Under the pieces are notes generated by a model, which worked only from the letters and a program-made list of their open reading frames with translations, did no database searches and had not been told where the DNA came from. DNA of 31,958 nucleotides from a virus, in IMG/VR virus record IMGVR_UViG_3300042294_000483, positions 1 through 31,958 of that record; one strand, given 5' to 3'. This document shows, piece after piece, positions 1-31,958 of this stretch; position 1 is the stretch's first letter; each line of letters starts with the position of its first letter. Both the position numbers and the translations under genes were made by a program.

Positions 1-450
1 TCCGACATCGGCTGCTCCCATAACAGTCCATCGCGTGTCATACCCGAGACTGGAAAGGTCGCCAAGGACTCGTCCGAGTCCTCGATGAATGAGCATTGGG
101 CTGTTTTCCACAAATACGAATCTGGGTCGAACTTCGCTAACCACCCGCGCCATGTGATACCACATTGAGGACTGCTCTCCGTCAAGCCCTGCGCCTCGGC
201 CTGCGATGGAAATGTCCGTACAGGGAAAGCCGCCCGAAACAACGTCAACAATTCCTCGCCATGGCTGACCGTCAAAGGTTTGAACGTCATCCCAAATCGG
301 GAAAGGCGGGAGAACTCCGTCATTTTGTCTGGCGACAAGTACGCAAGCTGCGTAGGGTTCCCACTCGACTGCACAGACTGTTCGCCATCCGAGCAAATGG
401 CCCCCAAGTATTCCTCCACCAGCGCCTGCGAAAAGAGCCAGCTCATTCAT
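1..450 (-). CDS. C5 cytosine DNA methyltransferase, N-terminal part (runs off left edge)
   Basis: Reading the minus strand from the ATG at 450 gives 150 open codons to the window edge. The product has the C5 methyltransferase core: motif I as FAGAGGG near residues 7-13 (AdoMet binding), the catalytic motif IV GGFPCTDIS with Cys77, and motif VI as ENSP at 115-118. Such phage enzymes methylate cytosine in a short DNA target, usually to protect against host restriction. The start overlaps the previous stop by 8 bp and follows GAGGAG, so it is probably translationally coupled. The target-recognition domain and C-terminus lie outside the window, so completeness cannot be judged. Confidence 0.9.
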   Translation of the reverse strand, partial: MNELALFAGAGGGILGGHLLGWRTVCAVEWEPYAACVLVARQNDGVLPPFPIWDDVQTFDGQPWRGIVDVVSGGFPCTDISIAGRGAGLDGEQSSMWYHMARVVSEVRPRFVFVENSPMLIHRGLGRVLGDLSSLGYDTRWTVMGAADVG

Positions 451-826
451 TGCTCCTCAAGGCTGTGCGCCATGCCTCTCGCTGCGTTCTGGTCAACTCT
501 TCGCCAGCGTTTTCTCTGTCTCGCAGCTTATGCGCCCAGGCTTTTGGGTCTGGTCTGGTTTTCATCATGTCCCGCAGTGCGTGCAAGGTCGCAACCTTTT
601 CCGCTTGTGTCATTGGATTTGCAAATCCTGTGTTGTCCAAAGGCTTGCGCTTATGGAATTGAGCTTGCGTGATTTGCGGCCATTTGTGTGGATCTGCCCA
701 GGCATGGTCCGAGCAAAGTCTACCGCCAGTGTCCACGGCCCATCTGTTTGGACAGCCGTGCGCCTGGCAAAGCGTGTCGTTGGTTTCTGGCTCTGCGGGT
801 TTTGTTTTCCAAGATTCAAGTGCCAT
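443..826 (-). CDS. small Cys/His-containing phage protein, unknown function
   Basis: A 127-residue protein in the replication arm, lying between the DUF1376-type gene and the C5 methyltransferase. The ATG at 826 was chosen because it gives an 11 bp overlap with the upstream stop, while longer readings intrude further into that gene. Near the N-terminus are Cys-x3-Cys (C-QAHG-C type) and, about 18 residues on, C-x2-H, which could bind one zinc ion. The rest is polar and probably helical, ending in a basic stretch. Position next to a replication initiator would suit a helicase-loading or DNA-binding accessory role, but no family was recognised and this is only inference. Confidence 0.75.
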   Translation of the reverse strand: MALESWKTKPAEPETNDTLCQAHGCPNRWAVDTGGRLCSDHAWADPHKWPQITQAQFHKRKPLDNTGFANPMTQAEKVATLHALRDMMKTRPDPKAWAHKLRDRENAGEELTRTQREAWRTALRSNE

Positions 827-1583
827 GATATTTGCCCTCAATGATTTTTGCGAAGTTGCTCGGCTTGATGATCCACTCAAGGTCGGCCACAAAAGCTCGG
901 CCATCTTTGCTATTGACCTTGCCTGTCAAGAACTTGGATTTGTTGATGTGCTGGAAGAAGCCAGCCCACCATTCCAACACTGCTTCTTGTGTAGCTGGCC
1001 TACTCTGCCCAATGTCAGCAGCGACTTCACGCCATCTTTGCTTCAAGTAGCCCTTGCGGGTTTCGTTCCAGACTTCCACCCTGCGTAGGGTTGGCAAGTG
1101 CTGGTGATACAAGTCCATAACGGCTTTGTGTTGGCAAACTGGCAAACTATCTTTAGCCTCAGGTTCACCGTCAGGTGGACATATATATGTATCTTCTTGG
1201 TTATTGGTTATTGGTTTATGGTTTATGGTTGCTATTGGGGTTGCATTAGGGGGGCTAATAGCCTCCCTAATGCTACCCTTTGACCACCTCTTAGCCGCCC
1301 CACGTTTTCCGGCTTCTATAAACTCTTTGAACTTGGCAATCTCAGCATCTGCACGGGGGTGGATGAAGCCATCTTCAGCCGATGTGAAGAACTCATCTAG
1401 CACAGTCAAGACTTCTTGCTCGTAGTCCCTCATGCCTATTTGCCGAGCAATGTCACGCTGCTTGATAGGCACTTCATGCAGATAGTAATGGTCTAAAAGT
1501 CGGCGGTAAGCTATATCCTCAATCAAGGACAAATGATGTGTGTGTGACTTGTAGTCACCGATGTGAAATTGGTAATAGTGCAT
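816..1583 (-). CDS. DUF1376-domain phage replication protein
   Basis: A 255-residue protein. The first ~95 residues match the DUF1376 (YdaU-like) pattern: MHYYQFHIGDY at the start, then HLSLIEDIAYRRLLDHYY. A low-complexity Asn/Thr/Pro linker follows. The C-terminal ~110 residues include GRAFVADLEWIIKPSNFAKI, a segment typical of phage replication initiators. The ATG at 1583 is preferred over an upstream TTG at 1598 because the family begins with this motif. The likely role is origin recognition or helicase recruitment, by analogy with lambda O/P-type proteins. The linker DNA carries iteron-like repeats and a long palindrome (1132-1273), as in initiators that contain their own origin. There is no strong Shine-Dalgarno; only a GGG lies 7 nt upstream, inside a predicted leader stem. 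Confidence 0.85.
   Translation of the reverse strand: MHYYQFHIGDYKSHTHHLSLIEDIAYRRLLDHYYLHEVPIKQRDIARQIGMRDYEQEVLTVLDEFFTSAEDGFIHPRADAEIAKFKEFIEAGKRGAAKRWSKGSIREAISPPNATPIATINHKPITNNQEDTYICPPDGEPEAKDSLPVCQHKAVMDLYHQHLPTLRRVEVWNETRKGYLKQRWREVAADIGQSRPATQEAVLEWWAGFFQHINKSKFLTGKVNSKDGRAFVADLEWIIKPSNFAKIIEGKYHGT
1197..1231 (+). repeat. five tandem 7-bp iteron-like repeats
   Basis: Read on the plus strand the units are TTGGTTA, TTGGTTA, TTGGTTT, ATGGTTT and ATGGTTG, head to tail with no gaps. They encode the Asn/Pro/Thr linker of the replication protein on the other strand. This spacing is shorter than a helical turn, so a protein would contact pairs of units, or the tract may act as an unwinding element. 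Confidence 0.7.
1243..1273. repeat. 31-bp near-perfect palindrome
   Basis: The arms GCATTAGGGGGGCTA (1243-1257) and TAGCCTCCCTAATGC (1259-1273) flank a single A and pair over 15 positions with one mismatch. The palindrome lies 11 bp from the iteron tract, inside coding sequence. It could be a cruciform or a dimeric protein site. Confidence 0.75.
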
Positions 1584-1590
1584 TGAAGCG

Positions 1591-1673
1591 CCCAGCAAAA
1601 CCCACTGGAAAAGAAACGTCAGCAGGTGGTGGGTTCACTTTTCGGTCTGCTCATGACTTCAGACCTAGCTGGG
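1591..1673 (-). promoter_or_regulatory. candidate three-way-junction RNA leader before the replication gene
   Basis: The ~100-nt gap between two minus-strand genes contains three nested perfect stems as RNA. P1 pairs CCCAGC (1673-1668) with GCTGGG (1596-1591). P2 pairs GGTCTG (1665-1660) with CAGACC (1649-1644). P3 pairs AACCCAC (1635-1629) with GTGGGTT (1605-1599). P1 closes 7 nt before the ATG at 1583, and its 3' strand holds the only purine-rich ribosome-binding candidate, so folding could restrict translation. The pairings are seen; the regulatory role is inferred. Confidence 0.4.
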
Positions 1674-1683
1674 TTTCAGAAAA

Positions 1684-1689
1684 ATTATA
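1684..1689 (-). promoter_or_regulatory. candidate -10 element upstream of the structured leader
   Basis: On the minus strand the stop of the 112-residue gene overlaps a perfect TATAAT. Transcription would begin near 1677, just at the base of the three-way-junction leader. No convincing -35 hexamer is present at 16-18 bp, so any promoter would be weak or activator-dependent. Confidence 0.3.
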
Positions 1690-2023
1690 GCGTGTTGACT
1701 GAGTTCAAACTGTATGACACCAAAGGCTTTGCAGACCCTCTGCGTTTATTGCATTTGCGGCAAACAGGCTCAACCTCTGTTGGTTTGTTGTAATCACGAT
1801 GGTCATAACATTGTCCAGGCTTACCACAGTCAACGCACAAAAGGGTTTTAACTGATGGCAAATTGCCTTGCCTGACAGCTTTGCTTACAGCATTCATAGC
1901 TGCAACTTGCCCGTTTAGTTTTCTGTTTGAATCAACACAGGGCCAGCAAATTTTTGCCCGAGAATCCCTGTTTTGTATTTCAAGATTGCAAAAGATGCAC
2001 AAAAAATTGGCTGGTGTTGTCAT
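1685..2023 (-). CDS. Cys-rich HNH-like phage protein
   Basis: A 112-residue protein whose ATG overlaps the regulator's stop by 4 bp. It has four CxxC pairs: CIFC and CWPC near the N-terminus, CVDC around residue 63, and CRKC around 88. Between the last two pairs is C-YDHRDYNKP, so the second half looks like a zinc-supported HNH or treble-clef fold (CxxC, DH, then CxxCN). The histidine is followed by a basic, Asn-containing tail. It could be a small nuclease or only a structural zinc module that binds nucleic acid. Co-transcription with a repressor and a replication protein suggests a DNA-related role. No specific family was identified. Confidence 0.7.
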   Translation of the reverse strand: MTTPANFLCIFCNLEIQNRDSRAKICWPCVDSNRKLNGQVAAMNAVSKAVRQGNLPSVKTLLCVDCGKPGQCYDHRDYNKPTEVEPVCRKCNKRRGSAKPLVSYSLNSVNTL

Positions 2024-2235
2024 GTCTGATCTTTCGCCAGTTCAGGCCAGATAGACCGCCAACTGCCCTGGCAAACCATCTTGCGGCCAACACGACCGTC
2101 TGTTTCCTGTTCTACCCTCACGGCCTCCATCGCTGACATATCCCTGCGCCCTGTCAAACATTGGTACAGGTACTGCTCATTGATGCCAACTTTTTCTGCC
2201 AGCTGTCGGCGTTCGTCTGCGGTGATGGTGTTCAT
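2020..2235 (-). CDS. YdaS/Cro-like helix-turn-helix regulator
   Basis: A 71-residue protein with a short HTH: ADERRQLAEKVGINEQYLYQCLTGRR resembles the YdaS/Cro-like pattern, in which a recognition helix follows VGINEQYLYQ. Such proteins repress the divergent early promoters of prophages and phages. The ATG at 2235 is preferred over the upstream TTG at 2265. An extended -10 (TGC TAGAAT, 2252-2244) would start transcription about 1-3 nt before this ATG, and neither start has a Shine-Dalgarno, so the mRNA is probably leaderless, like lambda cI from PRM. It faces an operator-rich divergent region, consistent with autoregulation. No CI-type repressor is visible in the window. Confidence 0.75.
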   Translation of the reverse strand: MNTITADERRQLAEKVGINEQYLYQCLTGRRDMSAMEAVRVEQETDGRVGRKMVCQGSWRSIWPELAKDQT

Positions 2236-2243
2236 AGGCTGTA

Positions 2244-2252
2244 ATTCTAGCA
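2244..2252 (-). promoter_or_regulatory. extended -10 of the leftward (regulator) promoter
   Basis: Minus-strand TGC TAGAAT at 2252-2244 places the start site only 1-3 nt before the regulator's ATG at 2235. The -10 lies within an operator copy, so occupancy would block the promoter. No strong -35 is seen, which is usual for extended -10 promoters. Confidence 0.5.
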
Positions 2253-2330
2253 CATTGATAGACAACAGCAGACTTAGGGAAAGTACTTAGAAAATATTTT
2301 CTAGCAATACGCTTTTATCATCTAGCTCTA

Positions 2331-2339
2331 TGCTAGAAT
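2331..2339 (+). promoter_or_regulatory. extended -10 of the rightward (recombination operon) promoter
   Basis: TGC TAGAAT at 2331-2339 is the same 9-mer as the leftward element in mirror orientation. It forms one arm of the TCTAGC/GCTAGA palindrome. Initiation near 2346 would give a ~41-nt leader ending in a strong GGAGG before the ATG at 2387. Confidence 0.5.
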
Positions 2340-2363
2340 TCACACATGCCCTAGCAATTTCGC

Positions 2364-2381
2364 CAAGGGTCTTTTTAGGAG
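2364..2381 (+). repeat. 18-nt leader/RBS repeat, copy 1
   Basis: CAAGGGTCTTTTTAGGAG sits directly before the first gene of the plus operon and supplies its Shine-Dalgarno. An exact second copy precedes the next gene (2606-2623). Confidence 0.85.
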
Positions 2382-2386
2382 GTCAC

Positions 2387-2575
2387 ATGACCGATTTCAC
2401 ATTCTCTCCCGCAGACTTCAACGCCACTGAAATTACAGTGGTTGCCAACACGCCAGATGGCAAACAATACCTTGCAGAGCGTTATGGATTTGCTTGCGCT
2501 TCCATCAACATTCGCAAGTCTGCTGCACCAGAACTGGCTGACAGCTTTGAGTTTCAAGGGTTGTCGTACTCTTGA
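2387..2575 (+). CDS. first gene of the plus operon, unknown function
   Basis: A 62-residue polar protein with no recognised family. The ATG at 2387 follows GGAGG with 4-nt spacing; an in-frame ATG at 2330 lies inside the promoter and is rejected. A short mixed alpha/beta fold is likely: a beta-like TEITVVANT stretch is followed by YLAERYGFACASINI. It is the promoter-proximal gene of the recombination operon and carries a duplicated translation leader, so it should be strongly expressed early. Early position and small size would suit a host-takeover or regulatory product, but no function can be assigned. Confidence 0.7.
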   Translation: MTDFTFSPADFNATEITVVANTPDGKQYLAERYGFACASINIRKSAAPELADSFEFQGLSYS

Positions 2576-2581
2576 CCAATC

Positions 2582-2595
2582 GGGGCTTCGGCCCC
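2582..2595 (+). promoter_or_regulatory. UUCG-capped hairpin between the first two plus genes
   Basis: GGGGC-TTCG-GCCCC forms a very stable stem with a cUUCGg tetraloop 7 nt after the first gene's stop. No U-run follows, so it is more likely an RNA-stabilising or partial attenuating element than a full terminator. The same hairpin, with a U-run, occurs on the minus strand at 31177-31190. Confidence 0.6.
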
Positions 2596-2605
2596 ATCAA
2601 TCCCG

Positions 2606-2623
2606 CAAGGGTCTTTTTAGGAG
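2606..2623 (+). repeat. 18-nt leader/RBS repeat, copy 2
   Basis: An exact copy of CAAGGGTCTTTTTAGGAG. It supplies the Shine-Dalgarno of the gene starting at 2629, with a 5-nt spacer. Confidence 0.85.
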
Positions 2624-2628
2624 CAATC

Positions 2629-2910
2629 ATGAAAGTCAAAACAGCACTTTACGTGTATCACACCCAATACGCTTGGGAAGATCAAGGCAGCTACCAAGCC
2701 TACACCTGGAAATCTGACGACACAGCTACCAGCACTTTTGTTGGTCAGCAAGAAGTTGAATTGGAAATCCCCGACAACTACGACCCACGCCAACAGCAGA
2801 TAGCTGCACTGGTTGCCAGCAAACAAGCACTTATGGCCGAATACCAAAAGTCGGTCACAGAAATCAATGAGCGCATCAGCAAATTACAAGCACTGGAGTA
2901 CACAGCATGA
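2629..2910 (+). CDS. small phage protein with C-terminal coiled coil, unknown function
   Basis: A 93-residue protein. The start at 2629 follows GGAG from the second 18-nt leader repeat. The first ~45 residues look beta-rich and aromatic (TALYVYHTQYAW, SYQAYTW). The last ~40 are helical with heptad-like leucines and alanines (QQQIAALVASKQALMAEYQKS), suggesting oligomerisation. Its stop overlaps the start of the annealing-protein gene by 4 bp, so the two are translationally coupled. It may assist the recombination proteins, but no family was recognised. Confidence 0.75.
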   Translation: MKVKTALYVYHTQYAWEDQGSYQAYTWKSDDTATSTFVGQQEVELEIPDNYDPRQQQIAALVASKQALMAEYQKSVTEINERISKLQALEYTA

Positions 2911-3464
2911 AGAACATCGCCACCGCACTGGTAAAGGCACAGCAAGCCTTTGGCCCTGCCCTGAAAAGCAGCACCAACCCACACTTCCGCAGCCGCTATG
3001 CCGATTTGTCGGCCTGCGTTGAGGCAGTCATTGAAGGCTTGAACGGGGCTGGCATTGCCCTTGTCCAACGCACCAGCGAGGACACCACCGGGGTCACCGT
3101 TGAGACTGTGTTCATTCATGAGTCAGGCGAGATGCTGGAGTGCGGCAAGCTGCACGTGCCAGCAGCCAAGCAAGACCCGCAAGGCTACGGATCTGCTCTC
3201 ACATATGCAAGGCGATACAGCCTAATGGCAGCTTGCGGAATTGCACCTGAAGATGACGATGGCAACGCAGCCACACGCAAGGCTGTTCCAACTCCAGATA
3301 TCACCGACCATCTGGCTGCAATCGATGCCAGCGCCAACAGCGAAGAATTGGCAAAGGTCTACAAAGACGCACTGGCAGCTTGCGATGGCAACCAGGTGCT
3401 TCAGGCCAAAGTTATTGCAGCCAAAAAAGCTCGGGTTGAGCGTGCCAAACAGGAGAAATCATGA
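2907..3464 (+). CDS. erf: Erf-family single-strand annealing protein
   Basis: A 185-residue protein with the conserved Erf/ERF N-terminal pattern: AQQAFGPALKSSTNPHFRSRYADL (residues ~11-34), then a beta-rich segment, then GYGSALTYARRYSLMAACGIAPEDDDGN (~94-121). Proteins of this class bind single-stranded DNA as rings and anneal complementary strands, as P22 Erf does in circularisation and recombination. The C-terminal ~60 residues are helical and may recruit partners. A YqaJ/lambda-Exo-like nuclease gene lies three genes downstream, completing a two-component recombinase. Both ends are joined to neighbours by 4-bp ATGA overlaps. Confidence 0.92.
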   Translation: MKNIATALVKAQQAFGPALKSSTNPHFRSRYADLSACVEAVIEGLNGAGIALVQRTSEDTTGVTVETVFIHESGEMLECGKLHVPAAKQDPQGYGSALTYARRYSLMAACGIAPEDDDGNAATRKAVPTPDITDHLAAIDASANSEELAKVYKDALAACDGNQVLQAKVIAAKKARVERAKQEKS

Positions 3465-3667
3465 GCGCTAAAACAGGTGGGCCAGCGTTTCCACTGGTAA
3501 CAGAAAAGCAAATTCTGCATGATGGCATGACCCTGCGCGACTACTTTGCAGCCAAGGCGATGGCGCAACTTATGTTTAATTCGCCCGTTGTCCAAGACGA
3601 TGCTCGCACCACGGCATCGTGGGCATACGAATATGCAGACGCCATGCTGAAAGCGAGGGAAGTATGA
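3461..3667 (+). CDS. conserved small phage protein (GMTLRDYFAAKAM type)
   Basis: A 68-residue protein of a kind common in temperate phages of Proteobacteria. It has an N-terminal GGPAFP motif, then HDGMTLRDYFAAKAMAQLM, then a helical A-x-YEYADAMLKAR end. No biochemical role is established that I can name. It is coupled to both neighbours by 4-bp overlaps within the recombination operon. Confidence 0.85.
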   Translation: MSAKTGGPAFPLVTEKQILHDGMTLRDYFAAKAMAQLMFNSPVVQDDARTTASWAYEYADAMLKAREV

Positions 3668-4008
3668 GCTACACCCCTGAACGCTGGCACTTTCAAGACA
3701 ACACGCGCTACTCATCGCCTTGGACAACCAACCCCTACAGCATCATCACGCGCAAGCCTGGGGTTCATGGCACAACGATTGCCAACATCCCCAACCGCAG
3801 GACAGTGCCTGATGCTGAACAACGGGCCAATGCCATGCTGATTGCCCATGCCCCTGAGATGCTGGAACTCTTGCGCACATTTGTTGGTTGGTATTCAAAC
3901 AAAGAAAAGGACAATTTCCACAAAGTTATGCCATTCAAAAATCAACCACCTGAGATCCAGGCTGCGATGAAGTTGATCGAGAAAACAACAGGGGAATCGT
4001 ATGTCTGA
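3664..4008 (+). CDS. conserved early phage protein, unknown function
   Basis: A 114-residue protein. The start at 3664 overlaps the previous stop (ATGA), and upstream in-frame starts run back into that gene. It has an aromatic N-terminus (SYTPERWHFQDNTRY) and a segment NRRTVPDAEQRANAMLIAHAPEMLELLRTFV. The EQRANA-LIA-APEML-LL pattern is widespread in phage early regions, where such proteins remain uncharacterised. The last codons overlap the nuclease gene by 8 bp, so expression is coupled to the exonuclease. Confidence 0.8.
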   Translation: MSYTPERWHFQDNTRYSSPWTTNPYSIITRKPGVHGTTIANIPNRRTVPDAEQRANAMLIAHAPEMLELLRTFVGWYSNKEKDNFHKVMPFKNQPPEIQAAMKLIEKTTGESYV

Positions 4009-4636
4009 AGAACAAGGAACCGAAAGCTGGTTTGCCAACCGCTTGGGCAAAGTCACCGCCAGCCGCTTGGCTGATGTGCTTGCCAAAACAAAAACGGGTT
4101 ACAGCGCAAGCCGTACCAATTACATGACACAGCTTGTCCTGGAGCGCATCACCCAGACCAAGGCCGAGTCATTCAGTAATGCAGCAATGCAGTGGGGTAC
4201 AGAACAGGAACCCTTTGCACGGGCTGCGTATGAGGCGCATACGGGACAAATGGTCGAGGAAGTAGGATTCATACCTCACCCCGACATTGAGGCTGCTGGT
4301 GCCTCGCCTGATGGCTTGGTGGGTGATGATGGCATGGTCGAGATTAAATGCCCGTCATCCAGCACAGCCCTTGAAGTTTGGCTTACCCACTCGCAAGGCG
4401 GCAACCCTGTCGAAGCAAAGTACTACGCCCAGATGCAGTGGCAAATGCGCTGCGCTGATCGGTCTTGGTGCGATTACGTAGTCTTTGACCCCAGGATGCC
4501 AGCCAAGGCCCAGTTATTTATTCACCGAGTCGAACGCAATGCCGAATGGCTGAAGATTGCTGAAGATGAGGTCACCACGTTTTTGGCTGAAGTAGATGCC
4601 AAAGTCACCGCCCTTAAATCAATCATTGGAGAATGA
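4001..4636 (+). CDS. YqaJ/lambda-Exo-like recombination exonuclease
   Basis: A 211-residue protein of the PD-(D/E)XK recombinase class. The catalytic signature is clear: GTEQEPFAR around residue 70 supplies an acidic residue, ASPDGLV holds Asp104, and MVEIKCP holds Glu114 and Lys116. Downstream, YYAQMQWQM (141-149) is the conserved Gln-containing helix of the family. Lambda Exo-type enzymes form rings and degrade the 5' strand of DNA ends, handing the 3' strand to the annealing protein. Here that partner is the Erf-like protein encoded at 2907. Length is close to lambda Exo (226). The 8-bp overlap upstream indicates translational coupling. Confidence 0.93.
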   Translation: MSEEQGTESWFANRLGKVTASRLADVLAKTKTGYSASRTNYMTQLVLERITQTKAESFSNAAMQWGTEQEPFARAAYEAHTGQMVEEVGFIPHPDIEAAGASPDGLVGDDGMVEIKCPSSSTALEVWLTHSQGGNPVEAKYYAQMQWQMRCADRSWCDYVVFDPRMPAKAQLFIHRVERNAEWLKIAEDEVTTFLAEVDAKVTALKSIIGE

Positions 4637-4638
4637 AA

Positions 4639-4893
4639 ATGTCCCGTATCAGCAAAGAAATCTCGTGCATTACAGGCGAGTACACAAACGCCAACGGAGA
4701 GCGCAAAAAACGTTATCAGCGTATTGGCTCAATCATCAACACCAAAAACGGTGAAATGCTCAAGCTGGACAGCATCCCACTGCGCGAAGGCGGGTGGGAT
4801 GGTTGGGCATACATCAACGACCCCAAGCCGCAAGAAGAGCGCCAAGAGCGCCGTCCAGCAGCGTTTGATGACGATACAGACTTGCCCTTTTAG
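4639..4893 (+). CDS. small protein with SSB-like acidic C-terminal tip
   Basis: An 84-residue protein. The ATG at 4639 is preferred because GGAG sits 7 nt upstream; the in-frame ATG at 4633 is too close to it. The body is beta-rich (EISCITGEYTNANGERK, then YQRIGSIINTKNGEMLKL). The last nine residues, FDDDTDLPF, closely resemble the DDDIPF tip by which bacterial SSB recruits recombination and replication proteins. Placement after the Erf-like and exonuclease genes supports a single-stranded-DNA-binding role. At this length it would hold at most one compact OB-like domain. This is inference from the tip and context; the body was not matched to a named family. Confidence 0.75.
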   Translation: MSRISKEISCITGEYTNANGERKKRYQRIGSIINTKNGEMLKLDSIPLREGGWDGWAYINDPKPQEERQERRPAAFDDDTDLPF

Positions 4894-4910
4894 AATTGAT
4901 GTGCTATCAT
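4882..4910 (+). promoter_or_regulatory. candidate promoter for the HNH gene
   Basis: TTGCCC (4882-4887), a 17-bp spacer, then TGC-TATCAT with the -10 at 4905-4910. The predicted start site coincides with the ATG at 4917, and no Shine-Dalgarno precedes that codon, so a leaderless mRNA is likely. Confidence 0.5.
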
Positions 4911-4916
4911 GTCTAA

Positions 4917-5357
4917 ATGACTGAACATTGGAAGCCAGTACCGAGCAAGCCAGGCTTAATGGCTAGCTCATTGGGGCGAGTGAAGTTGCCAGATGGTGTT
5001 GCACCATTGCCAAATGGAGGCACTCGAGCATATCAACCAAAACCTACATATGGGTTCAAAACCAAGGCATCAAAAACAGCACGGCACGAATACATGGGAT
5101 TGTCAAACAGGAAGTTGGGAAACCTGAAAATCCATCGACTTGTGTGCGAAGCCTTTCACGGCCCGGCCCCGTTTGAGCGCGCAGTGGTTTTGCATCTTGA
5201 TGAAAACGCCCTCAACAACAAACCAGAAAACCTGCGATGGGGGACGCAAAAAGAAAACCTCAATATGCCCAAGTTTATTGAGTATTGCAAATCACGCATA
5301 GGTGAAAACAGTCCGGCCATCAAAGGCAAAAAACGAAAACTTGAGGAGAAATCATGA
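4917..5357 (+). CDS. HNH (HNH_3/NUMOD4-like) homing-type endonuclease
   Basis: A 146-residue protein. The N-terminus, EHWKPVPSKPGLMASSLGRV, resembles the NUMOD4 DNA-binding motif. The centre has IHRLVCEAFHG, then VVLHLDENALNNKPENLRW (residues ~98-116), the HNH_3 active-site pattern with its His and Asn residues. A basic tail follows. Such genes are usually selfish nucleases in phage genomes. It breaks the chain of ATGA-coupled genes on its 5' side, seems to carry its own promoter and lacks a ribosome-binding site, all consistent with later insertion. Its stop overlaps the next start by 4 bp. Confidence 0.87.
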   Translation: MTEHWKPVPSKPGLMASSLGRVKLPDGVAPLPNGGTRAYQPKPTYGFKTKASKTARHEYMGLSNRKLGNLKIHRLVCEAFHGPAPFERAVVLHLDENALNNKPENLRWGTQKENLNMPKFIEYCKSRIGENSPAIKGKKRKLEEKS

Positions 5358-5497
5358 AGCACCACAAATATCACCAGCACTATCAAGTCAAGGCCGCCAA
5401 GCTGCACGCCCGTGCCGAGGCTGCGCTGGACCTAATCACCGCACTTGTCATCGGCATTGGTCTTGCCGCCGTTTTGGTTTATGGGTGGACGTTATGA
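5354..5497 (+). CDS. 47-residue His-rich single-span membrane peptide
   Basis: Starts at the ATG that overlaps the HNH stop (ATGA) after GAGGAGAAATC, and ends by overlapping the next start by 4 bp. The N-terminal 20 residues contain histidines at 3, 4, 7, 9 and 18 plus several lysines. Residues ~25-44 (ALDLITALVIGIGLAAVLVY) form one clear membrane span. A cytosolic His-rich end with one anchor could bind metal or modify a membrane process, but no family is known to me. Confidence 0.7.
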   Translation: MKHHKYHQHYQVKAAKLHARAEAALDLITALVIGIGLAAVLVYGWTL

Positions 5498-5625
5498 CTG
5501 ATTACGATGACCTCCCAGATGAATACTACGATGACAAGTTTGAGCGCCAGCGTCACAGGCGCGAGATGAACAGCGAGTTGGGTAATCCTGAATACGAACT
5601 TGACGAGGAGTTAAGCGATGACTAA
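5494..5625 (+). CDS. 43-residue acidic peptide, unknown function
   Basis: The ATG at 5494 overlaps the previous stop, and the frame is open to TAA at 5625. The product is strongly acidic (YDDLPDEYYDDKF at the start, ELDEELSDD at the end) with a short basic centre (RQRHRRE). Small acidic early phage proteins sometimes mimic DNA or bind host factors; nothing more specific can be said. The next gene starts within its final codons. Confidence 0.65.
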   Translation: MTDYDDLPDEYYDDKFERQRHRREMNSELGNPEYELDEELSDD

Positions 5626-5785
5626 ACCTTACATCCCCGTAGGGCATCCTGATTACAAATGGTCATCAGGCGCAGATGTCCAGGCTTTGTGGCGTAAGTA
5701 CGGCTGGACACCGCCAAGCGAAAAGATGACCCCACCCCCGCCCGAAAAGCAAGTGACATTTGAAAAAGTAAGGAGAGTCAAATGA
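5618..5785 (+). CDS. 55-residue early phage peptide, unknown function
   Basis: The ATG at 5618 lies 8 bp inside the end of the acidic peptide gene, after GAGGAGTTAAGCG, and the stop at 5785 overlaps the next start. The sequence has an aromatic, proline-rich character (KPYIPVGHPDYKW, LWRKYGWTPPS, then TPPPPEKQ). That looks like a short folded segment with a flexible tail. The tight coupling on both sides supports a real gene. Confidence 0.65.
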   Translation: MTKPYIPVGHPDYKWSSGADVQALWRKYGWTPPSEKMTPPPPEKQVTFEKVRRVK

Positions 5786-6231
5786 AAGACGAAGCATTAA
5801 AGCTGGCGCTGGAGGCTCTGGAGATGTGTGAAGCCCCGTGGACAGGGACTTTGGATCACAACTTAACTGAAGCTATCACCGCCATCAAGCAAGCCCTTGC
5901 AAACGCAGCCCTCGACAGGAAAGCAGAAAACGCCAGAGAGTTGGGGCTGGACTATGAGCCAGTACCTGTGCAGGAGCCTGTGGCGTGGCCCTGTGAAATT
6001 GAGGAAGCAGACTTTGAGCAGGACACCATCACTCTGAAGATGCTGACATCCGAATACGTTGTACGGGCTGGCAAGCACTGGCTGTCCACCACCCCACCCG
6101 CAGCACAGCGCAAGCCGCTGACGGATGAGCAGCGCAAAGCAATCGTTAAAAAATGGTGCGCTGGTGATGGTGTGGTATATGAAATGATCGATCTTATTGA
6201 AGCCGCCCACGGCATTAAGGGGAACACATGA
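5782..6231 (+). CDS. conserved phage early protein with ALKLALEALE-type N-terminus
   Basis: A 149-residue protein. The N-terminal pattern KDEALKLALEALEMCEA ... AITAIKQALA is very common in phage early genes of Proteobacteria and predicts a two-helix unit. The centre holds PVPVQEPVAWPCEI, and the C-terminal part has PLTDEQRKAIVKKW ... YEMIDLIEAAHGIK, also shared by many such phage proteins. Modular shuffling of these segments is typical. Function is not established. Good RBS (AGGAG) and 4-bp overlaps on both sides. Confidence 0.82.
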   Translation: MKDEALKLALEALEMCEAPWTGTLDHNLTEAITAIKQALANAALDRKAENARELGLDYEPVPVQEPVAWPCEIEEADFEQDTITLKMLTSEYVVRAGKHWLSTTPPAAQRKPLTDEQRKAIVKKWCAGDGVVYEMIDLIEAAHGIKGNT

Positions 6232-6470
6232 AAACCACGATAGACATGGCCCGTGAGGCTGGGTTATCACCAGTTGATTACCCAACGACGGAAAAACTCA
6301 AAGCCTTTGAAGCCCTTGTCCGTGCTGATGAGCGTGAGGCGTGTGCAAAGGTGTGTGAAAAAATTGCGGAAGGTGACCCAAGCGATCCCAACAACAACGT
6401 GGCTGAATACACCATTTACGGCATAGCTATGGAATGCGCCGCCGCCATCCAAGCAAGGGGGCAAGCATGA
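6228..6470 (+). CDS. conserved phage protein with ADEREACAKVCE motif
   Basis: An 80-residue mostly helical protein. The middle, VRADEREACAKVCEKIA, and the end, AMECAAAIQARG, are a widespread pair of segments in phage early-region proteins of unknown role. The three regularly placed cysteines could be structural. Overlaps of 4 bp with both neighbours indicate coupled translation. Confidence 0.82.
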   Translation: MKTTIDMAREAGLSPVDYPTTEKLKAFEALVRADEREACAKVCEKIAEGDPSDPNNNVAEYTIYGIAMECAAAIQARGQA

Positions 6471-6724
6471 CCGCCAAAATCTACCGCGCCCCTGTCATCA
6501 CTCTGGCGTTGACGGAGGCTCAAGTCACAGCGATCACCGAACCTGCGCTTGCCGCCATGCGCAAAGAGCACACGCGCATCTTGAAGCGTGAGGCTAAGAA
6601 GCTGGACAAGGCACTTGCGGCGGCCAAGGAAGCCACGAGCGACTACCAACGCACCCGTGCCAATGCACTCAAAGCCCAAGGCGAGATCAGAGATCTGAAA
6701 CACAAACTGAGGGAGTTTCAATGA
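6467..6724 (+). CDS. coiled-coil early phage protein, unknown function
   Basis: An 85-residue protein from the ATG at 6467, which overlaps the previous stop; longer in-frame starts sit inside the upstream gene. Residues ~18-85 are lysine/glutamate/alanine-rich with heptad spacing (KEHTRILKREAKKLDKALAAAKEA), predicting one long coiled coil. It probably oligomerises or pairs with another helical early protein. No family recognised. Confidence 0.75.
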   Translation: MTAKIYRAPVITLALTEAQVTAITEPALAAMRKEHTRILKREAKKLDKALAAAKEATSDYQRTRANALKAQGEIRDLKHKLREFQ

Positions 6725-6930
6725 ACTGCTGCAACGATTTTGGAGACTGCAACCAAGGCCGGGATTGCCCAGTGCGTGTTGCTAAGTACAAACCCGTGAT
6801 GCTGGCCGCCGAACCTTTGCCGCCAAGCGTCTGGCGTCAGCAGCTTAGGTACTTCGCTGAGTGGATGCTGCTGGGCATTGTCGGCGTGGTGTGGCTGACT
6901 TTCTTGGCGGCTTGCGTGTACTTGGCCTAA
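6721..6930 (+). CDS. small Cys-motif membrane protein ending the plus operon
   Basis: A 69-residue protein. The N-terminus has Cys3, 4, 10 and 16 in a CC-x5-C-x5-C pattern within NQGRDCPVR, a motif seen in many small phage proteins. Residues ~47-67 form one membrane span. The cysteine head is probably cytosolic and could bind metal. It is the last gene of the plus operon, and its stop overlaps the stop of the convergent endolysin gene by 4 bp. Confidence 0.78.
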   Translation: MNCCNDFGDCNQGRDCPVRVAKYKPVMLAAEPLPPSVWRQQLRYFAEWMLLGIVGVVWLTFLAACVYLA

Positions 6931-7439
6931 GCAGTCATGGTGGCGGCTACGGTTTGCACGGCAGCAACACGGCGGCCCCAACCTTTGCCAAATGTATCCC
7001 AATGCGGCAAGTCCATCAGGAAGGACAGGCGGCGCTTGGCATAGTCATCGACCAACTCGACAGGGTTCATAGCGGAAACTGCTGCTAGTGTCTTGGGACC
7101 AATGCCACCGTCTTGCTCAACGCCCACACAGCCTTGCAGCCACTTTGCAGCACGCCCAGGGCCACTGTTAACTGCTGCGTCAAAGACAGCGTAATCCACG
7201 CCAGATGGCAGTTCATCGCCCTTTACTTTGTCCCAATACTTGGCTTTGTACATGGGGCCAACAATCTCAGGCGTCAGGCCACGCATGGTCTTTTCATCAA
7301 CCTCGTGACCGACCCACTCCTCCCAGACCTTTTTGGTCACGCCCAGGTTGGTCATGCCGCCCGGATCAGCAGGGTGATTTACAAACCCACCTTCATGGTG
7401 GAGGACGGCTTCAAGTGCGGATTCGAAGTTGTCCTTCAT
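6927..7439 (-). CDS. GH108-type endolysin (muramidase) with peptidoglycan-binding C-terminus
   Basis: A 170-residue protein. The N-terminus contains LEAVLHHEGGFVNHPADPGGMTNLGVT, the glycoside hydrolase 108 signature with catalytic Glu16 in HHEGG. The C-terminal half (from DYAVFDAAVNSGPGRAAKWLQ, including DGGIGPKTLAAV) matches the companion peptidoglycan-binding domain. Such enzymes cut the glycan backbone of peptidoglycan to release progeny. No signal peptide or SAR segment is seen, so export should depend on a holin. It overlaps the 3TM-holin-like gene upstream by 4 bp. It is the last gene of the long leftward operon, unusually placed after all the membrane genes. Confidence 0.92.
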   Translation of the reverse strand: MKDNFESALEAVLHHEGGFVNHPADPGGMTNLGVTKKVWEEWVGHEVDEKTMRGLTPEIVGPMYKAKYWDKVKGDELPSGVDYAVFDAAVNSGPGRAAKWLQGCVGVEQDGGIGPKTLAAVSAMNPVELVDDYAKRRLSFLMDLPHWDTFGKGWGRRVAAVQTVAATMTA

Positions 7440-7927
7440 TTTGCTGTCCTTGAAAGAATGTCAGTCTTGGCCTGGGAGCCAGCAGACGAGCCAAAGTAAT
7501 AAGCGATGATTCCCGTCCACGCAGTACCCAAGCTGCCCAGCATCATCAAGATAGCCGGGTTGCTGCTATCGATCTGGTTGAAGAACATCATCACCATGAT
7601 GCCGAAGAAGCCAATGGTCACAGCGCCAGCCAGCAATGGAGGCATCAAGCTTCTAGTGGTGGCCTGCATGTCCCGTGCTGACTTACGATCCTCGACCTCC
7701 AGCTTTTCAAAATTGAGGCCAAGTTCTTGGGCTTGCTTTTGTAATTCGATCTCTGCGATCTTGACTTGGGCGATCTGCTCTGCTGACAGCTTGTTGTTGG
7801 AGATCATGTCGCCCACTTTGTCGGGGTCCACGCCAATGGCCTTGGAGATAGCCGACACAGCCATACCCGCCAGTGGGCCACCCATCGCAGTGGCGATAGT
7901 GGGTGCAATCTGTTTAAGCCAATCCAT
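7436..7927 (-). CDS. holin-like protein (GTA holin 3TM type)
   Basis: A 163-residue protein. The N-terminal ~45 residues are an amphipathic, Gly/Ala-rich segment. A charged helical/coiled part (AQVKIAEIELQKQAQEL) follows, then two membrane spans near 95-117 and 124-146, and a polar tail SSAGSQAKT. This layout matches the holin family first described in gene transfer agents. It would permeabilise the inner membrane for the endolysin encoded directly downstream with a 4-bp overlap. Whether it is the main holin is uncertain because two other membrane proteins precede it. Confidence 0.82.
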   Translation of the reverse strand: MDWLKQIAPTIATAMGGPLAGMAVSAISKAIGVDPDKVGDMISNNKLSAEQIAQVKIAEIELQKQAQELGLNFEKLEVEDRKSARDMQATTRSLMPPLLAGAVTIGFFGIMVMMFFNQIDSSNPAILMMLGSLGTAWTGIIAYYFGSSAGSQAKTDILSRTAK

Positions 7928-7929
7928 AT

Positions 7930-8217
7930 TTATCGCCTCTTTCTTGAGAGTAAAAACAGGTCAAAAACAATCAATGATGCGCCGATGTCCTTGGTAACCC
8001 ACAACGGGAAAATGGTGTCGATTGGGTACGCGCCAAATTCAAAATAGTGCAGTGATCGCATGATTTGCACCATTAAACCCGTGGTCATTACCCATACCCC
8101 AATCTTGGCAAGTATTCGCATCCCGTGAAAGAAACCCGAAAACGACAAATACGCGACTAGCAGTATGGCGACCAGTTCAATTATCAGCACGGCAAGCAAC
8201 CAAGCGCCGACATTCAT
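7930..8217 (-). CDS. three-span membrane protein of the lysis cluster
   Basis: A 95-residue protein with hydrophobic spans near 5-27, 37-55 and 72-91 and a basic end (SRKRR). The size and topology fit a class I holin or an antiholin, but no family was recognised. The gene overlaps the upstream membrane gene by 4 bp and ends 2 bp before the next start, so it belongs to the lysis operon. Confidence 0.75.
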   Translation of the reverse strand: MNVGAWLLAVLIIELVAILLVAYLSFSGFFHGMRILAKIGVWVMTTGLMVQIMRSLHYFEFGAYPIDTIFPLWVTKDIGASLIVFDLFLLSRKRR

Positions 8218-8627
8218 TTTGGTCTAATCCTTGTAACACGTTTACGTGGAGTTGTTTTTTGTATGCGTTGGCGCGTTTTGCTGATTTCTTCGGCAACTTC
8301 AGCGATGTCCATGTGTTCGCGCTTGGACATAAAGTTGGCAATCCAATTCATGACTGCAACGGAACACAAACCAAGGAGCCAAGCCAACCCAATCACCACA
8401 TCTATTTTGTCGCCCGATATACCAAGATACGAAGCAGTCATTCCTGTGAAACTAAATCCCGCCATTGCGGAAATTCCACCCGCAATAAATACGCTGGCAA
8501 TAGTCCCTTTTTCGCGTAGTTTTTCAGGTGTCCAGAACATAGCAAGTGACAGACCGCCGAACAGCCCACCGATTGCTGGCGCTAGTTTTTCAATTAGCCA
8601 CCCACTTGCTGCCTCTGAACCTGTCAT
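8214..8627 (-). CDS. three-span membrane protein with basic tail, possible holin
   Basis: A 137-residue protein. The spans are near 17-32, 42-62 and 75-97, followed by a ~40-residue cytosolic tail that is strongly basic (TRQRIQKTTPRKRVTRIR). Three spans with a charged C-terminus resemble class I holins such as lambda S, although this protein is longer. Its ATG follows the previous gene's stop without a gap. The primary holin function could lie here or in the two membrane genes downstream. Confidence 0.75.
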   Translation of the reverse strand: MTGSEAASGWLIEKLAPAIGGLFGGLSLAMFWTPEKLREKGTIASVFIAGGISAMAGFSFTGMTASYLGISGDKIDVVIGLAWLLGLCSVAVMNWIANFMSKREHMDIAEVAEEISKTRQRIQKTTPRKRVTRIRPK

Positions 8628-8981
8628 TTAAAGACCCTGCCCCGGCACGATGTAGACAGATGACGCAGCCGAGGCCAAGCCGCTAAAGAATGACTCACGG
8701 GCAAAACGCAAGACCTCAACAGCACCAGGCACAAGCACGATGGCTGCCGAGGGTGTGCCAGCGACCGGGGCCACTGCATTGGCCGTAGCGATTGCAGCCG
8801 TGGGGCCAACGCCAAGAAACACCGTGTTGGCGCTGCTGTTGATGATGCGGTACTGGCCTGTACCCTGACCATCAAATCGTGCATCGACCAGCGCCTGGAC
8901 GCCAGTGGATGCCGAAGCCGCAGCAGGGATTAGGACTGTGTTGCCAAGTGGGGCAAATGCAATTTGAGAATTGGAGGACAT
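8628..8981 (-). CDS. small beta-rich virion-associated phage protein
   Basis: A 117-residue Ala/Gly/Val-rich protein without signal or membrane segments. The sequence (QIAFAPLGNTVLIPAAASASTGVQAL ... QYRIINSSANTVFLGVGPTAA ... AIVLVPGAVEVLRF) looks like a small beta-sandwich. Similar proteins occur among phage structural genes and are suspected decoration or fibre components. It sits between the fibre cluster and the lysis genes. The role is inferred only. Confidence 0.7.
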   Translation of the reverse strand: MSSNSQIAFAPLGNTVLIPAAASASTGVQALVDARFDGQGTGQYRIINSSANTVFLGVGPTAAIATANAVAPVAGTPSAAIVLVPGAVEVLRFARESFFSGLASAASSVYIVPGQGL

Positions 8982-9001
8982 TTATGGTTTCTTTCAAAAA
9001 A

Positions 9002-9190
9002 TTATTTTTCAGAAATAGGCTGTGTTGTAACAATACGAAGTAACGTCACAGCAATTGAGATGGCGATACCGACAAACATTTGCTCAGTCGGCGTAATGGG
9101 CAGCAAGAATACATACCCTTGCACAATCGAAAGCACCGCGAGCAGCAGTGCAAACAGGACTGTTTTAGACTTTAGGAGTTTGGGCAGCAT
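9002..9190 (-). CDS. 62-residue two-span membrane protein
   Basis: Starts at an ATG preceded by AAGGA with suitable spacing, 26 bp inside the end of the upstream gene. Spans lie near residues 9-29 (VLFALLLAVLSIVQGYVFLL) and 36-54 (MFVGIAISIAVTLLRIV), joined by a short polar turn. The size and hairpin topology suit a small holin-like or lysis-timing protein. It is separated from the other membrane genes by the beta-rich gene at 8628. Confidence 0.68.
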   Translation of the reverse strand: MLPKLLKSKTVLFALLLAVLSIVQGYVFLLPITPTEQMFVGIAISIAVTLLRIVTTQPISEK

Positions 9191-9422
9191 TTTGCAATTC
9201 CTTGTATGCGGCCACAACGTCAGCAGTGTGCATGGCAGCACACATGGCCTGCACCCGAGCATCCTCGGCGCTGTAATCATCGCCGGGGGCAACAACGTGT
9301 CGGGCAAACTTGCTGCTGATTTCAACGCCATCTTCTTTGATAACGGTCTTGGTGCGAACTTGAAGTGTGCCGTTTTCGACAACTTCAATGCGGTCAACGA
9401 CTGCAATTTTTTCTAAAGCCAT
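9165..9422 (-). CDS. small phage protein downstream of the tail spike, unknown function
   Basis: An 85-residue protein with a good GGAG ribosome-binding site. The first half is beta-rich (KIAVVDRIEVVENGTLQVRTKTVIKEDG) and the second half helical (DARVQAMCAAMHTADVVAAYKEL). Similar short proteins commonly follow tail-fibre genes, where they may be chaperones or minor structural parts. No function is established. The membrane gene that follows starts within its final codons. Confidence 0.75.
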   Translation of the reverse strand: MALEKIAVVDRIEVVENGTLQVRTKTVIKEDGVEISSKFARHVVAPGDDYSAEDARVQAMCAAMHTADVVAAYKELQNAAQTPKV

Positions 9423-9470
9423 TTTGATACTCCAATCAAAACCAAATTCTGGTCATTCGGGCCAGCACGA

Positions 9471-11513
9471 TTAAACTACTCGGAAGAAGTTGACAGCGTT
9501 TCCTGATGCAGCGGCGCTATCAAGGCCGGATGTAAGAGGAATTGTCGTTCCACCAGCATAAGTGCCAGCAACGACTTTGGTGTCAACCAATCCATTCGTC
9601 AATACCACGTTGACCAGATCGCCAATGGCAACACTTGTCGCGCTGGACACGACAATGCTGGTTGCACCGCTTGCCGCCGCAGATGCCAGTGCGGTAATCA
9701 AATTGAAAGTCACGCGCTGTGTAGTGCCCAGATACATGTCCACGATCTGACTACCAATTGGGATGCAGTAGTCGTCACCGCGCAAGAAGTACACGCCATC
9801 TGATTTGAAAAACGTACCGCTGACCCGCACGTTCACGTCTTGCTTGTAGACGTTGTAGTAGGACTGACCGTTAATGCTTCGGGCCGATGCCACGCGAGCG
9901 CCGTTGAAGGTTGCGCCGCCTGCGATGGTGATAAAGCCAGCAGGGTTTGCTGGAAAGTCTGGATCATCAACGATGATGGACTCAATGTCACCGTAAAACT
10001 CATCGCTGAATGCTGGCGAAATGGCAATGCTTGAACCGTTTTGGAACAAGCAGTTTTGCATCTCCACAATGCCTGAACTGTGCTTGTACGGAGTTGCTGT
10101 GAATGTGCTGTTCCTGACTACGGCAGGCGTTGCAAACTGTGCGCTGTCGTTATCCAGCTTGAAATAGCAGTTGTCAAATACGGGCCTGAACGATACTACT
10201 GCACCGTTAATTGCAGCCACGTAATGGAAAACCGTTCCATTAACATCTTGATAAAAAGATGTATTGCTGACGTTGCAGTTTGGGCAATTGAAGCCAGCGC
10301 CAACACCGTCAAAAATGTAATAGGAAAAGTTAGCGTCAATAGAACAGTTGTCAACGCGAATTTCAGCAATAACAATGTTCTCCGTTCTGTTGTTGGCACT
10401 GCCTGTTAAAAACGAGCGTTTGAAGTTTTGAATATCGCAGCCTTCAAACACAATTTTTTCAATTGTGCCGGGGTCTGTTGCCTCAACAACATAAAGAACG
10501 TCTCCTTCCCAACTTCCTTTGCCGGGGGCAATTGGGCCGGGAATTGCAGCAGTCCCAACAATGTTGGAGTTGGATGCGATCAATCGACTGTAACCAGTTT
10601 GCACAACTCCATCGTTTTCGTTGATGAACAAAAATGCGTTGTCGTGGTTTCCCAAAGCCATAAAACTGTCGTTAATGTAGACACGGGCATCGCCCTTCCA
10701 CACAATGCCTTGCTTGGCAGCGTCCCATTGCTGGTTTAGATTGCAGCTATTGAAAGTCAAGGTGTGCTTGCGTTGGACAGAAAACTGGTCAACACCGTTG
10801 CTTTCAAAATAAATGTTTTCAAAAGTGGTAGAGCCAAACTCAGGCGCAGTTGCTGGAACAAACGTGTAAAAGCCGACCGCACGTTTGATGGTTCCATTGC
10901 AGATCAACACGTTGGTGCAAGCGTTGCTGATGAAAGGGGCAAACGCAAATTCGCCCACTGTCAAATTGACAGGCAACGTGCATACCGCTCCGAGCATATT
11001 TTTGTTAAGCGTGACCACATTACCGGCAATTGACTGAACCCTAGCGTCCAATGTGTTGAATGGTGTTGGAGGCGTTAAAGGATATTGACCATTGGTTGCA
11101 TCACCCCAACTACTCGCCATGAGTTGACCTATGCGTAGCGTGCTAGAGTCGGTCACGGTGATGGTATTGCCGCTTGCTGTGGTTTCCACCGCAACAGTGG
11201 CAAACCCGCATTCTTGCGACAAGATGCCGCCACCAAGGTCGATCACTGTGTCTGTTGCTGTGATGGTCAACACTGTACGTTGAAACAACAGCGATGCACC
11301 CATTAATGCAATCGTGCGATTGTTGCCGCCAAGCGTCAGATCACCGCTAATCTTGTAAGTACCACTTGCGCCAAACACAACTGATCTATTCGTGTTGAAC
11401 GCTGCTTGAATAGCTGTCGTGCTGTCTAGCACACCAGTTGGGTCTGCACCATAATCGTCAACGCTCACTGGAGCGCCAACGATCATCGAGTTGGTTACTT
11501 TAGTCAGTGCCAT
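9471..11513 (-). CDS. tail spike/fibre with pectate-lyase-like beta-helix
   Basis: A 680-residue protein. SVDDYGADPTGVLDSTTAIQAAF at residues ~17-39 is the standard entry into a Pectate_lyase_3-type right-handed beta-helix. The long middle has regular short beta-strand repeats (FENIYFES, FNSCNLN, FEGCDIQNF, VDNCSIDAN). The last ~60 residues (SGATSIVVSSATSVAIGDLVNVV ...) form a separate beta-rich cap. Such proteins are homotrimeric receptor-binding spikes, often cutting surface polysaccharide. No P22-type head-binding domain is present here; that domain is encoded separately at 12127-12612. Catalytic residues could not be picked out. RBS is AAGGA. Confidence 0.85.
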   Translation of the reverse strand: MALTKVTNSMIVGAPVSVDDYGADPTGVLDSTTAIQAAFNTNRSVVFGASGTYKISGDLTLGGNNRTIALMGASLLFQRTVLTITATDTVIDLGGGILSQECGFATVAVETTASGNTITVTDSSTLRIGQLMASSWGDATNGQYPLTPPTPFNTLDARVQSIAGNVVTLNKNMLGAVCTLPVNLTVGEFAFAPFISNACTNVLICNGTIKRAVGFYTFVPATAPEFGSTTFENIYFESNGVDQFSVQRKHTLTFNSCNLNQQWDAAKQGIVWKGDARVYINDSFMALGNHDNAFLFINENDGVVQTGYSRLIASNSNIVGTAAIPGPIAPGKGSWEGDVLYVVEATDPGTIEKIVFEGCDIQNFKRSFLTGSANNRTENIVIAEIRVDNCSIDANFSYYIFDGVGAGFNCPNCNVSNTSFYQDVNGTVFHYVAAINGAVVSFRPVFDNCYFKLDNDSAQFATPAVVRNSTFTATPYKHSSGIVEMQNCLFQNGSSIAISPAFSDEFYGDIESIIVDDPDFPANPAGFITIAGGATFNGARVASARSINGQSYYNVYKQDVNVRVSGTFFKSDGVYFLRGDDYCIPIGSQIVDMYLGTTQRVTFNLITALASAAASGATSIVVSSATSVAIGDLVNVVLTNGLVDTKVVAGTYAGGTTIPLTSGLDSAAASGNAVNFFRVV

Positions 11514-11534
11514 AATTTCCTTTTATTGTTAAAT

Positions 11535-11560
11535 GTTTAATTTGACCAAGATAATTAAAC
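11535..11560 (-). other. AT-rich hairpin between fibre and spike genes
   Basis: Minus-strand GTTTAATT and AATTAAAC pair perfectly over 8 bp with a 10-nt loop, spanning the fibre gene's stop. It is AT-rich with no clear U-run, so it is probably an RNA processing or stability element rather than a terminator. Confidence 0.35.
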
Positions 11561-12115
11561 AAAGTATGTAACAGTAAAGTAAATGTCAGATGTGGCAACC
11601 ATAGCTTCTGCGGCATTTACGTTAGCACTAGCAACATACATTCCGGATGTAACGGTTCCAGTGCCATTGATAGTTGACCCAACGTAAGTGCCACTAGGCG
11701 TAAACGGAAGGTTAGTAGAAATTACGCCGCCCGAAGATACAGCGACAGAAGTTGCTCCCGTGACTCTACCTGTAACCGTCACTTGTCTACCAATTTTTGT
11801 ATAGATTCCAGATGAACTAAATGCGCCAACAACAGTAAGTCCAGAACCCTGATTAGGCGTCCAAGTACCTTCTTCATAGTCGTTCAGCAACTCGCTTGTG
11901 CCTGTTCCCGGAGTGGCAGAAAAGTCAATGCCTTGGCCGCTGGCAACGATCAAGTTGCCTGTGGAAAGTGTGACGTTGCCCGAAAGCGTAGGCGCAGCAG
12001 ATAGCACCGTGTTGCCCGTGCCCGTACTGGTCGTTACGCCTGTGCCGCCATTGACCACGGGCAGGACGCCTGTGATCTGGCTGACGTTGACGATGCTTGA
12101 TGTTGCTTTTAACAT
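11555..12115 (-). CDS. tail fibre-like protein
   Basis: A 186-residue protein. The N-terminus has the common fibre motif ITGVLPVVNGGTGVTT, then a Gly/Ser/Thr-rich shaft. The DYEEGTWTPNQGSG segment (residues ~79-92) introduces a C-terminal beta-rich domain with GIYTKIGRQVTVTGRV, a pattern found in many short phage fibres and thought to form a trimeric tip. It follows a head-binding adaptor gene and precedes the beta-helix spike, so it may link or accompany them. RBS is AAGGAG. Confidence 0.8.
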   Translation of the reverse strand: MLKATSSIVNVSQITGVLPVVNGGTGVTTSTGTGNTVLSAAPTLSGNVTLSTGNLIVASGQGIDFSATPGTGTSELLNDYEEGTWTPNQGSGLTVVGAFSSSGIYTKIGRQVTVTGRVTGATSVAVSSGGVISTNLPFTPSGTYVGSTINGTGTVTSGMYVASANVNAAEAMVATSDIYFTVTYFV

Positions 12116-12126
12116 TCTGGTTCTCC

Positions 12127-12612
12127 TTAGAACACGAATTCAATGATCGATGTGAATGGCGGCGCTTCTGAGAATGTCACCGAACCAGAGGTCACTGTGT
12201 ATGTGTTTTGATTCTGATACACGCCGTTGATGTAAATGGCTATTGGCACAGAGGACACTGAAAATATTGTCTGCACGCCAGTGCCTGTAGCATTGGTTAC
12301 GGCAGATCCACTACCAGCAGAATTGCCATTCAGCGAGGTGTAAACCACAGAGCCGTTCTTGTCCTGGACTTGGATGCTGTAATCACTGCCCACGTAAAAG
12401 CGTGTTGGCGTACCCTGATAAACAGGATACCCGCCAGAGGTGCGGATTGGCTGCACAGCAGGGATGGTCAGCGCAGCATCAAAGAACGCAGCGATGGGGT
12501 TAACAATAGGGTTGAGATTGATCGCACCGATAAAGATGTAGCCGTTCTCAAGCGGCTGGCCGTCAGCATTGGCAAATGCTGGATATGGCGGTTCTACTGA
12601 GAGTGCGGACAT
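12127..12612 (-). CDS. P22-tailspike-type head-binding adaptor protein
   Basis: A 161-residue protein. Residues ~5-95 follow the P22 tailspike head-binding fold: PYPAFANADGQPLENGYIFIG, then NPIAAFFDAALTIPA, then PIRTSGGYPVYQG and FYVGSDYSIQVQDKNGSVVY. The C-terminal ~50 residues (GVQTIFSVS ... IYINGVYQNQNTYTV) are a fibre module seen in many tail proteins. In P22 this domain is fused to the enzymatic beta-helix and docks onto the gp4/gp10 tail hub. Here it stands alone, so it probably acts as an adaptor that carries the fibre and spike encoded downstream. Strong AGGAG RBS. Confidence 0.85.
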   Translation of the reverse strand: MSALSVEPPYPAFANADGQPLENGYIFIGAINLNPIVNPIAAFFDAALTIPAVQPIRTSGGYPVYQGTPTRFYVGSDYSIQVQDKNGSVVYTSLNGNSAGSGSAVTNATGTGVQTIFSVSSVPIAIYINGVYQNQNTYTVTSGSVTFSEAPPFTSIIEFVF

Positions 12613-12642
12613 TACTGGTTCTCCTAGATGGTGGATTGTCGC

Positions 12643-14661
12643 TCAAGGCTGTTCTGCTGGCAATTGATTCACCTGTGTCTGAATGGTTGACATCAGACGC
12701 TTGAACAACTTTGCTTCTTCAGTGCCGCCTGGGGCTGTTTTTGGAATTTTCATCAACAAATCACGAACTGCCGCAGACTCATAAATACGTGCCGTTGCGC
12801 CAACGCCAGCAGCCGCAGCCACTGAAGCGCCGAGGCTACCAAAGATGCTTTGCAAAAAGCTACCAGCAACAAAAGGCACGGCTTCTTGGCCTGTTGGTGT
12901 TGTTACTCCCGCTTCGCCAGCTCTTCGTGTCATTGTCAACACACGGGATAAGCCTTGAATTCTTTGCAAATCATCGCCTTTGAAAAATACGCCAATTTGG
13001 GGCTGCAATCTTTTAAGTTCAGCGTTAAATTTTTCAGGGCTAAACATTTGAGTGCCATCTGGCAATGTGAACTCAGCCTTGCTTGATGCTTGCGACAAGA
13101 TTGATGAACGAGCGTTTGCTCTACCTGATGGCGTTAGGCTGTTGTAAAGCTGATTGATTTCGCTTGGTTTTTTGCTGAACAAAAGTTTGTTGACATCATC
13201 TGGCACTGCTTTGCCTGATTTCAAAACAGACTTCAATGTATTCATCTCAAGTTCGCCAGCTAGCTCTTTGAGTCTTTTGTTTGTGACCATGAATTTGTCA
13301 ACATCACGGCGCTCACCTGTCTTCTTGATGAAATCAACCATGTCCTCACGAACAGGGCCATAAATAGCACGCAGCGCCTTTTCACCAGCATCACGGGCAG
13401 CGATGCTCATGGGTCGTGCTGGATCATCCATAAAAATCTTAGCCAACTCGTCCTGGCGATAAGCCTCTATCTGAAACAAGTCACGATTCTGCACATCTGT
13501 TTTAATTTGCTGAAGTCGCTGTATGGCCTCATCTGAACCTTCTGTGCGCCTTCTGGCGAGGTCAGCAATTTGCTTGTCAATGGCTGTTAATGCACGAGGC
13601 ACTGGCACAGTCCCTTTGTCTGCAAGTCTATTGATGACCTCTTTTTTGGCTTGCGAGTATTTAGCGAAATCAGCAGCTCGCTTGGTCGATAAATCGGCCA
13701 TGATGTCTTTGCTAAATTTAGCAACATCATCTGCACCGTATTCTTGCAACAGGTTTTTAACCGCATCTACTCTAGCCTCTTGCTGTTGGACACGCACAGG
13801 GCCAGTCCCTGCAATTGGTACTCTTTCACCAATGCGCTGCGCTGTTCTGCCAATAAATGATTGAGGCTGAATTACGTCAGATGTCAAAACTGGAACGCCA
13901 AGTCTTTCAGCCTCAGCAACAATTGGCTGCGCAGTAGGTGTCACAGGTTGCGCCTTTGGTGTTGCCAACCTTGCGCCAGCCACACCACCTGCCAAAGATG
14001 ACGCAATAGTCCCCGCAACTTGGCCCAATGGTGTGATTTCAGTGCCTCTTGTGGCCTCTTGGAATGCTTGTGCAGCACCGCCAGCACCAGCCCCGCCAGC
14101 CACTTGTGCAGCAGGTTGTGCTGCCACCATTCGTCCAACTTCACGGGCAACAGGCGATGCGGCTGTTTGTACCGCTCGACCTGCTGCTGCCATCCCGCCA
14201 CCACTTGACGCCCCTTGTATGGCCAGATTAACCATACGTTCAACGGCATCACGAGGTTGCGGGAACCCTGCTGTGTTCAACACCTGCGCAGTGGCTTGCT
14301 GCATAGTTGGTATTTGCGCACTGGCTGGCAAGGCAATGTTAGCCAGCCTTGTAACTGGATCAATCACTATACCTGCCAAGCCTGTAACACCTTCAATAGC
14401 GCCACGCCCTGTCAGGCCAACTTGCCTACCAAGCTCTTGCAAAACACCTGGCTGTTCAGGTTGTTGGGCAGGGGCTTGCGCCGCCTCTGGAAACCGAACA
14501 TCTACAGCAACATTCTGACCCTCTTGCGTTTGCACGTTAAAAGTCTGGCGCTGTGCAAAGGCCGCTTGCGCGGCTTGTCCAATTTGGGCGTCTGTTGCAT
14601 TGTCTGGGCCTTCCAGCTCAATGATGCTGCCGTCTGGTGCTTCGACTTTGTAGATTGCCAT
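12643..14661 (-). CDS. large internal virion / DNA ejection protein (gp16 position)
   Basis: A 672-residue protein. The N-terminus, AIYKVEAPDGSIIELEGPDNATDAQIGQAAQAAF, is a small beta-plus-helix domain typical of internal virion proteins in short-tailed phages. A Gln/Pro-rich linker follows, then Gly/Ala-rich possibly membrane-active stretches around 145-250, then long helical regions with basic residues, and another Ala-rich hydrophobic stretch near 610-640. Order and size fit the P22 gp16 ejection protein (609 residues). It would leave the capsid with the genome and help form a channel through the envelope. Sequence identity to gp16 itself was not established. Confidence 0.75.
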   Translation of the reverse strand: MAIYKVEAPDGSIIELEGPDNATDAQIGQAAQAAFAQRQTFNVQTQEGQNVAVDVRFPEAAQAPAQQPEQPGVLQELGRQVGLTGRGAIEGVTGLAGIVIDPVTRLANIALPASAQIPTMQQATAQVLNTAGFPQPRDAVERMVNLAIQGASSGGGMAAAGRAVQTAASPVAREVGRMVAAQPAAQVAGGAGAGGAAQAFQEATRGTEITPLGQVAGTIASSLAGGVAGARLATPKAQPVTPTAQPIVAEAERLGVPVLTSDVIQPQSFIGRTAQRIGERVPIAGTGPVRVQQQEARVDAVKNLLQEYGADDVAKFSKDIMADLSTKRAADFAKYSQAKKEVINRLADKGTVPVPRALTAIDKQIADLARRRTEGSDEAIQRLQQIKTDVQNRDLFQIEAYRQDELAKIFMDDPARPMSIAARDAGEKALRAIYGPVREDMVDFIKKTGERRDVDKFMVTNKRLKELAGELEMNTLKSVLKSGKAVPDDVNKLLFSKKPSEINQLYNSLTPSGRANARSSILSQASSKAEFTLPDGTQMFSPEKFNAELKRLQPQIGVFFKGDDLQRIQGLSRVLTMTRRAGEAGVTTPTGQEAVPFVAGSFLQSIFGSLGASVAAAAGVGATARIYESAAVRDLLMKIPKTAPGGTEEAKLFKRLMSTIQTQVNQLPAEQP

Positions 14662-14670
14662 GTGTTGACC

Positions 14671-16161
14671 TTATCGAATCACTCGGAAGCCTGCTGGCAT
14701 CCCTGGCACGACTGCTGCTGGAGCCGCTTGTGCTGGCGGCGCTTGTGCAGCAGGTTGAGCTGGTGGGGCAGTCTGCGCACCAAAAGGTTTTGCAGCATCT
14801 AGAAACAATTGCGCTGTTGGGCTTTGTGTTGTTGCTGATTGCAGCAATTTGCGACTTTGATCGTATTGCGCTTTTGCGGCACGATCAAAAATATTAAACA
14901 AAGTATTGAGTTCACCCTTTGTAAAATTAACGTCTCCAGCTCGCGCCTTAACAAGCAAGGCTTGTTCACCTTCAGTAATTGGGCCTTGTCCTTGTCCAGC
15001 AATCAAAGACCGGGCTTTAAGAGACATTTCAGCATTACCCTGAATTAACTCCCGAGTAGCGTTGATGCCCTTGTCACCAACTAGACCGAAAGCATTTGCA
15101 ATTTGAGCAACTTGCAACCGCCTATCCGCAAATGGGCCAGTGATTGCAGTACCGAGTGCTGTGCGGTATCTTGCAAGCTCACCAGTTAAGTCTGCGGCTG
15201 CATTCATCTGGTTGTAAAGGTCTGGAACCAACTTGCCAAGCTCACCCGAGGCTGTCTTATCTACGTTTGATACGTTGACATTTGTAACGGCTGCTGGTGG
15301 CTTTTTGAGTATTTGCAAATTCTGGAACACGGCTTGATCTGCTGGACTCAAATTCTTGAAATCAATTGCTTCACGAACAGATGGGGCAAGCGTTTCCGCC
15401 TTTGTTTTAGCGAGTTCTGCCATTGCCACAGGTCTAGCAAATTCAGCATCAACTTTTGCTTTATCTGCTTCTGCAAGTTCAAGGTCTCTCTTAATTATCA
15501 ATCTTTCTGCTTCGACTGGTTCGTTTTGCAGTTTAATACGCAAATCTGCAACTTTAGTTTGAGCTTCAGTTTTTGCTTTCTCCGCCTTTGAAGCTGCCTC
15601 AGATATTTCGCTTGGTGCTGTACTTGCTTTTATTCTTGCCTCTACTTGCTTTTGGAATCGATCAGGGTCTGCCATTGCTAATGCAGAGTTGACGTTGGCT
15701 TGTGCACCCAATACATCATTACGTTCTAATGCCTCTAGTGCATCTTCATAAATGTCAGTAGGCAAATTGGAATTTTTACGAGCCGTTATGAAGGTCTGCA
15801 ATCTTTCCATGGCAACTTCTGGTCTTTTATTTTCCAAAGCCGTGGAAACTGCAAAACCTTGGTTGAATTCGTTTTCCAATGCAGTCTTGCCAAAACCCTT
15901 TCGAGCTTCAGCAAATGCTTCACGCTGTTGCGGATACTTGGCAATCATCTGACTCCAAGTTTCTTGTGTTGGATTGTTCAGCGCATTTTGCAAGTCTGTT
16001 GCATATTGCGCCTTCAAAGTCATTGCCTGTTCTTGTTTCTCACGCTCTTGTATGCCTTCGCCAATAGCGCGGAAACCCTCTCCCGCTGCCCTGAATGCAG
16101 GGGTGAGATCAACAAACTGTGCTGAGTAATTTATCGGTTGTGCAAATGGGTTAATCGCCAT
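14671..16161 (-). CDS. internal virion / DNA ejection protein (gp20 position)
   Basis: A 496-residue, largely helical protein. The first ~60 residues are polar with QPINYSAQFVDLTPAFRAAGEGF. A very charged coiled-coil stretch (SKAEKAKTEAQTKVADL ... DLELAEADKAKVDAEF) spans ~185-245. The C-terminal ~35 residues are an Ala/Pro/Gln-rich flexible tail ending in PAGFRVIR. The length is close to P22 gp20 (471), and the gene lies between gp7- and gp16-like positions. It probably joins the other two ejection proteins in the trans-envelope DNA conduit. The assignment rests on gene order and overall character. Confidence 0.75.
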   Translation of the reverse strand: MAINPFAQPINYSAQFVDLTPAFRAAGEGFRAIGEGIQEREKQEQAMTLKAQYATDLQNALNNPTQETWSQMIAKYPQQREAFAEARKGFGKTALENEFNQGFAVSTALENKRPEVAMERLQTFITARKNSNLPTDIYEDALEALERNDVLGAQANVNSALAMADPDRFQKQVEARIKASTAPSEISEAASKAEKAKTEAQTKVADLRIKLQNEPVEAERLIIKRDLELAEADKAKVDAEFARPVAMAELAKTKAETLAPSVREAIDFKNLSPADQAVFQNLQILKKPPAAVTNVNVSNVDKTASGELGKLVPDLYNQMNAAADLTGELARYRTALGTAITGPFADRRLQVAQIANAFGLVGDKGINATRELIQGNAEMSLKARSLIAGQGQGPITEGEQALLVKARAGDVNFTKGELNTLFNIFDRAAKAQYDQSRKLLQSATTQSPTAQLFLDAAKPFGAQTAPPAQPAAQAPPAQAAPAAVVPGMPAGFRVIR

Positions 16162-16170
16162 GTCAAATCC

Positions 16171-17025
16171 TTAAACTTTGCTGTAATCAACCGCCAAGAA
16201 GCCATCAATTTCAGATACAGCATCAGGGTATACGGCTTGGACTTCTTGCGCCATCAACCCGATCTGTCGAGCGCCGCCCCAGATGTAATCAAATTCGTAA
16301 ACGCCCAAACCATCTTTGCGAGTTCCAATGCGCTTGACATTCTTTTTAAGCCGTTGATCGCTAAATGCTGCTGCACCTGACCCGCCTGCTGCTGCGGTGC
16401 CACCGCCGAATGCCTTAAAAGCTTCGCCGCCAGTTTTTAGAGCGCCAAGAACGTCACCGAAAATTTGCCTGTTCACATTACCCGCTGCCAATTGACCGCC
16501 AGCTAAAGCAGAGCCTTGATTCGCCAACAAGTTTGCTACGTTTGCACCTGTTTGCTGTCCAGCAGCAGCTTGACCCGCTGCTGCACTTTGTCCCATTGAT
16601 GCTAGGCCACCAAGTCGCCCGTACTGCTGCTCAATCAACTCGCTAAGTAACTGCGGACGGAACTGAGCAAGTGCTTGTTGCACGTTGCCGCCACGCAAAC
16701 CACCTGTGGCTGATGCCCGTGAAAGAATGGCCTCCTCGCCCTGCCTTGAAAGTTCTTGGAAGGTCGATCCACCAGTAAGTCGATCAATTGCGGCTTGTTC
16801 TGCCTCTGGGCCTTGAAGTCCTATAAGCGCCTGTTGTCCTGTAAGGGCTGGTGCGCCAACAGCTAAATAGGGCGACATCAATTCAACCATTTTGTCAAAC
16901 TGTCTGCGCTGCTCTTCAATGCCTCGTTCTGCTGAGGCCGCTTGTGTTGCTGAGGCTTCTTGCGCTCCTCTGGCTGCTGCCGTTGCGCCAGTGATGCTAC
17001 CCAATGCTTTGCGAATAAAACTCAT
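16171..17025 (-). CDS. gp7-position ejection protein with C-terminal S74-like segment
   Basis: A 284-residue protein. The ATG at 17025 overlaps the previous stop (ATGA) and is preferred over one 12 nt upstream. Residues 1-220 are Ala/Gly/Gln-rich and helical, as in P22 gp7. From residue 221, FSDQRLKKNV ... GARQIGLMAQEVQAVYPDAV ... VDYSKV matches the peptidase S74 intramolecular chaperone. The Ser222/Lys227 pair is in the spacing of the catalytic dyad (S-x4-K), so cleavage just before Ser222 is plausible. The domain stops right after VDYSKV and lacks the usual helical extension. S74 is best known from tail spikes and fibres; here it sits on an ejection protein. Confidence 0.82.
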   Translation of the reverse strand: MSFIRKALGSITGATAAARGAQEASATQAASAERGIEEQRRQFDKMVELMSPYLAVGAPALTGQQALIGLQGPEAEQAAIDRLTGGSTFQELSRQGEEAILSRASATGGLRGGNVQQALAQFRPQLLSELIEQQYGRLGGLASMGQSAAAGQAAAGQQTGANVANLLANQGSALAGGQLAAGNVNRQIFGDVLGALKTGGEAFKAFGGGTAAAGGSGAAAFSDQRLKKNVKRIGTRKDGLGVYEFDYIWGGARQIGLMAQEVQAVYPDAVSEIDGFLAVDYSKV

Positions 17026-17468
17026 ATGACACCCCAATCTTGTCGGGTCATACCCAACACATAAACGTCTTTGACCACGCCATTTTGCACACAGGCAGAA
17101 CGCAAGCGGCCTTCTACCTTAAAACCCAATTTGAGGCAATAATTCTTTGCAGACTCAAGCCCCTCAATGATGTAAGCGGTGACTCGCAAAATTGGTTGGG
17201 CAAAAGCCCATGCCAAACAGTCCACGCCAAGATCACGTGATTGCTTGAGTGCTGATTTTTTGAGTAAGGCGTGGAGTTCAAGCTCAACAGGGCTTTGCTT
17301 GATGGCAATGAAAGCGCCTGAAAAATTGCTACCAACCCACGCTGACAGGTATGTTACTTGCGGGTCATGTATTGGCGCAGCAGGGCGATGGTCATGCCCG
17401 ACTTTTGCAATGTAGGGGTCGGCATAGACCTCTACTAAATGCTGCTCTGTGATGCCAACCGTGACCAT
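17022..17468 (-). CDS. P22 gp14-like protein with acetyltransferase-like fold
   Basis: A 148-residue protein. The ATG at 17468 has AGGAG with 8-nt spacing; an upstream GTG at 17474 is too close to it. The gene lies exactly where P22 has gene 14, just before gene 7. The sequence (SAWVGSNFSGAFIAIKQSPVELELHALLKKSA ... AKNYCLKLGFKVEGRLRSA) resembles a GNAT-type acyltransferase core. ALKQSR and the KLGFKVEGR turn are typical of that fold. It may be an assembly factor rather than an enzyme. The exact family (DUF2824/gp14-like) is recalled, not verified. Confidence 0.72.
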   Translation of the reverse strand: MVTVGITEQHLVEVYADPYIAKVGHDHRPAAPIHDPQVTYLSAWVGSNFSGAFIAIKQSPVELELHALLKKSALKQSRDLGVDCLAWAFAQPILRVTAYIIEGLESAKNYCLKLGFKVEGRLRSACVQNGVVKDVYVLGMTRQDWGVI

Positions 17469-17542
17469 ATGCACAACTCCTGTTCAGGGTGAGCTGCTGG
17501 TGGCCCGATAGACTCAGCGGCTCGATTTTCGCACAGTTTTAC

Positions 17543-17938
17543 TCAATCCTCATACTCATCATCTTCCCATGCTTGGCAAACTCTCATGTCATTACAGATA
17601 AAGTTCAGTTTCTCGCAGTGACCACGAAACCCAGCGCCTTTGTCATATGAGGCCATCGGGATGCGCTCAATACGGACTTGCGCCATCAAGCTGTTGTCGT
17701 AGTAACCACAGTTCGAGCAATGCTTGCGCCGTGCGTCTTTTTCATCGCACTGCATGGCTTCTGCCAGCCCTGAATAAAACTCTTTGTTGGCCCCAGGTGC
17801 GTTAGTTGGCATCTCTGGGCCATAGTTCCAATCCTGTACGGCAATGGCGTAGTTTTTTTTGTTCTCGGCTGTAGTCAAGAATCCCTCGTCCATCGGTAGG
17901 CCAGCAAAGCCTTTGGGAATCATCATAAATTCTTTCAT
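17543..17938 (-). CDS. Cys-rich HiPIP-like protein in the virion gene cluster
   Basis: A 131-residue protein with a strong AAGGAG ribosome-binding site. The N-terminal ~60 residues are polar with aromatic clusters. The C-terminal half has Cys74-x2-Cys77 (CSNCGYYDN), Cys108 (GHCEKLNF) and Cys121 in VCQAWE, plus Cys64 and Cys115. The pattern CxxC ... C-x12-C-x2-W resembles high-potential iron-sulfur proteins, where CANC, a third Cys and GWCxxW bind a [4Fe-4S] cluster. A zinc site is the alternative. It lies between tail-needle-region and gp14-like genes, so it is probably made late and may be virion-associated. Function unknown. Confidence 0.75.
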   Translation of the reverse strand: MKEFMMIPKGFAGLPMDEGFLTTAENKKNYAIAVQDWNYGPEMPTNAPGANKEFYSGLAEAMQCDEKDARRKHCSNCGYYDNSLMAQVRIERIPMASYDKGAGFRGHCEKLNFICNDMRVCQAWEDDEYED

Positions 17939-17948
17939 GTCCTACTCC

Positions 17949-18284
17949 TTAACTGATTTCACGACCAGAAGCCCGAATGGTCAGCGATGTTGCCGTCCCT
18001 GCGATTGTGGAAATAAACCCACCTGGTTCTAGCGCCTGGCCCACCAACTCAGGGCAGGTGTAGGTTTCATCTGGCACGATGGTTCGGCTATCTACAATCA
18101 AGTTTGACGCCCCCGCAGAACCAGAGACTGTTACCAAGTTGCAACTAAAAGTTACATTGTTGGCGCTGGTATTGGTCACCGTGAACTTGTCAATGATGGC
18201 CTTTACATTGACTGCTGTGTATTGGGTGGTCTGGCTGTTCTCTGCCTGTTTTGCGGGAATCAGCACTTTTATGATTACTGTCAT
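17949..18284 (-). CDS. beta-rich small structural protein, unknown function
   Basis: A 111-residue protein. The start at 18284 has GGAGG with 7-nt spacing and overlaps the needle-like gene's stop by 4 bp. The sequence (IDKFTVTNTSANNVTFSCNLVTV ... RTIVPDETYTCPELVGQALEPGGFI) predicts an all-beta domain like small decoration proteins. Two cysteines could be structural. It is expressed with tail genes, so a minor virion or fibre role is plausible, but nothing specific was recognised. Confidence 0.72.
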   Translation of the reverse strand: MTVIIKVLIPAKQAENSQTTQYTAVNVKAIIDKFTVTNTSANNVTFSCNLVTVSGSAGASNLIVDSRTIVPDETYTCPELVGQALEPGGFISTIAGTATSLTIRASGREIS

Positions 18285-19114
18285 TGGACACCTCCGATAT
18301 TGTTGTTAACTGTGAGAATTATGGATGGAATGGCGGGAACTGGTGGTGTTGCGACAACAGAAAGCAACTCAACACTTAAGCTGGTGGTTGAAAACATCAT
18401 CTCAACGTAATCGCCAGCCTTAAGGTCAAAAAAGTAATTCAGCGATGAAAAAATCTCTGCATCGTTACCCTGAATCCTAATCTGGCTGGCGCTGTCTGGC
18501 ACATCCACGCCGTTGAGCCGAAACCAAAAATAGAACTCAGCCGTGCCGCCTGATGTCTTGTCCAGTTGGAACGATGTGTCAAAGTTGTAGATGCCTTCGC
18601 TGTCCACAATGATGCGTGATGTGGGCGTACCAATGAACACGCCGTTGCTCAAGTCTGTGCTGTTAAACGTGATGGCCTTGGCGGTGTTGATCGTGGTTGC
18701 TGTCTGAGTGGTGGTGTCATAAAACGAGCCGTATCTTGCCCTTTTGAACTCCCGTGGCGGTGGGGTCATCTGCAAGCCTTCGATGGCTTTTGTCAGCGTA
18801 TCCAGTTGACTTGGCGATGGAGTCAACTGCAATGCTTGGACCGCCTTAGTCAAGCTATCCACCAGCTCCAGAGCCTGATTTGCTTTGTTCTCAGCCAGCG
18901 CAGAATTAATGGCCGACTCTTGGGCCAGTGCTGCAAGTTGGGCCAGTGCGCTATTTGCTGTGGCTGCCGCCGTATCTGCCTGATACTCAAAATCTGTGCC
19001 TGTAATAACTTGCAGTTGGTCAACAGTAGAAAACAACAATTCAAACTGCCGAATCTGCTGCTGATCGGTTAAGAACAGCGCAAGCTGGTCACGGGTGAGG
19101 TTTAACTTGGTCAT
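18281..19114 (-). CDS. tail-needle-like trimeric protein with probable TNF/C1q-like knob
   Basis: A 277-residue protein occupying the P22 gene 26 position, directly after the gp10-like gene. Residues ~45-120 are Ala/Gln-rich with heptads (AALAQESAINSALAENKANQAL), predicting a trimeric coiled coil. They include a two-fold repeat of about 20 residues: LVDSLTKAVQALQLTP and LDTLTKAIEGLQMTP. From ~127, YGSFYDTTTQTATTIN ... GVFIGTPTSRIIVDSEGIYNFDTSFQLDKTSGGTAEFYFWFRLNG matches a TNF/C1q-like jelly roll up to ~255. Sf6 gp26 has the same plan of needle plus knob. Such needles plug the tail channel and contact the cell first. Confidence 0.78.
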   Translation of the reverse strand: MTKLNLTRDQLALFLTDQQQIRQFELLFSTVDQLQVITGTDFEYQADTAAATANSALAQLAALAQESAINSALAENKANQALELVDSLTKAVQALQLTPSPSQLDTLTKAIEGLQMTPPPREFKRARYGSFYDTTTQTATTINTAKAITFNSTDLSNGVFIGTPTSRIIVDSEGIYNFDTSFQLDKTSGGTAEFYFWFRLNGVDVPDSASQIRIQGNDAEIFSSLNYFFDLKAGDYVEMMFSTTSLSVELLSVVATPPVPAIPSIILTVNNNIGGVQ

Positions 19115-20523
19115 CAGTATGCCAGTGGCTCAATCTGAGCTTCAAGTCGCAGAAATGACACATGGGCATCACTGTCGCCCTTGAATCGCTGAATGCGCCA
19201 GTTTCTCATGTGACCCTGCTGAAACCATGCAAGGCGCTTCTTGGTGTTGCCAATCGTGCCAACTGAGATAAACTTTTCTTGGCTGTACGACTTGCCATCT
19301 AAAGAGTAGCTGGTGCTGATCTGCGGATTCTTGCCAAGGGCAACGCTTCCCGTCAAGCTGACCAACTCCAACTCATTAAAGATGGCGCCATTGCTCTCGT
19401 TATAGACAATCAGTGTGCCGAATTCCCAATAGACCTGTTGCCCCCAGTGACTGCCAATGTCTTGTACCAGATAGCCGATGCTGTTTGACTGCGGGTCACC
19501 CACCAGCCATTTGTCATAGGCCCACACCATGTTTCTGGCTCGGTATTGGGCAAGACCCGTCAGGGTGCTGACCAAGATGAACCAGACAGGGGTTTGCAGT
19601 GCCTGTGATGCCGATGCGTCATAAACTAACGTCTGATTGGGCAGATGCACATAAAGATGCTCATGGTTCTTGTCGTTTCTGGCCTCAATCTTGACCAAGG
19701 ACAACTGCGCCTCTGTGAAGTCCAGTAAGATGTTGTCAATCTCTTGCGTACTGATTTTTTGAGTGGTTGCAGATGCCGCAGTGTAAATGCCTGGGGCTTC
19801 GTTGCGCCCACTGCCCAAGAATGCAATTTGGTCAAGATAGACACAGCAAGCCTGAACACCAACGCAGCCCTTTTGAACCTGTGCGCCCTGTATCACGCCA
19901 AATGGAAACGGCACAGCAGTTCCGAGGTTGTCGTAAACCTCCATCGTGAATCTGTTGATGGCGTAGACCTCATTCCGCAAACGCAGCAGCGATGTCACTG
20001 GATCTGGGTCGGCAATAGGCTCTTCAAAGGCAAATGCGCCAATAACCAGCGGATTGCCAATGTCTGTAAGGAACAACCGTTCTCCATCAGTGAGCATAAA
20101 ACGCCCATCAATGAAGCAAAAATCAATGATTGGCCCAATCGTCACCAGTGGGTAACTGCCCTGCGTCAGGGTCGTGCCATTCCAGAAGTAAATGTTCCCG
20201 CCCGATGTCACTGCAAGCTCATCAAAGCTGTAATCAAAGGTCACAAGCCCACCGCTGCCCACATCGCCCAGAATGGTCACTGCACCATTGCTGCTGATCT
20301 CCACCAGCTTTGTTCCCATGACCCTGTAAACATCGCCATTCCAGTTGATGCCGCCACGATCAACCCCTGGGCCAGTGCCGTTGGCAACAATGCCATCACC
20401 GGGACGCAAGAACCCATTGCTGATGCCCGACACTTTTGGAACAGGCATCAGATTCACTGGGTACGATGTACGCAGCTCAGGGGTGTTGTCGGTGAAAATA
20501 CCGTTGAGGATTGGTATTTGCAT
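19114..20523 (-). CDS. P22 gp10-like packaged-DNA stabilisation (tail hub) protein
   Basis: A 469-residue protein, almost the length of P22 gp10 (472). The N-terminus MQIPILNGIFTDNTPELRTSYPVNLMP and later SFDELAVTSGGNIYFWNG, GRFMLTDGERLFLTDI and LRLRNEVYAINRFTMEVYDN match this family of beta-propeller hub proteins. It would form the hexameric lower tail tube that closes the portal channel after packaging and holds the spikes and needle. The start directly follows the previous stop, and the needle-like gene begins at its last base. Confidence 0.88.
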   Translation of the reverse strand: MQIPILNGIFTDNTPELRTSYPVNLMPVPKVSGISNGFLRPGDGIVANGTGPGVDRGGINWNGDVYRVMGTKLVEISSNGAVTILGDVGSGGLVTFDYSFDELAVTSGGNIYFWNGTTLTQGSYPLVTIGPIIDFCFIDGRFMLTDGERLFLTDIGNPLVIGAFAFEEPIADPDPVTSLLRLRNEVYAINRFTMEVYDNLGTAVPFPFGVIQGAQVQKGCVGVQACCVYLDQIAFLGSGRNEAPGIYTAASATTQKISTQEIDNILLDFTEAQLSLVKIEARNDKNHEHLYVHLPNQTLVYDASASQALQTPVWFILVSTLTGLAQYRARNMVWAYDKWLVGDPQSNSIGYLVQDIGSHWGQQVYWEFGTLIVYNESNGAIFNELELVSLTGSVALGKNPQISTSYSLDGKSYSQEKFISVGTIGNTKKRLAWFQQGHMRNWRIQRFKGDSDAHVSFLRLEAQIEPLAY

Positions 20524-20817
20524 TTACTTCGCCTTATTCCGTGCGGATATTTTCTTTGCCTTGGCTTGCGCGTCTGCCTTAGATGATGCGCCCCAAGCCC
20601 TCAAACTTAACAGCAGGCGGGTAGGTTCACCATCTTTGTATTCAGGGCCAGGATTGCCGCCCATACGGGCTAGAAACGATGCCCTGCGAGGATTGTCACC
20701 AGACTTAACGGGAGGCTTTAGATTCATACCTTCAGCACGGGCAGCAGCACGCCCTTTGGCGTTAAGTCCACCGCGGGGATTCTGACCTTCCTTGCGTGCA
20801 TAGGCTGGAGTCTTCAT
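20524..20817 (-). CDS. small basic phage protein (KTPAYARKEGQNPRGGLNAKGR type)
   Basis: A 97-residue, strongly basic protein. The first 40 residues contain KTPAYARKEGQNPRGGLNAKGRAAA, then SGDNPRRASFLARMGG and PGPEYKDGEPTRLLLSL. These segments recur in small proteins of aquatic phages that are conserved but uncharacterised. Its charge suggests binding to packaged DNA or head parts. It lies in a run of three basic genes with 1-4 bp overlaps between a fibre-like gene and the gp10-like hub. Confidence 0.78.
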   Translation of the reverse strand: MKTPAYARKEGQNPRGGLNAKGRAAARAEGMNLKPPVKSGDNPRRASFLARMGGNPGPEYKDGEPTRLLLSLRAWGASSKADAQAKAKKISARNKAK

Positions 20818-21047
20818 CGAAACCTCTTGATTTTTTCGGCAACCTTCTTGGGCTGCTTTGCAAATTGTTGGCCTTTGGCTGTGGCCTCACGCTTTGCCTT
20901 GGTGGTCGCCGCATATTCAGCCGATGACAAGGCTTTAATGGCCTTCTCGGGCAGATAACGCTCGCCCGTTTCAGACGATGGCTTGCCGGACTTGGTGCGC
21001 CACTTCTGAGCGCCCCAATCTTTCAGGCTTTTTTGCGGGGCTTTCAT
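20814..21047 (-). CDS. small basic phage protein (SLKDWGAQKWRTKSGK type)
   Basis: A 77-residue basic protein. The sequence has APQKSLKDWGAQKWRTKSGKPS, then ERYLPEKAIKALSSAEYAATTKAKREATAKGQQFAKQP, a pattern seen in many phage and some bacterial small proteins. It is coupled to both neighbours by ATGA overlaps. The high lysine content points to nucleic-acid or capsid binding, but function is unknown. Confidence 0.8.
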   Translation of the reverse strand: MKAPQKSLKDWGAQKWRTKSGKPSSETGERYLPEKAIKALSSAEYAATTKAKREATAKGQQFAKQPKKVAEKIKRFR

Positions 21048-21226
21048 TTGTAGCCTCCACCCTTTTTCTTGTACTCCACCGCCAACAGTTGTGCTTTACG
21101 GGCTGACCATTCGCCCGGGTCGCCGCCCTTTGTCCCTGCTTTGATTTTTTCAAACAGGTTCTTCCGCATGGTTGGCTTCGTATAGTTGCCAGCCGCATTG
21201 ACAGAGGACTTGGGCTTTGTTGCCAT
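21044..21226 (-). CDS. small basic phage protein (AAGNYTKPTMRKNLFEKIKAG type)
   Basis: A 60-residue basic protein. The ATG at 21226 shares its first base with the upstream stop codon; an upstream start would lie within that gene. The sequence SVNAAGNYTKPTMRKNLFEKIKAG, then GGDPGEWSARKAQLLAVEYKKKGGGY, recurs in many aquatic viruses. No function is known. It forms a translationally coupled trio with the two genes that follow. Confidence 0.8.
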   Translation of the reverse strand: MATKPKSSVNAAGNYTKPTMRKNLFEKIKAGTKGGDPGEWSARKAQLLAVEYKKKGGGYK

Positions 21227-22284
21227 TACGCAACCACCGCACCACGGAACCCAACAACCCACCAATCAGTTCCAGCAAACTGGAGAGTTACCGAATCACC
21301 AACGGCATTGAAAGTGATTGTGGTGGCGCTTCCAAGATTGGCTGGTGTCAAAACACCAGTATCACCACCAGCCGCTTCTGCGACATAAATAATTGTTTTT
21401 AGTTGGCCCTGTGCGCCATCAGCAAGAGTCAACGCATTGCCTGCTGCTGTCGATGTAAAGGCAGTGGTAAGGCTGGTGATGTTTACCGCACCTGGGCCAC
21501 TCAATGCCTGAACCGTTGCTGATGCCCCTGTGCCGCCATTGGCAACTGGCAGAGCGCCTGTTACGCCTGTTGTTAGCGGCAACCCGGTGCAGTTTGTCAA
21601 CGCTCCAGATGTCGGTGTGCCAAGAATTGGAGTGACCATCACCATGCTGGTGCTTGTGCAGGCGCTGATGTTGCCGCTTGCCACTGTACCCAGCACAGGC
21701 GTTACTAAGGTGGGGCTGGTATTAAATACCAACAGACCGGTTCCGGTCTCATCTGTCATTGCCGCCCGTAGGTTGGCACTTGTTGGGGTGGTCAGCCATG
21801 CAGCAATACCCGCAGCAAAAACCGTCTCAGCATTAATGTTGTACCAAGAATTCGTTGGCTGGTAAAAGCGATAAACAGCAGCACACCCTGCGCCCAAACT
21901 TGTGACTGCACCAAAAATGGCGGATGCACCATTCAAAGCAATCGTCAATGAGGTGATTTCTTGTGTAGTGGTAATCAGCACCGTAGTGCCATCAGGTACA
22001 CCAGTGTTCAAAGGCAGCGTGATCGTGCCTGTTGCCAGCGTCCCTGCGGGTTGCAGCAGCATCCATTGGTTTTGGCTGACAGGGGTTGGTACAGTGATAT
22101 TGAACCCAGAACCAGGAACATACAGATTCACCGATAAGGTTGGTGATGCAAAACTTTGCTGAAAAAATGTCAGCAAGGAACCAATCGATGTTCTGCGAGC
22201 ATCACCGTTGTTGGGAGAGTAAACGGGTAGCTGGTCACCACTGGAGATGGTGTTCAGCACTGGCAGTTGGTTGATTGTTGGCAT
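21226..22284 (-). CDS. fibre-like structural protein with NGGTG motif
   Basis: A 352-residue protein rich in Thr, Ser, Gly and Val. Residues ~1-165 form a beta-rich domain that begins INQLPVLNTISSGDQLPVYSPNNGDARRTSIGSLLTFFQ, a start shared by many phage fibre proteins. The shaft has TSPTLVTPVLGTVASGNI and VTPILGTPTSGALTNCTGLPL, followed by TGVTGALPVANGGTGASATVQ. A C-terminal beta domain ends in WWVVGFRGAVV. Its position between gp4-like and gp10-like genes differs from P22. It may be a head or collar fibre. The same NGGTG motif occurs in the tail fibre at 11555. Confidence 0.78.
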   Translation of the reverse strand: MPTINQLPVLNTISSGDQLPVYSPNNGDARRTSIGSLLTFFQQSFASPTLSVNLYVPGSGFNITVPTPVSQNQWMLLQPAGTLATGTITLPLNTGVPDGTTVLITTTQEITSLTIALNGASAIFGAVTSLGAGCAAVYRFYQPTNSWYNINAETVFAAGIAAWLTTPTSANLRAAMTDETGTGLLVFNTSPTLVTPVLGTVASGNISACTSTSMVMVTPILGTPTSGALTNCTGLPLTTGVTGALPVANGGTGASATVQALSGPGAVNITSLTTAFTSTAAGNALTLADGAQGQLKTIIYVAEAAGGDTGVLTPANLGSATTITFNAVGDSVTLQFAGTDWWVVGFRGAVVA

Positions 22285-22292
22285 GATTGTCC

Positions 22293-22775
22293 TCAGTAGT
22301 ATTCGATTGGCCCATCAGGGCCAGCATCAACAGGGCTATATGGTGGGCGTACAAACGGGTTGTCGTACACACGCCAGGGCTTGTTGCCAGCGCCAGCGGG
22401 TGTGGTTGCCGGGAGTTGCTTCTCAAGCGGGAATGTCGCACGCTGAAGCAGGATGTCGTAACCCTGCTTGGCGGTGGTCTTTGTCTCAATCATCACTTGC
22501 TTGCCGTAGCTTGGGGCAAGTCTGATGCCCAGGCTGCAAATGATGGCCTCATATGCCGAATCAGGCACATTGGTCTGCTCATCCAAATCGCTGTTTTGTG
22601 GGCTTGAGGGTAGCGGATAACCCAAGCGGATGCCCTTGGCGTTCCAATCTGCCATCATTGCATCCAGCCTACGCAATGCCGATTCCATCTGTTCGGGGTT
22701 CAGGTCGAACACATAAGAGGCAAGACCGATCTCCTCAAAGGCAGCGGTCACGAACTGGCGCTTGCTGTATCCCAT
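22293..22775 (-). CDS. P22 gp4-like tail accessory factor (head-tail adaptor)
   Basis: A 160-residue protein, near the 166 residues of P22 gp4. GYSKRQFVTAAFEEIGLASYVFDLNPEQMESALRRLDAMMADWNAKGIRLGY matches the gp4 N-terminal helical bundle. The later YEAIICSLGIRLAPSYG ... KQGYDILLQRATFP matches its second half. In P22, twelve gp4 copies bind under the portal and receive gp10. The ATG at 22775 was chosen because the family starts here; it overlaps the upstream gene by 28 bp. The C-terminal Pro-rich tail resembles other gp4 tails that reach along the portal. Confidence 0.87.
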   Translation of the reverse strand: MGYSKRQFVTAAFEEIGLASYVFDLNPEQMESALRRLDAMMADWNAKGIRLGYPLPSSPQNSDLDEQTNVPDSAYEAIICSLGIRLAPSYGKQVMIETKTTAKQGYDILLQRATFPLEKQLPATTPAGAGNKPWRVYDNPFVRPPYSPVDAGPDGPIEYY

Positions 22776-23065
22776 GATGCGGCCTCCATAGCCTGATTGA
22801 TGCGATTGAGCAGAGTTTCGTCTGACCAACGCTTGTCCACTTTGAGGCCGATTTTAGCAGCTTGCTTTAACATTTCATCACGTGTTGGCTCGCCTACTTC
22901 CACAATCTCCACTTGCTGCACAACAGCACCAATGGGTGATGGAAAGCAAACTTTTGTCAATCTGCGCTCAATGGCTTGCTCTTTTTTGAGCTTGCGCTTT
23001 TGAATACGCAACTCCCGCCACGGGGCGAGAGTCTTGGTCTTAATGATTGCGGCTGACTTAATCAT
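22748..23065 (-). CDS. small basic protein with SAP/HeH-like motif
   Basis: A 105-residue protein with a basic N-terminal half (RIQKRKLKKEQAIERRL). Its C-terminal half has DEMLKQAAKIGLKVDKRWSDETLLNRINQAM, a short two-helix pattern like SAP/HeH modules often placed beside phage head genes. The stop lies 28 bp inside the gp4-like gene. It could bind DNA or a capsid component. No P22 counterpart is apparent at this position. Confidence 0.75.
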   Translation of the reverse strand: MIKSAAIIKTKTLAPWRELRIQKRKLKKEQAIERRLTKVCFPSPIGAVVQQVEIVEVGEPTRDEMLKQAAKIGLKVDKRWSDETLLNRINQAMEAASWDTASASS

Positions 23066-23223
23066 TTTTTCATCGGTGCTTTGCTAGGCTTGCCAGCGGC
23101 TTTTGCCGACTTGCTTGCCATGCCAAGTGCCATTGCAACGGCTTGCTTTTGGGGCTTGCCTGCTTTCATTTCCATTTTAATATTCTTGGAAACAGTCTTG
23201 TCTGAGTAACCTTTTTTCATCAT
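23062..23223 (-). CDS. 53-residue basic phage protein (MKAGKPQKQAVAMAL type)
   Basis: The ATG at 23223 follows GGAG with 6-nt spacing; earlier in-frame starts lie in or near the terminator-like stem. The sequence KKGYSDKTVSKNIKMEMKAG, then KPQKQAVAMALGMASKSAKAAGK, ends in PMKK. Very similar short Lys/Ala-rich proteins occur beside the head genes of many environmental phages. It is coupled to the next gene by an ATGA overlap. Function is unknown, but the histone-tail-like composition suggests binding to packaged DNA. Confidence 0.75.
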   Translation of the reverse strand: MMKKGYSDKTVSKNIKMEMKAGKPQKQAVAMALGMASKSAKAAGKPSKAPMKK

Positions 23224-23237
23224 TTCGTTCTCCATAT

Positions 23238-23266
23238 AAAACAGGCCAACATCTCTGCTGGCCTGT
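23238..23266 (-). terminator. terminator-like hairpin after the decoration-like gene
   Basis: Minus-strand ACAGGCCA and TGGCCTGT (23266-23259 and 23248-23241) pair over 8 bp around a 10-nt loop and are followed by TTTAT. The short U-run suggests partial termination, which would lower expression of the tail genes relative to coat. Confidence 0.6.
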
Positions 23267-23272
23267 CTTGGT

Positions 23273-23887
23273 TTAACCACCGATACGATAAACAACAAAG
23301 GTATCAGCCGCAGTCTTACGGCAACGGAATCGTGCAGATGCACCAGCCGTGGCCGCAGTTGCAGCAGAACCAACGATGGTCACGTTTGTATTGACTGTGA
23401 GAGTCAAAGCAAATGCAGCCAAAGTGATGACGCTGAAGTCAAACGAATCACCGATTGCCCACTCAGTTGCCAAATCAAGGTTTGCACCTGTTGGCAATTG
23501 AATGTCACGGGCTGAAGTTGGAGTAGCAGTGATGATGCCTGTCAACACGTTGGCAGCAGTTGCCACCATCGAGCCGCCATCAGCAATGTTGGCTGGCGCA
23601 CCCTGAGGTTGCCAATTGCCATTGTTGCTGATGTCAGGAGCAACACCCACAGAGTAGTAAGCGCCCGATGCACCAGCTTGAATAATCACGTTGGTGGCAT
23701 TGGTAAATGCGCCTGACACATAGGTGGTGTTGTCAACTGTAGTCAACAGGTCATTGGCTTCAGGAAAGTTAGGGAAACCAACTTCTTGAAACACCTGTGC
23801 TGGCGAAAATGCTTGAACAGCGATTTTCTCGCCAGCGGGAACGGCAACAGTAGCTGTGCCTTGTGCAAAGATAACTTGATAGCTCAT
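23273..23887 (-). CDS. probable capsid decoration / head fibre protein
   Basis: A 204-residue beta-rich protein directly after the coat gene. The N-terminal ~90 residues contain GTATVAVPAGEKIAVQAFSPAQVFQEV and TNVIIQAGASGAYYSVGVA. The C-terminal domain DIQLPTGANLDLATEWAIGDSFDFSVITLAAFALTLTVN ... FRCRKTAADTFVVYRI recurs in phage head-decoration or fibre-type proteins. Such proteins attach to the capsid surface. A terminator-like hairpin follows, so coat and this protein probably form the most expressed block. Confidence 0.72.
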   Translation of the reverse strand: MSYQVIFAQGTATVAVPAGEKIAVQAFSPAQVFQEVGFPNFPEANDLLTTVDNTTYVSGAFTNATNVIIQAGASGAYYSVGVAPDISNNGNWQPQGAPANIADGGSMVATAANVLTGIITATPTSARDIQLPTGANLDLATEWAIGDSFDFSVITLAAFALTLTVNTNVTIVGSAATAATAGASARFRCRKTAADTFVVYRIGG

Positions 23888-23899
23888 GGTCGCCCCCTA

Positions 23900-25186
23900 T
23901 TAACTCTGACCGAACAACAAAATACCAGACATTTCTGGCTGCTTATTCACCACACCGAACAAGGTATCAAGGCGATACTTTGTCTTCATGGTGTTTACAT
24001 CGTACTGCTTCTGCATCACCAGCTCGATGCCCTGATCGGTGGAGGCACGCATCACTGCGACACCAGCATCGGACGGGACAGCGTAACGACCAGGCAGAAT
24101 CTCCAACGCATCTTTTTGCCAGAAGCAGTTGATAGGTGCAGTGACCGAGTTCAAGCGGGTCAAAGTTTCCGATGCGCTAGGTGTCACGATACAGTTCTGG
24201 TATTGCAGTTCTGCATCAGTGCCGCCTTGGGCTGAGATGATTGGCGGTGTGATAACGCAAGTTGTCGAGTTTGTGATGCTCACCACACGGAAGGTCTTGG
24301 CAAAGCCAGTACCTTGCTTGGTGATGTGATGCACAGCCTCAACGCCACCGATCTGGAACGGTGTACCCACACGCAGATCAGTTGTCGATGTGACAGTGAT
24401 GGTCTGGAAGCGGTTGTCAACGTTCTGGGTCTCGCCTGTCGCTGCGGTAGAAGTAGCAGTTGGGACGTAGTAGTTGTTTGCCGCAGCCAGGGTGGACATA
24501 GTGGTATTCGAACCAGTACGTGCAGCCAAGCGGTTTGCGTAATCCAACTTGTATGTCTCAAAGCCAGCAACCATGCCAACGAAAGAACGCTCGAAAGCGG
24601 TGTTGGACTTAGTGCCTGAAAAACTGCGCGACACGGATGCACCGCCAGTTCCACCGGCAATGTTTCCTGCAATGCCGTTGTAGTCACGGCTGGACAGAGC
24701 CAGGTAGCGGTCGAATGCTTGCACGCCCTGCTCGTTCATGATGCTGTCGCACAGGGCAACGTCATCATAATCACCAGCAGCGGTGTTCACGGTCACGACC
24801 AAAGAACCTTGGGCAGCAGCCACGTTCATGATGGCGATGTTGATGTCAGAGGCCAGCTTCTGTTTAGCAGCTTCGCCCAGGCGACCTTCTTGCAACGCAT
24901 CACGCAGTTCCAAAGCATCCAGGATGAACGGCACGGACTTTTGGAAGCCCAATGTCGCTGGCACTGAAAGCTGTGTGTAAGCGGTGAAGTTGTTGGTTTG
25001 GTCCATGCCATCGTACGATTGCGCGATGTAAGGCTGTGGACGATAGATGACGTTGTTGGTGCGTTCCATCATCGAGCCATCAGTGTTGTAGATGGACACG
25101 TTGCGGGACAAGACCAATGCGTCATTGAAACCTTCAAGGATGTCCTCAAAGGCAACGCGCTCTTCTTTGCTGAATGAGTTGCTCAT
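23900..25186 (-). CDS. major coat protein, P22 gp5-like
   Basis: A 428-residue protein, almost the length of P22 gp5 (430). It is placed right after the scaffold gene, as in P22. Family-like segments include LRDALQEGRLGEAAKQKLASDINIAIMNVAAAQGSLVV, VDNRFQTITVTSTTDLRVGTPFQIGG and the late FWQKDALEILPGRYAVPSD. P22-type coats have an HK97 fold with an inserted I-domain, and the polypeptide here is long enough for one. It forms the icosahedral shell with scaffold. A good AGGAG RBS precedes the ATG. Confidence 0.9.
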   Translation of the reverse strand: MSNSFSKEERVAFEDILEGFNDALVLSRNVSIYNTDGSMMERTNNVIYRPQPYIAQSYDGMDQTNNFTAYTQLSVPATLGFQKSVPFILDALELRDALQEGRLGEAAKQKLASDINIAIMNVAAAQGSLVVTVNTAAGDYDDVALCDSIMNEQGVQAFDRYLALSSRDYNGIAGNIAGGTGGASVSRSFSGTKSNTAFERSFVGMVAGFETYKLDYANRLAARTGSNTTMSTLAAANNYYVPTATSTAATGETQNVDNRFQTITVTSTTDLRVGTPFQIGGVEAVHHITKQGTGFAKTFRVVSITNSTTCVITPPIISAQGGTDAELQYQNCIVTPSASETLTRLNSVTAPINCFWQKDALEILPGRYAVPSDAGVAVMRASTDQGIELVMQKQYDVNTMKTKYRLDTLFGVVNKQPEMSGILLFGQS

Positions 25187-25204
25187 TTCATGCTCCTAAA
25201 AAAA

Positions 25205-26032
25205 TTACTTGGATGCTGATCGTTTCTGCGCCCGATACTGAATGACTTTCGTCATGTTGCCAGTACGGGCAGCTTCTTCTCTCAGCCGTTCGAGGGTTGA
25301 GTCCACCGCACCTGAGGATCGTCCAGTTCCTGAAACGACACGCTCGGGTGCGGGTGCTGCTCTGCGGTTTGTAACTTTCAATTCTTTCTCCAGTTTTGCG
25401 ACCGCAAAAGCAAACTTTACGGGGTCTGAGACTTCAGCCAACTCCTTGGCCTTCTTTGGGTTCTTACCGAGTGCGTAAACAACCAGTGCGGGGTTTTCAG
25501 CCCCTTGAAGAATCACGCCTTGCTGGGTGATTGAAAAGACTTCCTGGGCCACGGCCTCGGCATCTTCGTAATCCCTGACTCGCAGCTCTGCTTTCGCTTT
25601 GCCGTAGCCATCCAGCTTGGCTTGCCATGCCTTCTGCTGATTCATAACTTCAGCTTGTTGCTTGGCGTTGACCTCATCGGCTTGTCGCTTGCGCTCAAAC
25701 CAACCTGTCAGTGCTTCTTCGTATTTGTCAGCGTCATAGTCGTGATCTTCTAGCTTGGGCTTGGCTCCAATGGCAACTGGCTTGATCTCAGTTGGCTGGA
25801 CTTGCAGCTTGCTTTGCAGTTCACGGTTCTGGCGTTGCAACTCACGGTTTGTCTTTCGCAACTCTCGTACCCATTCAGGTGCTGGAGTATGCTCTTCGGG
25901 AGGTGGCGCTTCCTCTCCAATGCTGACAACTACTTCCTCGGGTTCTTCTTGGTCATCAACGATTTCCGTGACTTCCTCGACATCTTCCTCGACAAAAGTT
26001 TCATCGTCCTCAATTACTGCCTTTTCGTTCAT
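25205..26032 (-). CDS. scaffolding protein, P22 gp8-like
   Basis: A 275-residue, highly charged protein between portal and coat. The N-terminal ~50 residues are very acidic (DDETFVEEDVEEVTEIVDDQEEPEEVV). Residues ~55-75 are a basic heptad segment (ELRKTNRELQRQNRELQSKL), with more helix beyond. The C-terminus, LREEAARTGNMTKVIQYRAQKRSASK, is a basic helix-turn-helix like the coat-binding end of P22 gp8. Such proteins template procapsid assembly, then exit. Length is similar to gp8 (303). The identification rests on position and composition more than sequence. Confidence 0.82.
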   Translation of the reverse strand: MNEKAVIEDDETFVEEDVEEVTEIVDDQEEPEEVVVSIGEEAPPPEEHTPAPEWVRELRKTNRELQRQNRELQSKLQVQPTEIKPVAIGAKPKLEDHDYDADKYEEALTGWFERKRQADEVNAKQQAEVMNQQKAWQAKLDGYGKAKAELRVRDYEDAEAVAQEVFSITQQGVILQGAENPALVVYALGKNPKKAKELAEVSDPVKFAFAVAKLEKELKVTNRRAAPAPERVVSGTGRSSGAVDSTLERLREEAARTGNMTKVIQYRAQKRSASK

Positions 26033-26051
26033 CTTTTGACCCCATTAAACT

Positions 26052-26082
26052 CACCCATTAAAAACGGTGGGTGGCATCCGTT
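26052..26082 (-). other. mutually exclusive hairpins between portal and scaffold genes
   Basis: On the minus strand AACGG (26082-26078) can pair with CCGTT (26067-26063) followed by U residues, a weak terminator. Alternatively CACCCA (26073-26068) pairs with TGGGTG (26057-26052). The two stems overlap and cannot form together, as in attenuators. Confidence 0.35.
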
Positions 26083-26088
26083 AATTAC

Positions 26089-26117
26089 ATTCTCGCTTGT
26101 TTTTTATTATCTGACAA
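26089..26117 (-). promoter_or_regulatory. candidate promoter before scaffold and coat
   Basis: Minus-strand TTGTCA (26117-26112), a 17-bp spacer and GAGAAT (26094-26089) lie in the longest gap of the late operon. This matches sigma70 signals at five and four of six positions. It could boost scaffold and coat expression. Confidence 0.3.
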
Positions 26118-28167
26118 CAGGCTGCACAATTTGTCCACGCAATATCTCCTGGACGGCCTCGGCGTTTGTCAAGGCCATGTTTTGTGCGGTTTCATCGACT
26201 TTGCCCAATGTCTCCAGTGTCTGAGCACGCTTCAACTCGGCACTTGCCACGGTCTCCACAGTATCAGCACGGGCCTTGGCTGCTTTTGCCATCGCTTCCT
26301 CTGCTGCCGCCTGGAGGTACATAGCGTTCGGGTCTTGCGGCTTGCCCTGCATCTCGGCCATGAGTTCTTGGGCTTCGTCCTCGGTTGGCTGCACAACACC
26401 CATGCGGAGCAACTTCTTGCGGAAGTAGGCGTTTGTGTCACTTAAACCCTCGCCCTCCATATTCATCATTGCCATGGCGGTAAGAACTTGGGCAGTCTCT
26501 GGGTCGGTGGTGATCTGGAGCATCCCGGTCAACGCCCGGACAGTCGCTGCACGCTTGCTGCTGCTGGATGGGCCAACCTCGGCAACCACATCAAAGGTGG
26601 CTGTGCTGAGATCGTTTTCCATGACCATTGCACCAGTTTCGGTGTCAATCATGGGCTTCATCAGCTCGACCACATTAGAGTCACCAGTTGGCGCAATGGT
26701 CTTCATCTTGCGCTTTTCTTCGGTGTAGATGTCCCGAGCCATGCTTAACCAAATCTCGCCGCAGCGTTTCATTCCCTTAGCAAAGTTGCTCATGTAAATG
26801 AAAGTCTGCATATCCACACGGGTTTGGATCAACTCTACGGCTTTACCAGACACGCCCGACACCATCTTGTCAGCGCCTTGCGGGTTGCCCAGGATGTCTT
26901 GCATGTCCTGTTCGGTGATCTGCAACAGTGCAGCCATAGCGGGTGGGATTGCAGCCGACTTGGTGTAAGCCAATGGGCCAGCCGCTTGGGTGTTGCCATC
27001 AGGCCCAGTGATTGGGTTAATCAGCAGATACGGGTAATCCCTTAAATTGTCCTCTGCCCACATAAGCTGGTGACCCGCCACTTGCTCGGGGGTCATGATG
27101 GGCTTTTCAATGCTGGACAAGGCTGAGATTTCGCCCAGCTTGGACAGTTGCATGTTCTTCAGGCGTTGGGCATCTTTCGCCAATCTGACAGCGCCCATGC
27201 AGCGTTCGATGTTGTCCACGAACCAGCGTTTGCCGTAGACCACCACAATCGGAATGCACTTGCCAGCGATGTAACCAGCATCCTCAAGCACCCTGCCGCC
27301 CGACATGATGTATTTGCGTACCCGCATACGCTTGACCCGCTTCTGCCGCACTTCCCGTGTGCCGATGGCCATTAGGGTTTCTTCAAGGGTTTCATCGTTC
27401 TCAAAGTCTTTGGCTGTATAGCGTTCCTCAGTCCCATCAATGGCCTCAAAGATGCGGATTGTCTCGGTCTTTTCCTCGACCTTGTAATACTCAGCCACGA
27501 ACACGACATCAGGCGTTGCCCAATCAAACTCATACTGGTGGATGATCTTGGGCCAATCCGTTGGGTCATCGTTGTAGGTTTCTTTGTAGCTCTCACGGGT
27601 CATGCTGGTGACCACAAAAGCATACTTGGCGTCTGACTTGTCCTGGCGCTTGGCGTTCAGGTCAAAGAACACCGAGCTGTCAGCATCAAAGATTGGCTCC
27701 ATGCGGATGCGCTGGCGGTCATCCTCGTCATTCTCTTCGTCTTCGTAGACTGTCCGCAGCCGCCATGCGCCAATGCCGCCGCCCACGGCTTCCTCAAAAG
27801 CGTTGTCATAGGCTTCATCAGCGACCGATGCTTGTTCATCAGCACGATACAGGCCATCACAGACCTCTGCCAGCCTTGCGTTGTCTGTGCCATCTTTGGA
27901 CACATAGTCCACAGTGATGCGGTTGTTGCGGTATTCGTTGACGATGCGAATGACCGCCAGCATGATTTTGTTGACCTCAAACTTGGGCTTGTTCTCGTAC
28001 TGATCCCACAACGGGCCTTCCCACTGAGCGCCGCACAAGGAGTAGAACCGCCTGTCTTGCAAGCACTGTAGGCGCTCGTCCCGCAGCGCAGTCTGGATGT
28101 CATTGAACTGGCGCAGGGCTTCGGTGTGTAGATTCGAAAGCCGTTGGTCGTTTGAGATTCTTGCCAT
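26107..28167 (-). CDS. portal protein, P22 gp1-like
   Basis: A 686-residue protein close in size to P22 gp1 (725). The N-terminal ~250 residues include LQDRRFYSLCGAQWEGPLWDQYENKPKFEVNKI and a YRNNRITVDYVSKDGTDNARLAEVCDGLYR segment, as in P22-type portals. A long C-terminal helical region rich in Ala/Glu (QAAAEEAMAKAAKARADTVETVASAELKRAQ) fits the barrel end of that family. Twelve copies form the unique capsid vertex through which DNA enters and leaves. Good RBS (AAGGAC) and an intergenic gap of only 24 bp after terminase. Confidence 0.9.
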   Translation of the reverse strand: MARISNDQRLSNLHTEALRQFNDIQTALRDERLQCLQDRRFYSLCGAQWEGPLWDQYENKPKFEVNKIMLAVIRIVNEYRNNRITVDYVSKDGTDNARLAEVCDGLYRADEQASVADEAYDNAFEEAVGGGIGAWRLRTVYEDEENDEDDRQRIRMEPIFDADSSVFFDLNAKRQDKSDAKYAFVVTSMTRESYKETYNDDPTDWPKIIHQYEFDWATPDVVFVAEYYKVEEKTETIRIFEAIDGTEERYTAKDFENDETLEETLMAIGTREVRQKRVKRMRVRKYIMSGGRVLEDAGYIAGKCIPIVVVYGKRWFVDNIERCMGAVRLAKDAQRLKNMQLSKLGEISALSSIEKPIMTPEQVAGHQLMWAEDNLRDYPYLLINPITGPDGNTQAAGPLAYTKSAAIPPAMAALLQITEQDMQDILGNPQGADKMVSGVSGKAVELIQTRVDMQTFIYMSNFAKGMKRCGEIWLSMARDIYTEEKRKMKTIAPTGDSNVVELMKPMIDTETGAMVMENDLSTATFDVVAEVGPSSSSKRAATVRALTGMLQITTDPETAQVLTAMAMMNMEGEGLSDTNAYFRKKLLRMGVVQPTEDEAQELMAEMQGKPQDPNAMYLQAAAEEAMAKAAKARADTVETVASAELKRAQTLETLGKVDETAQNMALTNAEAVQEILRGQIVQPVVR

Positions 28168-28191
28168 GATTGTCCTTTGTTAACCGATTTT

Positions 28192-29418
28192 CTACCATTT
28201 GTTTATGGTCGGCAATGGCGTGAAGTTGATCGTTTTGGTCACTGCTGCACGCCTGACACCCTCGCAAGCATATCTCAGTGCATCAATCACATGGTTCTTT
28301 TTGTCCTCCAGCACGGGCAGAATTCTACCCGTCAGCGGGTCTGACTTGTAGCTGTACAGGCTCAGTTCGTCAATGGTGTGTATACAGCGAGGGTGGACAA
28401 TGATGTCGTAGTTCTTCAAGAACTCAATGCCTTCCTCGACAGACTTTGGGCCTTTAACTGCGGTCATGATCTTTGGAAACCCATTGCGTTTCATGTGGCT
28501 GATGGTCTCCGGTCTGGCTGAATCTGCCACTATGGGCCAGCGTTCGCTCTCGGGCACTTGCATAAACAACTCGGGCGTGTTGATGATTTCACACCCAACC
28601 ATGTAGGCTTCGTAGTCGATGTACAGCGTGCGCCCGATGATGTGGCAGCGCACCAGCACAGTCGGGTCAATGGAAAAGCCCCAATCTGCGCCGAGTCGGT
28701 GAATGGCATCTGGCGGTGCTTCAAAGTCATCGATCTTCCAGTTCTTGAACACCCTGGCGTTGCTGTTCCGCAGATACTGGCCCATCCAAACGTGTTGATA
28801 TTTGTCAGGGTCTCGCCGCTTGTCGTACTCCATTTCGTCTTTGAGGACTTGCGGGAACCACGGGTTTTCGCCAAAGTTCACCTTGATGACTTTGGCATCC
28901 ACAGGTGGCTCTGGGCCTCTCAACAGAAAATCAACCGGGTCACTCTGCTGTCTAGGGTTCCATGTGAACCACAGTTCACTGTCAGGCTTGCGGATTGTTG
29001 GCCGCAATAGGTCAAGGCTGGACTGACTCAGGCTTTGTGCTTCTTCCACCCAAGCGCAGTCGTAGCCTTCCAGCGACTTAATGCTGTCGGCGGTGTGGTT
29101 TTGCATACCCTGAAAGATGATGGCCCCATCGCCCTTTTTGGACTTGATGACCGAATCCTGGACCTCAAAGTAAGCGCCAGCGTTCATGGCCTCAATCTTG
29201 GTTTCCAGTAAACGCTTAACAGACTGATTTAAGGACTTCTGTATCTCACGGACGCATACGCTGCGCCGCTTCTGATCCATGATGTGCATCTCAATCATCA
29301 GCTCGGCAAACATGTGGGACTTGCCAGAGCCTCGCCCACCCCATGCGCCTTTGTAGCGGCTGCCTTCCAGCAAAGGCAAAGCCCACTCGGGTGTCTGGAT
29401 TTGCAGGGTTTTACCCAT
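28192..29418 (-). CDS. terL: terminase large subunit (packaging ATPase/nuclease)
   Basis: A 408-residue protein of the Terminase_3 class. Walker A is GGRGSGKSH near residues 27-35, and the Walker B region is YDCAWVEEAQSLS. The nuclease half has HRLGADWGFSIDPT, ADSARPETI and KKNHVIDALRYACEG, which hold the conserved acidic residues. It drives DNA into the procapsid and cuts it, probably headful style as in P22. The ATG at 29418 lies within the end of the small terminase gene (8-bp overlap); a TTG 9 nt upstream is less likely. Confidence 0.93.
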   Translation of the reverse strand: MGKTLQIQTPEWALPLLEGSRYKGAWGGRGSGKSHMFAELMIEMHIMDQKRRSVCVREIQKSLNQSVKRLLETKIEAMNAGAYFEVQDSVIKSKKGDGAIIFQGMQNHTADSIKSLEGYDCAWVEEAQSLSQSSLDLLRPTIRKPDSELWFTWNPRQQSDPVDFLLRGPEPPVDAKVIKVNFGENPWFPQVLKDEMEYDKRRDPDKYQHVWMGQYLRNSNARVFKNWKIDDFEAPPDAIHRLGADWGFSIDPTVLVRCHIIGRTLYIDYEAYMVGCEIINTPELFMQVPESERWPIVADSARPETISHMKRNGFPKIMTAVKGPKSVEEGIEFLKNYDIIVHPRCIHTIDELSLYSYKSDPLTGRILPVLEDKKNHVIDALRYACEGVRRAAVTKTINFTPLPTINKW

Positions 29419-29860
29419 TCTTGACAATCACACGCTCAATCTTGGCGAACTCCAGAGGCGCACCGTCAGCCCCGGTTAGTTCGTGCTTTTGGGTTTCTGC
29501 CCAGCGCATCTGGGTTTTGCTCCACCAGATTGCAGCAGTCGTGTCGCCAGCCATCACCTTTTGGAATAGGGTTTTACCAACCTGTGCGTTTGCCTTTGAC
29601 TTGCCGCTGACCAGCTCGGAACTGAAGTGCGCCCTCAGTGTGTCGATGTGTATGCCATCCCGCACCAGTGCGCCAATCTGGTCGAAAGGCAATCCGTAAC
29701 CAGATAGCGCCTCGACTTGCTTGCGCTCGGCATCGGTCGGCTCAAAGGCTGGTCGGCCAGCTCCTGGCTGCGCTCCGCCACCGTTCGGAAAGCGTGCGCC
29801 ACCCTTCTTCCCTTTTGTTTGAGTCGGTTTTTCTTCAGTGGCCTGTTTCTTGCTTGTCAT
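29411..29860 (-). CDS. terS: terminase small subunit
   Basis: A 149-residue protein immediately upstream of the large subunit. A basic, Gly-rich N-terminal tail (KGKKGGARFPNGGGAQPGAGRPAF) is followed by a helix-turn-helix-like region, GYGLPFDQIGALVRDGIHIDTLRAHF, then SELVSGKSKANAQVGKTLFQKVMAGDTTAAIWWSKTQMRWAE, typical of phage small terminases. It would recognise the packaging site and load the large subunit. It begins 26 bp inside the end of the methyltransferase gene. Confidence 0.87.
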   Translation of the reverse strand: MTSKKQATEEKPTQTKGKKGGARFPNGGGAQPGAGRPAFEPTDAERKQVEALSGYGLPFDQIGALVRDGIHIDTLRAHFSSELVSGKSKANAQVGKTLFQKVMAGDTTAAIWWSKTQMRWAETQKHELTGADGAPLEFAKIERVIVKNG

Positions 29861-31028
29861 TTTTAACCTCCGCGAAAGGTTGTCCAGTTTCTGCGTGTGT
29901 TGCTATTTTGCCTGTGAAGTCTTGCCAACGCTTGACGATGACATCGCAATATGCGGCATCGCGCTCCATCATGAAAGCTCGTCTGTCTGTCTTTTCACAA
30001 ACAATGCAAAGCGTTCCACTGCCAGAAAAAAGATCAAGAATTGCCCCTTTTTGTGGGACTTTTAAATAGTCAGCGGAAAACTCAATTACTTCAACAGGTT
30101 TTTGTGTCGGATGAACACTTCCACGAAGCGCCCCACGATTGACTGTTTTGCTTCTCAGTGGTTTATCTTCGGTCGTCCAAGCAAGCTCTCCGTCACTCAT
30201 TGAAAGCCCGTCCTGTCCTTTGCTCCAGTAAAGCCAGCCTCTGGTAGCTGGCAATAAATCGGCAAAGTAGTTGCCACCCCAAATCACAGCGGGTACGCCA
30301 AGCGCAACAATGTAGGAAAATATCGAAGCATCAGGCCTTTGTGAATCCCATCCCTTATGCTCATGATGCTTTCGATTGTGTTTAGGGTTTTTATTTACTG
30401 ATTTTTTTTGACCATCAATACCGATCCCATAAGGTGGATCAGTTATCAGAGCATTTGGAACTGCACCAGCGAGCAATTTATCTATTGCGTCTGTGCTTTC
30501 GCTGTCACCACACATCAAGCGATGCTTGCCAAGCACCCAAACATCGCCAAGAACAGTGATCGGATGCTCTGGTACTTCTGGCACAGCATCCTCATCTGTC
30601 AGTCCAGGCTCAATTTGCTCTGGTGTCAAGGCAGCTATCTCTTCTGCCGTGAAGCCTGTCATGTCAAGGTCAAACCCTAACTCGCCAATCTCTGCCAGCT
30701 CCAGCGCCAGCATTTCATTGTCCCAGCCTGCATTCATGGCCAGTTTGTTATCTGCCAGCACGTAAGCGCGTTTCTTGGCATCGCTCCAGCCTTTTGCCAC
30801 CATCACTGGCACTTCTGCCACCTTTAATCGCTGCGCTGCTAACGTGCGCCCATGCCCTGCAATGATGCCGCCCTGCTCGTCCACCAGCACCGGAGTGGTC
30901 CAGCCCCATTCCTTGATGCTTGCAGCGAGCTGGCTGATCTGCTCGTCTGAGTGCGTCCTGGCATTGCGTGCGTAGGGGATGAGCTTGTCAATGGCCCACT
31001 TTTGAACTTTGTCGGCTGGATTCGTCAT
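29835..31028 (-). CDS. ParB-like nuclease domain fused to N4/N6 DNA methyltransferase
   Basis: A 397-residue protein. Residues ~8-95 form a ParB/sulfiredoxin-like domain with IIAGHGRTLAAQRL (GHGR at 58-61). The second part is an amino-methyltransferase: DPPYGIG at 197-203 (catalytic), GSVHPTQKPVEVIE around 303-316, and DLFSGSGT at 332-339 (AdoMet binding). The order DPPY before FSGSGT marks the beta class. Such phage fusions methylate adenine or N4 of cytosine, probably to evade restriction or mark DNA before packaging. It starts directly after the small exported-peptide gene and ends inside terS. Confidence 0.92.
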   Translation of the reverse strand: MTNPADKVQKWAIDKLIPYARNARTHSDEQISQLAASIKEWGWTTPVLVDEQGGIIAGHGRTLAAQRLKVAEVPVMVAKGWSDAKKRAYVLADNKLAMNAGWDNEMLALELAEIGELGFDLDMTGFTAEEIAALTPEQIEPGLTDEDAVPEVPEHPITVLGDVWVLGKHRLMCGDSESTDAIDKLLAGAVPNALITDPPYGIGIDGQKKSVNKNPKHNRKHHEHKGWDSQRPDASIFSYIVALGVPAVIWGGNYFADLLPATRGWLYWSKGQDGLSMSDGELAWTTEDKPLRSKTVNRGALRGSVHPTQKPVEVIEFSADYLKVPQKGAILDLFSGSGTLCIVCEKTDRRAFMMERDAAYCDVIVKRWQDFTGKIATHAETGQPFAEVKNDKQETGH

Positions 31029-31157
31029 TCAAAAACCACCATTGCGGGTGGTGGTGCAAGTGACGCTGCCATCCCAATTTTTTACGCATCTGGTGGTAGT
31101 TTGGGCTTGGACTGCGAAAGACAGCAGCAAAGCTACGATTGTGATTAGGGTTTTCAC
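31029..31157 (-). CDS. 42-residue exported micropeptide with one Cys pair
   Basis: A GTG start at 31157 with AAGGAG 5 nt upstream, ending in TGA at 31029, one base before the methyltransferase ATG. The first 19 residues (MKTLITIVALLLSFAVQAQ) form a classic signal peptide with a likely AQA cleavage site. The mature part is ~23 residues, Thr-rich, with two cysteines 11 apart (RCVKNWDGSVTC) that could form a disulfide in the periplasm. It is preceded by a terminator and lies among DNA-modification genes, like a moron. Similar tiny exported proteins occur in phages, but I cannot name a function. Confidence 0.7.
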   Translation of the reverse strand: MKTLITIVALLLSFAVQAQTTTRCVKNWDGSVTCTTTRNGGF

Positions 31158-31168
31158 GGATACTCCTT

Positions 31169-31190
31169 AAAAAAACGGGGCCGAAGCCCC
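31169..31190 (-). terminator. rho-independent terminator with UUCG tetraloop
   Basis: On the minus strand GGGGC-TTCG-GCCCC is followed by GTTTTTTT. It lies 27 bp after the stop of the YbcO-like gene and 12 bp before the micropeptide start. It should separate the resolvase genes from the late genes, and could be an antitermination target. Confidence 0.85.
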
Positions 31191-31212
31191 AAAAGCTGGC
31201 AACTGCTTTGTC

Positions 31213-31229
31213 AGCACTAGCATTGTGCT
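31213..31229. repeat. 17-bp interrupted palindrome containing CTAGCA
   Basis: AGCAC and GTGCT flank TAGCATT across the YbcO-like gene's stop codon. The core CTAGCA recalls the control-region sites at 2243-2358, so a regulator site is possible, but the match is short. Confidence 0.3.
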
Positions 31230-31543
31230 ATTTCAGGTATAGGTATGTCAACAGGCCATTGGTTTGTGTCCACTAACAATTGCACTGTTTTATGGTGCGC
31301 CACGTTCCATGCTAATTGCCTTTCCGCTTTTGACCATTTGGCTCCTTGGTCAATGTCGTAATGGCAACTCATGCATAAAGCAGCTGTTAGATTGTCGTCA
31401 GCTTTGATGCCTCGGCCTTTACCGCCGCCCCAGTTTATGTGTGCTGCCTGAACGCAAACGCCTGACCCGCACAGTTGACAGTCAAGACTTGCCACCAGTT
31501 TAAGTAGTTTTTTGCTTCTGACGTAGGGGTGTTTTGCAATCAT
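31217..31543 (-). CDS. YbcO-like (DUF1364-type) recombination nuclease
   Basis: A 108-residue protein. CQLCGSGVCVQAAHINWGGGKGRGIKADDNLTAALCMSCHYDID has the Cys-and-His pattern of this small nuclease family: CxxC, an AHI histidine, then CxxCH followed by DI. E. coli YbcO from a lambdoid prophage is a metal-dependent nuclease of this type. It lies immediately beside a RusA-like gene, as in lambdoid nin-type regions, and probably acts on recombination intermediates. The start overlaps the previous stop by 4 bp. Confidence 0.82.
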   Translation of the reverse strand: MIAKHPYVRSKKLLKLVASLDCQLCGSGVCVQAAHINWGGGKGRGIKADDNLTAALCMSCHYDIDQGAKWSKAERQLAWNVAHHKTVQLLVDTNQWPVDIPIPEIAQC

Positions 31544-31869
31544 TGGTGCGCCCTGTCTTGCATTCGGTTGGTGGCTTCGCGTGTGCGCCAGATTTCAATA
31601 TCGAGCCTTGCCGCTTCCAATTGCCACTTCAGGGTTTCTTCTTGTTCAACTGCCAGCGCCAGCCCTTTCAACAACTGGTGATAAGCCGGGTCTGCGTAGG
31701 CTTCACGTTCCTGGGCGTTTGCTGCTTCAACTCCGAGTTTCAGTGCGTCTTTCATCAACAGGGCTTTTTTGGATTTCCTGAATTCTTCAAGATACACCCG
31801 CTGCGCTTTGGCTTCACCGTAAGCTGGTGCAATCTGACGGATTGTCTCGGCTGCTTGTTCTGGTTTCAT
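31540..31869 (-). CDS. conserved helical phage protein beside the resolvase
   Basis: A 109-residue, mostly helical protein. The sequence AQRVYLEEFRKSKKALLMKDAL, then AQEREAYADPAYHQLLKGLALAVEQEETLKWQLEAARLDIEIWRTREA, is common in phages next to resolvase or replication genes. It may form an antiparallel coiled coil. No function is established. It is joined by 4-bp overlaps to both the RusA-like and YbcO-like genes. Confidence 0.82.
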   Translation of the reverse strand: MKPEQAAETIRQIAPAYGEAKAQRVYLEEFRKSKKALLMKDALKLGVEAANAQEREAYADPAYHQLLKGLALAVEQEETLKWQLEAARLDIEIWRTREATNRMQDRAHQ

Positions 31870-31958
31870 TGCAGCTCCATCACCATGACATCAACGCCAG
31901 CTTTTTCTGCGTAGACCTTTTTCACGTGCAAATGAATGACCTGGGTGTCATCCACGAA
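31866..31958 (-). CDS. RusA-like Holliday junction resolvase, C-terminal end (runs off right edge)
   Basis: The final 30 codons before a TGA at 31868-31866 read FVDDTQVIHLHVKKVYAEKA, then GVDVMVMELQ. Phage RusA proteins end with this plan: a VDD metal-binding pair, a beta-strand with basic residues, and a last strand of the type GV-V-V-E. RusA resolves four-way junctions by paired cuts, dimerising and using Asp residues for Mg2+. The rest lies outside the window, so completeness is unknown. The stop overlaps the next start by 4 bp. Confidence 0.7.
   Translation of the reverse strand, partial: FVDDTQVIHLHVKKVYAEKAGVDVMVMELQ

What the first reader, a model, noticed from the sequence alone, without database searches (positions are those of the whole stretch)
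1132..1273. Origin-like iterons and a 31-bp palindrome inside the replication gene
Five tandem WTGGTTW 7-mers, two tandem TGGCAAAC 8-mers, a 12-bp AT palindrome and a 31-bp palindrome with a single mismatch all fall within 142 bp of the linker region of the DUF1376-type gene. Lambda's origin also lies inside its initiator gene. This would be a self-contained initiator/origin module in an otherwise uncharacterised phage.
Basis: partly seen in the sequence, partly recalled or inferred. Interest (0 to 1): 0.8.

Follow-up and report, generated by a model that had tools for sequence, protein, structure and literature searches.

The report
Phage origin hidden in initiator gene
A short repeated DNA stretch inside a phage gene looks like the site where the phage starts copying its DNA, and many related phages keep the same stretch, a few of them outside the gene.

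Summary
The repeats are real. The gene at 816-1598(-) joins a DUF1376 domain (predicted winged helix) to an O-like replication-initiation domain. Five 7-bp units (AACCNNN on the coding strand, 1196-1230) lie in its disordered linker. In relatives this linker is conserved as DNA: codon identity at shared residues is 0.79-1.00 over 25 codons, against a median of 0.49 in the N domain. Two of three reading phases prefer AACCANT; the third avoids the TAA it would create. A DNA-pattern scan of viral contigs put the array in a DUF1376 ORF in 116 of 120 stretches. Many relatives carry 11-bp repeats upstream, whose class follows the N domain. In five contigs of related phages the same 11-mer + 7-mer element is intergenic, while their initiator gene lacks it.

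Best reading: a two-part phage replication origin, usually embedded in its own initiator gene as in lambda, but built from different parts. The 31-bp palindrome and the TGGCAAAC pair are not conserved (1 of 42 relatives' blocks each). No general AT-rich tract and no skew signal were found. Binding and origin activity are untested.

The parts
816..1598 (-). Initiator-like gene: DUF1376 N domain, disordered linker, O-like replication-initiation C domain (TTG at 1598 as listed; ATG at 1583)
   Evidence: PF07120 1.8e-20; PHROG 5810 'replication initiation protein', residues 112-258, 1.8e-23, and others; linker residues 113-123 and 127-134 below pLDDT 50
1281..1583 (-). N-terminal DUF1376 domain, predicted winged helix, proposed DNA-binding part
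   Evidence: AlphaFold2 pLDDT 94.9; weak fold matches, best Z 6.5
1196..1230 (-). Block 2: five tandem heptamers AACCNNN (coding strand)
   Evidence: three or more units kept in 73 of 80 relatives
1231..1273 (-). Block 1 of this clade: coding strand GCATTAGGGAGGCTATTAGCCCCCCTAATGCAACCCCAATAGC; the TTAGCCCCC core is conserved, the full palindrome is not
   Evidence: [AT]TAGCCCCC in 33 of 42 distinct relatives' blocks; palindrome arms of 15 in 1, 9 in 16, 8 in 4; codon identity 0.85-1.00 at shared residues
1243..1273 (.). 31-bp palindrome, one mismatch
   Evidence: not conserved in full

Best explanation
The linker DNA of this gene is most likely the phage's replication origin. The DUF1376 winged-helix domain binds block 1 (11-bp repeats in many relatives, a GC-rich block here). 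The neighbouring array of five 7-bp AACCANT-type units marks where the duplex is opened and the helicase or its loader is placed, with the O-like C domain as recruiter. The protein is thus made from its own binding site, as in lambda O, and the linker peptide is largely a by-product of the DNA. Shown here: the repeats, their conservation as DNA, their strong association with DUF1376 genes, the tie between block 1 class and N domain, and the intergenic copies. Inferred: binding, melting, helicase loading, origin activity.
For: DNA-level conservation inside the coding region. AACCANT consensus with stop avoidance: in protein-recovered loci the last base is T in 62 of 65 and 86 of 104 units of the two phases that allow it (60 distinct arrays); 67 arrays agree. 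Pattern scan: 116 of 120 stretches in a DUF1376 ORF, two of the other four being the same linker cut by a contig end. Five or six units in 72 of 114 N-domain clusters. Significant 11-bp repeat in 69 of 114 clusters; where both blocks pass, the 11-bp block is upstream in 54 of 54. Block 1 class changes 20 times on the N-domain tree, 300 shuffles at least 33. Intergenic copies in L488 (= L543), L499, L544-L546, with no array in their DUF1376 ORF. Replication genes follow the DUF1376 gene in 8 of 17 annotated phage records read: DnaB or replicative helicase, primase/helicase, protein P, AAA or IstB-like ATPase. Predicted winged-helix N domain. O-like C domain.
Against: No experiment. Of 40 clusters recovered by protein, 15 miss the heptamer cut-off (one of them, L094, has heptamers outside the span searched) and some carry hexamers instead. 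E. coli K-12 ydaU, in the prophage with the known origin oriJ, has no AACC heptamers. No AT enrichment after the array (0.545 vs 0.541, 50 of 91 higher). No skew signal at the site in the window. Perfect AACCANT arrays occur in 72 of 74 viral stretches that hold no DUF1376 ORF. In the window no helicase or loader gene was identified beside this gene (446-904 has no Pfam match).
Confidence: 0.74

Rival explanations
1. The repeats are a slippage-born low-complexity linker: only a flexible P/N/T-rich hinge is needed, and tandem DNA repeats supply it.
For: Some relatives have CCAACA (PTPT) or TCACCT (SPSP) hexamers in the same place; heptamer microsatellites exist elsewhere.
Against: Arrays outside DUF1376 ORFs that looked like microsatellites reached at most 24 of 44 at lag 11 upstream, against 31-36 for the intergenic elements.
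Confidence: 0.1
2. The array is a recombination joint that lets N and C modules be exchanged among phages.
For: The same array sits between several N-domain types and several C-domain types (by eye).
Against: It does not explain the AACCANT consensus with stop avoidance, the order of the blocks, or intergenic copies away from any module border. It could be a side effect of a conserved origin.
Confidence: 0.08
3. The element is an operator or transcript element that controls the gene or its neighbours, not an origin.
For: The N domain is a likely DNA binder; L488 shows promoter-like TTGACA and CATAAT boxes, by eye, after the element.
Against: In-gene copies lie over 300 bp inside the gene; in L488 and L499 the element is 1.4-2.1 kb from the DUF1376 gene, in front of other genes. 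Rfam has no match in the window.
Confidence: 0.08

Closest known systems
Lambda / Stx phage origin inside gene O (iterons plus AT-rich tract; PMC7466680, passages read)
   Same: Repeated sites in the middle of the initiator gene; O-like C domain; helicase, loader or ATPase gene next door in 8 of 17 annotated relatives.
   Different: N domain is DUF1376; units of 11 and 7 bp; no general AT-rich tract after the array; heptamers shared across N-domain types; intergenic in five contigs.
Rac prophage of E. coli K-12: ydaU (DUF1376), ydaV, oriJ (oriJ named in PMC3945230, one passage read)
   Same: DUF1376 gene followed by a putative ATP-binding protein gene, in a prophage described as having an active origin.
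   Different: ydaU linker has GTTCAAACA-like repeats by eye but no AACC heptamers; the place of oriJ was not given in the passages read.
Heptanucleotide microsatellites (the STRR of cyanobacteria; name recalled, from no call)
   Same: Tandem 7-bp units.
   Different: Those seen here have mostly identical units, lie mostly outside ORFs and lack a comparable 11-mer block.

Membership tests
Lambda-type origin inside the initiator gene | Repeated sites in the middle of the initiator gene | tested here: met
Lambda-type origin inside the initiator gene | AT-rich tract next to the iterons | tested here: not met
   over 91 clusters, 40 bp after the array is 0.545 AT vs gene 0.541, 50 of 91 higher; the other side was not measured; single cases, the window (1179-1190) and L488/L499, do have ATATAT there
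Lambda-type origin inside the initiator gene | Initiator binds the repeats | not testable with these tools
   only an indirect sign: block 1 class follows the N-domain tree
Lambda-type origin inside the initiator gene | Helicase or loader gene adjacent | tested here: inconclusive
   annotated in 8 of 17 phage records; none identified in the window
Lambda-type origin inside the initiator gene | Sequence starts replication | not testable with these tools
   none
DUF1376 (PF07120) | Profile score above gathering cut-off | tested here: met
   73.5 bits vs 30.1
O-like replication initiation C domain (PHROGs) | Profile match over the C part | tested here: met
   phrog_5810 1.8e-23, phrog_345 3.3e-14
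Winged-helix DNA-binding domain | Helices plus wing in the N domain | tested here: inconclusive
   predicted helices and beta hairpin fit; best Z 6.5, rmsd 2.8 over 68 residues, none 8 or more; Foldseek none at E 0.001 or less
Simple microsatellite | Near-identical units | tested here: not met
   the five units at 1196-1230 differ in NNN; relatives likewise

The most novel reading that the evidence does not exclude
The AACCANT heptamer array is a shared, strand-specific origin module, read by a factor other than the variable N domain (the C domain, a helicase loader or a host protein, perhaps on the opened strand), while the 11-mer block gives each phage its own specificity. This would be a modular origin design for a large phage group, mostly written inside protein-coding DNA.
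Probability: 0.35. Interest if true: 0.86.

Novelty: new variant of a known kind. Interest (0 to 1): 0.76.

Why it matters
DUF1376 proteins occur in at least 107 phage records and in bacterial genomes, yet Pfam lists the domain as of unknown function, although PHROGs names some members primosomal or replication proteins. Five papers in the searched library name the domain; the passages read in two of them only list it. The element gives the family a testable role, points to a likely origin in many uncharacterised phages by sequence alone, and offers a natural case of a DNA signal shaping a protein linker, with intergenic copies as a control.

Tried and rejected
Full palindrome and TGGCAAAC pair as conserved parts: rejected. 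AT-rich tract after the array as a general feature: rejected. GC skew in the window: no signal at 1200. In L488 the detrended skew minimum is at 4050, next to the intergenic element, but in L544 it is some 200-350 bp off, and divergent transcription confounds both. Rfam: nothing at gathering score. Search for non-coding AACCANT arrays as further intergenic origins: 72 of 74 stretches hold no DUF1376 ORF; the other two carry one that stops inside the array. ACCCANN scan: 92 stretches found, 80 analysed, 52 with the array in a DUF1376 ORF; in 6 of these the array did not fall after the domain match and I did not resolve why; many of the rest are microsatellites. Sequence search of solved structures with the N domain: best E 0.37. 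Papers: searches showed no DUF1376 origin in their listings; one search found the lambda-type papers, the oriJ ones. Most subscription papers are outside that library.

Bias to bear in mind: L319-L530 and L549-L622 were fetched by heptamer patterns, so the 114-cluster figures, which use the former, are enriched for heptamers; the 40 clusters whose representative was fetched by protein similarity are the fair sample. The motif classes were set by my own regular expressions after looking at the blocks; 35 of 114 clusters fell in no class and were dropped from the tree count. In one search, 7 of 80 loci had no array, identical sequences were merged (59 kept), and the per-codon figures use the 1405 of 1653 pairs whose N-domain identity is under 0.65; the median over all 1653 pairs is 0.49. 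That titles name winged-helix proteins is in part my own knowledge.

Full report
Observation. The window is a 31,958-bp virus record. The gene at 816-1598(-) matches DUF1376 (PF07120, 1.8e-20) and, over its C part, PHROG families named replication initiation or O-like. The coding strand of its linker reads AACCATA AACCATA AACCAAT AACCAAT AACCAAG (1196-1230), preceded by a GC-rich palindromic block (1231-1273). The heptamer run exceeds chance even when the protein and codon usage are kept: 28 of 35 matches at lag 7, 0 of 2000 synonymous shuffles.

Close relatives. A protein search of IMG/VR gave 226 relatives, of which the best 80 were kept. Of these, 73 have three or more in-register AACCNNN units, 67 of them with 5 or 6; the other 7 include linkers with PTPT- or SPSP-coding hexamers. 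AACC recurs while the three bases between vary (AAT, ATA, AAG, AAA, ATT and others). The median codon identity at shared residues of the N domain is 0.49 over 1653 pairs of distinct sequences. In the 1405 pairs below 0.65, identity is 0.79-1.00 (mostly 0.9 or more) over 25 codons from the block 1 core through the array (L036 codons 107-131), and 0.37-0.97 in the codons just after it, where C modules differ. This is conservation of DNA, not only of protein.

The DNA consensus and the reading frame. A period of 7 passes through all three codon phases. In loci recovered by protein (60 distinct arrays), the last base of the unit is never T (0 of 93) in the phase where T would give TAA; in the other two it is T in 62 of 65 and 86 of 104 (one search gives the same picture on 67 arrays). 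The absence in the first phase is forced by the open frame; the excess in the other two is the informative part. The underlying unit is AACCANT.

Specificity. Of the 120 stretches fetched, 116 have the array inside a DUF1376 ORF, 2 more (L372, L382) are the same linker cut by a contig end, and 2 (L361, L418) are something else. With ACCCANN instead, 52 of 80 analysed loci (of 92 found) have the array in a DUF1376 ORF. Perfect AACCANT arrays that cannot be read through occur in 72 of 74 stretches with no DUF1376 ORF, mostly outside ORFs, so a heptamer array alone is not diagnostic. In 17 annotated phage records a strict array was found in 10, each time inside the DUF1376 gene and nowhere else in the stretch fetched; the other 7 have degenerate runs or hexamers.

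Two-part layout. Five distant phages (N domains 37-47% identical to the window's) all have a period-7 run in the linker, and three of them an 11-bp repeat before it, clear in L082 and L083 and weaker in L084. Among 114 N-domain clusters, 95 reach 14 of 21 at lag 7 (87 with p at most 0.05 against synonymous shuffles) and 69 have a significant 11-bp repeat. In the 54 that pass both cut-offs the 11-bp block is upstream in 54. In the 40 clusters whose representative was fetched by protein similarity, 25 reach the lag-7 cut-off, 23 have a significant lag-11 block and 32 have either. Block 1 falls into classes (ATGCGAACGCA-like, GTTCAACGG-like, AACCCA/TGGGTT-like, AATCAG-like, and the GC block of the window). 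The class changes 20 times on the N-domain tree of 79 classed clusters; 300 shuffles needed at least 33. Heptamer type (AACC or ACCC) also follows the tree (8 changes, shuffles at least 13), but both types occur with three of the classes. Shared descent alone could produce part of this tie.

The intergenic case. In L488 and L499 the same layout (11-mers, five ACCCAA[TC] units, then ATATAT) lies between genes. The DUF1376 gene of the same contig has a short linker without repeats and, in L488, is followed by a gene with a DnaB-like C domain. L544-L546 repeat this with one 7-bp unit fewer, a change that a coding array could not take without shifting frame. L543 is the same contig as L488, so there are five contigs. 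Over 546 loci, many of them overlapping or near-identical, 433 arrays lie inside DUF1376 ORFs and 47 outside; the only outside arrays in loci that also bear a DUF1376 ORF are these intergenic ones. This separates the DNA element from the coding sequence and is the strongest evidence for a DNA function.

Protein. AlphaFold2 gives a confident N domain (pLDDT 94.9 alone) with helices and a small wing, a disordered linker, and a helical C domain. Matches to solved structures are weak (Z up to 6.5, Foldseek E 0.14 or worse) but largely winged-helix domains. In 8 of 17 annotated relatives the next gene is annotated as a replicative helicase, primase/helicase, protein P or an AAA/IstB-like ATPase; in the other 9 it carries no replication label. 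In the window the next gene encodes 153 residues with no Pfam match.

Reading. The parts fit a lambda-like arrangement, in which the origin (iterons and AT tract) lies in the middle of gene O (PMC7466680, passages). It differs in the initiator domain, the repeat lengths, the lack of a general AT tract and the possibility of lying outside the gene. I therefore call it a new variant of a known kind and say that it works like a lambda origin, not that it is one. What is not conserved is also clear: the 31-bp palindrome (1 of 42 blocks has arms of 15; 16 have arms of 9, 4 of 8) and the tandem TGGCAAAC (1 of 42).

Limits. There is no binding, melting or replication evidence. Over a third of the fairly sampled clusters (15 of 40) miss the heptamer cut-off, and E. 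coli YdaU is one DUF1376 gene without heptamers. Whether those use other repeats or have the element elsewhere was not settled.

Noticed in passing
L583:8164-8601 and L560: A DUF1376 ORF ends at a TAA inside its AACCAAT array, with the C part open further on: the gene is split or broken while the array is intact.
   Followed up: partly
L549-L622: Perfect heptamer microsatellites (AACCACT, AACCAAT, AACCAGT and others) lie mostly outside ORFs, by eye often just before a start codon, in many viral contigs without a DUF1376 ORF in the stretch fetched.
   Followed up: no
L008, L012, L017, L025, L023, L028: N and C modules of the gene appear shuffled around the linker (by eye).
   Followed up: partly
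L531:9569-9598: A CRISPR spacer feature is annotated inside the DUF1376 gene of Vibrio phage 1.183.O, some 40 bp before the heptamer array.
   Followed up: no
L012, L019, L025, L026: Hexamer repeats (CCAACA, TCACCT) stand where others have the heptamers.
   Followed up: partly
window 2907-4636: ERF annealing protein and YqaJ-type exonuclease genes on the + strand, a recombination pair.
   Followed up: no
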